Below, in pieces: positions 1 through 64,000 of a DNA stretch of 64,000 nt (within the stretch, counting starts at the first letter, position 1; every line of letters starts with the position of its first letter). The DNA is from an uncultured cyanobacterium (GTDB lineage: Bacteria > Cyanobacteriota > Cyanobacteriia > PCC-6307 > Cyanobiaceae): assembly GCA_903858015.1 (NCBI GenBank), contig CAIOGZ010000009.1:1-64000 (forward strand), in the 5' to 3' direction. Made by a program: the position numbers and the translations under genes. Below the pieces are notes generated by a model, which saw only the letters and a list, made by a program, of their open reading frames with translations, ran no database searches and was not told the origin of the DNA.

Positions 1-1
1 A

Positions 2-115
2 ACGCGTGGTGGAAACTGCCTGAACCTCTTTGCAGGGACTGCTGTGAGCGAAATCCGTGGAAAATCTGCTCATTGTCGTCTCACTGAGGAGAATGAGATT
101 AGATTCTTTGGATAA
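2..115 (+). CDS. 3' end of an unidentified CDS cut by the window edge
   Basis: An open frame of 37 codons enters from the left edge and stops at a TAA at 113-115. The peptide ends in a mixed polar and hydrophobic run (TEENEIRFFG) and has no motif I recognise. It could be the tail of a real gene upstream or a chance open frame; the other two forward frames also stop within about 100 bases. Only its position and lack of early stops support it. Confidence 0.25.
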   Translation, partial: TRGGNCLNLFAGTAVSEIRGKSAHCRLTEENEIRFFG

Positions 116-350
116 AGCCGTCTTGATCAGAGGTTCCTTAGGTATGAGTCAGGTAGTCTAGGAGTAGGCCAGGCAGTCGAGAAGTGAGTTGGCCAGCTCA
201 GGTGTCAGTTAATAAGTTTAGAAGTGCGCCAAATAATGGACATCTTGAAAATCGTCTCTGGCGTTGCGGCCAGGCCAGCAGCATCGGTTGCGACAAGGGA
301 GATGGCTGTTCCGACTACGGAAAACTCGGCATAGTTCGCGCAGCCCTGAT
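116..350. other. Non-coding stretch with short degenerate repeats
   Basis: No convincing gene is visible. Two imperfect copies of a roughly 20-24 base unit lie side by side at 151-170 and 171-194, both of the form AGG(T/C)AGTC(T/G)AG(G/A)AGT followed by GGCC. The stretch is less GC-rich than the genes around it. It lies downstream of the SRAP gene, which is transcribed towards it. Confidence 0.4.
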
Positions 351-1085
351 CTAGGGGGGGAAGCATCTATCGGCGTCTGGCAGAGCGAGCAGATCCAGTT
401 GGCGCGTCGTCCGAGCCGGCGGCAGCGGCCGCAAACTGCCCGGCTCCAGCTTCACCGCCTCCCAGGCGGCCGGCTCCCACGGCGCCATCAACGGCTCCAG
501 GGCCCGTAGACCGGGGCCATCGGCGGCGGCCAGCCAGGCCTCCTCCAGCCCATCGGGAATCAGCACCGGCATGCGGTCGTGCACCCGCCGCAACAGGTCG
601 TTGGGGGCCGTGGTGAGCACCACGCAGCTTTCGAGTTCACCACCATCGGCGCCGCACCAGCGATCCCACAGTCCCCCCAGCCAGAAGGGGGCGCGGTCGC
701 GGCGCCGGAACAGCCAGGGCTGCTTCCAGGCCTTGCCGCTGGCCGGGTCGCGGCGGCTCTGCCATTCATAGAAGCCATCGGCTGGCAGCAGGGCGCGACG
801 ATGGCGCCAGGCCCCCCGAAAGAAGGGCTTCTCCGCCAACGTTTCGCAACGGGCGTTGATCGGCCGCCGCAGGGCCAGCGGATCCTTCGACCACTCCGGC
901 ACCAGGCCCCACAGCGCCAGCCCCACCGCCAGCCTGCCGTGCTCCTGACGTTGCAGCAGCAACGGCTCGCCCGGCCGCACTTGGGGCCGGGGGGCGTAGT
1001 GCTCCGCCAGACCAGCGGGGATGGGGCCCTGCAGCCGGGGCAGCAGGGCATCGAGGGCGGTGGTGAGGGCGAAGCGGCCGCACAT
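351..1085 (-). CDS. SOS-response-associated peptidase (SRAP/YedK/HMCES family)
   Basis: SRAP proteins form a covalent thiazolidine link to abasic sites in single-stranded DNA and shield them during replication. The link uses Cys2 after removal of Met1, so the start is set at the ATG directly before CGRF rather than at the codon four residues upstream. The 244-residue product shows the family signatures: CGRF at 2-5, NARCE near 77-81, the glutamate of DGFYEW at about 107 and the histidine of VHDRMP near 169. It is transcribed divergently from ftsH with about 110 bases between them. No clear LexA box was found upstream. The stop codon is TAG. Confidence 0.93.
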   Translation of the reverse strand: MCGRFALTTALDALLPRLQGPIPAGLAEHYAPRPQVRPGEPLLLQRQEHGRLAVGLALWGLVPEWSKDPLALRRPINARCETLAEKPFFRGAWRHRRALLPADGFYEWQSRRDPASGKAWKQPWLFRRRDRAPFWLGGLWDRWCGADGGELESCVVLTTAPNDLLRRVHDRMPVLIPDGLEEAWLAAADGPGLRALEPLMAPWEPAAWEAVKLEPGSLRPLPPARTTRQLDLLALPDADRCFPP

Positions 1086-1196
1086 GGGGATGGTCAAGCC
1101 AGGGGGTGGGCAGTGCCATACGGTTCTCCCGACCTAGGGGCGATCCGGCGGGTGGCACACGCGCCTAGCCTGGCGCCACTCCACTTCCTACGCCGC

Positions 1197-3059
1197 ATGG
1201 CCATCCGCCAGGACGACAACCGCCCCAGCCGGCGCTTCGGCCTGATCAACCTGCTGCTGATCGGCTTTGGCCTGCTGCTTTTGGCCAGCAACTTCCTGCC
1301 CAACCCGGCCATGCAGGTGCCTCGGGTGCCCTACTCGCTGTTCATCGACCAGGTGAACGCCGACAACGTCAAGCGGGCCTACATCACCTCGGATCAGATC
1401 CGCTACGAGCTGCTCAAGGCACCGGCCGAAGGGGCCCCCACCGTGCTGGCCACCACGCCGATCTTCGACATGGAGCTGCCCCAGCGACTGGAGCAGCACG
1501 GTGTGGAGTTCGCGGCGGCCCCGCCCCGCAAGCCCAGCTTCATCACCACCTTGCTGAGCTGGGTGGTGCCGCCCTTGATCTTTATCGGGGTGTTGCAATT
1601 CTTTGCCCGCCGCAGCGGCATGGGCGGCGCCCAGGGGGCCCTGAGCTTCACCAAGAGCAAGGCCAAGGTGTATGTGCCCGATGAAGAATCCCGGGTCACC
1701 TTCGCCGATGTGGCTGGCGTGGATGAGGCCAAGACGGAGCTCACCGAGATCGTTGATTTTCTCAAAACCCCCGAGCGTTACGCCGCCATCGGTGCCCGCA
1801 TTCCTAAGGGCGTGCTGCTGGTGGGTCCCCCAGGCACCGGTAAAACCCTGCTCTCCAAAGCTGTGGCTGGCGAAGCGGGGGTGCCTTTCTTTATTATCAG
1901 CGGCTCCGAATTCGTTGAATTGTTTGTCGGCGCCGGCGCGGCAAGGGTACGGGATCTGTTCGAGGAAGCCAAGAAAAAGGCCCCCTGTATTATCTTTATT
2001 GACGAACTCGATGCGATTGGCAAGAGCCGTGCCGGCTCGATGGGCGTCGTGGGCGGCAACGACGAACGGGAGCAGACCCTCAACCAGTTGCTCACCGAAA
2101 TGGATGGCTTCGCCTCCAAGGACAAGCCGGTGATCGTGTTGGCGGCCACCAACCAACCCGAGGTGCTCGATGCGGCCCTGCTGCGGCCCGGCCGCTTCGA
2201 CCGGCAGGTGTTGGTGGATCGCCCCGACCTCTCCGGCCGCCGCACCATCCTCGGCATCTATGCCAACAAGGTGAAGCTGTCCGAATCGGTGGATCTCGAC
2301 AAGATCGCCCAGGCCACCAGTGGCTTCGCCGGTGCCGATCTGGCCAACCTGGTCAACGAAGCCGCCCTGCTGGCGGCCCGCGTCAAACGCACCGCCGTGG
2401 AGCAGGCCGACCTCAATGAAGCGATCGAACGGGTGGTGGCGGGCCTGGAGAAGAAAAGCCGGGTGCTGCAGGCCGATGAGAAGAAAGTGGTGGCCTTCCA
2501 TGAGGTCGGCCACGCGATCGTGGGCCACCTGATGCCCGGTGGCAGCAAGGTGGCCAAGATCTCGATCGTGCCCCGCGGCATGAGCGCCCTGGGCTACACC
2601 CTGCAGCTGCCCACCGAGGAGCGCTTCCTCAACTCCAAGGACGACCTCGAAGGCCAGATCGCCACCCTGCTGGGCGGCCGCAGCGCCGAGGAGATCGTGT
2701 TTGGCGAAGTCACCACCGGTGCCGCCAACGACCTGCAGCGCGCCACCGATATCGCCGAGCAGATGGTGGGCACCTATGGCATGAGCGACACCCTCGGCCC
2801 GCTCGCCTACGACAAGCAAGGCGGCGGCCGCTTCCTCGGCGGCACCAACAATCCCCGCCGCTCGGTGAGTGATGCCACCGCCCAGGCGATCGACAGGGAA
2901 GTGCGGGGCCTGGTGGATCGCGCCCATGACCGGGCGCTGGCGATCCTGCGCCACAACCGCAGCCTGCTGGACGACATCTCCGGCAAGATCCTTGAAAAGG
3001 AGGTCATCGAAGGCGATGAACTCAAAAACCTGCTCGCCAGCAGTGCGATGCCTGGTTAA
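1197..3059 (+). CDS. ftsH: ATP-dependent zinc metalloprotease FtsH
   Basis: FtsH is a membrane-anchored hexameric AAA protease; in cyanobacteria it removes damaged photosystem II D1 and other membrane proteins. The 620-residue product has two N-terminal membrane segments (about 15-31 and 117-136), Walker A GPPGTGKT at 210-217, Walker [12 protein letters not shown] near 265-275, the second region of homology ending RPGRFDR near 330, and the zinc site HEVGH at 435-439. The frame stays open far upstream over the SRAP gene, but only the ATG at 1197 gives the usual N-terminus. Two spots differ from the forms I remember: the zinc motif is HEVGH rather than HEAGH, and the pore region reads FVGAGAARV rather than FVGVGASRV. 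Confidence 0.97.
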
Positions 3060-3230
3060 TCATCCCGAACCCAACGGGGGTTAGCGATTAGCGCGGTAGC
3101 CCCCGATACCTCGCCTGCCTCGTTGTCGCCGCTATGTTTTTCTTAAGGCTTCTTTGTGTGGGCCAGTATCGTATCGATTGACAGGACTAGGCTTAATCAC
3201 TAAGGTTGCAGGGAAGCTTGTTTTTGGTTC

Positions 3231-3737
3231 GTGGATCTCCAGTCGCTGCTTGCCAGTGTTGGCAGTACCCGCACCAGCCCTCCGGAGCCTTCAGCCTGTA
3301 CCTGGTCCCTTCCAGCAGCGGACTCTGAACTCGCCCAATCCCACTATGCAAATAAGAATGGGAAGTTAGGCATTGATTTCCAAGTCCGCAAGCTCCCTTT
3401 CCAGGGCTTGCAGGTGATGGATCCTCGCTTGGTCACGATTGCGCCGGGAGCCTGCAACGAAAAACATCGCCATGCCCACGAATCCATCTTCGTACTGCTT
3501 TCAGGTGAGGGGGAAATCTTGATCGATAACCAAACCGTGCCGCTTGAACAGGGAGGCGTTGCCTATGTTCCCCGCTGGATTGTGCACCAGAGCCGCAACA
3601 GCTCTAGTGATGCTCCTTTAGTGCTCTTGGCCATTACCGATTTCGGCCTAACCTCAGCCGTGCTCGGTGATTACGATGCCAAGACCAGGCTCAAAACTGG
3701 CGGCACCGACGCCTTTGCCGCCGCCGGCCGCGACTGA
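3231..3737 (+). CDS. Cupin-domain protein
   Basis: A 168-residue protein with one cupin barrel in its C-terminal two thirds. Metal-site residues are visible in HRHAHESIF (cupin motif 1) and in the motif 2 histidine of PRWIVHQS, so a metal-binding cupin is likely; the substrate cannot be told. The first 45 residues look unstructured and the start is a GTG, so the true start could be further in. It stands alone, 170 bases after ftsH. A link with the dioxygenase-type genes downstream is possible from position only. Confidence 0.75.
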   Translation: MDLQSLLASVGSTRTSPPEPSACTWSLPAADSELAQSHYANKNGKLGIDFQVRKLPFQGLQVMDPRLVTIAPGACNEKHRHAHESIFVLLSGEGEILIDNQTVPLEQGGVAYVPRWIVHQSRNSSSDAPLVLLAITDFGLTSAVLGDYDAKTRLKTGGTDAFAAAGRD

Positions 3738-3778
3738 GCCATTCAATATGTAATTTACCACGCCCAAGCACTCCGCTT

Positions 3779-3840
3779 CAATCTTCTAGACCAATCTTAT
3801 AGGTCGATCTTCTAGGTGAATCTTCTAGGCCAATCCTAGT
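3779..3840. repeat. Degenerate tandem repeat with ATCTTCTAGG core
   Basis: Five adjoining imperfect copies of a 10-14 base unit with the core ATCTTCTAGG (variants ATCTTATAGG and ATCCTAG) start at about 3781, 3793, 3806, 3820 and 3833. The array lies directly upstream of the cyclic-nucleotide-domain gene. It could be a regulatory array or drifted simple sequence; the sequence alone does not decide. Confidence 0.6.
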
Positions 3841-3874
3841 TCAATCAAAGCCCATCCCTAGTCTATTCTTGCCC

Positions 3875-5002
3875 ATGGCACTCTTTGCGGATTTACCCCT
3901 GAGCACTCAGGAGCGGATGAACAGCATCGGCCAGGAGAGATCTCTCGCCGCCGGTGAGTGCCTGATCAATCAAGATGATGTTGATCACATCCTCTATTTG
4001 GTGGAGAGCGGCGAGCTAGGTGGCACCAAAAACAACAAAATCTTTCGGCTTCAGCCCGTAGATGTTGTTGGTGAGGTTGCCTGTCTCGATCATCGACCCC
4101 GCACCGCAACCGTTACAGCACTTACGCCCTGCACAGTGCTGGCTTTTGAGCGGGAAACCGCATTGGCCCAATTCTGCGCAGCTCCCAGCGATCTCCAAAC
4201 CCTGATCAGCCGGCTAGCGAGCCTCCAGGCCAGCCGGCTGAACGACGAAGCCGCCCAAGATCGCCGTAGCCCAGCCCAGTGCGTCGACGATCTGGCCCAG
4301 GAGGCCCTACAGCACCGCGCCGTGAATCACGCCTATCTTAATGCGATGGCAACAGGAGCTTTCCCCTCCCTCCATGGCGCCCTGGCTGATTTTGCCCAGA
4401 ACTACTATGGCTACTCCGCCCATTTTCCCCGCTATCTAACCGCCCTCATCTCCAAGCTGGAAAAGCATGAGCATCGAAAAGCGCTGCTCGAAAACCTCAC
4501 GGAGGAGTCGGGTCAATACAAGGAAGAAGAGCTGCTGGAACTTAAGAAATGCGGAGTTCAGCCTGAATGGATCATCGGCATTCCCCACCCTGAACTATTC
4601 AAGCTCTTTCGCAATGCCATCGGCGTGGGCAACACCGCTGCAGTGGACGACCACATCGAGGTGGTCTGCTGGCGCGAACAATTTCTCGCCATCTTGAACA
4701 CGGGCTCAGCCGCCGAAGCCCTCGGGGTCCTGGGCCTTGGCACCGAAACGATTGTGCAGACCATCTACCAACCCTTCGTTGACGCAATCAACAAGCTCGG
4801 CAGCCTCCAGCCGGAAGACGCCGTTTTCTTCCCGCTGCATACCGCCGTCGACGACCACCACCAGGCCACCCTCAAAGCGATTGCCAGCGATTTCGCCGCT
4901 ACAGCCGAGGGCCGGGCCGATCTGGCCAAGGGCATGCGCAAAGCCCTTGCCTTGCGGGATTCCTTCTGGTCGTGGCTGCATGAACGCGCCATGGCCGCCT
5001 AA
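3875..5002 (+). CDS. Cyclic-nucleotide-binding domain fused to a heme-oxygenase-like (iron-containing redox enzyme) domain
   Basis: A 375-residue protein starting at ATG 3875 (a TTG lies two codons earlier). Residues 1 to about 115 look like a cNMP-binding or CRP-type sensor: the VESGEL strand, then VGEVACLD and RTATVTAL, matching the usual phosphate-binding-cassette order. Residues from about 145 to the end resemble the helical heme-oxygenase-like diiron family (TENA/CADD/Haem_oxygenas_2 type), with conserved-looking stretches HFPRYLTALI, LTEESGQY, IGIPHPEL and HTAVDDHHQATLKAI. Such domains bind two irons and activate oxygen on small molecules. A broken paralogue, a methyltransferase and a TauD-like gene follow, suggesting small-molecule metabolism under a ligand-sensing input. 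The substrate is unknown. Confidence 0.72.
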   Translation: MALFADLPLSTQERMNSIGQERSLAAGECLINQDDVDHILYLVESGELGGTKNNKIFRLQPVDVVGEVACLDHRPRTATVTALTPCTVLAFERETALAQFCAAPSDLQTLISRLASLQASRLNDEAAQDRRSPAQCVDDLAQEALQHRAVNHAYLNAMATGAFPSLHGALADFAQNYYGYSAHFPRYLTALISKLEKHEHRKALLENLTEESGQYKEEELLELKKCGVQPEWIIGIPHPELFKLFRNAIGVGNTAAVDDHIEVVCWREQFLAILNTGSAAEALGVLGLGTETIVQTIYQPFVDAINKLGSLQPEDAVFFPLHTAVDDHHQATLKAIASDFAATAEGRADLAKGMRKALALRDSFWSWLHERAMAA

Positions 5003-5237
5003 GCCGGCCATGGGATGAAGGCAAGCGGGTCTGAGCAAGGATCGGGGCCCACATTCGTTTGCAGGCAAGCCAGGAGCGGCTTTAAATGGGCAGCTTGAGC
5101 CTATTCATTGGCCCGGTGTTCGCGGCAACAGGATCCCTCGGGGAAATGCCTATGCTGGCACCTATTGCTGGCCAAAATCCAGAATAGTGTGGGCCGGATC
5201 TGGCGGCCCAGGCCCAGTCCTAGGCCATCGGGCCGTC

Positions 5238-5600
5238 CAGCATCCTGACCCTCAGGCCCTTGCAGCGGCTAGTTTGCCCGCCCCCCAGCTCGCCTTGATG
5301 GACTTTGCCCAGCATGACTGCGGCTATTCAGTTCACTTTGCCCGCTATCTCACAGCCCTGATCTCACGCCATGAAAACCCGGCGCACCGCGAGATCTGCT
5401 TGCCAACTTCACCGAGCAATATGGCCACTACGAAGCAGACGAACTTGAAAAGTTACGCCACAGCGGCATCGAACCCGACTGGATCTTGGGCATCCCCCAC
5501 CCGGATCTGGATCGCTGCTGCCGCCAGGCCACCATCAGGGCTATCGCCGTGGACTTTGCCGCCAGCTCGACCAGCCGGGCCGACCTGGCCATCGCGGCAG
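5238..5600 (+). pseudogene. Broken, internally deleted second copy of the heme-oxygenase-like domain
   Basis: Translation shows clear likeness to the neighbouring intact gene: MDFAQHDCGYSVHFARYLTA matches its ADFAQNYYGYSAHFPRYLTA. Near 5395 the frame shifts; the next frame continues with LLANFTEQYGHYEADELEKL and WILGIPHPDL, matching LLENLTEESGQYKEEELLEL and WIIGIPHPEL. About 110 residues are then missing and the match resumes as RQATIRAIAVDFAA against HQATLKAIASDFAA. The cyclic-nucleotide domain is absent. The copy therefore carries a frameshift, an internal deletion and an N-terminal loss, and is a relic of a tandem duplication. Its end runs on in frame into the methyltransferase gene. Confidence 0.82.
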
Positions 5601-5680
5601 GCCGGGATACCACAACAAACTTGCCCATCTCCATAGGCCGGGGCAACACAACCGATCGGCTGGACCCCACCCGCACAACC

Positions 5681-6448
5681 ATGGACCTGAACAACCGCCA
5701 GCTTTACAACGCCTCCGTCGCCAGCTGGCGCCGTAACGGGCCAGTGATCCTCAGCGACTTCACCGCCAGACCCCGCGTGATCGAGGTGTTGGGTGACGTC
5801 AGCGGGCTGCATTTGTGGGATCTGGGTTGCGGCGAAGGCTTGGTGGGCCGCCAATTGGCCGCGGCCAAGCCGGCCCGGATTGATGGCTTCGATCTCTCCG
5901 AGCAGATGGTCGAAGCCGCCCGGGAGCAAGCGGCTGCGCTGGCGAGCGACCAGGGCGGACCGCTGCATTACAGCGTGGCTGACCTGGCCGATCCAGCCCA
6001 GCTGCCCAGCGGCACTTGCGATGCGGCCGTGGCCGTCTTTCTGTTCAACTACCTCGATCTCCAGGCCACCGAGCAGGTGCTCGGCTGGGTGCGTCAGGCG
6101 CTGCGACCCGGTGGATCCTTCACCTTCACCGTGCCCCATCCCAGCCTCGCCTTTCTACGGCCAGCCGAGGCCCCCTTTTACATCGAGCCTGGCAACCACC
6201 CCTAGCTGGGCAGCAGCGACCAACTGCTTGAAGGCCGGATCTGGCGCCGCGACGGCATCAGCAACGCGATCCGATCCAGGCACAAGACCCTGGAGGATTA
6301 CAACCGACTCCTACGCCGCAGCGGCTGGACCCGCATGCCGCTGATCGAAGAACTGGGGGTGAGCGACGACCACATCAACCTGGATCCAGCCTTCTTCGGC
6401 CCCTTGCGCGGCACCCCCCTTCATCTACTGTTTCAAGTGCAGGCATGA
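5681..6448 (+). pseudogene. Class I SAM-dependent methyltransferase interrupted by one in-frame TAG
   Basis: ATG 5681 opens a frame that would encode a methyltransferase of about 255 residues: the SAM-binding motif LWDLGCGEGLVG near 48-59, DGFDLSEQMVE, and a late LRPGGSFTFTVPHP. TAG at 6203-6205 is codon 175. After it the same frame continues without damage (EGRIWRRDG, HKTLEDYNRLLRRSGW, GTPLHLLFQV) to TGA at 6446-6448, as expected for the C-terminus of this type. Apart from the TAG the reading frame is intact, so the mutation is recent, the codon is read through, or it is a sequence error. The stop overlaps the next ATG (ATGA), an operon-like arrangement. The methyl acceptor is unknown. Confidence 0.75.
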
Positions 6449-7539
6449 CAGCCCCCAGCAAGCGGTTTCAAGCCTGGCGCGCCGCCGATCTCGCCAGCAG
6501 CAACGCTTGGATCTTTGCCGCTGAAGCCAGCCTGGCCGCAGCCGATCCGGCCAGCCTGCGGGCCTGGTGCCAGCCCCTGATCAGCGAACTGCGGCACGGC
6601 AGCGGCGTGGCGCTGCTGCGGGGGCTTGGCCAGCTCGATGGGCCAGCGCTACGGCAGCTCTACCTGGCGATCGGCTGCTGCATCGGCGAGCTGGACACCA
6701 CCTACGGCGCGCTCTATGAGGTCACCGACCTGGGAGGGTCCTAGCGGGAGCAGGCGATTCCGGTTTCCCAAACCCATGCTTCCACCACGGTGCACACCGA
6801 CAGCTCCCGCCTGGAGACCCATCCCCGCTGGGTGGGCCTGGCCTGCATCCGCCAGGCGCCGCTGGGGGGTGGCTCCCGGCTGGTCTCGGTGGTAGCGGTG
6901 CATGACCAGCTGGCCCAAACCCACCCCGCCCTGCTGCAGCGCCTCAAGCGCTGCTTCCACCGCGACCTGGTGACGCCTGGCTCCCGCCACGACCTGGCCG
7001 CGATCAAGGCCAACCGCTTTCCGGTCTTCACTGAGGCCAGCGATGGCCCCACCCTGCGCTACATGCGTTATTGGATCGAAACGGGCCAGCAGCGGATCGG
7101 CGAACCGCTGGGGCCGCTCGATCGTGATGCCTTCGATGCCCTCGATGCCGCCCTCAATGATCCGCAGTTGCGCCACGATTTCGCCATGGCGCCCGGGGAT
7201 CTGCTGTTCATCGACAACCACAAGGTGGCCCACGATCGCGATGCCTACCAAGACGACCCCAACGCGCCGCGGCTGATGCTGCGCCTCTGGCTCAATGAAC
7301 CACGCCCGCCCCTGGCGGCGCCCCTGGCGCCCCCCCCCTTGACGGCGGGGCCCCCGATCTCGGATAAGGGTTCTTTGAGATGGACCGATGGCTGTCTCCA
7401 GCGCGCCTGCCTGCCTGGCCGCCCTCGCGGGCAGGGACTACCTCTCCTCGGCGGACATCAGCGCCGACCAGACCCGGGCCCTGCTGGATCTGGCCGCCAG
7501 CCTCAAGCAAGGCCGCAGCCGCATCGACCTGCGCGGTAA
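6445..7539 (+). pseudogene. TauD/TfdA-like Fe(II)/2-oxoglutarate dioxygenase interrupted by one in-frame TAG
   Basis: The frame starts at the ATG overlapping the methyltransferase stop. Codon 100 is TAG (6742-6744). Downstream, the same frame shows the iron-site HTDSS (HxD), PVSQTHAST just before it, and the distal region FIDNHKVAHDRDAYQD with RLMLRLWLNEP, typical of the TauD/TfdA or gamma-butyrobetaine-hydroxylase-like fold. Recognisable protein ends near 7310, but the frame stays open to TGA at 7537-7539, 152 bases inside argF, so the normal stop may be lost as well. As it stands translation would give a 99-residue fragment without the metal site. Substrate unknown. Confidence 0.75.
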
Positions 7540-8353
7540 AACCCTCGGCCTGATCTTCAGCAAGGCCTCCACCCGCACCCGGGTGAGTTTCACGGTGGCC
7601 ATGGCCCGCTTGGGCGGCCAAACGATCGACCTGCTGCCCACCGTGAGCCAGGTGGGCCGGGGCGAACCGGTGGCGGACACGGCCCGGGTGCTGAGCCGAT
7701 ACTGCGATGCCCTGGCGATCCGCACCTTCGCCCAGGCCGACCTGGACGCCTACGCCCACTGGGCCTCGATCCCGGTGGTCAATGCCCTCACCGACCGGGA
7801 GCATCCCTGCCAGGCCCTGGCCGATTTTCTCACCCTGCAGGAAGCCTTCGGCGCGGCGGCCAAGGATCTGGCCGGCCTGACCCTCGCCTACGTGGGCGAC
7901 GGCAACAACGTGGCCCATTCGCTGATGCTCTGCGGCGCCCTGCTGGGGGTGCAGGTGCGGGTTGGTTGTCCAGTGGGATTCGAGCCCAGCGCGGCGGTGC
8001 TGGAGCAAGCCCGCCAGCTCGCGGCCGCCCACGGGGCCAGCGTGGAGGTGCTGCATGAGCCGGTGGCGGCCGTGCGGGGCGCCCACGCCGTTTACACCGA
8101 TGTGTGGGCCTCCATGGGCCAGGAAGAGGAAAAGGCGGCCCGGCAGCAGGCCTTCTCGGGCTGGTGCCTCGACGAGGAGCTGATGGCGGAGGCGGATCCC
8201 CGGGCGATCGTGCTGCACTGCCTGCCGGCCTACCGGGGGCTGGAGATCAGCGCCGGTGCGATGGAGGGCAGCTCCAGCCGTATTTTTGACCAGGCCGAAA
8301 ATCGGCTGCATGTGCAGCAAGCGCTGCTGGCGGCGTTGTTGGGCGGACTCTGA
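7388..8353 (+). CDS. argF: Ornithine carbamoyltransferase
   Basis: This enzyme transfers a carbamoyl group from carbamoyl phosphate to ornithine, giving citrulline in arginine synthesis; it acts in the cytoplasm as a trimer. The 321-residue length is normal. The carbamoyl-phosphate site STRTR is at 61-65, with HPCQ near 140 and the catalytic HCLPA near 277. The ATG at 7388 follows the degraded dioxygenase, whose open frame overlaps it in another phase. A GHL10-like gene follows after 26 bases. Confidence 0.97.
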   Translation: MAVSSAPACLAALAGRDYLSSADISADQTRALLDLAASLKQGRSRIDLRGKTLGLIFSKASTRTRVSFTVAMARLGGQTIDLLPTVSQVGRGEPVADTARVLSRYCDALAIRTFAQADLDAYAHWASIPVVNALTDREHPCQALADFLTLQEAFGAAAKDLAGLTLAYVGDGNNVAHSLMLCGALLGVQVRVGCPVGFEPSAAVLEQARQLAAAHGASVEVLHEPVAAVRGAHAVYTDVWASMGQEEEKAARQQAFSGWCLDEELMAEADPRAIVLHCLPAYRGLEISAGAMEGSSSRIFDQAENRLHVQQALLAALLGGL

Positions 8354-8379
8354 ATTCCGCTTCTGCCTAAATTGGGCCG

Positions 8380-9675
8380 ATGGCGCGCACGCGACGGCCC
8401 CTCTGCCTAATGCCGTCCCTGCTGCTGGTAGGGGTGATCCGGCTGACTGGGCTGTTGACGCTGGTGGGGGCGGCGGTTGGGCCCCTGCCGAGCTTCTCCC
8501 AGCCCAGCCTCGCCCCGCCCAGCCTCGCTCCGCAGCCGCCTGGCCAGCCGCCTGGCCAGCGGAGTGAACTGCGGGGCGTGTGGCTCACCGCCAACGACAT
8601 GCCGGTGCTGCGGGATCGCAGCCGCATGCTGGCCACCGTGAATCAATTGGCCGATCTGCAGTTCAACCGGCTCTATGTGGTGGTCTGGAACGGCGGCATG
8701 GCCTATTACCCCAGCCGCGTCAGCGAGGGGCGCCAACTGCAGAACTTCACCTATCGAGGGCTGCAGGGGCAGGACATCCTCGCCGAGCTGATCGCCGCCG
8801 GCCGCAGTCGGGGCCTGCTTGTGGTGCCCTGGTTTGAATTCGGCTTGATGGCACCGCCGGATTCGGAGCTGGCCAAGCGCCATCGAGCCTGGCTGACAAG
8901 CAAGCGCGATGGTGGGCTCACCTCGATCAGCGCCGCCGGGGAGGTGGCCTGGCTCAATCCCTTCCGGCCGGAGGTGCAGCAATTGATCACCGACCTGGTG
9001 CTGGAGGTGGTGGGCAAGTACGACGCCGATGGCATTCAGTTTGACGACCACATGAGCCTGCCGCGGGAGTTCGGCTACGACCCCTACACCGTGGCGCTCT
9101 ACCGCAAGGAAACCGGCCGTGAACCCCCCGCCAATGCCGAGGACGCTGCCTGGGTTAAGTGGCGAGCCGATCGCCTCACCGCCTTCATGGAGCGCCTGGC
9201 CAGGGCGGTGCGCAGGACACGGCCCGGAACAATCGTCTCGATCTCGCCCAACTACTACGCCTTCGCCTACAAGATGCAGTTGCAGGACTGGCGCGGCTGG
9301 GTGCAGCGCGGCATTGCCGATGAATTGCTGATCCAGATCTACCGTTCGGATCTCGAGAGCTATCTGCCCCAGCTCAGCCGGCCGGAGGTGCAGCAGACCC
9401 AGCGCCGTATCCCCACGGCGATTGCCCTGATGAGCGGCCTGCGCAACCGTCCCAATCCGATCGGGCTGATCCGCCAGAAGGTTGAGGCCAACCGTGAGCG
9501 GGGCCTTGGGGTGGCCTTTTTCTACCTGGAGAGCCTCTGGAACCTGGGCCCGGAGCCTGCAGCCGAGCGCATCGCGGCCCTGGCCGAGCTGTTCGGTGCT
9601 GTCGGGCTGCCCGCCCCGGGGCTGCCCCGCCTGGCGTCGCCGCCGCCTTTGCCAGGCCTGGATTCGAGCCCCTAG
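8380..9675 (+). CDS. GHL10-family (UPF0748/DUF187-like) glycoside-hydrolase-like protein
   Basis: A 431-residue protein with an N-terminal hydrophobic signal segment (about 11-30), a Pro/Gln-rich linker, then a TIM-barrel-like domain: ELRGVWLTANDM at its start, a YVVVWNGG strand, VVPWFEFG, and DGIQFDDHMSLP, a likely active-site region with acidic residues. This matches the GHL10 group common in cyanobacteria, thought to act on cell-surface glycans, though the substrate is not established. It is probably exported. The stop is TAG. It is followed by lexA after 75 bases. Confidence 0.85.
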   Translation: MARTRRPLCLMPSLLLVGVIRLTGLLTLVGAAVGPLPSFSQPSLAPPSLAPQPPGQPPGQRSELRGVWLTANDMPVLRDRSRMLATVNQLADLQFNRLYVVVWNGGMAYYPSRVSEGRQLQNFTYRGLQGQDILAELIAAGRSRGLLVVPWFEFGLMAPPDSELAKRHRAWLTSKRDGGLTSISAAGEVAWLNPFRPEVQQLITDLVLEVVGKYDADGIQFDDHMSLPREFGYDPYTVALYRKETGREPPANAEDAAWVKWRADRLTAFMERLARAVRRTRPGTIVSISPNYYAFAYKMQLQDWRGWVQRGIADELLIQIYRSDLESYLPQLSRPEVQQTQRRIPTAIALMSGLRNRPNPIGLIRQKVEANRERGLGVAFFYLESLWNLGPEPAAERIAALAELFGAVGLPAPGLPRLASPPPLPGLDSSP

Positions 9676-9719
9676 GCGGCGGCCAGCGCCAGCGGAACTG
9701 GACAAAGTGACAGCGAAGC

Positions 9720-9733
9720 GGTACACCTGTATC
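9720..9733 (+). promoter_or_regulatory. Probable LexA operator (SOS box) in front of lexA
   Basis: The 14-base sequence GGTACACCTGTATC lies 17 bases before the lexA start. It fits the cyanobacterial LexA box as I remember it (RGTACNNNDGTWCB) at all positions except one, a T where a C is expected. Its place directly before lexA agrees with the self-repression usual for this regulator. The same box was not found by eye before the SRAP gene. Confidence 0.55.
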
Positions 9734-9750
9734 AGCGATGGCCGTTCCCG

Positions 9751-10368
9751 GTGCCCCACTCCGACCAGCAGCCCCTGACCACCGCCCAGCAGGAGCTCTA
9801 CGACTGGCTCGGCACCTACATCCACCGCCACAGCCACAGCCCCTCGATCCGCCAGATGATGGAGGCGATGGGGCTGCGCTCGCCGGCACCGATCCAGAGC
9901 CGGCTGCGCCACCTACAGCAGAAGGGCTGGATCACCTGGCAGGAGGGCCAGGCCCGCACCCTGCAGCTGCTGGGCGGCCAGGCCAGCGGCATTCCGGTGC
10001 TGGGGGCGGTGGCCGCCGGCGGCCTGATTGAAAGCTTCGACGACGCCAAGGAACGCCTCGACCTGGCGCCGGTGCTCGAAACCCGCGGCCTGTTCGCCCT
10101 CACCGTCAACGGTGACTCGATGGTGGAGGCCCACATCGCCGATGGCGATCTGGTGCTGATGGAACCGGTGCACGATCCAACCCGCCTCCGCAATGGCACC
10201 ATCGTCTGCGCTGCGGTGCCGGGCAGCGGTACCACCCTCAAGCACTACCACCGCAGCGGCGGCGAGGTGCGCCTCGAGGCCGCCAACCCGGCCTACGCCC
10301 CGATCGTGTTGCCCCCCGATCAGGTGCTGGTGCAGGGCCGCCTGGTGGCGGTCTGGCGCCAGGTGTGA
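9751..10368 (+). CDS. lexA: LexA repressor / S24-type self-cleaving regulator
   Basis: LexA represses DNA-damage genes and cuts itself when RecA is active. The 205-residue product has an N-terminal winged helix (about 8-70, with SPSIRQMMEAMG and PIQSRLRHLQQKGWI), the Ala89-Gly90 cleavage site within GAVAAGG, the nucleophile Ser123 in NGDSM and the general base Lys164 in TTLKHYH, so it should be cleavage-competent. The GTG at 9751 is the only start that gives a normal N-terminus. The operator-like site just upstream suggests autoregulation. Confidence 0.95.
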   Translation: MPHSDQQPLTTAQQELYDWLGTYIHRHSHSPSIRQMMEAMGLRSPAPIQSRLRHLQQKGWITWQEGQARTLQLLGGQASGIPVLGAVAAGGLIESFDDAKERLDLAPVLETRGLFALTVNGDSMVEAHIADGDLVLMEPVHDPTRLRNGTIVCAAVPGSGTTLKHYHRSGGEVRLEAANPAYAPIVLPPDQVLVQGRLVAVWRQV

Positions 10369-10533
10369 CAGCGCCCCACCCCCCGGCTCCCCGCTAAGCG
10401 GAGGCCACCGCCAAGGTCAGGGCACCGCCACGTTGTAAGCTCACGAAGCGCAAGGCACGGCCCCAGGGTCAGCAGAAACAATGAATCCTCCTAAGGTTTC
10501 ATTCCAGCGTTTCGGCAGCCATTTGCGTCCTAC

Positions 10534-10606
10534 GGGGCCATAGCTCAGCTGGTAGAGCACCTGCATGGCATGCAGGGGGTCAGCGGTTCGAATCCGCTTG
10601 GCTCCA
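10534..10606 (+). tRNA. tRNA-Ala, anticodon GGC
   Basis: The 73-base sequence folds as a complete cloverleaf: acceptor GGGGCCA pairs with TGGCTCC and includes the G3-U70 wobble that marks alanine tRNAs. There is a D-loop AGCTCAGCTGGTAGAGC, an anticodon stem CCTGC/GCAGG around loop ATGGCAT (anticodon GGC), a T-loop GGTTCGAATCC and discriminator A73. CCA is not encoded. A strong terminator follows nine bases later. Confidence 0.97.
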
Positions 10607-10614
10607 TCCTGTCA

Positions 10615-10643
10615 GACTCCTTGCGCCGCAAGGGGTCTTTTTT
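10615..10643 (+). terminator. Rho-independent terminator after tRNA-Ala
   Basis: GACTCCTTGC at 10615-10624 pairs with GCAAGGGGTC at 10628-10637 (ten pairs, one G-U) around the loop GCC, followed by six T residues. Confidence 0.9.
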
Positions 10644-11036
10644 GTTGGTCGGGGGTTACGCAAGCACAAGCAGCCCCGTCGGGACCGAAAAGGGCCAAAC
10701 CATGCGAAAACTGCGGCAAGTGACGAACCGCCCGATGGGCTGGTGCGGTTTGGCCATCGAGTCGCAGCCGTGGCACGGTAACGCCTACAACAGCCCAGCC
10801 AGGGGCGCAGCGACATCATCCAGGCCAGCCGCCGCGCCATCGGCACCGCCGAGCGGGCGATCACCCCGTCTTGGCCCTGCTCCCTCTGCTGCTCCATGCC
10901 CCATCTCCTGTATTCCGAGCGCTTCTGCCTGACGGCCATGGAGCGTCAAGATGGGGCGCCATCCCCTCGTCAGGCCCGGATATGCGCCAACCCTTGAGGC
11001 GGCGACCGTGGCATCGACCACCGGCGCAGGCCCCCC
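10644..11036. other. Intergenic stretch without a recognised gene
   Basis: Between the tRNA terminator and the nucleotidyltransferase lie 393 bases in which no frame gives a protein I recognise. A frame from ATG 10701 covers about 77 codons of low-complexity Ala/Pro/Ser and looks like GC-rich noise. No integrase or repeat of the tRNA 3' end was seen, although a tRNA beside an accessory region is a classic integration point. Confidence 0.5.
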
Positions 11037-12293
11037 GTGCCGACGGTGGGACCTGGGGTGGAGCTGGCCTTGGTTGAGGAACGGGGGGCAAAACCGAGCG
11101 CGATCCCCGCAGCCAGGGCCCATCTCCTTGAGCTGGCCAGGGCCAGACCAGCCCTGGTGGAAGCTCTGCACCAGGTCTTGAATCCAGTGGTGAGTCCACA
11201 GGCCTCGCCACCGGCCAGCGCCCTGGCCCATTTGGGTCAGGAGCTGGCCCTAGGCGCGGTGGGCCGCCATCGGCTAGCGATCGTGCTGGCCCCCCACGCG
11301 GCAGCGCTCGGCCTTCCGCCGCCAATGGCGGCCCAACTGGCGCAGCAGGGCCGCCACCAGCAACGGCTGGCCTTGCCCTTGATCGCCTTGGCCTTGGAGC
11401 TGCTGCCGGCCCTGGAGCGCTCCGGCCTGCGCGCCCTGCTGCTCAAGGGTCCGGCCCTGGCCGTGCAAACCACCGGCCAGGCCTGGGGCCGGGGCGGTGG
11501 CGATCTCGACCTGCTCGTGGCCCCAGGGGATGTCCCCGCCGCGGTGGCCGTGCTCGAGGGGCTGGGCTATACCAGCCCGCCGGGGATGTTTCCCCGCGAT
11601 CTCAGCTCGTTTTGGGGCCGTTACTGCCGCTGGGTGGGCCACGAGCTCAGCCTGCACCGCCCCGGCAGCCCCTGGCTGGATCTGCACTGGGCCCTCACCA
11701 CCGGGCGCGCACCCCACCCCAGTTTTGAGGCCCTCTGGCTGGAGCGGGAGATGGTGAGCCTCAATGGCAAAGCCTTGCCCACCTTGGGCCGCCACCATGC
11801 CTTTGAGCATGGCTGCCTGCATGCGGCCGCCGATCAGTGGATGAACCTCAACCACCTGCTCGACCTGGCTCGCCTGGCGCCGGCGCTGCCTGTTGAGCAG
11901 CGGCAGCGGCTGCGGCGCTTGAAAACCGTGCGCCTCAGCTGCGCCGCCGCCTACGACGCCACCGGCTGCCCTGAGCTGCTGAGCTGCACCGATCCCCACC
12001 GAGCCGATTGCCGCCGCGCCATCGCCCACGCCCGCTGGACCCAGGGGCGGCCCCAGCGGGCCACCGCCGATGGGGCCTGGCATCTGGGCCACTGGTTGGG
12101 CATCGTGATCCATGCTGCCTCGCTCAGCCCCGCACCGATCGACTGGCTGCGGGTGGTGGCCCGCTTCAGCCTGCTGCCGGCCGCCTTCAACGATCCGATC
12201 AGCGGGCGGGACCTGGGCCTGGCAGGGATGCTGCAGGCCCGCTGGCGCCGGCTGCAGCAGCGACTTCAAGAGCGGCGGCAGGAGGATTCGTAG
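11037..12293 (+). CDS. Nucleotidyltransferase-family protein (NTP_transf_5 type)
   Basis: A 418-residue protein starting at GTG. Family features are clear: LLLKGPALA at 135-143, the metal-binding GDLDLLV at 155-161, a WLDLHWAL stretch near 215 and a late EHGCLHAAADQWMNLNHLLDLAR helix pair. This family is found in polysaccharide clusters and in some lasso-peptide clusters, where a member (PsmN of pseudomycoidin) acts on the phosphorylated peptide. Here it lies about 6 kb before the lasso operon and starts a run of three same-strand genes with a beta-helix and a Wzy-like protein. Whether it serves the lasso peptide or a surface polymer is open. The N-terminal 60 residues are unlike the family and the start may be later. 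Confidence 0.78.
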   Translation: MPTVGPGVELALVEERGAKPSAIPAARAHLLELARARPALVEALHQVLNPVVSPQASPPASALAHLGQELALGAVGRHRLAIVLAPHAAALGLPPPMAAQLAQQGRHQQRLALPLIALALELLPALERSGLRALLLKGPALAVQTTGQAWGRGGGDLDLLVAPGDVPAAVAVLEGLGYTSPPGMFPRDLSSFWGRYCRWVGHELSLHRPGSPWLDLHWALTTGRAPHPSFEALWLEREMVSLNGKALPTLGRHHAFEHGCLHAAADQWMNLNHLLDLARLAPALPVEQRQRLRRLKTVRLSCAAAYDATGCPELLSCTDPHRADCRRAIAHARWTQGRPQRATADGAWHLGHWLGIVIHAASLSPAPIDWLRVVARFSLLPAAFNDPISGRDLGLAGMLQARWRRLQQRLQERRQEDS

Positions 12294-12318
12294 CCTGAGC
12301 GATCGCCACGGGCGTCCC

Positions 12319-13896
12319 ATGGCCTTGTCTCGCCACGCCAGCGCCGGCTGGGTTGCCGCCGTGCTGGCGCTGGTCGCCACGGTGCATTACCTGCAACTGC
12401 CCAGCGGCTGGCTGCGCCAGGGCGTGGTGCATGTGGCGCCGGATGGGTTTGATGGCTTCGTGGGGCAGTCGCGCCGCTTTGCGGTGCGCACGATCCAGCG
12501 GGCGGCCCAGATCGCCGAACCCGGCGAAACGATCCTGATCTGGCCGGGGATCTACCGGGAGAGCGTGCGGCTGAAGCGGGGCGGCCTGCCGGGGCGTCCC
12601 CTGGTGCTGCGCGCCGCCGTGCCCGGCCAGGCGGTGATCAGCGGCGGCGCCGATCCCGGGGTGATGGCGGCCTGGCAGTGGCGGCCGGATGGCCCCAGGA
12701 TTTGGAGCACCGCCGTGGCCTGGCGGGTGCTTGGCCTGCGCTGGAACGGCGTTGCGGCCTATCGCGCAGGTTCCCTGGAGCAGCTGCGCCAGATCTGCGC
12801 CAGGCCCGGCGCCTGGCCGGCTTTCAGCTCGGCCGAGCGCAGGCTGTGGCTATGTCTGCCCGGGGGCGAATCGCCCCGGCTCGAGCAGTTGGAGGTGCGC
12901 CGGCCGATGCCTGCCCGCACCCGCTCCGGCGGCCATCAGGTGGCGAGTTTGTGGATCGAGGCGCCCCATCTGGAGGTGAGGGATCTGCGCTTTGATTTCG
13001 TGGTGATGGCGGCGATTCAGCTCTGGCATGCCGATCACGTGCTGATCGAGGGCAATCAGTTCGACACGGCTGATGTGGCGATCAATGACAACGCCTCCCT
13101 GGCGCAGCCCCGGGCGATCCGCATCCGCCACAACCTCAGCAGCTGCTTTCCACTGGTCGAATGGGGCCGCAGCGGCTGGCTGAGCTGGAAGGAGCTCTAT
13201 CCCTATTCCAACTGCTCGTTGGTTTGGCTGCGGGGACAAGACATCGAGGTGGATCACAACATCATTCTCCAGGCCGGCGACGGCATCAAGCTCAGCCCGG
13301 AGGGCGGCAGCAACCGGGCGCGGCAGAATCTGATCGTGGAGAACACCGATGATGCTTTTGAGTTTGATGGTGCAGCGCGTCATCTCAGGGTTGAGAACAA
13401 TCTGATCATCAACCCCTTTGTCGCTTTCGCGATCAGTCCGGTTTCCTCCGGCCCACTGACGATTAGTAACAACATCGTGCTGATTCCGCCCCGCCCGCCA
13501 GGGCTTGGTTATGGCGTCCTGCTGAAGCTGATGGGTGGCCCGAGCCGCCATGTCAGCTTGCGGCGCAATCTTTATATGGGCTACAGCCTCGCCAACGGCA
13601 CAGCCGATTCGCCCCTCACTGACATGCGCATCGAAACCAATGGCTTTGCCCTGCTGACGCCGCGAGATCACGGCCTTGCCCAGGCCGATCAGATTCAGTG
13701 GCGGGCGAATCGCTACCTCGGGCTCTCGTTCGAGCGCTGGCGCCAGGCGCTGGGGGATGCCTCGCTGCTCACCCCTGTGGGCGGGCGGCCCCAGCCGCTG
13801 GGCCCGGTCGGTCCGGCCTGGCTGGACCTCAAGCGCGATCCGGCCGCTGCCCCGCTGCGTCGTTACCGGGGCAGCCCCTGGCTGCTGCTGCGATGA
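12319..13896 (+). CDS. Right-handed parallel beta-helix protein, probably exported
   Basis: A 525-residue protein with one N-terminal hydrophobic segment (about 9-24), so secreted or anchored. Its body shows a DUF1565-like opening (TIQRAAQIAEPGETILIWPGIYRE) and then repeated coils of the form hx(V/I)xxNxI, such as VLIEGNQFDTADVAINDNAS, IEVDHNIILQAGDGIKL and LRVENNLIINP. This is the fold of pectate-lyase-like and polysaccharide-modifying enzymes. It sits 25 bases after the nucleotidyltransferase, and its stop overlaps the next ATG (ATGA), so the two genes are probably co-translated. A role in modifying or binding a surface glycan is inferred; no catalytic residues were assigned. Confidence 0.8.
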   Translation: MALSRHASAGWVAAVLALVATVHYLQLPSGWLRQGVVHVAPDGFDGFVGQSRRFAVRTIQRAAQIAEPGETILIWPGIYRESVRLKRGGLPGRPLVLRAAVPGQAVISGGADPGVMAAWQWRPDGPRIWSTAVAWRVLGLRWNGVAAYRAGSLEQLRQICARPGAWPAFSSAERRLWLCLPGGESPRLEQLEVRRPMPARTRSGGHQVASLWIEAPHLEVRDLRFDFVVMAAIQLWHADHVLIEGNQFDTADVAINDNASLAQPRAIRIRHNLSSCFPLVEWGRSGWLSWKELYPYSNCSLVWLRGQDIEVDHNIILQAGDGIKLSPEGGSNRARQNLIVENTDDAFEFDGAARHLRVENNLIINPFVAFAISPVSSGPLTISNNIVLIPPRPPGLGYGVLLKLMGGPSRHVSLRRNLYMGYSLANGTADSPLTDMRIETNGFALLTPRDHGLAQADQIQWRANRYLGLSFERWRQALGDASLLTPVGGRPQPLGPVGPAWLDLKRDPAAAPLRRYRGSPWLLLR

Positions 13897-15989
13897 GGGG
13901 GGAGGAGCCCAGCAGGGCCGGCCCGGGCCAGGGGGGCGCCAGGCAGAAAGCCAGTTCCAGGCGATCGATCGCCGCGGTTGCGATCGCCGCGGTTGCGGCC
14001 GCAACGGCCGGCCTCGCGGCGGCGATGCTGGTGGCGATCGGATTGATCCTGCTGCTGTCGCGGATCAGTGTCGATCAGCCGCTCGAGAGCCGTGAGCTGA
14101 TCGACTGGGGATGGCGCTGGGGCGGCGTGCTTGCGGTGGGGCTGGCCTCGGCGGCTGGCCTGGGGGGGAGGCCGCCCGCCGGCCCCCGATCCTCCGCCAG
14201 GGTGGCGGCGACGATCGCCACGCTCACCGTCCTGGTCTGCCTGGTTGCCATCGGTCTGGCGGTAGCCGCCGTGCGCCTGGGGCTCTGGGGCCAGGGCTGG
14301 GGGCTGCCCAGCCGCTCCACCTACGCCGCCCAGGTCGCCGCCCTGCCCACGCTGGAGTGGATCGGTTTGCCCGCCGCTGCCCTGGGCGCCTGGCTGCTCT
14401 GGCGGGGGCGCCTGGGGGCCAGCCTGCCGCCCTGGCGGGCGCTGAGCCGGTGCCGGCCCAGCCTCGATCGGATCACCCGGCTGCTGACGCTGGTGATCGC
14501 CCTGGCCGTGGTGCTCAACGGCCTGCCCTTCTGGGCCCGCCGGATTGGCCTGCTCGACCGGCAGGCCTACAGCCGCGATGTCGCCGTGTTTTGCAGCCCC
14601 CCCGTGCAGCCCTTGTGGCTGCCGGCAACCTGCCGCCCCCATCGCCCGTCGAGCGGCCTTGCTTCAGCCCCGGCGCACCGGATCACCCCGGCGGGGCAGA
14701 TCACCCCGGCGCGCCGAATCGACTGGCAGCGTCTTTATCAGATCACGCCGCTGGAGGCGGGGTTGAAGGCGCTGCGCTACGGGGTGGTCGTGCTGCTGCT
14801 GGCGGTTTCCGCCGGCCTGGCGCTTGGCCAGCGGCGATCGACACCCCTGCCGCAGGCGCTCCGTTCGCGGTTGCCCCTACTCCCCCTGCTGGTCTCCAGC
14901 CTGGTGTCTGGGCTGATCAGCCTGCCCCTCGATGGCCTGATCGCCACGCTGCTGAGCGCGGTCTGGTGTCTGTGGATTCCGCAGGCGGCGATCAGCGGCT
15001 GGCTCACAACGGCACGGAGGCTGCAGATCCTGGCGGATGGTGCCGCAGCCCTGGTGCTGATTCAGGTGCCTTTTGTGGTGGTGGAGGCAGCGCGGGGGCT
15101 GCCGCTCCCCTTCGGTGCTCCAGCCGTTGCCTGGTGGCCGACGCGGCTTTCGGGGGTGATCAATCAACCCAACACGCTCGGCGGCCTGCTGGCGGTGAGC
15201 GTGGCCCTGTGCATTTGCGTCTCCGCCCGCCGCTGGCAGCGCTGGCCTCTGGGCCTGGTCGCCTTGGCGATCTCGCTTCTCGCCCGTTCCGGGACGGGGG
15301 TTGTGGGGCTGGCTCTGGTGGCCGTCTGCCTGCTGGCCGCAACGCCGGTCGGCCGCCGCCGGCCTTGGCTGGCGCCTGCTTTGGCTCTACTGGGTCTGCT
15401 GGTTCTGATGCATGGGATGCCGCGGCTGCTGGGGCGGCCGCAGCTGTTGCAATCCCCCGCCGGACGCCTGCGCACGGTGCGCATCTGGCTGCAGCAACCA
15501 CACACCCCGCAGCAATGGATCTTCGGTTACGGCGTCGCCAGCCCCAGGCCCGGTCGCGGCCAGATCCTGAGCGCACCCTCCCCCAAGCCCGGCCCTTCGC
15601 TGAAGCCGGAACCCTCCCTGAAGCGGGGCCCCTCCGTCGATGGCATGCCCACGCTGCTGATCTCCCAGGGCGGCCTGCTCGGCTTGCTGGCGTTCTACGG
15701 GTTTTTGAGCTGGTGCTGCTGGCTGGATCCGCTCTGGCGCCCTTTCTGGATCGTGCTCCTGGCCACAAGCCTCACCCTGAACGTGAGTGAGGTGTTCCCG
15801 ATCGGAGTCTGGATGGCTGTCGGCGCCGCCCGGGTGCTGGCTCCGGGCGGCTGGCTTTGCTCACCAGCCGGCGGGCCTGGCGTGGTTGGGCCGCGAACCC
15901 TGCGATCGGCCTGGTCGTGGATCAGGAGCGGGCGCCGCTGGGGTGGTGGTGGTGCTGCCGTTCCGCCTGCTCTCGATCGCTGGCCTTGA
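13893..15989 (+). CDS. Multi-spanning membrane protein of the O-antigen ligase / Wzy polymerase type
   Basis: A 698-residue protein with at least ten hydrophobic segments, starting at the ATG that overlaps the beta-helix stop. The stretch NQPNTLGGLLAVSVALC followed by a helix ending in LLARSGTGVVGLAL is the (N/Q)PN...G...RSGTG pattern of the Wzy_C/O-antigen ligase family; large periplasmic loops flank it. Such proteins polymerise or ligate lipid-linked glycans. The C-terminal 70 bases overlap the end of the convergent ABC transporter gene. With the nucleotidyltransferase and beta-helix gene it forms a three-gene unit. Confidence 0.75.
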   Translation: MRGEEPSRAGPGQGGARQKASSRRSIAAVAIAAVAAATAGLAAAMLVAIGLILLLSRISVDQPLESRELIDWGWRWGGVLAVGLASAAGLGGRPPAGPRSSARVAATIATLTVLVCLVAIGLAVAAVRLGLWGQGWGLPSRSTYAAQVAALPTLEWIGLPAAALGAWLLWRGRLGASLPPWRALSRCRPSLDRITRLLTLVIALAVVLNGLPFWARRIGLLDRQAYSRDVAVFCSPPVQPLWLPATCRPHRPSSGLASAPAHRITPAGQITPARRIDWQRLYQITPLEAGLKALRYGVVVLLLAVSAGLALGQRRSTPLPQALRSRLPLLPLLVSSLVSGLISLPLDGLIATLLSAVWCLWIPQAAISGWLTTARRLQILADGAAALVLIQVPFVVVEAARGLPLPFGAPAVAWWPTRLSGVINQPNTLGGLLAVSVALCICVSARRWQRWPLGLVALAISLLARSGTGVVGLALVAVCLLAATPVGRRRPWLAPALALLGLLVLMHGMPRLLGRPQLLQSPAGRLRTVRIWLQQPHTPQQWIFGYGVASPRPGRGQILSAPSPKPGPSLKPEPSLKRGPSVDGMPTLLISQGGLLGLLAFYGFLSWCCWLDPLWRPFWIVLLATSLTLNVSEVFPIGVWMAVGAARVLAPGGWLCSPAGGPGVVGPRTLRSAWSWIRSGRRWGGGGAAVPPALDRWP

Positions 15990-17946
15990 GCCGCACGACG
16001 CGATCGGCCTGCTCGATCAGTTCGGCGTCATGGGTGCTCACCAGCACCAGCCGCTGCCTGGAGCGCTCCAGCAGGATCGCCCGCACCCGTTGGGCCGATT
16101 CCGCATCGAGGAAGGCGGTGGGTTCATCGAGCACTTCGACGGGGCGATCCCGCAGCCAGGCCCGCAGCAGGCCGAGGCGATGGATTTCGCCGCCGGAGAA
16201 ATGATCGAGCGCCAGGGGCAGGGGATCGTCGATTCCAGCGGCGCGCTCCAGCAGGTGGGCCAGGCCCAGCCGCTGCAGCCAAGCCTCGATCAGCTGGGGG
16301 GGTTGGGGCCGATCTAGCAGCAGGTTGTGCCGCAGGCTGGCCTCAAACAGCACGGCCCCCTGGGGGGCATAGGCCAGCAGCTGCCGCAGCTGGCGGGCCC
16401 CCGCCGGGCCGCTCAGGCTCGCCTCACCGATCGCGCTGTGGACGCACCAATGGCTGTGCTCCTCCCCCAGCAGGCCGCAGAAGCCATCGAGAAGCGTGGT
16501 TTTGCCGGACCCCGAGGGGCCCACCACCGCCACCAGGCAGCCGGGCTGGAGTTCCAGCCCGGCTGCCGCAGAGTTGGCAGCGCCGCTGGCTGAGGTGGGC
16601 TGCCAGCGCAGGGCGTGCCAGGCCGCGGGCCGATCCAGGGCCGCCCTGGTGGCCGGCGCAAGGGTTGCGCCTGGCTCTTGCTCGGTTGGGGGCCTGAGTA
16701 GTGCACGCTTTTTGCAGAGCTCCTGGTAGCCGCTCAGGGCTCCGAGGCAGTTGCGCTGGCCCCCGATCACGCCGCCCAAGGCGCTGCCGCTGCGGTAGGC
16801 CAACAGGAGGGTGGTGGCGATGTCCGCCGGTTGCAGGTCGGCGCGGCCCCACACCAGCCACACCCCCACCACCGCCACCACCAGGGTGTCGCGCAGGGCT
16901 GTGAACAGGGCCTGGCGCTGCACCGTCTGCTGCAACACCTGCCGGAAACGGCGGTTGTCTTCGGCGAAGCGCCTCAGCAGCCACGCCTCTGCTACCGCAG
17001 CGCGCACCGCCTTGAGGCCATGCAGCCCATCCCCCACGGTGCGCTGCAGGGCGCCGTTGAGCCGGGTTTGGAGGCGGCCCAGCTGCCAGCTGCCGGAGCG
17101 CTGCAGCATGGCCGCGGCAGCGGTGGCCAGCAGGGCGAGCGCCAGCGGAAAGGCCGCCTGACGGCCCACCAGCAGCACGCCACTGGCGTAGAGGACGAGC
17201 GATAGCAGCGCCTGCAGGGCGCTGAGCCCCTGATCAAGGGCATACACGCTGCGGTTGATGTCCGCCATCAGCAGGCCCAGCAACTCGCCGCGGCCCACCT
17301 GCTCCAGGTTCACGGCGGGGGCATGCATCACCTGGCCCAGGAGCTGCTGGCGGAGCCGATCGGTGAAGCCGGAGCGCAGGTGCTCGCGGCCGATGGCGAT
17401 CCAGGCCTGGAGCCCGCCGCGCACGAGCACGAGGGCCACCAGCAGCGCCAGCCCCTGCTGCAACGGCAAGCGAAGCGGCAGCTGCGGGCCCAGGGAAGCA
17501 CCGCCGCCCTGGCCGCCCAGCAGCAGCGAGACGCCCACGCCAAGGCCGGCGATCTCGAGCAGGCTGCTCAAGGCGGTGAACAGGGCGAGGCTCACCAGAT
17601 GGCGCCAGCCCGCCTCCCGCGCCAGCTGCCAGGCCAGGGAGAGGCGGCGCAGGCGGGCCAGGATGGGGGCAATGGGGTCGCTGCGGCGGGGGATAGGGCC
17701 GTTCAGCCTTGAATCCAGAGTTCCGCCCAGGCCGCTGCGGCGCGGCCGATCACCTGAGTTGGGCTGAGTTGGCACGAGTTGGGCTGAGTTAACCCGAAAT
17801 GGACTGTAGTTGCAGGGGCCGTGGTATGGGATGCCCCACAGCTGAAAAGGGCGCGGCTGAAAAAAGGGGCGGAGACTGGGTAAAGAGTCAATCCTGTCAC
17901 GACACCATAAAAAAGTGAGATTGATTGAGCTAAGGTATAAAGCCAA
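15922..17946 (-). CDS. ABC transporter, membrane domain fused to ATPase (candidate lasso-peptide exporter)
   Basis: A half-transporter with membrane segments spread over about residues 100-380 and a C-terminal ATPase carrying Walker A GPSGSGKT, the signature FSGGEIHRL, Walker B VEVLDEPTAFLD and the H-loop STHD. Exporters of this architecture (LanT-, McjD- or MsbA-like) accompany lasso clusters. It is transcribed divergently from the lasso operon with about 250 bases between them. The first 85 or so residues from the outermost ATG at 17946 show no family character, so the true start is probably 150-260 bases further in at a GTG or TTG. The 3' end overlaps the Wzy-like gene by 68 bases. Confidence 0.85.
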   Translation of the reverse strand: MALYLSSINLTFLWCRDRIDSLPSLRPFFQPRPFQLWGIPYHGPCNYSPFRVNSAQLVPTQPNSGDRPRRSGLGGTLDSRLNGPIPRRSDPIAPILARLRRLSLAWQLAREAGWRHLVSLALFTALSSLLEIAGLGVGVSLLLGGQGGGASLGPQLPLRLPLQQGLALLVALVLVRGGLQAWIAIGREHLRSGFTDRLRQQLLGQVMHAPAVNLEQVGRGELLGLLMADINRSVYALDQGLSALQALLSLVLYASGVLLVGRQAAFPLALALLATAAAAMLQRSGSWQLGRLQTRLNGALQRTVGDGLHGLKAVRAAVAEAWLLRRFAEDNRRFRQVLQQTVQRQALFTALRDTLVVAVVGVWLVWGRADLQPADIATTLLLAYRSGSALGGVIGGQRNCLGALSGYQELCKKRALLRPPTEQEPGATLAPATRAALDRPAAWHALRWQPTSASGAANSAAAGLELQPGCLVAVVGPSGSGKTTLLDGFCGLLGEEHSHWCVHSAIGEASLSGPAGARQLRQLLAYAPQGAVLFEASLRHNLLLDRPQPPQLIEAWLQRLGLAHLLERAAGIDDPLPLALDHFSGGEIHRLGLLRAWLRDRPVEVLDEPTAFLDAESAQRVRAILLERSRQRLVLVSTHDAELIEQADRVVRLKASDREQAERQHHHHPSGARS

Positions 17947-18194
17947 GGGATTGAAGCAAGGCGCTGATGGTCTCTGCGCAACTTTTGGTGCAAGGCGCCA
18001 TGCCTGGGGGGCTACCGCAAGGGCGAATCGATCGCCGCCTGCTCTGGCAGGCCAACTTGGAGCGCCTGCTGCGGCTGGGCCAGGGCCCCGGATGATTCGC
18101 CTAGCCGCGTCTCAGCAAAGACAGGGGGGAGTCGAGGTCGTTACCAACTAGAGTCCATTTAGGTACCAAACCAACCCAGCTGGGCTTCTCCTCC
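17947..18194. other. Divergent intergenic region with a possible 42-codon ORF
   Basis: This segment separates the ABC transporter gene from the lasso operon and should hold both promoters, though none could be fixed by eye. A small forward frame, ATG 17967 to TGA 18095, would give a 42-residue peptide ending LLWQANLERLLRLGQGPG. It lacks the WxxP leader motif and the -2 Thr of the lasso precursor, so it is not a second precursor by those tests. It may be noise. Confidence 0.3.
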
Positions 18195-19178
18195 TTGTCG
18201 CACCTATACCGGGCGTTTGGTCTTGAAGTCCGCAGCGACGATCTGGAGCTGCCGGAGTTGGCTCCCCTTGGCCCGGCTGCCGCTTCGGGGCTGATCGCCG
18301 CAGCCGATCCCCTGGTCTGCCTTCAGTACGAGCCACCCTGCGATTGGCCTGCCGCCAGCGAGGCTCCGCCAAGCCACTGTCATCGCGATGATCGGCACAG
18401 CCTCTGGATCGTGCCCAACGAGCTGCGCCTGCAGATCTGGACTGTGGGCCATTTCCGCATCCTTGGCGGCCATCAGATCGGCTGGTGCCCCGCCCAGCCG
18501 GGGCTGAGCCTGGGCGAGCTGCGCACCTATCTGCTGGGGTCGGCCTTTGGGGCGCTATTGATTCAGCGGGGCCTGCTCGTGCTCCATGGCAATGCGCTCG
18601 AACGGGATGGGCGGGCCATCGTCTGCCTGGGGGCCTCGGGCGCCGGCAAGTCCACCCTGGCCTGCGCCTTGATGCACCAGGGCTGGCGGCTGCTGGCCGA
18701 TGACCTGGTGGCCATCACCCCCGAGGGGATGGTGTTGCCGGGCATCCCCCGCATCAAACTTTGGCAAGATGCGCTGCCAGCGTTTGGCTTTTCGCCTGGG
18801 TCTTTAAGCCCCGTGGCCGCCGGCATAGCCAAATACCTGATCCCCGCCGACCAACTGCGGCCGGCGCCGGCCCCAGCCCGGCTGGCCCAGCTCTACCTGC
18901 TGCAACGGGAGCCCTGGAATGGCATTCGCCCCCTGCAGCGACGCGCCATCGGCAACGAGCAACGGGCGATGGCCGAACTGCTCAACCAGCTCTATCGCCC
19001 CACCTTTGTGGCGGGGTTGGGTCGTCAGGGCCCCTGCTTTATGGCCCTGGCCCGGTTGCTGCGCCAAGCACCGTTGACAACGCTGCTCTTACCGGACACC
19101 ATCACCGACTTGATTGGGGCCCTGGCATCGATCGACCTGTTGTCCTGGCAGCCGGGAATCAGCCCAACCCCCGTTTGA
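18195..19178 (+). CDS. HprK-like serine kinase of a lasso-peptide cluster
   Basis: A 327-residue protein starting at TTG. It has the fold marks of HPr kinase/phosphorylase relatives: LVLHGNAL near 128-135, P-loop GASGAGKS at 146-153, LLADDLVAI near 167-174 and PGIPRIKLW near 182-190. Homologues in lasso clusters (PadeK of paeninodin, ThcoK, PsmK) phosphorylate the C-terminal Ser of the precursor. The precursor here does end in Ser. The stop overlaps the TTG of the next gene (TTGA), so translation is probably coupled. Similar kinases also occur in exopolysaccharide clusters, but the next four genes favour the lasso reading. Confidence 0.82.
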   Translation: MSHLYRAFGLEVRSDDLELPELAPLGPAAASGLIAAADPLVCLQYEPPCDWPAASEAPPSHCHRDDRHSLWIVPNELRLQIWTVGHFRILGGHQIGWCPAQPGLSLGELRTYLLGSAFGALLIQRGLLVLHGNALERDGRAIVCLGASGAGKSTLACALMHQGWRLLADDLVAITPEGMVLPGIPRIKLWQDALPAFGFSPGSLSPVAAGIAKYLIPADQLRPAPAPARLAQLYLLQREPWNGIRPLQRRAIGNEQRAMAELLNQLYRPTFVAGLGRQGPCFMALARLLRQAPLTTLLLPDTITDLIGALASIDLLSWQPGISPTPV

Positions 19179-19519
19179 GTCGCGTCGCCATCCCGTACGA
19201 GCCCATCCCGTACCAGCCCATTCAGTACCAGCCCATCCCGTATCAGCCCATGCCCTACCAGCGCCACCCCGATGTCTGCGCCGCCGAACTGGATGGTGAA
19301 ATCTGCCTGTTCCACCCCCAGACCGCCCGCTACCTGGCCTTGAACGCCACCGGCTCTGCCATTTGGCAACTGCTGGATCGGCCCATGGACCTCAAGGGCT
19401 TGGTGAGTGCCTTGCGGCGCGATTTTGAGGTGGAGGAAGGGACCTGCGATCAGCACACCCGCGCTTTTCTGGGCGAGGCGGTGGCCTGCGGCATGCTGCA
19501 GGAAGCCCCGGAGCCTTGA
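19175..19519 (+). CDS. PqqD-like lasso-peptide protein B1 (leader-binding RRE domain)
   Basis: A 114-residue protein, taking the TTG that overlaps the kinase stop as start. From residue 32 on it is a PqqD-type RiPP recognition element: HPDVCAAELDGEICLFHP, ARYLALNATGSAIWQLLD and a closing helix pair. B1 proteins bind the precursor leader and bring it to the B2 peptidase. The first 29 residues hold five units of the type PI(P/Q)YQ, an unusual proline-rich extension. The stop again overlaps the next start as TTGA. If translation instead began at a later codon the extension would be shorter, but no other start fits the coupling. Confidence 0.85.
   Translation: MSRVAIPYEPIPYQPIQYQPIPYQPMPYQRHPDVCAAELDGEICLFHPQTARYLALNATGSAIWQLLDRPMDLKGLVSALRRDFEVEEGTCDQHTRAFLGEAVACGMLQEAPEP
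19190..19261 (+). repeat. 15-base tandem repeat coding for PI(P/Q)YQ units
   Basis: About five copies of a 15-base unit close to CCCATCCCGTACCAG sit at the 5' end of the B1 gene. The third positions vary (TAC/TAT, ATC/ATT/ATG), while Pro, Tyr and Gln are kept. Confidence 0.85.
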
Positions 19520-19959
19520 TCCAGCCCCTGAGGCGCCTGCGTCCCCTGCGGCGCCTGCGGCAAGAATTGATCTACGGGCTGTTCTGTGGTCTGGACCACC
19601 TGATCTGGGTTGCGGTGCGGCTGCTACCTGGCCCCCGGCTGTTGGCGCTCTGCCGCCAGCGCCCCTGGCGGCGGCAGAGCGCCTTCGCCACCAGCGCTGC
19701 TCGCGAGCGCTGCTTGGGGCGCCTCAGCTGGCTGCTGCGCCAGCGCTGCCGGCGGGCGGGCTGGGGAAGCAGTTGCCTGAGCCGTTCGTTGGCCGGCAGA
19801 GTGCTGCTTGACTGGCGGGGCTTGCCCAACGATCTGCACCTGGGCATGGAGCGCAATCCCGGCGGCGACCCGATCCCCCATGGCTGGCTCAGCAGTGGCG
19901 GCCGCAACCTCACCCCCGGTCTCGATCCCCGCCGGGGGGCTCACCTGATCACGCTTTGA
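19516..19959 (+). CDS. Lasso-peptide protein B2 (transglutaminase-like leader peptidase)
   Basis: A 147-residue protein of the transglutaminase-core-3 type that removes the leader from lasso precursors. The catalytic Cys87 lies in GSSCLSRSLAGRVLLDWRG, the pattern of this family, and the catalytic His is probably His122 in DPIPHGWLSSGG; Asp137 is a candidate third residue. The usual motif around the His is AHAW, so PHGW is a mild deviation. TTG start overlaps the B1 stop. The cyclase gene follows after 13 bases. Confidence 0.83.
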   Translation: MIQPLRRLRPLRRLRQELIYGLFCGLDHLIWVAVRLLPGPRLLALCRQRPWRRQSAFATSAARERCLGRLSWLLRQRCRRAGWGSSCLSRSLAGRVLLDWRGLPNDLHLGMERNPGGDPIPHGWLSSGGRNLTPGLDPRRGAHLITL

Positions 19960-19972
19960 GGCGAGCAACCCG

Positions 19973-21829
19973 ATGATTCCTGTCCTCGCCGGCCTGGTCG
20001 CCCTGGATGGCTCCAGCCTGGAGCGGCACCTGATCAGCCCCCGTCCAGGCTGGCGCGGCGAGGGGGTCGAGCTGGCGGGCCGCCTCAGCCAGCATGGGCC
20101 CTCCGCCAGCCTCTGCCTGGGTTCGGCCCGCCTCGACAATCGCCGGGAGTTGATCGCTCAGCTGGATCTCAGCCAGGCCGAGTGGGGCTCCCCCTCCCCC
20201 CGCGATGCCGTCCACGACGACACCCACCTGATCCACCGGGCCTGGCTGCGCTGGGGCGAGGACTGCGTCGAGCGTTTGCTGGGGGACTGGGCCTTCGCGA
20301 TCTGGAATCAACGCTCCAGGAGCCTGTTCCTGGCCCGGGACCACTACGGCATCACCTCGCTGTATTACGCGTTTGGCGCCCGCCATTTCGCCTTTGCCAG
20401 CCAGCTGCAGGATCTGCTGGCGCTCGAGCTGGTGCCGCCACGGCTGGATGAAGGGCATCTGGCCCGGCTGCTGCTGTGCTGGCCCGCCAGCAGCGGTGAG
20501 GGCACGGTGCGGGAGGGCGTCAAGCGGCTGCCGCCCGCCCACTGCCTGCACCTCGAAGACGGACGGCTGCAGCAACGCCAGTACTGGTTTTTGGAGCGGA
20601 CTCCGCCCCTGGCGATCCGGGACCGCCGCGAAGCGGTGGAGGGCTTTCTGGAGCTGTTTGACCAGGCCGTGGCCTGCCGCCTGCGCCGGGACGACGGCGG
20701 CAAGGTGGCCAGCACCCTCAGCGCCGGCTTGGATTCCGGCGCGATCAGCGTCACCGCGGCCAGCCAACTGGCCGAAAGGGGGGAGCGGCTGCAGGCCTTT
20801 ACGGCGGTGCCGAGCGGCGATGTGACCACCCTGGCGGGCGCCCGGCTGGGCAACGAGTGGCCCCTGGCCGCCGCCGCAGCCCGCGGCCAGGGCCAGATCG
20901 ACCATCACCCGGTCACGGCGGAGGCTCTCTTGCCGCTGCAGGGCTTCCGGCAGGCCTTGGCGATCCATGGCGAGCCCCTGCATGCGGCCGCCAATATGGA
21001 TTGGTTGATCTGCCTCAATCGCGCTGCTGTTGCCGAGGGGTGCACGGTGCTGTTGATCGGCCAGAGCGGCAATGGCGGCATGTCCTGGCAAGGCCGCCTT
21101 TCCTCCCAGCCCGGGCCGGTTCTCTGGCGTCACTACGGGCCCCGCATCTGGTTGCGGGAACGGATCCGGCCCCTGCTGCCGCCGGCCTGGTTGCGGGACT
21201 GGCAACAGTGGCGTCGTGCCGGGCATCCCTTCCCTCCCCATCGCCGCCTGGGCCAGGGCTCCGCCCTCAACCCAGCCCTGCTGAAACGCCTTGATCTGGA
21301 GCGGCGTTGGCGCAGCGATGGCTCCAATCTGCCGCCCCGCACGGCCCTGGAGGAACGCTGTCGTTTTTTGCGGCCGGGCTGCATGGCTGGCGGTGCCCTG
21401 CATGCCGAGCAAGGCCGGGCGGCGGGTCTGGAGATTCGCGATCCCTCGGCCGACGCCAGGCTGCTGGCCTACAGCTGGTCGCTTCCCGATCGGGTGTTCA
21501 TCGATCCCGAGACAGGACAGCGCCGCTGGCTGTTGCGCCAGGCGATGGCGGGCCGCCTCGCGGAGGCGGCGCGAACCAACGAAAGGCGGGGACTGCAAGG
21601 GGCCGACCAGGTGCTGAGACTCCGCCAAGAAGGCCCGGACGTCGAGACGGCCCTGCAGCGGCTGGCCCACTCGCCCCTGGCCCAAACCATGCTTGATGTG
21701 GGGAAGCTGACCGATTTTTGGCGCCGAATCGAGCGGCAGGAGGACGCCAGAACCGCTGGCCTGGCTAGCAGCTCATGGTCGCGGGGGATGATGGTGGGCC
21801 TATTTTTGGCCGATTGGCCCGCAAGGTGA
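19973..21829 (+). CDS. Lasso-peptide macrolactam synthetase (asparagine-synthetase-like protein C)
   Basis: A 618-residue protein built like class B asparagine synthetase. The N-terminal glutaminase-like half lacks the catalytic Cys2 (it begins MIPVLAG), as in lasso cyclases, which activate the Asp or Glu side chain with ATP rather than use glutamine. The ATP-binding loop is STLSAGLDSGAIS, with SAGLDSG at 250-256. GQSGNGGMSWQG and the late RDPSADARLLAYSWSLP match the cyclase group. It should join residue 1 of the core to Asp8. The precursor gene starts 53 bases downstream. Confidence 0.88.
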   Translation: MIPVLAGLVALDGSSLERHLISPRPGWRGEGVELAGRLSQHGPSASLCLGSARLDNRRELIAQLDLSQAEWGSPSPRDAVHDDTHLIHRAWLRWGEDCVERLLGDWAFAIWNQRSRSLFLARDHYGITSLYYAFGARHFAFASQLQDLLALELVPPRLDEGHLARLLLCWPASSGEGTVREGVKRLPPAHCLHLEDGRLQQRQYWFLERTPPLAIRDRREAVEGFLELFDQAVACRLRRDDGGKVASTLSAGLDSGAISVTAASQLAERGERLQAFTAVPSGDVTTLAGARLGNEWPLAAAAARGQGQIDHHPVTAEALLPLQGFRQALAIHGEPLHAAANMDWLICLNRAAVAEGCTVLLIGQSGNGGMSWQGRLSSQPGPVLWRHYGPRIWLRERIRPLLPPAWLRDWQQWRRAGHPFPPHRRLGQGSALNPALLKRLDLERRWRSDGSNLPPRTALEERCRFLRPGCMAGGALHAEQGRAAGLEIRDPSADARLLAYSWSLPDRVFIDPETGQRRWLLRQAMAGRLAEAARTNERRGLQGADQVLRLRQEGPDVETALQRLAHSPLAQTMLDVGKLTDFWRRIERQEDARTAGLASSSWSRGMMVGLFLADWPAR

Positions 21830-21882
21830 GGCATCCTGATTTGGCAGGAGCTGCTAAAGTGGCTAAAGTCAAATCATGGGCC

Positions 21883-22050
21883 ATGATCCTTAACGCACCC
21901 TACGATTCAAATCAGAGTCAAACTGTTGAACTGAATCGCCGCAATCTTCAGAAGCGAAAAGTCTGGATCAAGCCCGAGTTCCGGCAGCTCGAATTCATGG
22001 CAACTGCCGCTGCTGCCGCTGGTGCGAACGACGGTAACGGCTTAAGTTGA
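21883..22050 (+). CDS. Lasso-peptide precursor (A), predicted core of 13 residues
   Basis: The 55-residue product has a polar leader with the RRE recognition motif WIKPEF at 28-33 (the W/YxxPxL pattern), then Thr41-Ala42. In paeninodin-type precursors, as I remember them, Thr lies 10 residues after the motif Pro and the core starts two later; Pro31, Thr41 and Ala43 fit exactly. Cleavage after Ala42 gives the core AAAAGANDGNGLS. Its Asp8 can close an eight-residue ring with Ala1. The C-terminal Ser fits the kinase in the operon. The tail would be only five residues, short for a lasso fold, so the cut site may differ. No strong ribosome site is visible; the ATG at 21883 is the only suitable start. 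Confidence 0.78.
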   Translation: MILNAPYDSNQSQTVELNRRNLQKRKVWIKPEFRQLEFMATAAAAAGANDGNGLS

Positions 22051-22638
22051 CAGCCAAGCGCTAGGACGGCGATATAAAAATGAAACAAGCTAGTTGACTA
22101 ATTCCTTTAGATTTCAAAAGTTAGGATTTTTGCCAAGCCCATCCCTTCTATGAAGAGCTTGAAAGAGCCGTCAAGCCTGGCTTGGGCCAAAAAATAACTT
22201 AAATGAGATCGATAAATTCCCGGTTGTTAGTTAATAATCGCTCAAATTAAAGCGATTAAATATCTCTAACTCTCGGTTAAGGGTTTATTTTATCGGGTGC
22301 TCGATAGAGCCGACGCTGACGTCGATAGCGCCCTGATTTGTAGGCGCTTCCTGCAATGCTGGGCGGTCACGTCGATTGACATCGACAGCAGCCTGATCGA
22401 GCCCGTGCACCGATGGCGTTCCCCAGCCAATGCCGCGCGCCTTAAGAGGTGGCTGCAGCAAGTCGAGCGGGTCGGTTCTACGGGGATTGCAACGAACGGG
22501 ACTTGTGCCGTACCTCGCCTGGTTAGGGCTTGGGCCAGCTGCTCGATCTGCTCCGCGCTTAGCCACAAGAGCCGGCTGAACGAGACCCAGCTTTGCCTCC
22601 TAATTTGGGCAGCGATCGGCCGATTTGTCAGTGAATTC
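22051..22638. other. Intergenic region, AT-rich then GC-rich, no recognised gene
   Basis: From about 22060 to 22290 the sequence is much richer in A and T than the rest of the window and has no long frame. From 22290 to 22640 both strands carry open frames of 90-130 codons (for example minus 22290-22568, beginning MWLSAEQIEQLA), none of which I can identify. The minus frame has a faint look of an IS5-type transposase N-terminus but diverges at once. This could be the eroded edge of the lasso region. Confidence 0.45.
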
Positions 22639-23154
22639 TTAAGCCGCCTCGGGCACCACTTTTCTATGGATTTCGGAAGTTAACGATTCAATCCGCTCAC
22701 TGAGTTGCCGCACCGCTAGGGTGAGCTCGTTGTTTTGATCGACGAGGGAGATGAGTCGCCTCGTTTGCTCTAGCGCCAATTGCTGTTCCCTGTGCATTTC
22801 GAACGCAATCTCCTCCCTGTGTTGCGCATCCGCCTCTGAGTGTGCCTTATCCCTGTCCGCCTGCCTGGTCTGGGCAAGCAATATGAGCGGTGCAGCATAG
22901 GCCGCCTGAAGGCTGAAGGCTAGATTTAAAAGAATAAATGGATAGTGGTCAAATGTGGCGTGACCAGCAATATTGAGATAAATCCAGCCAATCACAATTG
23001 CTGTCTGGCTGATCAGAAAGAAGGGGGTGCCAAAGAAGCGGGCAAAGCTCTCTGCCCCCTTTGCGAACCAGTCAGCTCCGTAGACAGGGGATAAATGGGA
23101 GTGATCCGCCAAGAAGCGCAGATGGTGAGGAGGACGTGAGCGTGAAGAGGGCAT
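22639..23154 (-). CDS. DUF1003 membrane protein
   Basis: A 171-residue protein with two membrane segments, PFFLISQTAIVIGWIYLNIAG and YPFILLNLAFSLQAAYAAPL, separated by the short HATFDH loop, then a charged coiled-coil region rich in Asp, Glu and Gln (about 95-165). The spacing FFGTPFFL...DHYPFILLNL...QAAYAAPLI...QTRQ.RDK is the DUF1003 signature. Function is unknown. It lies alone between the lasso region and the ArdC-like gene. Confidence 0.88.
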   Translation of the reverse strand: MPSSRSRPPHHLRFLADHSHLSPVYGADWFAKGAESFARFFGTPFFLISQTAIVIGWIYLNIAGHATFDHYPFILLNLAFSLQAAYAAPLILLAQTRQADRDKAHSEADAQHREEIAFEMHREQQLALEQTRRLISLVDQNNELTLAVRQLSERIESLTSEIHRKVVPEAA

Positions 23155-23382
23155 CCAAGATCGGCTGAAGCACTGCTGCTCAAGCTAGATCGGGCGGGCT
23201 GGCTGGCTGTAAAGCCCATGGCCCTCGCCACGGCCGCCTCCAGCCCAGTCCCATCAACACCGGCAGATCACGCCGCGAAATCTTTGCTGCCCCAGCGGGC
23301 CCGCTGCCAGCCATGGGCCGGCCGGTGGCATTGGTTGGGTGTGAGCGCTGGGGCCGGCCCTTGAGGCTGGCCGCGCTGGCGC

Positions 23383-24516
23383 TTGCGGTCCTGCGCTTGC
23401 CCACCCGTGGCTGTTGTTCCCCGATCCCGCTCCAGCCGATCACCCCAAGGTGCTGCTGCTTCCAAGGATTCACCCAAGGCCTCTACCAAGGCCTCTACCA
23501 AGGCCTCTCCCAAGGCCTCTACCAAGGCCTCTCCCAAGGCCTCCGCTGAGCAGAAGCTGGTGGCCTCCCTGATCACCCTGCTGGAGGCCGGCACCAGCCC
23601 CTGGCGGCGGGAATGGGATGCCGCCGCTGGCGATCAGCACCGGAATCTGCTCTCGGGCCGCCGCTACCGCGGGGCCAATCCGGTGCTGCTCAGCCTGGGC
23701 CTGCAGCTGCGGGGTTCATCGCTGCCCTATTGGTGCGGCTTTGGCGAGGCCAAGCTGCTGGGGCTGTTTCCCCGCAAAGGCAGCAAGGCGGTGTATGTGC
23801 TCCGCCCCCAGCTGCACCAGTGCCACGCCGATCAGCTGGCCCTGGCCGGATCAGCGGATCGGGCTGGTGCCGGGGCTGCTGGCGCCGGCGCTGCTGTTGC
23901 TGGCGTTGACAGCGGCGAGGCAGTCGCTCCTGGGCGCAGCTGGGTGAGTTATCGGCCCCTGCCAGTGTTCAACGCCGCCGATCTGGAGGGCGAGGCCCTC
24001 GAGGGGCTGATTTTGAAGCGCCGCCAGGCTGGGGGCGGCAGCCAGCGGCCGGAGCCCGAGCGGCTGGCAGCTGCCGAAGCGGTGCTCAGCTCCTGGCCGG
24101 TGCCCGCCAGCTTCGGGGGGGATCGGGCCTGTTATTTGCCGGCGGCGGATCGGATCGCGCTGCCCGCTCGTTCGGCCTTTGCTTCGGCGGCGGCCCTCTA
24201 TGCCACCTGGGCCCATGAGGCGATCCACTCCACTGGCCACAGCTGCCGCTTGGCCCGCGATCTCTCCGGCGGCATGGGGGCCGCAGGTGATGGCGGCCGG
24301 GCCTATGCCCGCGAAGAGCTGGTCGCCGAGCTGGGGGCGGTGTTGCTGGGGCATCGCCTCGAAATCGGCAGTGCCATGGCCAACCATGCCGCCTATCTGG
24401 GCGCCTGGGTGGAGCTGCTGCGCGCCTCGCCGCAGGTGCTGCTGCAGGTGCTCAGCGATGCCCGCAGGGCCGCCGACCTGATCTGCCCCGAAGCCCCGGA
24501 CGCGGCGGGCAGTTGA
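23383..24516 (+). CDS. ArdC-like protein: ssDNA-binding domain plus zincin metallopeptidase
   Basis: A 377-residue protein (TTG 23383; a GTG at 23407 is another possible start). After a low-complexity Lys/Ala/Ser/Pro/Thr region (about 28-54) comes the ArdC N-terminal domain (LITLLEAGTSPWRREW, RRYRGANPVLL, FPRKGSKAVYVLRP), then a zinc peptidase region with HEAIHSTGH, an HExxH site, and the downstream acid EELVAELGAVLLGH. ArdC proteins are known as plasmid-borne antirestriction factors and as polyvalent metallopeptidases; here no other plasmid or phage gene is nearby. The Ala/Gly-rich insert near 155-185 is unusual. Confidence 0.82.
   Translation: MRSCACPPVAVVPRSRSSRSPQGAAASKDSPKASTKASTKASPKASTKASPKASAEQKLVASLITLLEAGTSPWRREWDAAAGDQHRNLLSGRRYRGANPVLLSLGLQLRGSSLPYWCGFGEAKLLGLFPRKGSKAVYVLRPQLHQCHADQLALAGSADRAGAGAAGAGAAVAGVDSGEAVAPGRSWVSYRPLPVFNAADLEGEALEGLILKRRQAGGGSQRPEPERLAAAEAVLSSWPVPASFGGDRACYLPAADRIALPARSAFASAAALYATWAHEAIHSTGHSCRLARDLSGGMGAAGDGGRAYAREELVAELGAVLLGHRLEIGSAMANHAAYLGAWVELLRASPQVLLQVLSDARRAADLICPEAPDAAGS
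23476..23547 (+). repeat. Six 12-base repeats inside the ArdC-like gene
   Basis: Six consecutive units of AAGGCCTCTACC or AAGGCCTCTCCC, the last one diverged, encode KAST/KASP tetrapeptides. As the unit is a multiple of three, copy-number change would not break the frame. Confidence 0.9.
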
Positions 24517-24749
24517 GCTGGGCTGGGCGCTCGCCGGCCGCTGCTGGGGCTGACGGGTTGGCCCGGGTAGCGGCGAATCCGCACCCGGTAGGCGCCATGG
24601 GCCTGGCCCAGGTGCTCGATCAGGGCCTCGCGGGCCTCGTGCTGCAGCTCCTCGAGGCTGGGAGCGCTGATCTGGATTGGCAGGCTCTCGGCCTGGGCTT
24701 CCAGCTGGCCAGCGCGGTCAGCCAGAACGCGGAACACGACCTCGCGCAT
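24393..24749 (-). CDS. Small conserved-looking protein, function unknown
   Basis: A 118-residue frame from ATG 24749. The first 60 residues look like a real folded domain: REVVFRVLADRAGQLEAQAE, LPIQISAPSLEELQHEAREA and LIEHLGQAHGAYRVRIRR, a beta-alpha-beta pattern reminiscent of HicB-like or DUF1902-like small proteins. The second half is low-complexity Ser/Ala and runs antisense over the last 124 bases of the ArdC-like gene. The frame continues 27 codons upstream, but that part lacks character. No partner toxin is seen beside it. Confidence 0.55.
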   Translation of the reverse strand: MREVVFRVLADRAGQLEAQAESLPIQISAPSLEELQHEAREALIEHLGQAHGAYRVRIRRYPGQPVSPSSGRRAPSPAQLPAASGASGQIRSAALRASLSTCSSTCGEARSSSTQAPR

Positions 24750-24929
24750 CGGGTGCAGTATCTCTCTGTCTTTCTGGTTCCATCTTTGGCCCGCTGCGGC
24801 CCGGGTGCCGGTGCCACCGGATACGGGCAACCGCCCCTGCAGGCACCCTTGGCGGGCAGCCAGGGCACCAGCTGGCAGCCCAGGGCCGGCAGCAGAACGG
24901 GTCGTCGTTAGCCGCAGAGCGGCTCGTGC

Positions 24930-25484
24930 TCAGCCCAACCAGCCCCGCTCCGCCGCCAGCCGTGAGGCCAGCTGCATCGCTTCGATGCAGCGTTGGGCCC
25001 GGCGTTTGGCGTCGTCCTGGCTTTGGGCCCGCAGCAGATAAGCCTCGATGCCTGCCGGGGTCTCGATCAGCGCCAACAGGCCGGCGCTGCGCGCCCCCAG
25101 GCAGCCGTCCGCCAGCAGACGGCTGACCAGGCCGTGCTCCCACAGCCGCTCGCCGATCGAACCGGATGCAAATAGCTGCTGCCGCAGCACCGCCACCAAC
25201 GACTGCTTGAAGGCATCGAGCTGGCCCGGCCGCAGCCGCCGGCTATTCGGTATCCCCTCAGCGCTGCCCGCCGGGATCGCCGCGGCACGGTCCGGCGTGG
25301 GCTCCAGGCTCCAGCTCAGGCCGGTGCCCGGCAACCCCAGCGTGGTGCGCGGGCCCCCGCTGCGGTTGACCGGGATGTTGAACGAGGCCCCCGGGCCACC
25401 CACCGAAATCGAGCTCAGGCCAGCCTTGGAGAAGTTGAAGCGCAGCGGGCCCAGGCGGGCGGATCGGCGAAAACGGAAGCCCAT
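24930..25484 (-). CDS. DUF4236-domain protein
   Basis: A 184-residue protein. Its N-terminus, MGFRFRRSARLGPLRFNFSK with AGLSSISVGGPGASFNIP and TTLGLPGTGLSWS after it, is the DUF4236 signature seen in many bacterial proteins. The C-terminal 110 residues are helical and not recognised. Function unknown. It is divergent from the secreted protein gene at 25679. Confidence 0.85.
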   Translation of the reverse strand: MGFRFRRSARLGPLRFNFSKAGLSSISVGGPGASFNIPVNRSGGPRTTLGLPGTGLSWSLEPTPDRAAAIPAGSAEGIPNSRRLRPGQLDAFKQSLVAVLRQQLFASGSIGERLWEHGLVSRLLADGCLGARSAGLLALIETPAGIEAYLLRAQSQDDAKRRAQRCIEAMQLASRLAAERGWLG

Positions 25485-25678
25485 GGCTCAGCGGCTCTGG
25501 CGGCGGTGGTGCCCGCGGCTGCTGGAGCCGCGTCGGCAGTCTGGCCGGGGTGCAGGGCAGGGCGGAACCGGCAAGGCGCCCCTGGGCTGGCGCCCCGCCA
25601 AACCGCATCGCCCCCGAGCCGTCAGGGGTGACAAACCCCCACCAGCTCCCTAGAACCAAAGCGACCCGCCTGAAGCCG

Positions 25679-26200
25679 ATGGTTCGCCCCCCGCTTCAAC
25701 CTGTGCTTCGCCCCCCGCTTCGCCCCCTGCTGTGGAGCGGCGCCCTGCTCACGGCCGGCCTGCTGGCCCTGGATGGGGCCGCGTCCAAGGCAACGCCTCT
25801 CTATACCCTCGCCACCACCTGCAGCCTGGCCGGAGCGGCGCCGAGCCGCTGCAGCGTCGAAGCGGTCGACCAGGGCAGCGTCACCCTCTACCGCCACCGG
25901 ATCGGCAACCAAGAAACGGTGATCGGCATCAGCGAAGAGCCCTATGTGCGCATGGGCCGCTGGGATCCCGCCAGTAGCAGCTGGCAGCCGCTCAGCTCCG
26001 CCACCGCCCGGCTTTCGGCCAACACCGTTTGCTTCAACGGCAGCGAGCTCTGCGTGGTCAACCCCAACTACCTCAACAGCCTGCGCCAGGAGAAGGGCGC
26101 CGCCCTCAACGGGCGGGATCTGATCAAGGTGACCTTCGGCCGTGATGGGCGGATCAACGCCTATTGCTACGACGACGGCTGCCCCACCACCACCCCTTGA
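25679..26200 (+). CDS. Secreted hypothetical protein
   Basis: From ATG 25679 the product has 173 residues. It begins with a Pro/Leu/Arg stretch and a hydrophobic segment (about 15-30) ending in AASKA, consistent with a signal peptide. The rest holds six Cys residues (TTCSLAG, SRCSVE, VCFNG, LCVVN, YCYDDGC), suggesting disulfides in the periplasm. The family is not recognised. The next secreted protein gene follows after 11 bases, so the two may form an operon. Confidence 0.6.
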   Translation: MVRPPLQPVLRPPLRPLLWSGALLTAGLLALDGAASKATPLYTLATTCSLAGAAPSRCSVEAVDQGSVTLYRHRIGNQETVIGISEEPYVRMGRWDPASSSWQPLSSATARLSANTVCFNGSELCVVNPNYLNSLRQEKGAALNGRDLIKVTFGRDGRINAYCYDDGCPTTTP

Positions 26201-26211
26201 GGAGCGCCCCG

Positions 26212-27336
26212 ATGCCCCGCTTCTCGCTGCTGGTTGCGGCCCTGCTGCTCGTGCCCCCCGGGGAGGCGGCCGCCGCCATTGCGGCATCCGCCGCCACAGA
26301 CGTTGCCCCAGCCTGGCGGCACTCTGGTCTTCACCAATCCCAATTTCGGTTGGCGACCGGAACCGGCGCCCTGGCTGGGCGATATGCCTTTGGGCAAGCC
26401 GACCACCCGTTGGAGGCCCAAACCCTGGCCCGCGGTGGTGGCGGCCGGGGCGGCGCTGGCCGCGGTGGTGGTGGGCATGGCGGTGGCGGCCATGGCGGTG
26501 GCGGCCGCAGTAGCGAGCGGGGCGGCGGCCGGGCCCAGCGGGCCAACACCGGCTTCGACCGCGCCCCCCGCAGCTTCGATCGGGGCAATCGCACCCCCAG
26601 CGGCGGCTGGAGCCGGGATGCGGCCAACCGCCCCGAGCGGGCGCGCCCCAGTTTGAATCGCCCCAGCGTCGATCGCCAGGCAGTCCGCGACCGCGCCGCC
26701 ACTATCGATCGCCAGGCCTTGCAAGAGCGCACCGCCAACCTCAATCGCGATGACTGGAACCGCCGGCGGGACCAGCTGCGGCAGGTCGACCGCAACGACT
26801 GGGACAGGGCTAGCGACCGGATCGAGAACGGCTGGAACGATCGCCGCGACAACCTCGGCAACGCCCGCGACCGCTGGAACGACAACCTGGGCAACCGCGT
26901 CAACCGCGCCTACGACCGCTCCAACACCGCCTGGCCCGGCTGGGCTCGGCCCGGCTGGGGCCTGGCGCGGCCCTGGAACTGGGGCTGGTACGGCGGCTGG
27001 AGCACCCCGCCTTGGGGTTGGTGGGGGGTGCGATCGGTGGCCTGGGGGCTCGGCAGCCTGGCCAGCGCCGTGGTGATCAACAACGCGGTCAACGACGCGA
27101 TCGCCGCCAGCCAAACCACGATCGTGATCCCCGATAGCGCCGATCAGCTCGATTACACCAGCATTGAGCCCAGCGGCGATCAACTGGTGGGCTTCGTGGT
27201 GTACGGCGGCAATGGCGCTGAACCCCGCAAGCTCAACGCCGATTGCCGCGCCGGCAGCCTGGACGGCCAGGAACCCGCCAGCGCCGCCGAGGCCCAGTTG
27301 CTCAATGCCGTTTGTCAGGTGGCCTTCGGCTCCTGA
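26212..27336 (+). CDS. Secreted Gly/Arg/Asn/Trp-rich protein
   Basis: A 374-residue protein from ATG 26212, with GAGGAG close upstream as ribosome site. Signal peptide of about 23 residues ending in EAAAA. Then a run of GGGG(R/H)GG units (about 75-105), a long Arg/Asn/Asp-rich part with repeated DRxAxxDRQA and RDxWNDNLGN-like units (about 130-240), a Trp-rich block (PGWGLARPWNWGWYGGW), a hydrophobic VVINNAVNDAIAAS segment and a C-terminal domain with two Cys. This resembles DUF3300- or RcnB-like surface proteins in style only. Its 3' end overlaps lnt by 35 bases. Confidence 0.62.
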   Translation: MPRFSLLVAALLLVPPGEAAAAIAASAATDVAPAWRHSGLHQSQFRLATGTGALAGRYAFGQADHPLEAQTLARGGGGRGGAGRGGGGHGGGGHGGGGRSSERGGGRAQRANTGFDRAPRSFDRGNRTPSGGWSRDAANRPERARPSLNRPSVDRQAVRDRAATIDRQALQERTANLNRDDWNRRRDQLRQVDRNDWDRASDRIENGWNDRRDNLGNARDRWNDNLGNRVNRAYDRSNTAWPGWARPGWGLARPWNWGWYGGWSTPPWGWWGVRSVAWGLGSLASAVVINNAVNDAIAASQTTIVIPDSADQLDYTSIEPSGDQLVGFVVYGGNGAEPRKLNADCRAGSLDGQEPASAAEAQLLNAVCQVAFGS

Positions 27337-28975
27337 GCGGCGCCGGCCCGGGGCGGGGCGCCCAGCGACCGGCCAGGGCCAGGGCCAGCAGCAGCAGCAG
27401 CGGCCCTTCCCGCCAACGGACATAGGGGCTGAGGCCGCTGCGGGGCAGGAGGGTGACCACGCCACTGGCGGCTTGCCCGGCCGGCAGTTGGGCCTGCAAC
27501 CGACCCGCCGCATCCACCACCAGGCTGGGGCCGGTGTTGGCGGCACTCACCAGCCAGCGGCCGGTTTCGATCGCCCGCAGCTGGGCCAGGGCCTGGAATT
27601 GGTGCTGCAGCAGCAGCGGATAGGGATCGAGGTTGGCGCTGGCCAGCAACCATTGCGCCCCCTCCCGACTGGCCCGGGCCAGGGCGGCGCCATCGGCGAT
27701 CTCGTAGCAAATCGCCACCCCAATCGCCCCTGCCGGCCGCGGCAGCAACCGACTCGGCGCCCCGGGCCCAAGCCCGCCCACGGCCGAAAGACCACTCCAA
27801 CGCCACAGCCCCGCCAGGGGAACCCATTCCCCGAGCGGCACCAAGCGATGCTTGTCGACCCAGGCGACCGGATCGCGGCTGCCTGGGGCAAAGCGGAGCA
27901 GGCTGCTGCGTAACTGGTCGCCCTCCTGGCGGAAACCACCGCTGAGCACCTCCAGCGGCGCGGCTTCGGGCAACGGTTGGCCGGCCGCCAGGGACCCCTC
28001 CGGCAACAGCAGACTCTCGGAGCCCTGCTGCTGCGGCACCAGGGCGCTATCGCGTTCAGCGCCGGCCAGCAGAGCCAACAGCCGCCGCTGCTGGCCCGCT
28101 TCGAACTTTTGGCGGGTGGGAATGGCGGGTTGGAGCACCAGCAGCCGCACCGCAGAGGGTTGGCTTGCGGGGGGTGCAGGGATTGCGGGGGTTGGGGGTA
28201 GTCCGGCCGGCGCCGCCGCGGCGGCAGTGCCCGGGCCGAAAGCACCGGGCCTGGCTCCGGCCTGGTCGAGTTCGGCGACCACGCCGGCCAGGGCCGCCCA
28301 ACCGCTGAGATGGGAGACCAGCAGCAGCAGCAGGGTCAGCAGCAGCCAACCCCGCCGCGCCGCCGGCGCCCGCAGCGTGCGCCAGAGGCACCAGCCCAGC
28401 AGCACCTGCACGGCCGCCACTAGCCCCGCCCCGCCGTAGGCGGCCAGCCCGGCCAGGGCCGGATCCGCCGGCAGCGCCGAACTGCCCAGCCCGATCCAGA
28501 ACAGGGGGCCGCGGGCCAGCAGCACTTCGACCAGGCCCCACAGGCAGGCGCCAGCCAGGGCGGTGGAGGGCCGCAGCGGATCGCCACGACGCACCAGGGC
28601 CAGCCAGGCCTCGACCAGCAAACCAGCCGCCAGGCCGCAGAACCCCCAGACCAGCAGGCAGAGGGGCAGGCTTAGGGGTGCCGGCACCCCCACCCAGTCG
28701 AGGGGATGCAGCCACAGCAGCCAGCGATGGCTCACCAGCACGGCGGCCAGCCCCCACAGCAAGCCCAAGCCCCGCAACCCGCCATGCCGCCCGCCCGCCA
28801 TCGCCCCGGCGGGGGGATCTCCGGCCAGGCCCCAGAGCACCGCCAGGGCCGGCCAGAGCAGCGGCGGCAGGCCTAGCGGCGGCAGGGCTAGGCCCGCGAT
28901 CGCACCCGCCGCCAGGGCCAGCAGCCGCAGCAGGGGAGCGCCGCTAGCCAAGCCGGGGTGACGGTCATCTCCCAT
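27302..28975 (-). CDS. lnt: Apolipoprotein N-acyltransferase
   Basis: Lnt adds the third acyl chain to the N-terminal Cys of lipoproteins in the inner membrane. The ATG at 28975 gives 557 residues: six or so membrane segments (to about 210), a nitrilase-like periplasmic domain and a last membrane helix. The Glu-Lys-Cys triad is visible in LLLPEGSLA, WVDKHRLVPLGEW and GVAICYEIADG, and SAANTGPS fits the family. A Gly/Pro/Ala-rich linker between membrane part and catalytic domain is longer than usual. The gene converges on the Gly/Arg-rich protein and is divergent from the gene at 29068. Confidence 0.95.
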   Translation of the reverse strand: MGDDRHPGLASGAPLLRLLALAAGAIAGLALPPLGLPPLLWPALAVLWGLAGDPPAGAMAGGRHGGLRGLGLLWGLAAVLVSHRWLLWLHPLDWVGVPAPLSLPLCLLVWGFCGLAAGLLVEAWLALVRRGDPLRPSTALAGACLWGLVEVLLARGPLFWIGLGSSALPADPALAGLAAYGGAGLVAAVQVLLGWCLWRTLRAPAARRGWLLLTLLLLLVSHLSGWAALAGVVAELDQAGARPGAFGPGTAAAAAPAGLPPTPAIPAPPASQPSAVRLLVLQPAIPTRQKFEAGQQRRLLALLAGAERDSALVPQQQGSESLLLPEGSLAAGQPLPEAAPLEVLSGGFRQEGDQLRSSLLRFAPGSRDPVAWVDKHRLVPLGEWVPLAGLWRWSGLSAVGGLGPGAPSRLLPRPAGAIGVAICYEIADGAALARASREGAQWLLASANLDPYPLLLQHQFQALAQLRAIETGRWLVSAANTGPSLVVDAAGRLQAQLPAGQAASGVVTLLPRSGLSPYVRWREGPLLLLLALALAGRWAPRPGPAPLRSRRPPDKRH

Positions 28976-29067
28976 GGCCCTGGTGCCAAGGAACGGCCAA
29001 CCTCCACTCGGTTTCCTGCTCACCCCTTCCCCGGGGCCTTCAACCGGGTCCCTCACCAACAACCACC

Positions 29068-29409
29068 ATGGATCAAAGCAATCTGCTGCAGATGCTGCTG
29101 CTGCGGGGCCTCGGCACCACATCGCTGGTGGCGGATCGTCTCCGCCACGTGAGCCAGGATTGGGTGCTGAGCGGCCGCCTGGACCCCAGCCAGGCCTCCG
29201 CCATGGTGGACGATGTGCTCAAGGCCCTGCGGGGCGAAACCCCGGAACTCGAGCAGCAGGCGGAGCGCCAACTGGAGCGCAACCGCGACCAACTCCTCCA
29301 AGACCTCGGCCTGGCCCGCCAGAAGGAGGTGGACGAGTTGCGGGGACGGATCGATCGGCTGGAGCAGGCGCTGCGCCAACGCCAAAGCAGCAGCGACTGG
29401 ACCGACTAA
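29068..29409 (+). CDS. Phasin-like coiled-coil protein
   Basis: A 113-residue protein with no Cys and no signal peptide. It is helical throughout: [20 protein letters not shown], then a heptad-rich region ([20 protein letters not shown] and [19 protein letters not shown]). It looks like the small phasin or PhaF-like family conserved in cyanobacteria, but the name is by resemblance. Start at ATG 29068. The PPIase gene follows after about 55 bases and may share its transcript. Confidence 0.65.
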
Positions 29410-29464
29410 ATCAGGGGATTCTGCTAGCCCCTGGCAGAATCCCCCCACTCTCAACGGTCCCCGC

Positions 29465-30112
29465 GTGCGCGACATCCTGATCAGCTCGGCCGTCTGCCTG
29501 GCCTGCCTGATGCTGGCCTTCGTGAGCCAGCTGGTGGCCCCCTCCAGCGTGGTGGCTGCAGCTCCGCTCGAGCGGCCTGCCGCCGCGGTGGTCAGCACCT
29601 CCACCGCGGCGGCTGATGGCCTGCGGCAGGCGGTGCAGGCCCCGCTCGAGCTCGATCCCCAAGACCCCAATCCCTCGCTGTTCACCATGGCACCTGCAAC
29701 GTCCGCCGTCCCCGGCGATGCCAACCAACAGGCCTCCGCCGCCGCCCTCGGTGCTGACCTCAGCGCCGCCAAGCAGCGGCTCACCGCCAGTGGCCTTGGC
29801 ATCACCGATCTGGAGCTGGGCACGGGCGCCGAAGCCGTCGCCGGCCAAACCGTGAGCGTCAACTACCGGGGCAGCCTCACCAATGGCAAGGAGTTCGACA
29901 GCAGCTACGGCCGCGGTCCGTTCAGCTTCCGCCTCGGCGGTGGCCAGGTGATCAAGGGCTGGGACGAAGGCGTGGCCGGCATGAAAGTGGGCGGCAAACG
30001 CAAGCTGGTGATCCCCCCCGACCTCGGTTACGGCTCCCGCGGCGCTGGCGGGGTGATCCCCCCCGATGCCACGCTCATCTTTGAAGTGGAACTACTCAAA
30101 GTGGGCGGCTGA
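29465..30112 (+). CDS. FKBP-type peptidyl-prolyl isomerase, exported
   Basis: A 215-residue protein starting at GTG 29465. Residues 1-31 form a signal peptide, residues 32-100 a low-complexity linker, and the last 110 an FKBP domain: [59 protein letters not shown] and [13 protein letters not shown]. Active-site Tyr, Asp, Phe and Trp positions are kept. It probably folds proteins in the periplasm or thylakoid lumen. Confidence 0.92.
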
Positions 30113-30467
30113 TTCCCGTTGATTCCAACAACCTGGGCCCCCACCGGCTAAAGCAACGGCCGCCAGTCCCTGGTGGGCGATGACAGAGCCCGCCTTGCTT
30201 GAGCCCAGCAGCTCTCGGCCTCGTCAAGCCAGGGCTTCGCTACCGGCCGAGCCAGGGGCCGGGAAAGCCCCCCCTAAACTGAGCAGGCCGGAGCGGCCGC
30301 TCTTGAGTGCACCCACGTGTTGTGTACTGATCATCAGGACCTTGCTGCCTGGCCGGTCCTGAGCTGCCCGGCAGGGTCGTAGCCCAAGACCGGGCTTCCA
30401 CCGCCTGCAGCGGCCCAAAGCTGCCGCCAGCCAACCACCCCAATTCCCCCAACGGATTCCTTCCACC
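30113..30467. other. Intergenic region before sodB
   Basis: No gene is seen in these 355 bases; a frame at 30180-30362 is Ser/Pro/Ala noise. The sodB promoter should lie here. A CTTGAG at about 30302 and TGTACT at about 30323 are too weak a match to call. Confidence 0.4.
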
Positions 30468-31067
30468 ATGGCTCACCAGCTGCCCGCCCTGCCCTACGGC
30501 CTTGATGCGCTCGAGCCCCACATCTCCCGCCAGACCCTGGAGTTTCACCACGGCAAGCACCACAACGCCTACGTCACCAACCTCAACAACCTGGTGGCCG
30601 GCACCGATCTAGAAGCCAAGAGCCTGGACGACACGATCACGGCCGTTGCCGGCGATGCGGCCAAGGCCGGCATCTTCAACAATGCAGCCCAGGTCTGGAA
30701 TCACAGCTTTTACTGGCAGTGCATCAAGCCGGGTGGTGGCGGCAGCCCCAGTGGCGCCCTGCTCGATAAAATTACTGCCGATTTCGGTAGCTTCGAAAAA
30801 TTGGTGGAGGCGCTCAAGGCCGCCGGCGCCACCCAGTTCGGCAGCGGCTGGGCCTGGCTTGTGCTCGATGGCGATACCCTCAAGGTGACCAAAACCGCCA
30901 ATGCCGACCTGCCCCTGGCCCACGGTCAAAAGGCCCTGCTCACCATCGACGTATGGGAACACGCCTATTACCTCGACTACCAAAATCGCCGCCCTGATTA
31001 CATCACCACCTTCCTCGATAAACTGGTGAACTGGGATTTTGTCGCCGCCAACCTGGCCGCTGCCTGA
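30468..31067 (+). CDS. sodB: Superoxide dismutase, iron type
   Basis: A 199-residue cytoplasmic enzyme that converts superoxide to oxygen and peroxide. Metal ligands are visible: His in [12 protein letters not shown], His in [11 protein letters not shown], Asp and His in [18 protein letters not shown]. The glutamine of [11 protein letters not shown] and the form QFGSGWAWL indicate the iron rather than manganese subfamily. Start at ATG 30468. A clear terminator lies 90 bases past the stop. Confidence 0.96.
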
Positions 31068-31157
31068 ACCTGGCCGGTGCAAGAATCCTGCTTGTGCCTG
31101 ACCTAAGCCGTCGCCTCAGCCTCCCGGCTACCGGTGGGGCTGCCGATGGCAAGAGAG

Positions 31158-31187
31158 CCCTCCGCCACCCGGCGGGGGGATTTTTTT
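31158..31187 (+). terminator. Rho-independent terminator after sodB
   Basis: CCCTCCGCC at 31158-31166 pairs with GGCGGGGGG at 31171-31179 (one G-U) around the loop ACCC, followed by A and seven T residues. Confidence 0.88.
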
Positions 31188-31254
31188 AGGCTTCGATCCT
31201 GTTTTATGGCCCCACTAAATTGATGCTTTTAACAAGTTCATGGCCCTGCCAAGC

Positions 31255-32535
31255 TTATGCCTCCACCGAGGCAGCGCCCAGCACCGCTTCCGGCGGGATC
31301 CACATCGCATCGCCATAGGAGTAAAAGCGGTAGCCAGCCGCGATCGCCTCGCCATACAGGGCCAACAGCCGTTGCCGACCAATCAGGGCACTGACCAACA
31401 GCAGCAGCGAGCTTCGTGGCAGGTGGAAGTTCGTGAGCAGCCCCTCGACCACCGTGAAGCGAAAGCCCGGCTGAATCACCAACTTCACCGGCCCTGCGTA
31501 GGGCTCCAGCCTGCCGCCATGCAGGGCCGCCACCCCCTCCAGGCTGCGCACGCTGGTGGTGCCTACGGCAATCACCCGCCCGCCCCGCCGGCGGCAGGCG
31601 GCCACCGCTTCGACTAGCTCGGCGCCCACTTCGACCCATTCGCTATGCAGGCTCAGCTGGCTGAGGTCTTCGGTTTCGATCGGCCGGAAGGTGCCCAGCC
31701 CCACATGCAGGGTGACGCTGGCTCGCCGCACACCGCGGCTGTCCAAGGCCGCCAGCAGCTCATCGCTGAGGTGGAGGCCCGCCGTGGGGGCCGCCACCGC
31801 CCCGGGCCTGCTGGCATAGCGGGTTTGGTAACGGTCGTTGTCGGATGGGTCGTGGGTTTGAATGTAAGGAGGCAAGGGGATCTCGCCGTAGCGCTCCAGC
31901 AACGATTCAATCGCCTCCCAGCTCGTGCAGCTGGCTGGAAAGCGCACCACCCGTCCGCCGCTGGCCGCATCGATCGCCACCACCTGCAGCGGCAGCGCTG
32001 GTAGGTCGCCATGGTCGAGCTGCAGCACCTCGCCCGGCTGCAGCCGCTTGGCGGGGCGGGCCAGGCAGAGCCAATCGGCAGGGCCCAGCGGGGTTGGGCT
32101 TGCCAGCGGGCTTGCCAGCGGGGTTGCTAACCCGGCCGGCTCCAACACCAGCAGCTCCACCGCACCGCCACTGGAGCGTCGGGCCCGCAGCCGGGCCCTG
32201 AGCACCCGGGTGTTGTTCACCACCAACAGATCACCGGCTCGCAGTTCCTGCTGCAGATCCCAGACGGTGAGGTGCCGCGCCGATGCGATTGCGGCGGAGC
32301 CTGGGGCCGGCGCGGCCGCGACGGCAAGCATGCGGGCAGCATGGCGCGGTTCGAGCGGCCGCTGGGCGATGCAACGCTCCGGCAGCTCGAAGGCGTAGCT
32401 GCTCAGGCTGAGATCGCGGGGATCGATCGCAGGGGGCTGATCGATCGCACCGCGCCGATCGCAGCGCGGATCGGCGGCGCTAGGCGAAGCCGATGGCTTG
32501 CTGGGCTCGTCAGCGCTGCTGCCGATGCTGGTCAT
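31255..32535 (-). CDS. queA: S-adenosylmethionine:tRNA ribosyltransferase-isomerase
   Basis: QueA moves the ribosyl part of SAM onto 7-aminomethyl-7-deazaguanine in tRNA, forming epoxyqueuosine. The 426-residue product shows the family signatures [54 protein letters not shown] and [14 protein letters not shown]. The first 40 residues are an extra Ser/Pro-rich extension, so translation might start later. It lies 21 bases after the PDH E2 gene on the same strand, probably one transcript. Confidence 0.95.
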
Positions 32536-32556
32536 GGGCCGGCCCGGGCTGGTGAA

Positions 32557-33966
32557 TCAGAGCGCCAGGCTTTCGGGGTTGGTTTCGATCAGCTGGGCTA
32601 GGTCCTTGAGGAAGGCGGCGGCATCGGCCCCGTAGATGGTGCGGTGGTCGCAGGTGAGATTCACCTGCATCTGGCGCTTGATGCTGATCGAACTATCGTT
32701 GCCGGCCACCACGGCGGGACGGGAAGCCGCCACCGCCAGAATCGCCCCGGTGCCGGGGGGCAGGATCGCGTCGAAGCGGTCAACCCCAAACATGCCCAGG
32801 TTAGAGAGGGTGAAGCTGCCGGTGCTGTATTCCTCCGGCTTGAGCTGCTTCTGGCGGGCCCGCTCCACCAGCTCGGCCCAGTGGCGGGAGAGGCTATAGA
32901 GGTCGGTGCGGTCGGCGGCGGCCAGCACCGGCGTGATCAGGCCCCCATCGGCCATCGCCACCGCCACCGCCACATTGATGGCGGCCGGGTAGGCCATGCC
33001 GGCCTCGCTGGTGGCGGCGTTCACCTGGGGATGGCGAGCCAGGGTGAGGGCGGCTGCCTTGACCAGCAGCGCTGTCATCGTGACGCCCTTGCCCTTGACC
33101 TGCTTATAAAAGGCATCCAGTTTGTCGGTGGTGATCGTGTAGCCCACCCGGAAACAGGGCACCGCCAGGCTGGCCACCATGTTGCGGTTCACGGCCTGTT
33201 GCAGGGCGTTGAACGGCACGGTTTCGCCGGGCCGCCCGAAGGCCTGGCCGGCGGCGGCCGGCGCAGCCGCAGCGGGGCTGACCCCAGCGGGGTTGGCAGC
33301 CGCCGCCGGCGCTGCGGCCACGGCGGGGCCTGGGCCCTCGGCCACCCGGGGCAGGCTCACCGGCTGGCCGCTGGCGGCGAGCACGTCGTCCGCCTGGATG
33401 CGGCCGTGGGGGCCGCTGCCCCGCAGCGCTTCAAGCGCCACCCCCAGCTGCTGGGCCAGCTTGCGGGCCCGCGGCGTGGCCACCAGTCGACCGTTGGCGG
33501 CGGGGGCAGCCACCGCCAGTAGCGGCGGGGCGGAAACGCTGGGCAGCGGCGCTGGGGTTGGCGGCGCCAGCGGGGCGGCGCTGGCTGGCTGGGCAGCAGC
33601 CGGGGGCGGCGCCGCTGCAGGGGCGGTTGCGGCGGCAGGGGGCGCGCTGGCCGGAGCGGCAGGAGCAGCGGCGGCGCTAGCAGCAGCGGGCGCGGCTGAC
33701 GCTGCTACCGCCGCGATGTCAGCCTCCTGCTCCACGATCAGGCCAATGGTTTCCCCCACCGGGGCGGTGCCGCCAGCGGGCATCAGCACGGCGGCCAGGA
33801 AGCCCTCATTGAATGATTCCACGTCCATGTCGGCCTTGTCGGACTCGACGACCAGCACCGACTCGCCCCGTTCCACCTTGTCGCCAGGCTGTTTCAGCCA
33901 CGCCACGATCTTGCCCTCCGTCATGGTGGAGCTGAGGGCGGGCATAAAGATTTCGTGGGTTGCCAT
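32557..33966 (-). CDS. pdhC: Pyruvate dehydrogenase E2, dihydrolipoamide acetyltransferase
   Basis: E2 carries the acetyl group on lipoyl-lysine and passes it to CoA. The 469-residue product has one lipoyl domain (1-80) with the lysine in VVESDKADMDVESF, a long Ala/Pro linker (about 85-160), a peripheral-subunit-binding domain (ATPRARKLAQQLGV...GSGPHGRIQADDV) and the catalytic domain ending in CDHRTIYGADAAAFLKDL, with the active His. The lipoyl transferase LipB is encoded 3.3 kb away. Confidence 0.95.
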   Translation of the reverse strand: MATHEIFMPALSSTMTEGKIVAWLKQPGDKVERGESVLVVESDKADMDVESFNEGFLAAVLMPAGGTAPVGETIGLIVEQEADIAAVAASAAPAAASAAAAPAAPASAPPAAATAPAAAPPPAAAQPASAAPLAPPTPAPLPSVSAPPLLAVAAPAANGRLVATPRARKLAQQLGVALEALRGSGPHGRIQADDVLAASGQPVSLPRVAEGPGPAVAAAPAAAANPAGVSPAAAAPAAAGQAFGRPGETVPFNALQQAVNRNMVASLAVPCFRVGYTITTDKLDAFYKQVKGKGVTMTALLVKAAALTLARHPQVNAATSEAGMAYPAAINVAVAVAMADGGLITPVLAAADRTDLYSLSRHWAELVERARQKQLKPEEYSTGSFTLSNLGMFGVDRFDAILPPGTGAILAVAASRPAVVAGNDSSISIKRQMQVNLTCDHRTIYGADAAAFLKDLAQLIETNPESLAL

Positions 33967-34536
33967 AGACCAGTGCCCGTCTGCGTTGTGGAGGGGAGTT
34001 CCAACCTCTGTGCCAACTTTTCTCCAACGCTCGGAGGAACGGTCGGAGCCGGGTCGGGGTCGGGTGATCGGGCGAGCTTAGGACGGCGGGCGACCCCCCA
34101 GAAAGGCAGTGGCCGCAATGTGACTCGGCGGATGGGCGCCAAGGGTGGCCAGGGGGGCGCCAGCCGCGGCATAGGGGGCACGGCAATCAAAGCCAGCGAC
34201 CGACTTAGCGATCTTCACCACTCCAGATACCAGCCCAGCCACGGGCAACGACGACGAGACGGGCGAAGCGCTGGGCAGCCTCAATGACCTACTGGCAACG
34301 CTGCGCTCAAGGGCAGGAACCAGCGCCGAAGCGAGTGCCGACAAACTGCGTGCCCGAATACGATGATTAAGGCTCTGAACAATGGTCAAGCCAGGATCAT
34401 GGCAACAAGATTTAAAGTGTTGTCGCCGTCGTGCCTGGCTACATCAAGGCCCCCGAGGGATCGTGGGGGAGGTTGATACAACCTCCCTCCATTAGCTAGC
34501 AGGCCCCATGGATCAAGGCCCTTGATTCAGCATCCC
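33967..34536. other. Intergenic region between pdhC and the ylqD-like gene
   Basis: No gene with a start codon is seen. One forward frame is open from just after a TAG near 34174 to TGA at 34373 and reads like protein (TTPDTSPATGNDDETGEALG then SLNDLLATLRSRAGTSAEAS), but it has no ATG, GTG or TTG at its front; it may be the tail of a lost gene. A strong inverted repeat lies at 34465-34489. The pdhC promoter should be near 34000. Confidence 0.4.
34465..34489. repeat. Inverted repeat, possible terminator of the ylqD-like gene
   Basis: GGGAGGTTG pairs with CAACCTCCC around the loop ATA; adding a G-U and a G-C pair gives a stem of 11. It lies about 50 bases past the stop of the minus-strand gene. 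No T run follows on either strand, so a terminator role is uncertain. Confidence 0.6.
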
Positions 34537-34983
34537 TCAGGTAGGGGTCTCGAACGCCTGGATCACACCATCGCGGACCAGCACCGCAGCCTGAAGTTTC
34601 TGCACCAAGTTATCGCCCACAACCACATCCACAAAGCTTTCGATCTGGCCCTGCTCCACGATCTGCTCGAACTCCAGTTCACGCACCTGGCGTTGCTGCT
34701 CCAGCACCTGGCGCTTCTGGTCGTCGAGCTCAGCCCGCTTGGCGCCCACCTGCTGCTGCACGGACCCCACCTGTTCCTGCACGCGGGGGTCGAGGGGATT
34801 AGCGCTCTGGCGCCGGATTTCATCGATCACCTGTTGCCCCTCCTGCTCCAGCTGGGCCAGCTGTTGGTCGAAATTGGCGAGGGCAGCGCTGAGTTCGCGC
34901 TCGGCGTCTTCCTTCCAGCGAGGCGTTACCACGGCCCGCACGGTGAGATTGCGTTTGATCGTGATCGTGCTGCCGTCGGCCAT
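34537..34983 (-). CDS. YlqD-like coiled-coil protein
   Basis: A 148-residue protein. It begins with a small beta part (TITIKRNLTVRAVVTPRWKE), continues as a long coiled coil (about 28-105, rich in Gln and Glu) and ends with a beta part (FVDVVVGDNLVQKLQAAVLV and RDGVIQAF). This order is that of the YlqD family found in cyanobacteria and Firmicutes, whose function is unknown. Alone on its strand, 99 bases downstream of the acyl-ACP synthetase gene. Confidence 0.78.
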   Translation of the reverse strand: MADGSTITIKRNLTVRAVVTPRWKEDAERELSAALANFDQQLAQLEQEGQQVIDEIRRQSANPLDPRVQEQVGSVQQQVGAKRAELDDQKRQVLEQQRQVRELEFEQIVEQGQIESFVDVVVGDNLVQKLQAAVLVRDGVIQAFETPT

Positions 34984-35082
34984 GGGAGCGGAAATTCAAC
35001 TCCCAGACTCTCAGGCGGGGGCAATCGGGTCAACCGCACCCCTGCGGCGGATTGCCGGCCAGGCCCCGCTTGCCGGCCACCC

Positions 35083-37083
35083 TCAGCCCTCCCCGTAGAA
35101 GCCGGCGATCACGGCGGCATCCCGGGCGCTGATCCGGTCGCGGCGTTGTTTGAGGGTCTGGGTGAGCAGGCCATTGTCAATCGTGAATGGCGCCACCAGG
35201 GCCACCGCCGCCAAGCGCTCTTCGGGCCTCGACCCCGGCCGGGCCGCCAACAGCTGGTTGCATTCCCGGCTGAGGGCCCGCAGCAGGGCGGGATCGGCCC
35301 GCTCGCCCGCCGCCGGCAGGCCGCCAGCCGCCGGCAGGGGGAGCCCCTGGGCCGCGGCCCAGGCCTGCAGCGGCTCCAGCCGCGGCACCAGCAGGGCGGC
35401 GAGCTGCTTGCGGTCCTGGCCCACCAGCATCACCTGCTCCAGCAGCGCTGAGGCCGTCAGCGCTTCCTCCAGCGGGCCGGGCTCGATGTTTTCACCATTG
35501 CTGAGCACGATCGTGTCCTTGGCCCGGCCCGTCAGCACCAGGGTGCCGTCGGCCAGCAACAGGCCGAGGTCGCCGGTGTCGAACCAGCCCTGCGCATCGA
35601 TCGCCTTGGCCGTGGCTTCAGGCTTGCCGAAGTAGCCGGCCATCACCTGGGGGCCCCGGGCCAGCACCAGGCCCCGTTCCCCGATCGCCACGGGGCGGCG
35701 GCTCTCCGCATCCACAATTTTGATCGCGGTGCCATCGAGCGGCCGGCCCGCACTGCCCCGCCGGTTGGCCCAGGGACGCCGACAGGTGAGCACCGGGGCC
35801 GTTTCGGTGAGGCCATAGCCCACTAATAATTCGATCCCAATCGCCTCAAAAAAGGCATCCACGTGGCTCGGCAGGGCGCCGCCGCCGCTGATCGCGGTGC
35901 GCAGCTCCCCCCCCGTCAGCTGGCGCCGCACCTGCGGCCAGAGCAATGCCGCAGCCAGGGCGTGCAGGGGCCAGCGCAGGCCCGCCTCAGCGCCCGCCAG
36001 CAGCCGTTGCCAAGCCGGCACCGGCGCCAGGGTGAGGTCGCGGGCCTGGCGCCGGCAGAGGGCGAAGCGACCACTGTGGGCCAGGGCTGCCTTCAGCAGC
36101 CGCTGGCGGAAAGGTGGCATCGCCGCCAGGGCATCGTTAAAGCCGGCCTCAAGCGCTTCCCAGATGCGCGGCACGCTGATCAAGTACTGGGGGCGCACCT
36201 TCTGCAGATCGGCGCGGAAATGTTTAAGGCCGGTGTAGCTCTGGCAGGCGCCGCAGGAGAACAGGAAATACTCGGCGCTGCGTTCGTAGGCATGCCAGAT
36301 CGGCAGCACGCTGAGCACCCGCTCGCCGGGCTGGGCGGCCACCGCCACCCCGAGCTGGCGCACCTGGTGCAGCAGGTTGGCGTGGCTGAGCGGTACCCCC
36401 TTGGGCTCGCCCGTGGTGCCGGAGGTGTAGATCAAGGTGGCTAGCCGCTGGGCGCCACCGCTGGGCCAGGCGGGCGCAGCCGCGCCGCCAGCCCGCTCCA
36501 GCAGTTGGTGCCAACTGAGGCAAGGCGGGGCCGCGGCGGAGTCTGGGTCGCCATCGGGGCTGGGCCAGCCGGCCCCAGCTTCCCCCTCCAACACCAGCAC
36601 GAAGCGCAGCCGGGCCCGCTGGGAAGCATCCAGGGCCAGCTTCTCGAGCAGGGCCGCCGATTCCACCACCAGGGCGATGGCCCCGGAATCGGCCAAGATG
36701 TAGCGCAATTCTTCCGGCGGCGCAGCGCTGCCCCGCACGGCGTCGGCGGCGCCGGCCCGCATCAAGCCCTGGTCGGCCAGCAGCCAGCGGGGGCCGTTCT
36801 CGGCGAACAGGGCCACCACATCGCCGGCGGCAACCCCAAGGGCGGCGAAGGCGGTGGCGGCGGCTTCAATCCCCTGCCGCAGCTGGCGATAGCTGAGCGC
36901 TTCGGGGGGGTGCTGGTGCGGCGCCTCCAGGGCCGGGGCGTCGCCGTGCAGGGCCTCCAGTTCGGGCCACAGCTGTTCGATGCCGCCGATCGACGACCAG
37001 TCATGGCGCAGGGCCAGGGCGCGCCGGTCGGCCTGATCGGCCTCCCAGTGGATCTCGGCTTGGGATCGCGGCACGGGGGACAT
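35083..37083 (-). CDS. aas: Acyl-ACP / long-chain acyl-CoA synthetase (AMP-forming)
   Basis: A 666-residue adenylate-forming enzyme. The phosphate loop is YTSGTTGEPKG, followed by GYGLTETAPVL, GWFDTGDLG and LTGRAKDTIVLSNGENIEPG. The length and style match the single acyl-activating enzyme of cyanobacteria, which recycles free fatty acids onto ACP. The ATG at 37083 is preferred to the GTG 11 codons upstream. Residue LKHFRADLQKVRPQYLISVP region is the usual membrane-linked part. It is divergent from nothing close; lipB lies upstream on the same strand after about 230 bases. Confidence 0.9.
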   Translation of the reverse strand: MSPVPRSQAEIHWEADQADRRALALRHDWSSIGGIEQLWPELEALHGDAPALEAPHQHPPEALSYRQLRQGIEAAATAFAALGVAAGDVVALFAENGPRWLLADQGLMRAGAADAVRGSAAPPEELRYILADSGAIALVVESAALLEKLALDASQRARLRFVLVLEGEAGAGWPSPDGDPDSAAAPPCLSWHQLLERAGGAAAPAWPSGGAQRLATLIYTSGTTGEPKGVPLSHANLLHQVRQLGVAVAAQPGERVLSVLPIWHAYERSAEYFLFSCGACQSYTGLKHFRADLQKVRPQYLISVPRIWEALEAGFNDALAAMPPFRQRLLKAALAHSGRFALCRRQARDLTLAPVPAWQRLLAGAEAGLRWPLHALAAALLWPQVRRQLTGGELRTAISGGGALPSHVDAFFEAIGIELLVGYGLTETAPVLTCRRPWANRRGSAGRPLDGTAIKIVDAESRRPVAIGERGLVLARGPQVMAGYFGKPEATAKAIDAQGWFDTGDLGLLLADGTLVLTGRAKDTIVLSNGENIEPGPLEEALTASALLEQVMLVGQDRKQLAALLVPRLEPLQAWAAAQGLPLPAAGGLPAAGERADPALLRALSRECNQLLAARPGSRPEERLAAVALVAPFTIDNGLLTQTLKQRRDRISARDAAVIAGFYGEG

Positions 37084-37311
37084 CGCGGCTGGGGATCGCT
37101 GGGCAGGGGGGATCACGGTTGGGGGGGCGGCTAGGCGGCACCGTTAGGTGGCTCTTCTAGGCGGCTCAGCCAGGGGGTGGAGCATCACCCGACTAGCAGC
37201 TCCCAGGCATACCACCAGCCCTGCCAACCGGTAAGCCAGGCACCTTAACCAGCAAAACAGCCCCCCATCCAGCAACTCAAGCCCCCCAACCCGCCAGTTC
37301 TCGGGGCGTGT

Positions 37312-38031
37312 TCAGGCGGCGCCGATCCCAGCTCTGGGGTCGCTGTCCCAGGCCGCCTCCAGGGCCTCCGCGGGCAGCGGCGGCCGCAGGGCCAGGCCGA
37401 AACGGGCGCTGAACCGTTCCAGCAACTGGGGGGCGAGGGCTGCCGCCCGCAGGCCCGGCCGCCAATCGGCCAGGCGTCCCACCGGCCGCTGGGCGATGCC
37501 ACAGGGCACGATCGCCGCATAGCCCTCCAGGCTGCAGTCCACATTGAGCGCCAGGCCGTGCTGGCTGATCCAGCGCCGCGCCCCCACCCCCAGCGCCGCC
37601 ACCTTGCGCCCCTCCAGCCAGACGCCGGTGAACCCCGCCGACCGTTCCGCCACCAGATCGAGCTCGGCGAGCAGCAGGTCGATCACCACCTGTTCCAGAT
37701 CGCGCAGATAGCGGTGCAGGTCGGCCCCGTGGCGCTGGAGATCCAGCACCGGGTAGAGCACCAGTTGGCCGGGGGCATGGTGGGTCACCTCGCCGCCGCG
37801 GTCGATGCGGAACAGGGGCAAGGGCGGATCGGCGGGATCGAAGCGCAGGTGCTCCGTGCTGGCGCCGCGGCCCAGGGTGTAGCAAGGTTGATGCTGGAGC
37901 AGCAGCACCGCCTCCAGCGCCTGCGGTTCGGCTAGCAGGCGTTGCTGCAGCTGCCGCTGCCAACGCCAGGCCTGGGCGAAGGGCACCAGGCCCGGCGGTT
38001 GATAAAGGATTGCGGCACGTCTGGTGTCCAT
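37312..38031 (-). CDS. lipB: Lipoyl(octanoyl) transferase
   Basis: LipB moves the octanoyl group from ACP to lipoyl domains such as that of PDH E2. The 239-residue product has [20 protein letters not shown], the lysine of [16 protein letters not shown] and the nucleophile Cys in [14 protein letters not shown]. The hpf gene starts about 75 bases away on the other strand, so the two share a promoter region. Confidence 0.95.
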
Positions 38032-38105
38032 CGGGCATCGTTCCTAGCGTGGGGCCAACCAAGCGCCCGGCGACTCCCGATGTTCCGCAGGGTGGTTGGC
38101 CCCCC

Positions 38106-38693
38106 ATGAAACTGCTGATCCATGGTCGCAATCTGGATGTCACCCCTGCCATCCGGGACTACACCGAATCCAAACTGGGCCGCGCCATCAACCACTTCGA
38201 AGGGATGGTGAAGGAAGCCGACGTGCACCTCTCGGTGGCCCGCAACCCGCGGGTGCCCCAGCAGACGGCGGAGGTCACGGTGTTCGCCAATGGCCTGGTG
38301 ATCCGCGCCCAGGAACGCAGCGAAAACCTGTACACCAGCATCGACATGGTGGCAACCAAGCTGAGCCGCCAGCTCAACCGCTACAAAGATCGCCTCCAGC
38401 ACCGCAGCCAGGGCCCCGTGCACCGCTCCGCCGCCGCCGAAGAGGCCGGTGCCGCCAACCTGCCCCTCCCCGGTGAAAGCCTGATCGCCGGCAAGGAAGC
38501 CGAGCTCCCCAGCCGCGGCGTGCGCCGCAAATATTTCGCCATGCCGCCGATGGAGCTGGAGCAGGCCCTGCACCAACTCGAGCTGATCGACCACGACTTC
38601 TACGTCTTCCGCGACGCCGCCAGCGGCCAGGTGCAGGTGGTCTACCGCCGCAACCACGGTGGATTCGGTGTGATCCAGCCGAAGCAAGCATGA
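38106..38693 (+). CDS. hpf: Long-form ribosome hibernation promoting factor (LrtA type)
   Basis: HPF binds the small ribosomal subunit and pairs ribosomes into inactive 100S dimers; in cyanobacteria the gene is known as lrtA, for light-repressed transcript. ATG 38106 gives 195 residues: an N-terminal S30AE domain (KLLIHGRNLDVTPAIRDY, then VHLSVARNPRVPQQTAEVT), a linker, and the C-terminal dimerisation domain (RRKYFAMPPMELEQALHQLE, LIDHDFYVFRDAASGQVQVV, YRRNHGGFGVIQP). Its stop overlaps deoC (ATGA). Confidence 0.95.
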   Translation: MKLLIHGRNLDVTPAIRDYTESKLGRAINHFEGMVKEADVHLSVARNPRVPQQTAEVTVFANGLVIRAQERSENLYTSIDMVATKLSRQLNRYKDRLQHRSQGPVHRSAAAEEAGAANLPLPGESLIAGKEAELPSRGVRRKYFAMPPMELEQALHQLELIDHDFYVFRDAASGQVQVVYRRNHGGFGVIQPKQA

Positions 38694-39382
38694 GCCGGGA
38701 TCTTCCCGATCTGGCCCCCTTGATCGAGCACGCCCTGCTCGATCCCCTGCGGGGCCGGCAGGCGGTGCTCACCTGCTGCGACGAAGCCCGCCACTTCGGT
38801 TTTGCGGCGGTGTGTGTGGCCTCCCGCTGGGTGGCCACCGCCCGGGAGCGGCTGCCGCCCGGCGATCGGGTGCGGTTGGTGAGTGTGGTGGGCTTCCCCT
38901 TCGGAGCCATTCCAGCCCCGATCAAGCGGGCCGAAGCGGAGGCCGCTGCGGCCGCCGGCGCCGATGAACTCGATGTGGTGCCGGATTTTGGCGCCCTCGT
39001 CGATGGCGACTCCAGCGCCCTGCTGGCCGACCTGGCGCCGATCACCGAGCTGGGGCTGCCGGTGAAGGTGATCCTCGAGAGCGACCGGCTCGATCCGGCC
39101 GCCCTGGCCCTGCTGGTGGAGGTGAGCCTCGATGCCGGCGCCCGCTTCCTCAAGACCGGCAGCGGCTTTGGGGCGGCCGCTTCAGCCCAGCAGGTGCGCC
39201 AGCTGGTGGCCCTGGCCAGGGGCCGGGCCGGCATCAAGGCCTCGGGCGGAATCGCTAGCCTGGAACGGGCCCTGGAGCTGGTCGAGGCCGGCGCTGGGCG
39301 GCTGGGCACCAGCCGGGGCGTGGCGCTGATGCAGGCGTTGCGCGCCGGCGGCACCGCCAGCCCCAACCCGAGCCCCACCTAA
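38690..39382 (+). CDS. deoC: Deoxyribose-phosphate aldolase
   Basis: DeoC splits 2-deoxyribose 5-phosphate into acetaldehyde and glyceraldehyde 3-phosphate. The 230-residue product shows a TIM barrel: LIEHALLDP, VGFPFGA, ADELDVVPDFGALVDGD, VKVILESDRLD, ARFLKTGSGF (Schiff-base Lys in FLKTGSG) and GRAGIKASGGI. Start overlaps the hpf stop. recO follows after nine bases, making hpf-deoC-recO-MFS a likely operon. Confidence 0.95.
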   Translation: MSRDLPDLAPLIEHALLDPLRGRQAVLTCCDEARHFGFAAVCVASRWVATARERLPPGDRVRLVSVVGFPFGAIPAPIKRAEAEAAAAAGADELDVVPDFGALVDGDSSALLADLAPITELGLPVKVILESDRLDPAALALLVEVSLDAGARFLKTGSGFGAAASAQQVRQLVALARGRAGIKASGGIASLERALELVEAGAGRLGTSRGVALMQALRAGGTASPNPSPT

Positions 39383-39391
39383 GGAGACGCC

Positions 39392-40174
39392 TTGCCGGAA
39401 CAGCTGCTCGAAGGGCTGGCCTTGAGCTGCCGACCGCTGGGCGAGAACGACCGCCTGCTCACCCTGCTGAGCGAGGCGGACGGATTGGTGCGCCTCGCGG
39501 TGCCGGGGGCGCGGCGACCGAAGAGCAGCCTGGCCGCGGCGGTGCCGCTGACGCTGCTGCGGCTGCAGGCCGGTGGCCGCGGCGACCTGAAGCGGGTGCG
39601 GCAACTGCAGGTGCTCCACAGCCATGGCGCCCTGGGCGAACGGCTCGAAACCCTGGCTGCGGCCCAGGGGCTGATGGAGCTGGGCCTGCGGCTGGTGCCG
39701 GGCCCGTCCCCGGTGCCGGGTCTGCTGACCAACCTGCTGCTCCAGCTGCGCCGACTCGAAGCCGTGGTGCGCGAGCGCCAGGAGCGGGCCGAGGCGCTGG
39801 CGATCAGCGTGCAGGGCAGCGTCCACCTGCTCGCCTTGGGGGGCTTCGCCTTACCGCTGCAGAGCTGCTCAAGGAGCGGTGTGGCCCTACAGCCGCCGGT
39901 GGGGGACTGGAGTTGGCGCTGCAGCCTGCTGCCCAGCGAAGGCCTGGCGATCGGAGCGATCCCGGGGGCGCGGCTGGTGCTCAACGCCTCGGAACTGGCC
40001 CTGCTGCAGCGGCTGCCCCGCGCCGCGCCGCCCCGCCAGAAGGATGGGGGCCTGCTCGGCCCGGAGCCGGTGTGGCTGCATTTGCTCGATCTGGTGGAAA
40101 CCTGGTGTGGAGAACATCTGGGCCAGCGCCCCCGGGCCTTCAGACTGCTGCGTGCGGGCTTCAACCCCCAGTGA
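39392..40174 (+). CDS. recO: DNA repair protein RecO
   Basis: RecO loads RecA with RecR on gapped DNA and anneals strands. The 260-residue product (TTG start) has the N-terminal OB fold (LEGLALSCRPLGENDRLLTL, LVRLAVPGARRPKSSLAA) and a helical C-terminal part (RLETLAAAQGLMELGLRL). The four-Cys zinc site of some RecO proteins is not present. The stop overlaps the ATG of the transporter gene (TGATG). Confidence 0.9.
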   Translation: MPEQLLEGLALSCRPLGENDRLLTLLSEADGLVRLAVPGARRPKSSLAAAVPLTLLRLQAGGRGDLKRVRQLQVLHSHGALGERLETLAAAQGLMELGLRLVPGPSPVPGLLTNLLLQLRRLEAVVRERQERAEALAISVQGSVHLLALGGFALPLQSCSRSGVALQPPVGDWSWRCSLLPSEGLAIGAIPGARLVLNASELALLQRLPRAAPPRQKDGGLLGPEPVWLHLLDLVETWCGEHLGQRPRAFRLLRAGFNPQ

Positions 40175-41754
40175 TGCGGCGCGGCGACGATGAAGATTCT
40201 GATTCCGGTGGCAACGGTGATGGCGGTGGCAACGGCAATGGCGGTGGCAATGACGAAGGCAATGGCATCGGCAATGACAACGGCAATGTCCAGGCAGAGG
40301 CGATGAGCAAGGCAGGCTCAGAACCCCCCAAGGATGGCGGGGCCAGCCCAAGGCTCCAGCCCGCCGCCGCGCCAGCGTCGCCGCCTCCGCCTGGACCCAC
40401 GGCTCCGCCGGGGCCAACGGCAGCCCAGGGCTCCAGCGAGCCTGGGATCGCCGCGGTGATGGCCCTGCCCGGTTTCCGCCGCCTCTGGTTGGGGCAGCTG
40501 TTCTCCCAGCTGGCCGACAAGTTCTACATCGTGCTGATGGTGTTTCTGATCGCCCAGTATTGGGTGACCGATAACCCCGCCAATCCAGCCTTGGTGGATG
40601 CGGCCGCGGCGATCCGCATCGATCTCGAAACCCGTGCCCAGGTGATCACCCTGATGGCCACGGGCATCTACGTGGCCAATACGATCCCGGCGATCCTGCT
40701 CGGCACCGTGGCCGGGGTCTGGGCCGACCGCTGGCCAAAGCGCAACGTGATGGTGGGCTCCAACCTGCTGCGGGGCGCCCTGCTGTTGCTGGCCCCGCTC
40801 TGCCTGCTGCCGGGGCCCGTTTGGCTGGGCCTGAGCTGGGGCTACTGGGCCCTGGTGGGCATGACCTTCCTCGAATCGGTGCTGACCCAATTCTTCGCCC
40901 CCGCCGAGCAGGCAGCCCTGCCCTTGTTGGTGCCCTCAGGCCAGCTGCTGGCGGCCAATTCCCTCTACCAAGCCACCAGCATGGGGGCCACCATCTTGGG
41001 CTTCGCCCTGGGGGATCCGGTGCTGCGGTTGCTGCAGACCGGCCTGGGCCGAATCGGGATTCCAGGCGGTGAATTCGTGCTCCTTCCCCTTTGCTACGGG
41101 CTGGCGGCCCTGGCGATCGCCGGCATCAACCTGCGCGAACCGCCCCGCCCGCCCCGCCGGGTGTCGGTTTGGGAGGAGATCGGCGAAGGGATCCAGGTCT
41201 TGCGAGAACGGCGCAGTGTGCGTGCCGCGATGCTGCAACTGGTGCTGCTCTACAGCCTGCTGGCGGTGCTCTACGTGCTGGCGATCAGCCTGGCGGCCAC
41301 GATCGAACCGCTGGGGCCGACCCGGTTTGGCGTGCTGCTGGCCCTGAGCGGCGTCGGACTGGCCCTCGGTGCCCTGGCCATGGCCCAGCTGGGGGAACGG
41401 TTCAACCGCCGGCTGCTGGGGGCCAGCGGCCTTGGCACCGTGGCCTTTTCCCTGGTGATGCTCGGCCAGGCGCGGGGCCACCTGGTGCCCACCCTGATGC
41501 TCTGCGCCCTGCTGGGGGTGGGGTCGGCGATGCTGGCGATCCCAGCCCAAACCACGATCCAGGAGGACACCCCGGAGGACCAGCGGGGCAAGGTGTTTGG
41601 CCTGCAAAACAACCTGATCAACATCGCCCTCAGCCTGCCGCTCGTGCTGGCCGGCGCCGTGGTCAGCCGCTATGGCTTGCTGCCGGTGCTCTGGGGTCTG
41701 GCGGCCATCACCCTGCTGGCGGCCCTACTCGAACAACCCTGGCGGCGCTGCTAG
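40174..41754 (+). CDS. MFS transporter with an Asn/Gly/Asp-rich N-terminal extension
   Basis: A 526-residue protein. Residues 1-42 are almost only Gly, Asn and Asp (GGNGDGGGNGNGGGND), then a Pro/Ala linker to about 90, then about 12 membrane segments with the loop-2/3 motif GVWADRWPKRNV. The C-terminal half has RFGVLLALSGVGLALGALAM and QEDTPEDQRGKVFGL, common in the MFS group that includes macrolide/enterobactin-type exporters. The substrate is unknown. The alternative start ATG 40303 would drop most of the Asn/Gly run, but the TGATG overlap with recO favours 40174. Stop TAG. Confidence 0.85.
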   Translation: MRRGDDEDSDSGGNGDGGGNGNGGGNDEGNGIGNDNGNVQAEAMSKAGSEPPKDGGASPRLQPAAAPASPPPPGPTAPPGPTAAQGSSEPGIAAVMALPGFRRLWLGQLFSQLADKFYIVLMVFLIAQYWVTDNPANPALVDAAAAIRIDLETRAQVITLMATGIYVANTIPAILLGTVAGVWADRWPKRNVMVGSNLLRGALLLLAPLCLLPGPVWLGLSWGYWALVGMTFLESVLTQFFAPAEQAALPLLVPSGQLLAANSLYQATSMGATILGFALGDPVLRLLQTGLGRIGIPGGEFVLLPLCYGLAALAIAGINLREPPRPPRRVSVWEEIGEGIQVLRERRSVRAAMLQLVLLYSLLAVLYVLAISLAATIEPLGPTRFGVLLALSGVGLALGALAMAQLGERFNRRLLGASGLGTVAFSLVMLGQARGHLVPTLMLCALLGVGSAMLAIPAQTTIQEDTPEDQRGKVFGLQNNLINIALSLPLVLAGAVVSRYGLLPVLWGLAAITLLAALLEQPWRRC

Positions 41755-41763
41755 CTTTCGATC

Positions 41764-42978
41764 TTGATTGCAGGCGGTCCGGTGGCGCACATTGCCTGGT
41801 TGGGCAAGAAATCACCGTTTTGCGGCAACGTTACCTATGGCCTGAGCACCACAGAATCGCTGCGGCAGCGGGGCCATACGGTTCACTTCATCCATTTCGA
41901 TACCCCCACCGCGACGCTGGGTAGCCCGATCAGCCGGTCCGAAGCCCAGCCCCCCCAAGCGGTGGCTGTGGGGCAGGGCCTCGAGCTCCTGGAACCGGAG
42001 GTCACCCTTCCCTATCTGGTCAAATCCCAGGTTTACACGCTGCCTTCGCCGGGGGCCCAGCGGGAGCTGCGCGAATCCCTGGAGCGACTGCGCCCCGACC
42101 TGGTGCACGCCAGCCTCACCCTCTCGCCGCTCGACTTCCGGCTGCCCGACCTCTGCCAGCAGATGAACCTGCCCCTGGTCGCCACCTTCCACCCCGCCTT
42201 CGACGCCGGCCTGCGCAACCTCAGCGCCGGCACCATGCAGCTCACCTACCAGCTCTATGCCCCGTCGCTGGCCCGCTTCAACCGGGTGATCGTGTTCTCG
42301 CAGCTGCAGGCGGAGGTGTTGGAGCGGCTTGGGGTGCCGCGGCAGCGGCTGGCGGTCATTCCCAACGGTGTCGACACCGACCTGTGGACACCGGCGCCGA
42401 CCGTGCCTGGCCCGGTGCTGGCCGATCTGCGCCGCCGCTATGCCGGGCGACGCGTTTTCCTTTACATGGGGCGCATCACCACTGAGAAAAACCTCGAGGC
42501 CCTGCTCAAGGCCTGGCGACTGGTGCGACCGAAGGGCTGTGTGCTGGTGATCGTGGGCGATGGCCCGCTGCGGACCTCCCTCCAGAACAGTGGTGAGTTG
42601 GATGTGGAGTGGTGGGGCTACGAGGCCAGCCTGGAGCGGCGGATCGCCCTGCTGCAGCTGGCCGAAGTCTTCCTGTTGCCCTCCCTGGTGGAGGGCCTGT
42701 CCCTGGCCCTGCTGGAGGCGATGGCCTGCGGCGTCGCCTGCGTGGCCACCGATGCTGGCGCCGATGGTGAAGTGCTGGAGGGGGGGGCCGGCATTGTGAT
42801 CAGCACCCAGGGCGTGACCACCCAGCTCCGCACCCTGCTGCCGGTGCTGCGGGACCAACCGGTGCTGACCCAGGAACTGGGCCGCCGCGCCCGCAGCCGC
42901 GTGATCGAGCGCTACACCCTCACCCGCAACATCGACAGCCTCGAAAAGCTCTACGCCGACCTCATCCCCAACCCCTGA
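41764..42978 (+). CDS. Glycosyltransferase family 4
   Basis: A 404-residue GT-B enzyme. The N-terminal half has LGKKSPFCGNVTYGL and PDLVHASLTLSPLD; the C-terminal nucleotide-sugar half has VIPNGVDTDLW, YMGRITTEKNLEALLKAW, VIVGDGPL and the E(x7)E motif in PSLVEGLSLALLEAMACG. No signal peptide. It begins at a TTG nine bases past the MFS gene (a GTG seven codons on is also possible). The role may be glycolipid or surface glycan synthesis; in cyanobacteria similar enzymes make sulfolipid or glucosyl lipids. Confidence 0.87.
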   Translation: MIAGGPVAHIAWLGKKSPFCGNVTYGLSTTESLRQRGHTVHFIHFDTPTATLGSPISRSEAQPPQAVAVGQGLELLEPEVTLPYLVKSQVYTLPSPGAQRELRESLERLRPDLVHASLTLSPLDFRLPDLCQQMNLPLVATFHPAFDAGLRNLSAGTMQLTYQLYAPSLARFNRVIVFSQLQAEVLERLGVPRQRLAVIPNGVDTDLWTPAPTVPGPVLADLRRRYAGRRVFLYMGRITTEKNLEALLKAWRLVRPKGCVLVIVGDGPLRTSLQNSGELDVEWWGYEASLERRIALLQLAEVFLLPSLVEGLSLALLEAMACGVACVATDAGADGEVLEGGAGIVISTQGVTTQLRTLLPVLRDQPVLTQELGRRARSRVIERYTLTRNIDSLEKLYADLIPNP

Positions 42979-43013
42979 CCAGCGCCATAGCGCCCAGCTC
43001 CATAGCGCTCAGC

Positions 43014-44837
43014 TCAATAGCGCTCAGGCCTGGGCTGCCACCAGCTGGAGCTGATGCCAGCCCGGGCCAGTTGAACCGCCCGCTGCTCCAAGCGAAGGCG
43101 ATCCAGCCGCCAGAGGCGATAGGGCCCACTGCGGCCCAGTTCGGTGGCGCCTAGGTCTTGCCAATGGGGCTGGGCTGCGGTGGCCTGGTCAATCACCACC
43201 AGCACGGTGGGCTGCTGCTCCGGGCGACTGGGGGCCTGGCCGAGCCGCCGTTCCCGCCGCAGCCGATCGGCCAGGTTGAGCGGTCCCTGCGGCGATGTGC
43301 CCTCGTACACCACCACCCGGCGGCTGTAGTAGTGAAGCGAAGGCTTGAGGATGCCCACCATCGCTAGGGGCTCGCCGGGGCGGGCCTGGCGCTGCACCGC
43401 CGTTGCCATCGCCCGCACCGGTGCCCCCCGCAGCTGATCCCCCAGGCTCCAGAGCGGCAGCAGGGCCAGGGGTACGAAGGCCACCAGGGGGAGTTGGTGC
43501 AGCAGCAACGGCAGGGGCCAGCGGCGCCTGCGCAGCAGCCAGCCGAGGCCGGCCGCCAGCAGATACAACGCCCCCGCCAGCGGCAAACGCCCACTGGCCA
43601 GAATCGCGGCCGGCAGGGTGGGCAGCTCCGGATCCTGGATCAGGGAAACCCAGTGGGGCCCGGCCAGAAAGGCGATCCCCACCAGCAGGCTGAGCAGCAG
43701 GGTGGCGATCCAGGCCCGCCGCAGGGGAGGATCCATGACCCCTCGCCCCCCAGCGGCAGCCAGCACGATCAGCAGGGCGGCGGCGGGGGTCGCCGGCAAC
43801 CAGTAACTCGGTAGCTTGGTGGCCGCCAGGGTGAAGAAGCCCAGCACGGACAGCAGCCAGCAGGCGGCGAAGCGTGCCAGGGAACGGGGGGCAGCAACGG
43901 GCTTGGGTCGCCACCGCAGGGGGCCCAAGGCGCGCCCCAAGCCCAGCAGCAGCAGCGGCGTAGCCGGCAGGCTGGCCACCACCAGCACCGCCGCGAAGAA
44001 CCACCAGGGTTGGCGGTGATGGTTCACCACCACCGTGAAGCGTTGGAGATTGTGATACCCGAAGAAGCTGTCCCAGAAGGGGCGCCCCTCCTGCAGCAGG
44101 GCGAAGCCATACCAGGGCAAGGCAAGGGCTGCGGCCAGGGCCAGGCCGGGTAGGGGCCGCAGGCGGCTGAGCAGCCTGGCGGCATCGGCCTGGCACCAGG
44201 CGAACAACCCCAAGCTCAGGGCCACCAGCACCAGCGCCACCGGCCCCTTGCTGAGCACCGCTAGGGCGAGCCCGCACCAGCTGGGCCACCAGCGGCCGCC
44301 GGGGGCAGCGTAGGTGCGCCAGGCCAGCAGCAGGGTGATCGCCAAGCTGGCCGTGAACAGGGCATCACTCACCCCGATCCGGCCCCACAGCAGCACCAGG
44401 GGCGAGAGGGCAAAGCCAAGGGCCGTGGCCAGCGGCGCCCCCAGCTGCTGGCGCTGCCCCGGGCTGGGTTCGGCCTGGGGCCAGCGCAACAGCGTCTCGG
44501 CCAACACGAGCATCAGGGCCACGGTGGCCAGGGCGGAGGGCAAAGCGGCGGCCCAACTGCCGAGGGGGTTCCAGCGCTCCTGGGCCGGCAACTTGTAAAC
44601 CAGCGCCATCAGCCAGTAGACGAGCGGCGGTTTGTCGTAGCGGGGCAATCCATTCACCCGCGGGATCAGCCAGTCGCCGCTCTCGGCCATCGCCCGGGCC
44701 GCCGCCGCGAACAGGGGCGGCGTCTCATCCACCAGACCGGTGCTGCCCAGTTGCCAGCCAAATAGCAGCAGCCCCAGCCCCAGGGTGGCCAGGAGGGTGA
44801 GCCAGCTCAGCCGGCGCTGCCGTTGCCCCTGCATCAC
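43014..44837 (-). CDS. GT39/ArnT-like membrane glycosyltransferase
   Basis: A 607-residue protein with about 11-12 membrane segments. The first periplasmic loop holds the acidic site LVDETPPLFAAAARAM and WLIPRVNGLPRYDKPPLVYW, the DE and DKPP signatures of the PMT/ArnT family, which use polyprenyl-phosphate sugars. The C-terminal part is a soluble domain. Start overlaps the stop of the EamA gene (ATGA), so the two are an operon. The acceptor is unknown (lipid, protein or glycan). Confidence 0.87.
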   Translation of the reverse strand: MMQGQRQRRLSWLTLLATLGLGLLLFGWQLGSTGLVDETPPLFAAAARAMAESGDWLIPRVNGLPRYDKPPLVYWLMALVYKLPAQERWNPLGSWAAALPSALATVALMLVLAETLLRWPQAEPSPGQRQQLGAPLATALGFALSPLVLLWGRIGVSDALFTASLAITLLLAWRTYAAPGGRWWPSWCGLALAVLSKGPVALVLVALSLGLFAWCQADAARLLSRLRPLPGLALAAALALPWYGFALLQEGRPFWDSFFGYHNLQRFTVVVNHHRQPWWFFAAVLVVASLPATPLLLLGLGRALGPLRWRPKPVAAPRSLARFAACWLLSVLGFFTLAATKLPSYWLPATPAAALLIVLAAAGGRGVMDPPLRRAWIATLLLSLLVGIAFLAGPHWVSLIQDPELPTLPAAILASGRLPLAGALYLLAAGLGWLLRRRRWPLPLLLHQLPLVAFVPLALLPLWSLGDQLRGAPVRAMATAVQRQARPGEPLAMVGILKPSLHYYSRRVVVYEGTSPQGPLNLADRLRRERRLGQAPSRPEQQPTVLVVIDQATAAQPHWQDLGATELGRSGPYRLWRLDRLRLEQRAVQLARAGISSSWWQPRPERY

Positions 44838-45904
44838 TCCCGCTCCGGTCGATCGACCAGCGCCGGCCCCTCAACCAGCTCCGGCCCAGCAGCCAGGCCA
44901 GGACGCCAAAGCTGGGCCCGGCGATTGATCAGCACAACGGACACCAGAGCCAGGCCAGCACCGACCCATTGGAGCGGATCGAGCCTTTCTTCGAGCAACA
45001 GCAAGCCACAGAGCAGGGCAAACACCGGGGTGAGAAAGGTGAGGGCCGTGAAGCCGGTGAGATCGCCGCGGCTGGCAAAGCTGAAGAAGAGTCCATAGGC
45101 CAGGGCACTGCCGAACAGGGAGGCGTAGGCCATCAGGCCCCAGTCGAGGGCGCTCCAGGCCGGCCGCAGGGCCGCGAGCACGGTGGCGGCGGATCCATGC
45201 GGGGCCAAAGCGGGCCGCAGCAGGGTGGCCAGCAGCAGCGGCAGGCCGCCCAGCAGCATGTGCCAGCCGGTCACGGCCAGCGGATCGCTGCGGCGGCTGG
45301 CGTAGCGGCAGAGCACGGTTCCGACCGCCATCGCCGCAGCGGCCCCCAACATCCAAGCCTCGCCGTGGCTCCAGGGCCGTAACCCTTCGACCACCGGACC
45401 CTCCAGCCACCACTGCCGCAGCAGCTGCGGCGGCAGCCCGAGGCACAGGATGCCGACCAGGCCCAGCAACAGCCCTAACCAGCCGATCGGGTTGATCGCC
45501 TCGCCAAACACCGCCCGGGCCAACAGCGCCACCAACAGGGGCTGGGAATCGATCAACACCGACCCCAGACCCGCACCGGTCTGGCCGAGGCCCTGGGCGA
45601 GCAGGGCCTGGAACAGGGCGCCATCCACCAGGGCGAATAGCACCAACGCCGCCCGATCGGCCGGATCGACCCGCAGCGATCGCCCCAGCAGGCGGGCCGC
45701 CAGCAGCAGCACCAGCCCCGCCGGCAGCAAGCGCAGGCTGGCCAGCAGCAGGGGATCGGCACCGGCCAGCAGCGGTTTCATCGCCGCCATCGCCGTGCCC
45801 CAGAGGGCGAAGGGCAACAGCATCAGCGGCCAGCGCAGCAGGGGGGAAAGGGGGGCAGCCGGGTTGGCCTGGACCATGGAGAGGGGGGAGGGGCGTTCGA
45901 CCAC
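44834..45904 (-). CDS. EamA/DMT-family transporter
   Basis: A 356-residue protein (GTG 45904; ATG 45877 is an equally good start) with ten hydrophobic segments in two EamA halves. PFALWGTAMAAMKPLL begins the first and GLMAYASLFGSALAYGLFFS with LLLEERLDPLQWVGAGLALV ends the second, the usual pattern of drug/metabolite exporters. A short Glu/Pro-rich tail follows. Substrate unknown. It is divergent from sppA. Confidence 0.9.
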   Translation of the reverse strand: MVERPSPLSMVQANPAAPLSPLLRWPLMLLPFALWGTAMAAMKPLLAGADPLLLASLRLLPAGLVLLLAARLLGRSLRVDPADRAALVLFALVDGALFQALLAQGLGQTGAGLGSVLIDSQPLLVALLARAVFGEAINPIGWLGLLLGLVGILCLGLPPQLLRQWWLEGPVVEGLRPWSHGEAWMLGAAAAMAVGTVLCRYASRRSDPLAVTGWHMLLGGLPLLLATLLRPALAPHGSAATVLAALRPAWSALDWGLMAYASLFGSALAYGLFFSFASRGDLTGFTALTFLTPVFALLCGLLLLEERLDPLQWVGAGLALVSVVLINRRAQLWRPGLAAGPELVEGPALVDRPERE

Positions 45905-45958
45905 CGGCGGGCCAAAGGCGGCTCTCTTTTTAAGATTCGCTCACCCCTCCCCGAACCC

Positions 45959-46771
45959 ATGCCCTGGCCCTGGCGCCGAAAGACCCGCCGCACCCTGGCG
46001 CGGGTCGTGATCGAGGGACCGATCGGTGCTCCCACCCGCACCCGGGTGCTGAAGGCCCTCGATCAGGTGCGCCAGCGGCAATGCCCCGCCCTGCTGCTGC
46101 GGCTCGACACCCCGGGCGGCACCGTGGGGGACAGCCAGGAGATCCATGCCGCCCTGCTGCGCCTGCGCGAAAACGGTTGCCGCGTCGTGGCCAGCTTCGG
46201 CAACATCTCCGCCTCCGGCGGCGTCTACTTGGGGGTGGCCGCCGAGCGGATCGTGGCCAATCCCGGCACGATCACCGGATCGATCGGGGTCATCCTGCGC
46301 GGCAACGACCTTTCCCAACTGCTGGAGCGCCTTGGCGTCCGCTTTGACACCGTGAAAAGCGGCATCTACAAAGACATTCTCTCGCCAGATCGGGCCCTCA
46401 GCGAGGCGGAGCGGGGTGTGCTCCAGGATCTCATCGATTCGAGTTACGGGCAGTTTGTGGAGGCCGTGGCAACGGGTCGGGGCTTGGAGCAGGACGTGGT
46501 ACGCCGCTTTGCCGATGGGCGGGTGTTCAGCGGAGCCCAGGCCCAGCAGCTGGGCCTGGTCGATGAACTCGGCGATGAGGAGCGGGCCCGGAGGCTGGCC
46601 ATGGAGCTGGCCGGCCTCAATCCAGACAGCAGCCCCACCGTGACCTACGGCCAGACGCCTGGCCGGCTGACCCGATTGCTGCCCGGCCGCAACCTGCTGG
46701 AGGCGATCGCCACGGCGCTGCGGCTTGAGCTGGCCTGGGCCGGCCAGCCCCTCTGGCTGTACCGGCCATGA
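45959..46771 (+). CDS. sppA: Signal peptide peptidase SppA
   Basis: A 270-residue serine protease of the S49 family that degrades cleaved signal peptides. The core is RLDTPGGTVGDSQEI, the nucleophile Ser in GNISASGGVYLGVAAE, then ANPGTITGSIGVI and the general base Lys in VKSGIYKDILSP. It is the short single-domain form, with no clear N-terminal membrane anchor in the called sequence. Stop overlaps aroH (ATGA). Confidence 0.93.
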   Translation: MPWPWRRKTRRTLARVVIEGPIGAPTRTRVLKALDQVRQRQCPALLLRLDTPGGTVGDSQEIHAALLRLRENGCRVVASFGNISASGGVYLGVAAERIVANPGTITGSIGVILRGNDLSQLLERLGVRFDTVKSGIYKDILSPDRALSEAERGVLQDLIDSSYGQFVEAVATGRGLEQDVVRRFADGRVFSGAQAQQLGLVDELGDEERARRLAMELAGLNPDSSPTVTYGQTPGRLTRLLPGRNLLEAIATALRLELAWAGQPLWLYRP

Positions 46772-47151
46772 GCGGCGATAGCGGCTATGCGCTGCGGGCC
46801 CTGCGGGGTGCCACCACCGCCAGCGCCAACACGGCGGCGGCGATCAGCGAAGCCGTGGCCGAATTGATCGAAGCCTTGGTGGGCCGCAATGGTCTGGAGG
46901 GCCCCCGGGTGCTGTCGGTCACCTTCTCGGTCACGGCCGACTTGGATGCCTGCTTCCCGGCGGCCATCGCCCGCCGCCGGCCCGATTGGGACACCGTGGC
47001 GCTGCTCGACTGCCAACAAATGGCTGTGGCGGGCGACCTCGATCGCTGCATCCGCCTGCTGGCCCACGCCTGGCTGCCGGCGGAGCAGCAGGTGATTCAC
47101 GTGTATCTGCGGGAGGCCTGCCGGCTGCGGCCCGACCGGGCCCTGGGCTGA
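46768..47151 (+). CDS. aroH: Chorismate mutase, AroH type
   Basis: This enzyme turns chorismate into prephenate for Phe and Tyr synthesis. The 127-residue product is of the trimeric AroH class: LRALRGATTASANTAAAISE with the active-site Arg, LSVTFSVTADLDACFPA, and a C-terminal HVYLREACRLRPD. Coupled to sppA by a four-base overlap. Confidence 0.93.
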   Translation: MSGDSGYALRALRGATTASANTAAAISEAVAELIEALVGRNGLEGPRVLSVTFSVTADLDACFPAAIARRRPDWDTVALLDCQQMAVAGDLDRCIRLLAHAWLPAEQQVIHVYLREACRLRPDRALG

Positions 47152-47242
47152 ACCCCGGCTCGGCCAGCTCCCCCGCCGACCACTGGGCGGGCGGCCGATC
47201 GGTGCGCCTGCAGAGAATCAAGGGCCCAGCTGCCTGGCCCCC

Positions 47243-47905
47243 ATGCCCACGCCCAAGCCTTTGCGGGCGATCCGTTCCAGCCTCAGTGGCGTCGCCAGGG
47301 CGGGCCAAGCTTCCCTGATCCGGCGGGCCAGCGGCCTGGCGGCCGCCACCGGCTTGGCCCTGGCGGCGGCGATCCAGGGGGGCGGCGGCAGCCTCGGCCT
47401 GCCTGGCAGCGGCGGCGCGGCCCAGGCCCAGGGCACCTCGGGCCTGGTCGAATTTCGCTGGGACAACAATAAGGATTACAATAAACTCTATTTCTTTCTC
47501 ACGAATACGATCCGGTTGCAGCGATCCGATTATTATCTAATTTTGCGGCCCAAGGATCGCAGGACAGCCATCCTCAAGCTCACGATCAGCATCCCTGATT
47601 ACTTCGATGCCAAGATCGAAGCCAAGCGGATCCAGCTCTGCCGCATGAGCAGCGGTGGCATGACCAAGCGCACCCGCTGCGAGCAGAAGATCCCCGCCAC
47701 GATTGAGGTGAGCCCCAACGGCAAGGCGATCGAGATCTTCCCGGATACCCCCGTGCCGGTCGACGGCACCGTGGGCGTGCTGATGACCCTGTTCAATCCC
47801 TTCAATGCGGGGATGTATCAGTTCAATGCCCTGGCCCAGGCCCCCGGCGAGGTGCCGATCTCGGGCTACCTGGGCAGCTGGCTGATCCAGATCGATCCCA
47901 ACTGA
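47243..47905 (+). CDS. DUF2808 secreted protein
   Basis: A 220-residue protein with a long signal region (hydrophobic part about 30-47, cleavage near AQAQ at 60-63). The mature part is the cyanobacterial DUF2808: VEFRWDNNKDYNKLYFFLTN, RSDYYLILRPKDRRTAILKL, SIPDYFDAKI and a C-terminal LGSWLIQID. The central part uses more AT-rich codons than its neighbours. Function unknown. It stands upstream of rpmH. Confidence 0.88.
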   Translation: MPTPKPLRAIRSSLSGVARAGQASLIRRASGLAAATGLALAAAIQGGGGSLGLPGSGGAAQAQGTSGLVEFRWDNNKDYNKLYFFLTNTIRLQRSDYYLILRPKDRRTAILKLTISIPDYFDAKIEAKRIQLCRMSSGGMTKRTRCEQKIPATIEVSPNGKAIEIFPDTPVPVDGTVGVLMTLFNPFNAGMYQFNALAQAPGEVPISGYLGSWLIQIDPN

Positions 47906-47951
47906 GCCCAGGCCCCTGCCTGATAGGGTGGCGGGCTGAGCAGCCAACGCC

Positions 47952-48089
47952 ATGACGAAGCGCACCCTGGAAGGAACGAGCCGCAAACGCAAGCGGGTGT
48001 CTGGCTTTCGGGTGCGCATGCGCAGCCACACCGGCCGCCGCGTGATCCGGGCCCGCCGCAGCCGAGGCCGGGCCCGCCTGGCGGTCTGA
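47952..48089 (+). CDS. rpmH: 50S ribosomal protein L34
   Basis: A 45-residue, very basic protein: [20 protein letters not shown] is followed by the L34 signature [20 protein letters not shown]. It is too short for most gene lists at a 60-codon limit. It precedes rnpA by 17 bases, the order almost universal in bacteria. Confidence 0.97.
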
Positions 48090-48106
48090 GCCTGGCGGCG
48101 CCCCCG

Positions 48107-48487
48107 GTGGCCCTGCCGCCCCAACACCGGCTGCGGGGCCAGCGAGCCTTTGATCGGCTCTACCGGCAAGGGCGCCGCTTCCAAGGTGAGTTGATCGTGC
48201 TGAGGTTGCTGCCGGCGTTGCCTGCCCTGCTGCCCTGCAGCGACCGGGGCCGGCCCCAGGGTGCTTGGCGTTGTGCCGTGGTGGTGAGCAGCAAAGTGAG
48301 CAAGCGGGCGGTTCGCCGCAACCGCCTGCGCCGCCTGCTCCACGGCCACCTGCTCGCCGCCGCGCCGGCCTCGGTTACCCCCCAATGGCTGCTGCTGAGC
48401 CTCAAACCGGAAGCCGCCCTGGCCTGCGAGCAGCGCCTGCTGGAAGAATGCGATGAGATCTTGCGTAAGGCAGGCCTGCTTCGATGA
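48107..48487 (+). CDS. rnpA: Ribonuclease P protein component
   Basis: RnpA helps the RNase P RNA cut tRNA 5' leaders. The 126-residue product (GTG start) opens with PQHRLRGQRAFDRLYRQGRR and carries the RNA-binding signature VVSSKVSKRAVRRNRLRRLL. Stop overlaps the PH-domain gene (ATGA). Confidence 0.95.
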   Translation: MALPPQHRLRGQRAFDRLYRQGRRFQGELIVLRLLPALPALLPCSDRGRPQGAWRCAVVVSSKVSKRAVRRNRLRRLLHGHLLAAAPASVTPQWLLLSLKPEAALACEQRLLEECDEILRKAGLLR

Positions 48488-49017
48488 TCGTCAATCCATC
48501 TCCTGAGCCTGCTGCGCCCTCCGCCGCAGCCCAGCCCGCCGCAACTCAGCCCGTAACCAAGCCCGCCGCCCCAGCTCCCGCCGAGCCCGCCAAGGGGTCG
48601 AGCGGCGAAACCGTGTTTTACGAAGGTGGGCCCGCCCGCGGCGACCTGATCCTCAGCCTGCTGATCGGGCTGACGCTGATCGGCCTGCCGATCGCGATCG
48701 GTTCGATCGTGCGGGCCCTGTGGCTGCGTTACCGCATCACCAGCCGCCGCATTTCGGTGAGCGGCGGCTGGTTAGGCCGCGACCGCACCCAGGTGGTCTA
48801 TGCCCAGATCCGCGAGGTTCTATCGGTGCCCCGGGGCTTTGGAGCCTGGGGCGACATGGTGCTGGTGCTCAACGACGGCAGCAGGCTGGAGATGCGCTCG
48901 GTGCCCCGCTTCCGCGAGTTGGAGGCCTACATCGAAGCGCGCCGCCAGGCCAGCCCGGCCAGCGGTAGCACCAAGCCAGCTCCCGGGTTCGGGGATACGA
49001 CCCGCGCCAGCGCCTGA
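48484..49017 (+). CDS. PH-domain (bPH2) membrane protein
   Basis: A 177-residue protein. After a Pro/Ala/Thr-rich stretch (1-40) it has a hydrophobic hairpin (LILSLLIGLTLIGLPIAIGS) and a PH fold (LRYRITSRRISVSGGWLG, TQVVYAQIREVLSVPRGF, GDMVLVLNDGSRLEMRSVPR). Its place between rnpA and yidC is typical of picocyanobacteria and hints at a role in membrane protein insertion, which is not proven. Confidence 0.88.
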   Translation: MIVNPSPEPAAPSAAAQPAATQPVTKPAAPAPAEPAKGSSGETVFYEGGPARGDLILSLLIGLTLIGLPIAIGSIVRALWLRYRITSRRISVSGGWLGRDRTQVVYAQIREVLSVPRGFGAWGDMVLVLNDGSRLEMRSVPRFRELEAYIEARRQASPASGSTKPAPGFGDTTRASA

Positions 49018-49083
49018 TTGCCGCCGTCGCTCGGGCACACTGGCCCTGGCCCAGCCCCACCGTTCCCCAAGCCCCGCCCCGCC

Positions 49084-50214
49084 GTGATCGGCTACATCTC
49101 CGACAACCTGCTGCTCCCAATCCTGGATTTCTTCTACGGATTGGTGCCCAGCTATGGCCTGGCGATCGTCGCCCTCACGGTGGTGATCCGCCTGGCCCTG
49201 TTCCCGCTGAGCGCCGGGTCGATCCGCAATGCCCGCCGCATGCGCATCGCCCAGCCGGTGATGCAGCAGCGCCAGGCTGAAATCAAAACCAAATACGCCA
49301 ACAACCCCACCAAGCAACAGGAGGAGCTGGGCAAGCTGATGAAGGAGTTCGGCAGCCCCCTGGCGGGCTGTCTGCCCCTGGTGGTGCAGATGCCGATCCT
49401 GTTCGCCCTGTTTGCGACCCTGCGGGGGTCCCCCTTCGCCGATGTGCCCTACAGCTTCAACCTCAAGGTGCTGCCGGCCGACCAGATCGCGGTGGTGGAG
49501 CCCAAGCCGTTCAACACCCCCAGCCACTCGATCTTCGTTACCGCCACCAGCCACCTGCCGGTGATCGGCACCCTGGAGAAGGGCAACAAGCTCGGGGTGG
49601 GCGACCAGGACACCGCGGCACTCCACACCCGCGATGGCAACAGCTTTGCCTCGGTGCTCGCCGGCGTCGACAACGGCGACGCCTTCCAACCCCACTGGGC
49701 CGTGACCAAGGGCGATGCGGTGGTGAGCGTCGATGCCGGCGGCACGATCACCGCCCTGGCCCCCGGTGACGCCACCGTGGAGGCCACCATCCCCGGCCTG
49801 GCCGCCCGCAGCGGCTTCCTGTTCATCAAGGCCCTCGGCCAGGTCGGCTTCATGACCGATGGGGCCGTCAATTGGGACATTGCCATCTTGGTGGCGGCCT
49901 TCGGAGCCTCCCTGTTCATCTCCCAGATCCTCTCCGGCATGGGCATGCCGGTCAATCCCCAGCAATCCACCGCCAACAAGATCACGCCGGTGATGATCAC
50001 GGCGATGTTCCTGTTCTTCCCCCTGCCAGCCGGGGTCTTGCTCTACATGGTGGTGGCCAACGTCTTCCAGGCCCTGCAGACCTGGATCCTGAGCCGCGAG
50101 AGCCTGCCCGAGAACCTCCAGCAGATCCTCGACAAGCAGATGGCCCAGACGGCCACCGTCAGCGCCACTGCTGGCGGCGATCGACTGCCGTTCGAACCCA
50201 AGGGCCGCAAATGA
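49084..50214 (+). CDS. yidC: Membrane protein insertase YidC
   Basis: YidC/Oxa1/Alb3 inserts proteins into the plasma and thylakoid membranes. The GTG at 49084 gives 376 residues. Family core: [60 protein letters not shown] and the late [20 protein letters not shown]. Between the second and third core segments lies an insert of about 120 residues (about 138-257) whose second half, [20 protein letters not shown] and [12 protein letters not shown], looks like a Big_2 Ig-like domain. Stop overlaps the next gene (ATGA). Confidence 0.95.
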
Positions 50215-50738
50215 CGGCGACGCCGCTGAGGCCCTTCTCCTTGCCGGAGTTGAGGCAGCTGGCGGGGGGACGCCGCTGGGATGTGGACCAGCCGATCAGC
50301 GGCCTCGACAGCCTGACACCGGTGCGCGGCAGCCTGCGGATCCTGCACCATGGCGGCGTGCTCGACCTGGAGACCAGGGTCGACACGATCGTCACCCTGC
50401 GCTGCGACCGCTGCCTGAATCACTTCAACCACAGCCTGCGGGCCGAAGCCCACGAATTGCTTGAACTGGCCCCCGAGCCAGGCGATGCTCTCCCCAGCAG
50501 CGCGGCTGGAACCAACCTCAGCCCAGCCGACCTGGTGCCGAGCGGCGACGACCTCGATGACCGCCTCGATCCCCAAGGCTTGTTTGATCCGGAGCTCTGG
50601 CTATTCGAGCAGCTGAGTCTGCGGCTGCCCCTGGTCAGCCGCTGTGGCAGCGACTGCGCCGGCCCGGCCACCTGGAGCAGCAGCGGCGCCGGCCAAGACC
50701 CCCGCTGGGCGGCCCTGGCCCGATTGCAGGGGAGCTGA
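50211..50738 (+). CDS. DUF177/YceD-like protein
   Basis: A 175-residue protein with the DUF177 core: [20 protein letters not shown], the Cys pair [14 protein letters not shown], and later [20 protein letters not shown] with a second Cys pair CGSDCAG. In plants and cyanobacteria relatives are linked to 23S rRNA maturation; in other bacteria the gene sits with rpmF. Coupled to yidC by a four-base overlap. Confidence 0.87.
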
Positions 50739-50748
50739 GCCCGCTGCC

Positions 50749-52308
50749 ATGGCCCCATCCCTAGCCGACCAGCTGGATCTGCTGATCCGCTCCAGGGTGC
50801 CGATTGTGTGGATCCGCAGCCTCGAAGAAGAACGGGTCGAGGTGCTGCTGGAGCGGGCGGCCCTGCGCTTGGGGTCCCGCCCGCTTTTCCGTTGGGACTT
50901 CATCAGTGGTCTGCGGGGAGCCCCGGGCCGCGATGGCGAGGCCAGCCGCAATCCGATGGCCGCCCTGGAGCTGCTGGCGGCCCTGCCCCAGGACCAGGGC
51001 GCCATCCTGCTGCTCAAGGATTTCCATCGCTACAGCGACGATGCCGGCATCTGCCGGCGGCTGCGCAACCTGGCCACCGACCTGCGCCAACGGCCCCACA
51101 CCCTGGTGATCACGGCCCCGGAATGGCGGCTGCCGCCGGAGCTCGAAGACAGCATCACCGTGCTGGATCTGCCCCTGCCCGATGGCGGAGAGATCGCCCG
51201 GCTGCTGGCCGGGATCGCTGCAGCCAGTGGTGAACCGTTGGAGCCGGCGGTGCTGGCGGCCCTGGCTACGGCCTGCCATGGCCTCAGCGAGCAACGGGTG
51301 CGCCAGCTGGCGGCCCGGGCCCTGGCCCAGCGGGGGCGGTTGGGGGCCGCCGACCTGGCGGAGGTGCTGGAGGAAAAGCGCCAGGCGATCGCCCGCAGCG
51401 AGCTGCTGGAGTACTGCCCCAGCGAAGCCAGCCCGGCCGATATCGGCGGCCTTGAGGCGCTCAAACACTGGCTGGAGCAACGCCATCGGGCCTTCGGCGA
51501 GGAGGCCCGCCGCTATGGCCTACCCCTGCCGCGGGGCGTGCTGCTGGTGGGGCCCCAGGGCACGGGCAAATCGCTCACCGCCCGGGCGATCGCCCACAGC
51601 TGGGGCATGCCCTTGCTGCGGCTCGATGTGGGGCGGCTGTTCGCCGGCCTGGTGGGAGCCAGCGAAGCGCGCACCCGCGAGATGATTCAACGGGCCGAAG
51701 CGATGGCACCCTGCGTGCTCTGGATCGACGAAATCGACAAAGGCTTCGGCTTGGGCCTGGGGGGCGGCAGCGATGGCCGTAGCGATGGCGGCACCAGCCA
51801 GCGGGTGCTGGCCAGCGTGCTCACCTGGATGGCGGAGAAAACCAGCGCCGTGTTCGTGGTCGCTACCGCCAATGCGGTGGAACGGCTACCGGCGGAGCTG
51901 CTGCGCAAGGGGCGCTTCGATGAAATCTTTCTGCTCGAACTGCCAGGCCCGCGCGAACGGCTGGCGATCCTCGACCTGCAGCTGCGGCGCCGCCGCTCCA
52001 GCCACGCCATCCCGCTGGAGGTGCTGGTGGACCGCACGGCGGGCTTCTCCGGCGCTGAACTGGAGCAGACCGTGATCGAAGCCATGCACCTGGCCTTCGC
52101 CGAGGGCCGCGAACCGGGCGAGGCCGACCTGATCGCCGCCGCCAGCCAGGTGGTGCCGCTATCGCGCACCGCCAGGGAGCAACTGGAAGCCTTGCGCCAG
52201 TGGGCCAGCAGCGGCCGGGCCCGACCCGCCTCGCTGCCAGGCAGCGGTGGACCAGGCAGCGGTGGACCAGGCAGCGGTGGACCAGGCAGGGATGTAACAG
52301 AGACGTGA
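50749..52308 (+). CDS. ycf46: Ycf46-type AAA ATPase
   Basis: A 519-residue cytoplasmic ATPase conserved in cyanobacteria and plastids. The N-terminal half (1-250) is the degenerate Ycf46 domain (LDLLIRSRVPIVWIRSLEEE). The AAA module has Walker A GPQGTGKS, Walker B CVLWIDEIDKGF and AELLRKGRFDEIFLLELPG with the arginine finger. It has been linked to CO2 uptake and photosynthesis regulation. The last 20 residues are GSGGP repeats. ATG 50749 follows the DUF177 stop by ten bases. Confidence 0.92.
   Translation: MAPSLADQLDLLIRSRVPIVWIRSLEEERVEVLLERAALRLGSRPLFRWDFISGLRGAPGRDGEASRNPMAALELLAALPQDQGAILLLKDFHRYSDDAGICRRLRNLATDLRQRPHTLVITAPEWRLPPELEDSITVLDLPLPDGGEIARLLAGIAAASGEPLEPAVLAALATACHGLSEQRVRQLAARALAQRGRLGAADLAEVLEEKRQAIARSELLEYCPSEASPADIGGLEALKHWLEQRHRAFGEEARRYGLPLPRGVLLVGPQGTGKSLTARAIAHSWGMPLLRLDVGRLFAGLVGASEARTREMIQRAEAMAPCVLWIDEIDKGFGLGLGGGSDGRSDGGTSQRVLASVLTWMAEKTSAVFVVATANAVERLPAELLRKGRFDEIFLLELPGPRERLAILDLQLRRRRSSHAIPLEVLVDRTAGFSGAELEQTVIEAMHLAFAEGREPGEADLIAAASQVVPLSRTAREQLEALRQWASSGRARPASLPGSGGPGSGGPGSGGPGRDVTET
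52237..52290 (+). repeat. 15-base tandem repeat at the 3' end of ycf46
   Basis: Three and a half copies of CCAGGCAGCGGTGGA, perfect in the first three, encode PGSGG units just before the stop. Copy-number change would keep the frame. Confidence 0.92.
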
Positions 52309-52396
52309 AGTTCCCGGACAACCCGTAACAACACGGCGCCTGCAGCGATTGAGCTCGAAGCAGCGGCGATACCTTCACGTCAGTAGCAGCTGCCGC

Positions 52397-52570
52397 GTGA
52401 CCCCCACCCCCCAGCCCCGCCGTGAATTTGCTAGCCAGTTGGCCGTGGCTTGTCTCGGTGCCGGGGTCGTCACAAGCCTGGCGGTGGCCCAGGGCCAGGA
52501 TCCCTTCACCGCCCTCGGCATCACGCTGTTTTCAGCCGTGGCCGCCGTGCTGGTGGGTCAGATTCTCTGA
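52397..52570 (+). CDS. Small membrane protein, 57 residues
   Basis: GTG 52397 opens a 57-codon frame: a charged start (TPTPQPRREFASQLAVAC), one helix (GAGVVTSLAVAQ) and a second (FTALGITLFSAVAAVLVGQIL). It reads as a small two-helix membrane protein of a type common in picocyanobacteria; function unknown. A further 16 codons are open upstream, but they look like noise. Confidence 0.6.
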   Translation: MTPTPQPRREFASQLAVACLGAGVVTSLAVAQGQDPFTALGITLFSAVAAVLVGQIL

Positions 52571-52624
52571 TTCGATCGGCCTGGCAGCCACAGCTGGCAT
52601 GCTTGGGAACGCCACGATCCCCCC

Positions 52625-53863
52625 TTGACGGACCCAGCGAGGCCAAGACCGGCAGCCAGCGACCCCGCCGGCGGGCTGCGCAGCCTGATGCCAGCCCTGG
52701 CCCACAAGACCTACTTCAACTACGGCGGCCAGGGGCCCCTGCCCACCCCCTCGTTGGAAGCGATCCAGCGCAGTTGGGGCACCATCCAGGAGCTGGGGCC
52801 GTTCACCAGCAGCGTCTGGCCCTATGTGGCCAGCACCGTGGCCGGCCTGCGCCGCCGCCTGGCCGATTGGTGCGGTGTGCCGCCCGAACGGCTGGCCTTC
52901 ACCGAAAACGTCACCAGTGGCTGCGTACTGCCGCTTTGGGGGCTGCCCTGGCAGGCGGGCGATCAACTGCTGATCAGCGATGCCGAGCATCCTGGTGTGG
53001 TAGCCGCCTGCCGGGAGCTGGCCCAGCGCCAGGGTTTGGGCCTGGCCAGCCTGCCGGTCCAGGCCGCCCAGGGCTCCCTAGCGGAGGCCACCACCAGCGT
53101 GCTGGAGGCCCTGGAGCGCAGCCTCACCCCCCGCACGCGCCTGGTGGTGCTCTCGCACCTGCTCTGGAACAGCGGCCAGCTGATGCCGATCGCCGCCGTG
53201 GCGGCCCGGCTCGCCGTTCATCCCAACCGGCCCTGGCTGCTGGTCGATGGGGCCCAGTCGCTCGGCAGTGTGCCCGTGGCCGAGGCCGCCGCTGCCGCCG
53301 ACATCTACGCCTGCACCGGCCACAAATGGTGTTGCGGCCCCGAAGGGCTGGGGGTGGTGGCTCTCTCGCAACGGCTGTTGAGCGAAGCAAGGCCCACCCT
53401 GATCGGCTGGCGCAGCCTGGCCAATGAGGACAGCGGCACGGCGACCTTTCACAGCGATGGCCGCCGTTTTGAAGTGGCCACCTCCTGCACCCCGCTATTT
53501 GCAGGCCTCGACAGCTCCCTCTCCCTGCTGGAGCGCGAGGGGGATGGGCTGGCCCGCCTCAGCGTGATCCAGCAGCGCAGCGCAGCGCTGTGGAACGGCC
53601 TGCAGCGGATCGCTGCGGTGCAGACCCTGCTGGGCCAGCCGCCCCCGGCCGGCCTGGTGAGCTTCACGCTGGCCGGCCACGAGCCGGCCGCAGTGGTGGA
53701 GCAGCTCGGCCAGCGCGGCCTCTGGTTGCGCAACCTGCCTGAGCCCAGCTGCCTGCGGGCCTGCACCCACATCACCACCAGCGAGGCGGACGTTGAAGCC
53801 CTGCTAGAAGCCCTGCAGCAGCTGGGCGCCGGCCGCTCCGGGCCGGTGGCCGGGCAGGGCTGA
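52625..53863 (+). CDS. Class V aminotransferase (PLP-dependent)
   Basis: A 412-residue enzyme (TTG start) of the NifS/isopenicillin-epimerase group. Cofactor region: FTENVTSGCVLPLWGL, SDAEHPGVVAACREL, LLVDGAQSLGSVPV and the Schiff-base Lys in ACTGHKWCCGPEGLGVV. No Cys in the loop position typical of cysteine desulfurases was identified, so a desulfurase role is not claimed; cyanobacterial relatives include a Cys/cystine lyase-like group. Substrate unknown. Confidence 0.87.
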   Translation: MTDPARPRPAASDPAGGLRSLMPALAHKTYFNYGGQGPLPTPSLEAIQRSWGTIQELGPFTSSVWPYVASTVAGLRRRLADWCGVPPERLAFTENVTSGCVLPLWGLPWQAGDQLLISDAEHPGVVAACRELAQRQGLGLASLPVQAAQGSLAEATTSVLEALERSLTPRTRLVVLSHLLWNSGQLMPIAAVAARLAVHPNRPWLLVDGAQSLGSVPVAEAAAAADIYACTGHKWCCGPEGLGVVALSQRLLSEARPTLIGWRSLANEDSGTATFHSDGRRFEVATSCTPLFAGLDSSLSLLEREGDGLARLSVIQQRSAALWNGLQRIAAVQTLLGQPPPAGLVSFTLAGHEPAAVVEQLGQRGLWLRNLPEPSCLRACTHITTSEADVEALLEALQQLGAGRSGPVAGQG

Positions 53864-54013
53864 AGCGATCTGGGCAGGGCCGGCGGCAGCAGCCAGCAAG
53901 CCAGCTAGGGCTGAAGGCAGGCGGGCAGGGCTGAAGCTCTATCCGGGCCAGGTCCGGCGGTAGCCAGCCAGGGTGAAGGCTGCTGCAGCGGTGGCGAGCC
54001 AACCGCCGCCAGC

Positions 54014-54048
54014 AAAAAGGGGCCCCCAAGGGGCCCCCAAGGGGCCCC
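54014..54048 (-). terminator. Terminator-like GGGGCCCC repeat downstream of aqpZ
   Basis: Read on the minus strand: three GGGGCCCC blocks parted by TTG, then TTTTT (54018-54014). Each block is self-complementary, so several hairpins with a TTG-type loop can form before the T run. It lies about 80 bases past the aqpZ stop. Read forward it is a 12-base tandem repeat, GGGGCCCCCAAG. Confidence 0.68.
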
Positions 54049-54128
54049 AAAACTCGGTTCGAAGCTGCGGATCCCTGCGGTGGAGGGAGCGGCTCAGCGA
54101 AGCGCTGGCGTTTGCTGCTGTCGAGCGT

Positions 54129-54872
54129 TCAACCGACGGTGTCGGAATCGAGGAAGTTGCTGTAGAGCCAACCGGCCAGCAGCGCACCCACGATCGGAGC
54201 AAACCAGAACAGCCACAGCTGACCCACGGCTTCACCGCCGGCCCAGAGCGCCACACCGGTGCTGCGGGCGGGGTTCACCGAGGTGTTGGTGATCGGGATG
54301 CTGATCAGGTGGATCAAGGTGAGGGAAAGGCCGATCGGCACGCCGGCAAAGCCGCTGGGAGCCAGGCGATCGGTGCTGCCCAGGATCACGAGCAGGAAGA
54401 TGAACGTGAGCACCAGCTCGATCAGCAGGGCGGCCCAGAAGCCGTAGCCACCAGGCGAATGGGTGCCCCAGCCATTGGTGGCCAGCGGGTTGCTGCCACT
54501 GAGGGTGAAGCCTTCGCGACCACCGGCAATGCCGTAGATCAGACCACCGGCGGTGAGGGCGCCGAGGACCTGGGCCACGACATAGGGGAGCACTTTGGAA
54601 CCGGGAAACTTGCCGGCAGACCACAGACCGAAGGTCACGGCTGGATTGATATGGCAACCGGAAATGTGCCCGATCGCGTAGGCGGCGGTCAGCACGGTGA
54701 GACCAAAGGCCAGGGCTACACCGAGAAAGCCGAGTCCGAGCGGATTGGCGGCGGCATTGTCATAGGGGAAGACAGCGGCCAGAACGGCGCTGCCGCAACC
54801 ACCGAGCACAAGCCAGAAGGTGCCGATGAATTCGGCAAGAAACTTCTTGGAAATGGGAACTCCGAGGGCCAT
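54129..54872 (-). CDS. aqpZ: Aquaporin Z-like water channel
   Basis: A 247-residue MIP-family channel with six membrane segments and two NPA loops: [18 protein letters not shown] and [20 protein letters not shown]. The first starts at [20 protein letters not shown] Cys just before the second NPA (as in mercury-sensitive channels) is absent there (TSVNPA, where E. coli AqpZ has TSVNPA too). The ATG at 54872 ([11 protein letters not shown]) is preferred; the frame is open 18 codons further. Confidence 0.95.
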
Positions 54873-55436
54873 GCAGAAGCAGAGGCAAAGGGGAAAGCCT
54901 ACCCATCCTGACCACCAGGTCTCCATACCGCAAGTGAATGTGACGGCCTGATCACGTTCAGATCTGGCTGGGGCTTGTTTTGCCTCGCTCAGTGCCCCTG
55001 AACCCTGTCAGCGAGGAGACAGGTGGCCTGCAACCTGGAACACCACAACAAGGAAATGGGAAGAATGTTGACAAATCGCTTGACGAATTGTGTTGATGCC
55101 TGCCCTGGCTAGCCGCCTGCTGATCGGGTGGGCGGGGCCGCGCCAGCCCCATCACAACAGGAATCCCTACAGCCAAGCAACAAGGGCGCTCCAGGGGGGA
55201 TTCCCGTCCGATCTGGGCTGGATTGGACAGGCTTTGGTAACAACAAAAGCGTTGATAACAACAAAAATAGACAAAGCTGTTGCCGAAAGCCGCTGCCTCG
55301 ATAGGGTTGCTCTGATGGTTCACGTCTGAACCGGCGTGGCCCCTGTGGTCACCCCGTCAGACCCACTGACCACTCGCTTTAAGCAAGGACTCTTCTCCCA
55401 AGCTTACCAAACCCGACCTTAAGGAGTTGTTTCAGG
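54873..55436. other. Intergenic region between aqpZ and the SH3 protein gene
   Basis: No convincing gene in 560 bases; a 121-codon minus frame (54958-55323) has no protein-like character. A TTGACA at 55068-55073 with TGTTGA 17 bases later is a possible but weak forward promoter. Two copies of TAACAACAAAA occur at about 55239 and 55257. A good ribosome site, AAGGAG, lies about ten bases before the ATG at 55437. Confidence 0.45.
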
Positions 55437-56201
55437 ATGGCCCAATCCTCCCGTTCTCTGCAGCGGTTTTTCCTTGTCACCGCTGCTTCCCTTGGGGTGC
55501 TGGCCGCTGCTGGCCCCAGCATGGCCCTGTCTCCAGAGGAAGCGATCACCACCGCAAAAGCTGCCTGTCTCGACAGCGCCGGCAAGCAGGGTTGGAAAAC
55601 TGATCTCGCCAAGGTCATCTCCAGCCGCGCCATCGATGCCGACAAGGTGGAGGTGGTGTTTGACCTCACCCGCGATGGCGTCAATACCGCCCGTCTCACC
55701 TGCCCCTACAGCCTGAGCAAGGGCGTGGATGCCAGCTTCGGTGCGGCTGAAAAGCCCGCTGCTGAGCCGGCTGCCGCGGCTGAGCCCGCCGCACCGGTTG
55801 AAGGCGAGGCCGTGAACCCCGGCCGGGCCTGGTGGCTGCTGCTGCCCCTGGGTCTGGGTCTGCTGGCCTGGGCCGCCCTGCGCGGCAAGGATGAAGGTAC
55901 GGCCGCCTACACCGACACCACCCCCGGCACCACCTACAGCGGTAGCTACACCACCCCCACCGCGGTGACCACCGGCACCACCACCTCCCGCAACATCCAC
56001 GTGGAGGCCAACGCCAAGGATGGCAACCTGGAAGTGCGGGAGCACGCCGACATCAGCTCCGCTGTGCTGCGCCGCGTGCGCAACGGCGACACCGTGTATC
56101 TCACCGGCCACCGTCGCAACGACTGGCTGGAAGTCGCCAATGGCGGCTGGGTGCGCGACATCGATGTCCGCTACGACCGCAGCACGGTGCGCTTCAGCTG
56201 A
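55437..56201 (+). CDS. SH3b-domain envelope protein
   Basis: A 254-residue protein with a signal peptide (about 1-30, ending SMALS), an N-terminal domain with two Cys (AACLDSAGKQGWKTDLAKVI, DGVNTARLTCPYSL), an Ala/Pro/Glu linker, one membrane helix (WWLLLPLGLGLLAWAALR), a Thr/Tyr-rich linker and a C-terminal bacterial SH3 domain (DGNLEVREHADISSAVLRRV, NDWLEVANGGWVRDIDV). SH3b domains often bind peptidoglycan. A clear terminator follows. Confidence 0.83.
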   Translation: MAQSSRSLQRFFLVTAASLGVLAAAGPSMALSPEEAITTAKAACLDSAGKQGWKTDLAKVISSRAIDADKVEVVFDLTRDGVNTARLTCPYSLSKGVDASFGAAEKPAAEPAAAAEPAAPVEGEAVNPGRAWWLLLPLGLGLLAWAALRGKDEGTAAYTDTTPGTTYSGSYTTPTAVTTGTTTSRNIHVEANAKDGNLEVREHADISSAVLRRVRNGDTVYLTGHRRNDWLEVANGGWVRDIDVRYDRSTVRFS

Positions 56202-56231
56202 ACCTCTGGGTTCTCGCGGATCAACAGCTCC

Positions 56232-56255
56232 AGCCCCCCCTAGTGGGGGCTTTTT
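56232..56255 (+). terminator. Rho-independent terminator after the SH3 protein gene
   Basis: AGCCCCC pairs with GGGGGCT around a six-base loop (CCTAGT), followed by a run of T residues. Confidence 0.85.
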
Positions 56256-56325
56256 CATGGCATCCGCCCAGCAGGGGCGTTTCTGGCCACCGTTGCGGGG
56301 CTAATGGCATCCGCCAGCGGCCCGA

Positions 56326-57831
56326 TCAAGCAACCAGCAGCCGGGAGCGCAGGGCCTGCTCGGCCTGCTCACGGTCGTCGAAATGGACCTTGGTGCTGCC
56401 GAGAATTTGATAATCCTCGTGCCCCTTGCCGGCGATCAGCACCAGATCTTCAGGCCCGGCCGCGGCAATCGCGCTGGCGATCGCCCGGGCCCGGTCGCCC
56501 TCCCGCTCCAAGCTGGTGCCAGCGGGAATGCCGGCCACCACGTCGTCCAAAATGCGCTGCGGATCTTCGCTGCGCGGATTGTCGGAGGTCACCACCACCC
56601 GATCGGCAAGCCGGGCTGCGATCGCGCCCATCTGGGGGCGCTTGCTGCGGTCGCGGTCGCCACCGCAGCCGAACACACAGATCAGGCGCCCTTGGGTGAA
56701 GGGGCGGCAGGCCGCCAAGGCACTCTCGAGGCCAGCGGGGGTGTGGGCGTAATCCACCAGCACCGCCGGTTGGCTGGGGGCGCCGGCCAAGCTCACCCGC
56801 TCCATCCGCCCCGGCACCCCCCGGAAACTGGCCAGACCCGCCAGTAGCTGGGGCAGTGGCATCCCCTGCTGCACCAGCACCCCAACCGCCTGCAGCAGGT
56901 TCATCAGGTTGAACCGGCCCAGCAGGGGGGAGTGGAAGGCACCCCGCCCCAGCGGCGTCACCACGGTGCCGCTGATCCCGGCGGCGCCCATTGCCACATC
57001 CTCCACCGTGAGTTCACAATCGCTGCGCTCCAGGGAGGCACGCCAGCAAAGCCCGCCCCGCTCCGCCAGCTCTGCCGCCAAGCGCTGGCCCCAGGCGTCA
57101 TCGACGTTGACCACGGCAGCGCCGGCCAGCAAAGGGGCGGCGAACAACTTGGCCTTGGCCGCGAAGTAGGCCTCCATGCTGGGGTGGTAATCGAGGTGGT
57201 CCTGGGTGAGGTTGGTGAACACCGCGGCGGCAAAGCGGCAGCCCGCCACCCGCTGCTGATCGAGCGAATGGGAGCTCACTTCCATCGCGGCGATGCGGGC
57301 CCCGGCCGCAACGGCTGCGGCCAACTGGGACTGGAGCAGATCGGCAAAGGCGGTGGTGTGCTGGGCCGGCAGGCTGTGGCCGGGCCAGCGGTTCACCAAG
57401 GTGCCGAACAGGGCGGTGGCTTGGCCCGCCGTGGCGGCCAGATGCTCAATCAGATAGGTGGTGGTGGTTTTGCCATTGGTGCCGGTGACACCGATCAACT
57501 GCAGCTGCTGGCTGGGCTGGTGCCAAACAGCGGCAGCCAAGGCGCCGGCCCAGGCGGCCAGCGGTTCGGGCACCACCAGCACCGGATCGGAACTTGCGGG
57601 GGGATCGGCGGCGGCGGCGGCGGCGCTGATCACGGCGGCGGGGGCGCCGGCTGCCAGCACCTGGCGCCAGAAGCTGCCGCCATCGACGCGGCTGCCGGGC
57701 AAGCCCACGAACAGGGTTCCCGGGCCAAAGCGGCGCGAATCACAGCTGATGCCGCTGATTTGCGGATTCGGCAGCCCCGCCGGAATGGCTAAACCCACCT
57801 GCTGCAGGAGCCCATGGAGGAGCTGGGTCAT
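56326..57831 (-). CDS. murE: UDP-MurNAc-tripeptide synthetase
   Basis: MurE adds the third residue to the peptidoglycan stem peptide. The 501-residue product has the N-terminal domain ([20 protein letters not shown]), the ATP loop [52 protein letters not shown] and [27 protein letters not shown] contains the DNPR motif that selects meso-diaminopimelate rather than lysine. The glutaredoxin-like gene lies just upstream. Confidence 0.96.
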
Positions 57832-57863
57832 GGAAGGCCGCAGGCTTGCAATCGTGGCCCCAT

Positions 57864-58241
57864 CTAAAGGCCGTCCCCTGCTCCATGCTGCAGCGGCACT
57901 GCCGCTCCGCTAACCGCCCCGTGGCCCGCCAGCCAGGCCGCCAGGCGAGGGCCTGCCAGCCGCGGCGGCACCGGCGGCAGCTGGCGCCAGCGCGGTACCG
58001 CGTCAGCTGCAGGCGCGGTGCCAGCGGGGGGCGTGGCGCCAGCTGCAGGCGCGCTGGCCACCGCGAGTACCGGCACCAGCAGGCCATAGCGGGCCTGCAA
58101 GCTGGGATCCGCGTCCACATCCACCAGTTCCAGGCTCGGGGCAGGTTCCAGGCTTTGCAGCCGCTCCTGCAGCCCTTCGCAAAGGCAGCAGCCCTGGCGG
58201 GTGTAGAGCCGCAGCGGCGGCGGGGCGGATGGCGAGGGCAC
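57864..58241 (-). CDS. Glutaredoxin-like (DUF836-type) protein
   Basis: A 125-residue protein with a thioredoxin fold start: [20 protein letters not shown], where CCLC gives the CxxC pair, then [20 protein letters not shown] and PVLAVA, the usual cis-Pro region. An Ala/Pro/Gly-rich insert (about 62-85) and a Gly/Ala tail lengthen it beyond the normal 80-90 residues. It lies 32 bases before murE on the same strand. Confidence 0.83.
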
Positions 58242-58361
58242 AGCAGGCAGGCAGAACCGGGGGACAGGGAAGGAGCAGGCCGGAAGCGGGAATCAGGAGG
58301 CCAGAAACAGAAAGCGGCTATCGGCTAGCGGAAAGCGGAAAGCGGGAAGCGGGAAGCTTCC

Positions 58362-58607
58362 TTAATCCGGCACCGGATCGCAGCCGCAGGGGGTGAAGGG
58401 ATGGCAGCGGCCGAGGCGGCGCAGGGTGAGCCAGCCGCCCCGCCAGGGCCCGTGCCGCTGGATCGCCTCCAGGCCGTAGGCGCTGCAGCTGGGGATGAAG
58501 CGACAGCGGGGGCCGAGCAGGGGCGAAATCCAGCGCTGGTAAATCCCAATCAGGGCGACCAGGAGCTGGGCGAGGCCATTGTTTAAGATCGCCAGTTGGC
58601 GCTGCAT
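58362..58607 (-). CDS. yidD: Membrane protein insertion efficiency factor YidD
   Basis: ATG 58607 gives 81 residues with the YidD pattern: [57 protein letters not shown], and four conserved Cys. YidD helps YidC-dependent insertion. Here it is apart from the rnpA-yidC block. The frame is open upstream, but that part overlaps the rpsD leader. A run of GGAAAGCGG-like repeats lies past its stop near 58325-58355. Confidence 0.93.
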
Positions 58608-58707
58608 GGCAACGGGCAGAGCTGGGGGATGCCTCCAGCATGCCGCCCGATCGTCAGCGCCGGCCGGCTTGTCCGGTCCCAACCCCTGTCCTCCGCCCGA
58701 TCCCTTC

Positions 58708-59316
58708 ATGTCTCGCTACCGCGGCCCTCGCCTGAGGATCACGCGGCGCTTGGGAGACCTCCCCGGTCTCACCCGTAAGTCCGCCAAGCGGGCTTATCCC
58801 CCCGGTCAGCACGGCCAAGCCCGTCGCAAGCGCTCCGAATACGCGATCCGTCTCGAAGAAAAACAGAAGCTCCGCTTCAACTACGGCATTTCCGAACGTC
58901 AGCTGGTGCGCTACGTGAAGAAGGCCCGCGCCCAGGAGGGTTCCACCGGAACCAACCTGCTCAAGCTGCTCGAAAACAGGCTCGACAACATCTGCTTCCG
59001 CCTCGGCTTCGGGCCCACCGTGCCCGGCGCCCGCCAGCTGGTGAACCATGGCCACGTGACCGTGAACGGCCGGGTGGTGGACATCGCCAGCTTCCAGTGC
59101 AAGGCCGGAGATGTGGTGGCGATTCGCGAACGCAAAGCCTCCAAACTGCTGGCCGAAGCCAACCTTGCCTTCCCGGGCCTGGCCAACATTCCGCCCCACC
59201 TGGAATTCGACAAAGCAAAAATGACTGCCAAAGTGAATGGCAGAATCGAGCGCGAATGGGTGGCGCTCGAAATCAACGAACTGCTGGTGGTGGAGTTCTA
59301 CAGCCGCAAGGTGTGA
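58708..59316 (+). CDS. rpsD: 30S ribosomal protein S4
   Basis: S4 nucleates assembly of the small subunit. The 202-residue product begins [20 protein letters not shown] and contains [38 protein letters not shown] and the S4 RNA-binding stretch [19 protein letters not shown]. It stands alone, as in cyanobacteria, and ends in a strong terminator. Confidence 0.97.
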
Positions 59317-59366
59317 GTCCAGCGGGCGGCCCAGCCCCCGGTGCCCGCCCTGCAGCATGTTTCTGG

Positions 59367-59390
59367 CCCCCGCTTTGGCGGGGGTTTTTT
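59367..59390 (+). terminator. Rho-independent terminator after rpsD
   Basis: CCCCCGC pairs with GCGGGGG around the loop TTTG, followed by six T residues. Confidence 0.93.
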
Positions 59391-59514
59391 GATGGTTGCA
59401 GTGCCCGGGCCGTGCTCACCAGGCGTTGGCCTGCAAGGGGAGCCATCAGGAACAATCGAGTTGACAGCATCGAATGGCAATCGCTTGCTACAAAGCTGAG
59501 GTCAGCATTGGCCA

Positions 59515-61191
59515 ATGCTAAACTTCGATCAAGAAGTTAGAGAGAACATCTTGCTCAAGCGTGCACTCGTCGCTTTGTTCGCGGGGCTCTCCGTGCCACT
59601 GATGGCCATCAGCCCGGTGCAAGCAGGCGAACTTCTTTCCTTTTCCTATGGGCCGCTGATCCGCTCCTTGCGCATCAGTTCCCTGCAGGCCTTCGCGAAG
59701 GATGGCAGCGTTGCTGACGATCTAGCCTTCTTTCTGCAGTTCACGCCTGCCAATCAGCGAGAGGATTTGCGCTCAGCCTTGGTGCAGCGGGCTGAGATCG
59801 ATCCGCTGGTTGTGTCGCAGTTTTTCAATAGCAAAATTGGCGAAGATGTGCTGGAGCGGTTAGGACGTGGCATCAGCATGCAACGGGGCAGTAATGGCAA
59901 ATTTGCGCTGCGATCTGCCCTGGTGGGGGCAGCCTTCTCCAACGACGGTTTGAGCCTGCTCAATGTGCTGCAGCAATTGCCCACCAACATCCAGTTGAAC
60001 GGGGAAGCGCTTGTTGGTGCCGCCAAGAATGGAGAGAAGGTGATCGCCGCCACGGAAGCGATCACCGCCACCTTGAGAGCTCTCTCGGCCAAGGAAGCCG
60101 CCGCCCAGCCAGCGGTTAACTTCAACTCCTTGCCGGATCCGGCCAAGCCGGGGCCATTGGCTGTGCGTCAGGAGGTGTGGAATCTGGTGGATGCCAGCCG
60201 CCAGAGAAGCTTCTATGTAGACGTCTACATTCCAGAGCAGAGCACGGCTGCCCAGATCCCGGTGATCATGTTCTCCCACGGCCTTGCCTCAAGGCCGGAG
60301 GATTATGCCGCAGGCCTCAAGCATCTGGCCAGCTACGGCTATGTGGTGGCGGCCCCTCAGCATCCAGGCAGCGACAAGATCTAGCTGAAGGCCATGCTGC
60401 AGGGGTTGCATCAGGACATCTTCGATGTTCAGGACTTTATCCAAAGACCCAAGGACATCAGCTACGTGATCGATGAGTTGGGCCGCCGCAATGCCGGTTC
60501 CTTCGCGGGCAAGTTGAACCTTGCTTCAGTCGGTATGGCAGGCCATTCCTTCGGCGGGTACACCGCCCTGGCGGTGGCCGGAGCAACGATTGATTTCGAC
60601 TATCTCCAGGCCGATTGCAGCCGTCCCTATGCCGCCCTCGACATCTCGCTGTTGCTGGAGTGCCGAGCGCTTGAACTGCCCCGCATGTCCTATGCCCTGC
60701 ATGATCCGAGGGTTCGGGCGGTGTTTGCAGGCAATCCGGTGATGCGCAGCATTTTTGGGCCGAAAGGAATCAGTGCCATGGCCATCCCCGTGATGCTCGC
60801 CTCCGGCAGCTACGACCCAGCCGCTCCCGCTGCCCTGGAGCAGGCTATGCCGTTCACCTGGCTGAAGCAACCCCAAAAGTATTGGATGCTGCTGGAAGGA
60901 CAGGCCCATGTGAATTTCAACGAGATTGATCCCGGCATCAAGCAGACCATTGAATCCGTCGGCGATCTCACCCTTCCCAGCCAGGGATTGATTGGCAACT
61001 ACGTGAACGCCACCACGGTGCCTTTCTTCGAGATTCATCTACGCAACAACAAGACCTATCTGCCATTTCTGAGCTCCTCCTACTCTCAATATCTCAGTAA
61101 AGGTCAGAAGTTCCAGCTTTATCTGATTAGCGCAGCCTCATCCCCCGGTGTTGTCAGCGCGATTGAGAGCTTTCGCAAAACCCATCCTTAG
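59515..61191 (+). pseudogene. DUF1400 / alpha-beta hydrolase interrupted by one in-frame TAG
   Basis: The frame runs 559 codons from ATG 59515 (a TTG at 59551 gives a tighter signal peptide, RALVALFAGLSVPLMAISPV) to TAG 61189-61191. Residues 35-150 are the cyanobacterial DUF1400 domain (SFSYGPLIRSLRISSLQAFA, LRSALVGAAFSNDGLSLLNV). Then the hydrolase begins: VIMFSHGLASRPEDYAAG, VVAAPQHPGSDKI. Codon 290 (60382-60384) is TAG. Past it the frame is intact and holds the nucleophile elbow GMAGHSFGGYTAL and a late His in LLEGQAHVNFNEI. Without read-through the product has no catalytic Ser. The codon use after the TAG is the same as before. Confidence 0.8.
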
Positions 61192-61277
61192 CGTTGGTTG
61201 ACCACTGGGTTGTGCATCGTTCTGTCCCATCTGCGCGGGGGCCGGGGGTGATCACGGCCTTGTGATCGCCTGATCGG

Positions 61278-62795
61278 CTACGGCTGCAGCTCGATTTCTC
61301 CAGGCCGCCAGGTCTTGTTGAACCAAGGCTCCAAAGGCCCGTAGAGCCGCAGAATCATGAACCAGCCCTTACCCGGAATTGTTTGCACCCAGTTCTGCTC
61401 GAAACCAGCCGGGGCCTTGGGACCGAACCAGACATCCACCGAGCCGTCGGCATTGGTTTTGATGCCCTTGTTCTGGCTGCTCACGCTTGGGGCTTTCTGG
61501 TTGGTTTGTAGCATCGAACGGGTCTGGGTGTCATAGACGATCACAGACCAAAAATCTGCCACCGGGGTGTTGGGCGGCAGGCGCAGGCGATAGGTTTTGC
61601 TGCCATCCAAGCGGTTGCGGTTGGAATCTAGGGAAGCCCAGGGATATTGGGAGCCTTTACCGACAAACTTTTCTTCCATAGCCGGCGTGACACCGGTTGC
61701 AAAGTAATAGTAGAAAATGGAGCCATCAAGGTTAGCCACACCTGGGGAGACTTCGAACTTGTAACCACCAAAGAACGGCAAACGCCAGGAGCTGTTGGGG
61801 TAGAAGTAGGCTGCAGGCTCCCGAATCTTGAGGGCAAGGGTTCGTGCCGTCACCGCCCCGATGTTGGCGGCATCTGTGAGGATCTTCTTCATGCGCGCGT
61901 CGGGGTTGAAGGGCTTGCCTTTGACAATGCCGATCGAGGCGAAGAGCCCCAGGGTCGTTGGGTCAGAGCCGGTTGGAGGTTCCTCTTGAATCACCTGGTT
62001 GAGAAGCGCCCAGAAGGAGTAGTCGCCAGGGGCCACAAAGTTTGCCGGCACACCGGAGGCATTGGCAAATTTGATCGCCGCTGGGCTGGCGGCATCGGAG
62101 AGCTGGTAGATCTTCAGATTCGCCTTGACCGACTCCACCCCGGGCTTAGGGGAACCGTCGACAAGAAAAGAGCGAAAAAATAGCCAATTACCGTAGGTTG
62201 TTGGTTTGACAACCACATAGCCTTGCGGGATGGCCCCCTGATAGCCCGGAGGCAGAATCAGGTACTTGCCGCCGGCACCCTTGTCGGCCCCCGTGATGCC
62301 GATGTCGGCCACCCAGCGATACCAAAAGTCATTGAAACCACCCAGCACTTTGGGGGGCACCTCGACGACGAGAGGCCCCTTTTTGGTGTCGAGCCAGATG
62401 AAGCTGTAAACCGTGTTGTCGTTGGCCGTGAGTTCCACGGTCTTAGGGTCCACAAGGTTTTCCCAGATCACGTTGGTGGTGTTGACAGGCCCGAACTTAC
62501 GTAGGGATTCCCGCATGCCGGCCTGATTCACGATCGGGATGGCTAGCAGATAGGCCTGCAGGGCCCTGGAGCGATCGAGGTTGTCGTAGATCTTCTCGAC
62601 GGTGTCCGGCTTGGGGAAGCCATCGATCAGGTTCAAGCTGCCGATCGAGGTGTCGAGCCGCTCGGGCGTGGCCACCCCCGGCGCGATCGGGGTGGTCATC
62701 TTGAACGGCTGGGCTTGGGCCGCAGGCGTGGTGGCCACATTCGCGACAAGCGCGCTCAGCGCTAGGCCCGCACGTAGTTGGCGAAACGACGACAT
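61278..62795 (-). CDS. DUF1254/DUF1214 secreted protein
   Basis: A 505-residue protein with a signal peptide (1-28, ending AAQA). The DUF1254 part has IYDNLDRSRALQAYLLAIPI and VNTTNVIWENLVDPKTVELT; DUF1214 at the C-terminus has FWSVIVYDTQTRSMLQTN, GSVDVWFGPKAPAGFEQNWV and GKGWFMILRLYGPLEPWFNK. Function unknown, although such proteins are common in outer-layer and stress loci. It converges on the hydrolase gene. Codon use is less GC-biased than that of the housekeeping genes. Confidence 0.92.
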   Translation of the reverse strand: MSSFRQLRAGLALSALVANVATTPAAQAQPFKMTTPIAPGVATPERLDTSIGSLNLIDGFPKPDTVEKIYDNLDRSRALQAYLLAIPIVNQAGMRESLRKFGPVNTTNVIWENLVDPKTVELTANDNTVYSFIWLDTKKGPLVVEVPPKVLGGFNDFWYRWVADIGITGADKGAGGKYLILPPGYQGAIPQGYVVVKPTTYGNWLFFRSFLVDGSPKPGVESVKANLKIYQLSDAASPAAIKFANASGVPANFVAPGDYSFWALLNQVIQEEPPTGSDPTTLGLFASIGIVKGKPFNPDARMKKILTDAANIGAVTARTLALKIREPAAYFYPNSSWRLPFFGGYKFEVSPGVANLDGSIFYYYFATGVTPAMEEKFVGKGSQYPWASLDSNRNRLDGSKTYRLRLPPNTPVADFWSVIVYDTQTRSMLQTNQKAPSVSSQNKGIKTNADGSVDVWFGPKAPAGFEQNWVQTIPGKGWFMILRLYGPLEPWFNKTWRPGEIELQP

Positions 62796-62954
62796 GCTCG
62801 CGCCTCTTGGAACCTAGTAAGGGGAAAGAACAGCCTACTACTTAGGCCCCCTTGTCCACACCATGGATCGCACATCTTGAAGATTAAAATAAACTGGTAC
62901 AGACTTAGCAATAGGCTGATTTTTCAGCCAATTTCTTGCTATCGATGGATAGGT

Positions 62955-63614
62955 ATGGCTGGGCGCTTGATCTTGATCTTGATCTTGATCTTGATCTTGA
63001 TCTTGCTCTTGGCCTTTGCCCTGGCACCGGCAGCCATCGCTAGGCCCACTGGCTCCGCACAGGAGCCGCGACAACACGCGCCACACCCGGCAAGAACACA
63101 CGTACTATCACTATCTGATCGGCTGCCGCCTGGCCTCCCTAAACTGATGCCATCGATTTCAGATCCCCGCGCTGCTGATGCGGAAGAGAGCTCGCCCCCG
63201 CTGGATCCAGCGGGATGGGCGTCGCTGGCGGCAGGCCTGCTGGTTGCGCTGATCACCTTTTTCACCTCCTACAGCCATGTCAATCTCTTCGGATTCTTCC
63301 AGTTCAAGGTTGATCAGCAAATCGGAATTCCTCTCCTCCTTACCGCCATGGCGGCGGTTGTTGGCGAAGTTAAACTGGCATCCAACAATCGATGCGCAGA
63401 TCAGAGAGCTCGAGAGCGAGCGGCGAACGCAGCTGATCGAGAACGATATCGAGCGGCTGAAGAAAGAGAACAAACGGCTCGCAGATATCGAATCCAGGCT
63501 CGATGCCTTGTTGCTCAGTGCCGATTCCTCCTCGCCGGCACCCCCCGCAACCGACTCCAATTGAATGAAGCCCTAGCGCTGTTGATGGAGGAGCTCCGGC
63601 CGGCGGAGGGATGA
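62955..63614 (+). CDS. Membrane protein with an Ile-Leu repeat helix
   Basis: ATG 62955 gives 219 residues: an N-terminal hydrophobic run RLILILILILILILLLAFAL made by hexamer repeats, a second membrane segment (WASLAAGLLVALITFFTSYS), a short hydrophobic part (IGIPLLLTAMAAVVGEV) and an Arg/Glu/Ala-rich helix (RARERAANAADRERYRAAEE) with a C-terminal NEALALLMEELRP. This style is seen in membrane-anchored pentapeptide-type proteins of Synechococcus, but the family is not known to me. Another in-frame ATG at 63147 fits the start region of the duplicate gene downstream and may be the true one. Confidence 0.6.
   Translation: MAGRLILILILILILILLLAFALAPAAIARPTGSAQEPRQHAPHPARTHVLSLSDRLPPGLPKLMPSISDPRAADAEESSPPLDPAGWASLAAGLLVALITFFTSYSHVNLFGFFQFKVDQQIGIPLLLTAMAAVVGEVKLASNNRCADQRARERAANAADRERYRAAEEREQTARRYRIQARCLVAQCRFLLAGTPRNRLQLNEALALLMEELRPAEG
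62966..63007 (+). repeat. Hexamer repeat CTTGAT, six copies plus one variant
   Basis: Six perfect CTTGAT units (62966-63001) and one CTTGCT code for alternating Leu-Ile in the first hydrophobic segment of the membrane protein. Slippage would lengthen or shorten that segment by two residues at a time without a frameshift. Confidence 0.95.
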
Positions 63615-63718
63615 TTGACCACGTTAAGAGAATATCTAAAGACCTCGGCCAACCGGCGCTGGTCAGAGATAGCGAGAGCGCCTGTGAAGGGCTGCTGCAG
63701 CCGAGTTGCTAGACCCGA

Positions 63719-64000
63719 GAAAATACGCGCCACGCTCGGCAAGAACACACGTACTATAGATGGTTGATCGGCCGCCTGGCCTCGCTAAACTGATGCCATC
63801 GATTTCAGGTCCCCGCGCTGCTGATGCGGAAGAGAGCTCGTCCCCGCTGGATCCAACGGGATGGGCGTCGCTGGCGGCAGGCCTGCTGGTTGCGCTGATC
63901 ACCTTGTTCACCTCCTACAGCCATGTCGATCTCTTCGGACTCCTCCAGTTCAAGGTTGATCAGCAAATCGGAATTCCTCTCCTCCTTGCCGCCATGGCGG
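63719..64000 (+). repeat. Second copy of a tandem duplication (first copy 63070-63353)
   Basis: The right-hand 280 bases repeat 63070-63353 at an offset of about 646-649 bases, with an estimated nine in ten positions the same by eye and one three-base gap. The match starts upstream of the coding part (AAGAACACACGTACTAT in both) and runs to the window edge. Confidence 0.9.
63760..64000 (+). CDS. Partial duplicate of the membrane protein gene, cut by the window edge
   Basis: From ATG 63760, which follows a TAG directly, the frame reads MVDRPPGLAKLMPSISG and then matches its upstream neighbour closely through the membrane segment WASLAAGLLVALITLFTSYS and the QQIGIPLLLAAMA part. It lacks the hexamer-coded Ile-Leu helix. 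An ATG at 63793 (MPSISG) is the other possible start. The 3' end is outside the window. Confidence 0.65.
   Translation, partial: MVDRPPGLAKLMPSISGPRAADAEESSSPLDPTGWASLAAGLLVALITLFTSYSHVDLFGLLQFKVDQQIGIPLLLAAMA

Follow-up and report, generated by a model that had tools for sequence, protein, structure and literature searches.

A kinase-bearing lasso-type gene cluster with a WxxP leader and a very short predicted core in a cyanobacterium

Lasso leader peptides carry a motif of the form [Y/W]xxPx[L/V/I/F/A] (PMC13381572). In PbaA, a paeninodin-like precursor from Bacillota, this motif consists of W-15, P-12 and L-10; almost all paeninodin-like precursors of Bacillota are reported to have WxxP, which sets them apart from other phyla, and paeninodin RREs are reported to retain Gly42 (PMC13381572). 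HprK-like lasso kinases are marked by a catalytic His-Lys-Asp-Asp motif (PMC9266682). In reviews, Firmicutes and Proteobacteria are the phyla given for lasso clusters with kinases (PMC8498205; PMC9266682), a deltaproteobacterial cluster of this kind has been characterized (PMC10368454), and lasso clusters as such are already known from cyanobacteria (PMC9967302; PMC8600333; PMC7533575). Our literature search, beyond whose reach lay most subscription papers, including those on paeninodin, pseudomycoidin and RODEO, found no paper describing a kinase in a lasso cluster of cyanobacteria. We analysed a 64,000-nucleotide stretch of DNA from an uncultured cyanobacterium (the window), in which a sequence-only reading had proposed a lasso-peptide operon with a kinase.

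The gene cluster and its predicted product

Five genes on the + strand, overlapping or adjacent to each other, follow the order K-B1-B2-C-A, and the reading of open reading frames placed all of them at the positions given beforehand:

18195..19178, + strand: K, HprK-like lasso precursor kinase, 327 residues (H131...G146ASGAGKS...D169-D170)
19175..19519, + strand: B1, discrete PqqD-like RRE, with a TTG start that overlaps the K stop (PF05402; TbiB1/PbaB1 in PDB)
19516..19959, + strand: B2, lasso leader peptidase with Cys87 and His122 (NF033537, PF13471, alignment)
19973..21829, + strand: C, asparagine-synthetase-like lasso cyclase without Cys2, ATP loop LSAGLDSG (PF00733, NF033535, alignment)
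21883..22050, + strand: A, precursor peptide, 55 residues (sequence; relatives)
21964..21981, + strand: WIKPEF leader motif, W-15, P-12 and F-10 (sequence; register from PMC13381572)
22009..22047, + strand: predicted core AAAAGANDGNGLS, Ala43 to Ser55, with a ring from Ala1 to Asp8 and the tail GNGLS (sequence; conserved Asp-Gly and C-terminal Ser)

K and B1 overlap by 4 bases, as do B1 and B2, and a gap of 13 bases separates B2 from C. A scan for promoters and terminators gave two promoter-like sites against 0.7 expected, and three terminator-like sites against 3.3 expected.

The proposed enzyme assignments were upheld gene by gene. By alignment and position check, the catalytic pattern of K is exact (H131, G146, GKS, D169-D170) and includes the His-Lys-Asp-Asp of HprK-like kinases, although the match to the Pfam HPr-kinase-C family (PF07475), which covers the ATP site, scores 30.1 bits, under the cut-off of 33.3. 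B1 matches PqqD (PF05402) at 4.7e-15, over the Pfam cut-off, and its best PDB matches, TbiB1 (6.2e-9) and 9x90 (PbaB1; 6.7e-8), are both lasso B1 proteins. B2 scores 47.2 bits against the lasso_biosyn_B2 model NF033537, over the cut-off of 33, and 8.3e-13 against PF13471. Cys87, to which the sequence-only reading had pointed, is invariant together with His122 across 12 aligned B2 proteins; a third catalytic residue was sought in the same alignment, and no Asp downstream of the His is invariant there. The N-terminus of C is MIPVLAGL, confirming that Cys2 is absent; Asn_synthase and GATase domains are present over Pfam cut-offs (PF00733, 1.4e-21), and the best NCBIfam match is the lasso cyclase model NF033535 (9.5e-71; 239 bits, under its cut-off of 525). 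K, B1 and C all remain under curated NCBIfam cut-offs, K under its Pfam cut-off as well. The C and K of a paeninodin-type locus from Priestia are likewise under the NCBIfam cut-offs; its B1 is not.

The precursor contains both the general leader motif and a Thr at -2, as had been described, with W28 at -15, P31 at -12, F33 at -10 and T41 at -2. An acidic residue lies within core positions 7–9, namely Asp8 in A and Asp8 or Asp9 in its relatives. The predicted core has 13 residues, eight in the ring and five in the tail, and a computed mass of 1069.479 Da after cyclization. Ser13 is its only Ser, Thr or Tyr, so any core phosphate on a hydroxyl would sit at Ser13. Because gene order and precursor motifs recur at three related loci (L002, L003 and L004, described below), the cluster is more than chance. 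Judged from its genes, the lasso-type biosynthetic cluster with a kinase is real, and the predicted gene set for a very short lasso peptide is complete. The predicted product is probably phosphorylated and perhaps also glycosylated.

Four further genes lie upstream of K:

11037..12293, + strand: N, NTP_transf_5 nucleotidyltransferase, as in pseudomycoidin-type clusters (PF14907, 2.4e-32)
12310..13896, + strand: BH, right-handed beta-helix protein with an N-terminal hydrophobic helix; start approximate, open reading frame from 12112 (PF13229, 5.2e-6)
13893..15989, + strand: W, hydrophobic many-helix protein; start approximate; no Pfam family over cut-off
15922..17946, - strand: D, ABC exporter resembling MsbA, which probably starts near 17700 (PF00005, 2.7e-16)

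We regard it as probable that this is a kinase/nucleotidyltransferase-type lasso cluster in which B1, K, B2, C, N and D act in one pathway. Gene content, gene order, homology, key residues and conservation are observed; the chemistry of every step, the place of cleavage, the threading and what N and D do are inferred from them. The leader of A would be bound by B1 via W-15, P-12 and F-10, and K would phosphorylate the linear precursor on Ser13, the C-terminal residue and sole core hydroxyl. Cleavage after Ala-1, next to Thr-2, would be carried out by B2 through Cys87. C would use ATP to activate Asp8 and bond it to the Ala1 amine, so that a ring of eight residues encloses the short tail GNGLS. 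The phosphate may receive a sugar from N, a step reported for pseudomycoidin, and the product would be exported by D.

What most weakens the lasso reading is the five-residue tail, which is very short for a threaded ring. Since such a tail may be too short to hold a lasso, the product could instead be an unthreaded macrolactam, that is, a branched-cyclic peptide, or merely a phosphorylated linear peptide. A 2026 review gives a range of 13–33 residues for lasso cores (PMC13352647), which puts the 13-residue core predicted here at the lower edge; an older review names huascopeptin as the shortest lasso peptide (PMC7549694). Linear polyphosphorylated peptides encoded with a kinase, an RRE and a nucleotidyltransferase also exist (PMC13381572). 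Against this, the locus combines a B2 over the lasso cut-off with a lasso-type cyclase, and Asp-Gly at the ring position is kept in all seven precursors found in the genus; we consider an unthreaded or linear product unlikely.

Leader register and kinases across the phylum

We compared the window directly with plasmid loci of the paeninodin type (PadeA family; Bacillota) from Priestia (L126) and Paenibacillus (L125). Shared features are the HprK-like kinase, discrete B1 and B2 proteins, C, the W-15/P-12/Thr-2 register and a C-terminal Ser. The precursors of both plasmids match the paeninodin model NF033524 and have the same W-15/P-12 register as A, which also agrees with that of PbaA (PMC13381572), so the paeninodin-type spacing claimed by the sequence-only reading stands. 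The suggested search of A against known lasso leaders had a different outcome: unlike the Priestia and Paenibacillus precursors, A gave no match to NF033524 (cut-off 27 bits) at E up to 10, nor to the lasso_cyano model NF033528 at the same threshold, against which the precursor of locus L062 scored 42.6 bits (cut-off 33). No NCBIfam lasso leader matches A; its best hit, to a sactipeptide model, stays under threshold (17.2 bits against 42), and a PDB search with A returned a single, chance match. A is therefore paeninodin-like in its leader register only; by its sequence it is placed outside all NCBIfam precursor families and matches none of the named lasso families compared.

Other differences from the paeninodin type extend beyond the precursor model. 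By hand counts, the core has 13 residues here versus 25 in Priestia and 41 in Paenibacillus, and the gene order is K-B1-B2-C-A rather than C-A-K-B1-B2. At the position of Gly42 in paeninodin RREs (PMC13381572), B1 of the window has an Asn, read off the PDB-match alignment. Leader register and RRE are thus no simple copy of the Bacillota pair.

Across the phylum, 386 genomes were searched with NF033537; it matched in 34 at E up to 1e-4, and 32 of these exceed the cut-off. We fetched 39 stretches, comprising 26 with a C match, from 23 other genomes, and 13 without. K was present in 21 of the 26 cyclase-bearing loci and in 6 of the 13 remaining stretches, and N in 12 of the 26; these counts take a gene as nearby when it lies inside the fetched stretch, up to about 10 kb on each side of B2, and do not imply a shared operon. 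The models used for the locus scan were built from window-type seeds, and the D model matches ABC transporters generally. A kinase is therefore usual in cyanobacterial lasso loci, and the view that one would be notable or rare there was abandoned. NCBIfam itself includes models named lasso_cyano (NF033528) and lass_lactam_cya (NF033535). In most of the cyanobacterial precursors recovered beside a kinase, the last residue is not Ser. A supposed class of kinase clusters devoid of a cyclase (L139–L144 and L146) was likewise discarded: directly after B2, each of the seven has an open frame that measures 514–568 residues between stops and contains a cyclase-type ATP loop, and Pfam Asn_synthase matched this frame at each of the three loci scanned.

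A precursor was recovered by pattern search at 14 of the 26 cyclase-bearing loci and at none of the other 12. The pattern also produced chance matches, for example at 55969-56325 in the window and once in L004. YxxP with a Pro-to-Thr spacing of 12 occurs at 13 of the 14 loci, the single WxxP locus (L065) having a spacing of 10; the same combination of WxxP and spacing 10 is seen at L144, which is from the same family as the window. The cyanobacterial YxxP clusters, some with NF033528 (lasso_cyano) precursors, resemble the window in phylum, in the usual presence of a kinase and in the frequent N, and differ from it in the leader, in the spacing and in precursor number: at least two precursors occur at 6 of the 14 loci, compared with the one found here. 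WxxP is not exclusive to paeninodin-like or window-type precursors, as an Azospirillum plasmid locus has AWIRP with a different Thr spacing. The window thus shows that the paeninodin-type leader register also exists beyond Bacillota, in a phylum whose other precursors, as far as found here, almost all use YxxP; leader and RRE specificity can thereby be compared across phyla. The unusual features here are the WxxP leader, the 13-residue core with its five-residue tail, and the genes for a beta-helix protein and a membrane protein.

Relatives in the genus and the kinase target

At E up to 1e-30, the cyclase was found in 9 of 42 genomes of the genus. A close group at 82–100% identity contains the window, G024 (L004), G037 (L003) and G041 (L002), the last three being 82–86% identical to the window; G014, G018 and G026 follow at 53–55%, and G012 and G016 at 33–35%. 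The order K-B1-B2-C-A is common to L002, L003 and L004, and at L014, L015 and L016 the precursor is placed between C and K. The predicted cores are LGAGSRADGTSQS (L004), GARSSDKNDGAGSFGS (L003) and GGVGSTIDGDKFS (L002, running up to the contig end) for the window type, and AGGGSSDDGGGLRIPPTP, ASAGSTGDGVGGGPNPP and ASAGSTGDGVGGGPNP for L014, L015 and L016, respectively.

All seven genus precursors have WxxP, a Pro-to-Thr spacing of 10, Thr at -2, and Asp at core position 8 or 9 followed by Gly. The diverged precursors of L002–L004 retain W-15, P-12, Thr-2, the ring Asp-Gly and the last Ser, and window-type cores are hypervariable apart from the conserved positions. A C-terminal Ser, confined to the window type among the seven, is found in all three complete precursors of that type, and also in L002, where it lies at the contig end. 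In a translated comparison restricted to matches of at least 150 residues, the window matched L003 and L004 only inside the cluster, and L003 and L004 share one flanking gene, suggesting that these genes have stayed linked while occupying differing locations.

These precursors bear on which residue K would modify. The kinase might bypass the C-terminal Ser and act on a ring or leader residue; BsfK, for instance, phosphorylates core Ser3 (PMC10368454). The bsf cluster of Bradymonas has the same gene set as proposed here (A, B1, B2, C, D, K and N), and BsfK has the same residue spacing as K (H148/G163/G166/G168/K169/S170/D186/D187); its substrate BsfA differs in that residue -2 is Ile, the motif YxxPxL spans -17 to -12, the last residue is Asp and the phosphate is placed on Ser3 (PMC10368454). 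The cores of L014–L016 end in Pro and contain ring Ser/Thr with no C-terminal Ser, so the kinase target there is not a C-terminal Ser, and internal Ser/Thr also occur within the cores of L002–L004. In the window, by contrast, Ser13 has no rival within the core, and each of the four window-type precursors finishes with Ser (in one of them at the end of the contig) despite the hypervariable core. We therefore find a target other than Ser13 quite unlikely. With a predicted core at the lower lasso size limit and one phosphorylatable residue in it, the window offers a clean test of kinase site choice.

Neighbouring genes and surface glycans

Pseudomycoidin-type clusters, like the window, bring together K, N, B1, B2, C, A and an ABC exporter at a single locus (PMC8498205; PMC7533575); the difference is that N here forms a unit of its own with BH and W. 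N is linked to lasso genes in L003, L004 and L014–L016, and to D and BH in L122. D is linked in L003, L014–L016 and L122; the locus scan did not find it in L004. N and D fit the pseudomycoidin-type set.

BH occurs in 11 of the 42 genus genomes, including all seven with a cyclase of at least 53% identity and 4 of the 35 without one (G007, G022, G025 and G029; Fisher p 1.2e-5, a value that ignores the relatedness of the genomes). W homologues occur in 13 genomes, again in all seven and in 6 of the 35. A strict bond of BH and W to lasso genes was rejected on these counts. BH adjoins lasso genes on one contig in five of the seven (the window, L003, L004, L015 and L016); G041 carries it together with N and D on another contig (L122), and G018 has it elsewhere (L120). 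In G007 and G022, BH and W stand beside a broken N with no lasso genes, W being incomplete in G007, and in G029 the BH-W pair lies among glycosyltransferases in a polysaccharide locus (L118). A search of plasmids for BH found none.

The structure predicted for BH, with a mean pLDDT of 55.6 and hence low to moderate confidence, weakly resembles chondroitinase B and PL6 polysaccharide lyases (best PDB match, E 0.013). For W, the fold prediction reached a mean pLDDT of 42, and an O-antigen polymerase- or ligase-like role is a guess. Together the neighbouring genes hint at a link with surface sugars. It is nevertheless very improbable that the operon is no lasso system and that C belongs to an exopolysaccharide locus as its amidotransferase: its Asn_synthase and GATase domains, its matches to N-acetylglutaminylglutamine (6.3e-33) and XrtA-type (9.9e-32) amidotransferase models, and the lyase-like BH and the BH-W pair in a polysaccharide locus would suit such an enzyme, but in the HMM check proposed earlier the lasso cyclase model came out ahead, Cys2 is missing, and lasso B1, B2 and a conserved precursor adjoin C.

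Within the lasso reading, a phospho-lasso peptide could serve as substrate of a glycan pathway, with K placing the phosphate on Ser13, N adding a sugar, and BH and W polymerizing, trimming or transferring a glycan; the lasso peptide of such Synechococcus-type cyanobacteria would then be attached to the surface or carry a glycan. We regard this as speculative and improbable. If BH and W do belong to the system, the kinase/nucleotidyltransferase tailoring of lasso peptides would be tied to surface glycans. The arrangement of the two genes varies, with BH-W near N in the window type and the order K-B1-W-BH in L015 and L016, and W is split into two open reading frames in some relatives.

Loci without a detectable cyclase

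Five loci from cyanobacterial genomes of family f7 (L051, L052, L053, L056 and L060) all encode the leader peptidase B2, an HprK-like kinase, an NTP_transf_5 nucleotidyltransferase and an ABC exporter. Within the fetched stretches, a cyclase was found in none of them, either with the cyclase model or with the ATP-loop pattern. Two precursor candidates per locus, of the type YSEPELKAHGKISG(L/F)T...GGS(G/R)GF..TT, occur in four of the five, the exception being L060, a 6.3-kb stretch. These five loci may represent linear phosphopeptide systems resembling the linear polyphosphorylated peptides of Bacillota, which are made with a kinase, an RRE and a nucleotidyltransferase.

A second lasso-type cluster and the start of B1

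Seven loci from the window's family (L139–L144 and L146) hold a second lasso-type cluster, in which a divergent cyclase-like frame of 514–568 residues directly follows B2. This frame escaped our first cyclase model; in the three scanned among the seven loci, it contains Asn_synthase without a GATase domain. L144 also encodes a sulfotransferase and a GT2 protein, and its precursor candidate carries WITP and a C-terminal Ser.

In the window itself, the PqqD-like RRE (B1) has a possible extended start:

19175-19250, + strand, N-terminal extension of B1 with repeated PYQPI-like units, if translation starts at the TTG overlapping the kinase stop codon

Among loci of the genus that keep the window's gene order, the B1 frames as listed begin at the MPYQRHP equivalent in L002 and L003, and the L004 frame as listed lacks the PYQPI-like repeat.

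Possible insertion and decay

A tRNA gene lies ~430 bases upstream of the nucleotidyltransferase gene:

10534-10606, tRNA-Ala(GGC)

A scan of 12 related stretches revealed no tRNA. The tRNA-Ala gene is possibly an insertion site. On contig C29 of genome G200 (L038, L070), two TAA codons break the B2 reading frame, with B1, cyclase, kinase and nucleotidyltransferase genes adjoining; this is perhaps a decayed cluster. At L115 (G007) and L116 (G022), a broken nucleotidyltransferase gene adjoins genes for a beta-helix protein and a many-helix hydrophobic protein (at L115, its first part only), and lasso genes are absent, a possible remnant of a lost cluster.

On plasmid p1 of Azospirillum sp. TSH100 (L127), wbaP is adjoined by genes for an Asn-synthase-like protein, PqqD and a kinase-like protein, as well as by a candidate precursor with WIRP; a lasso B2 lies at greater distance.
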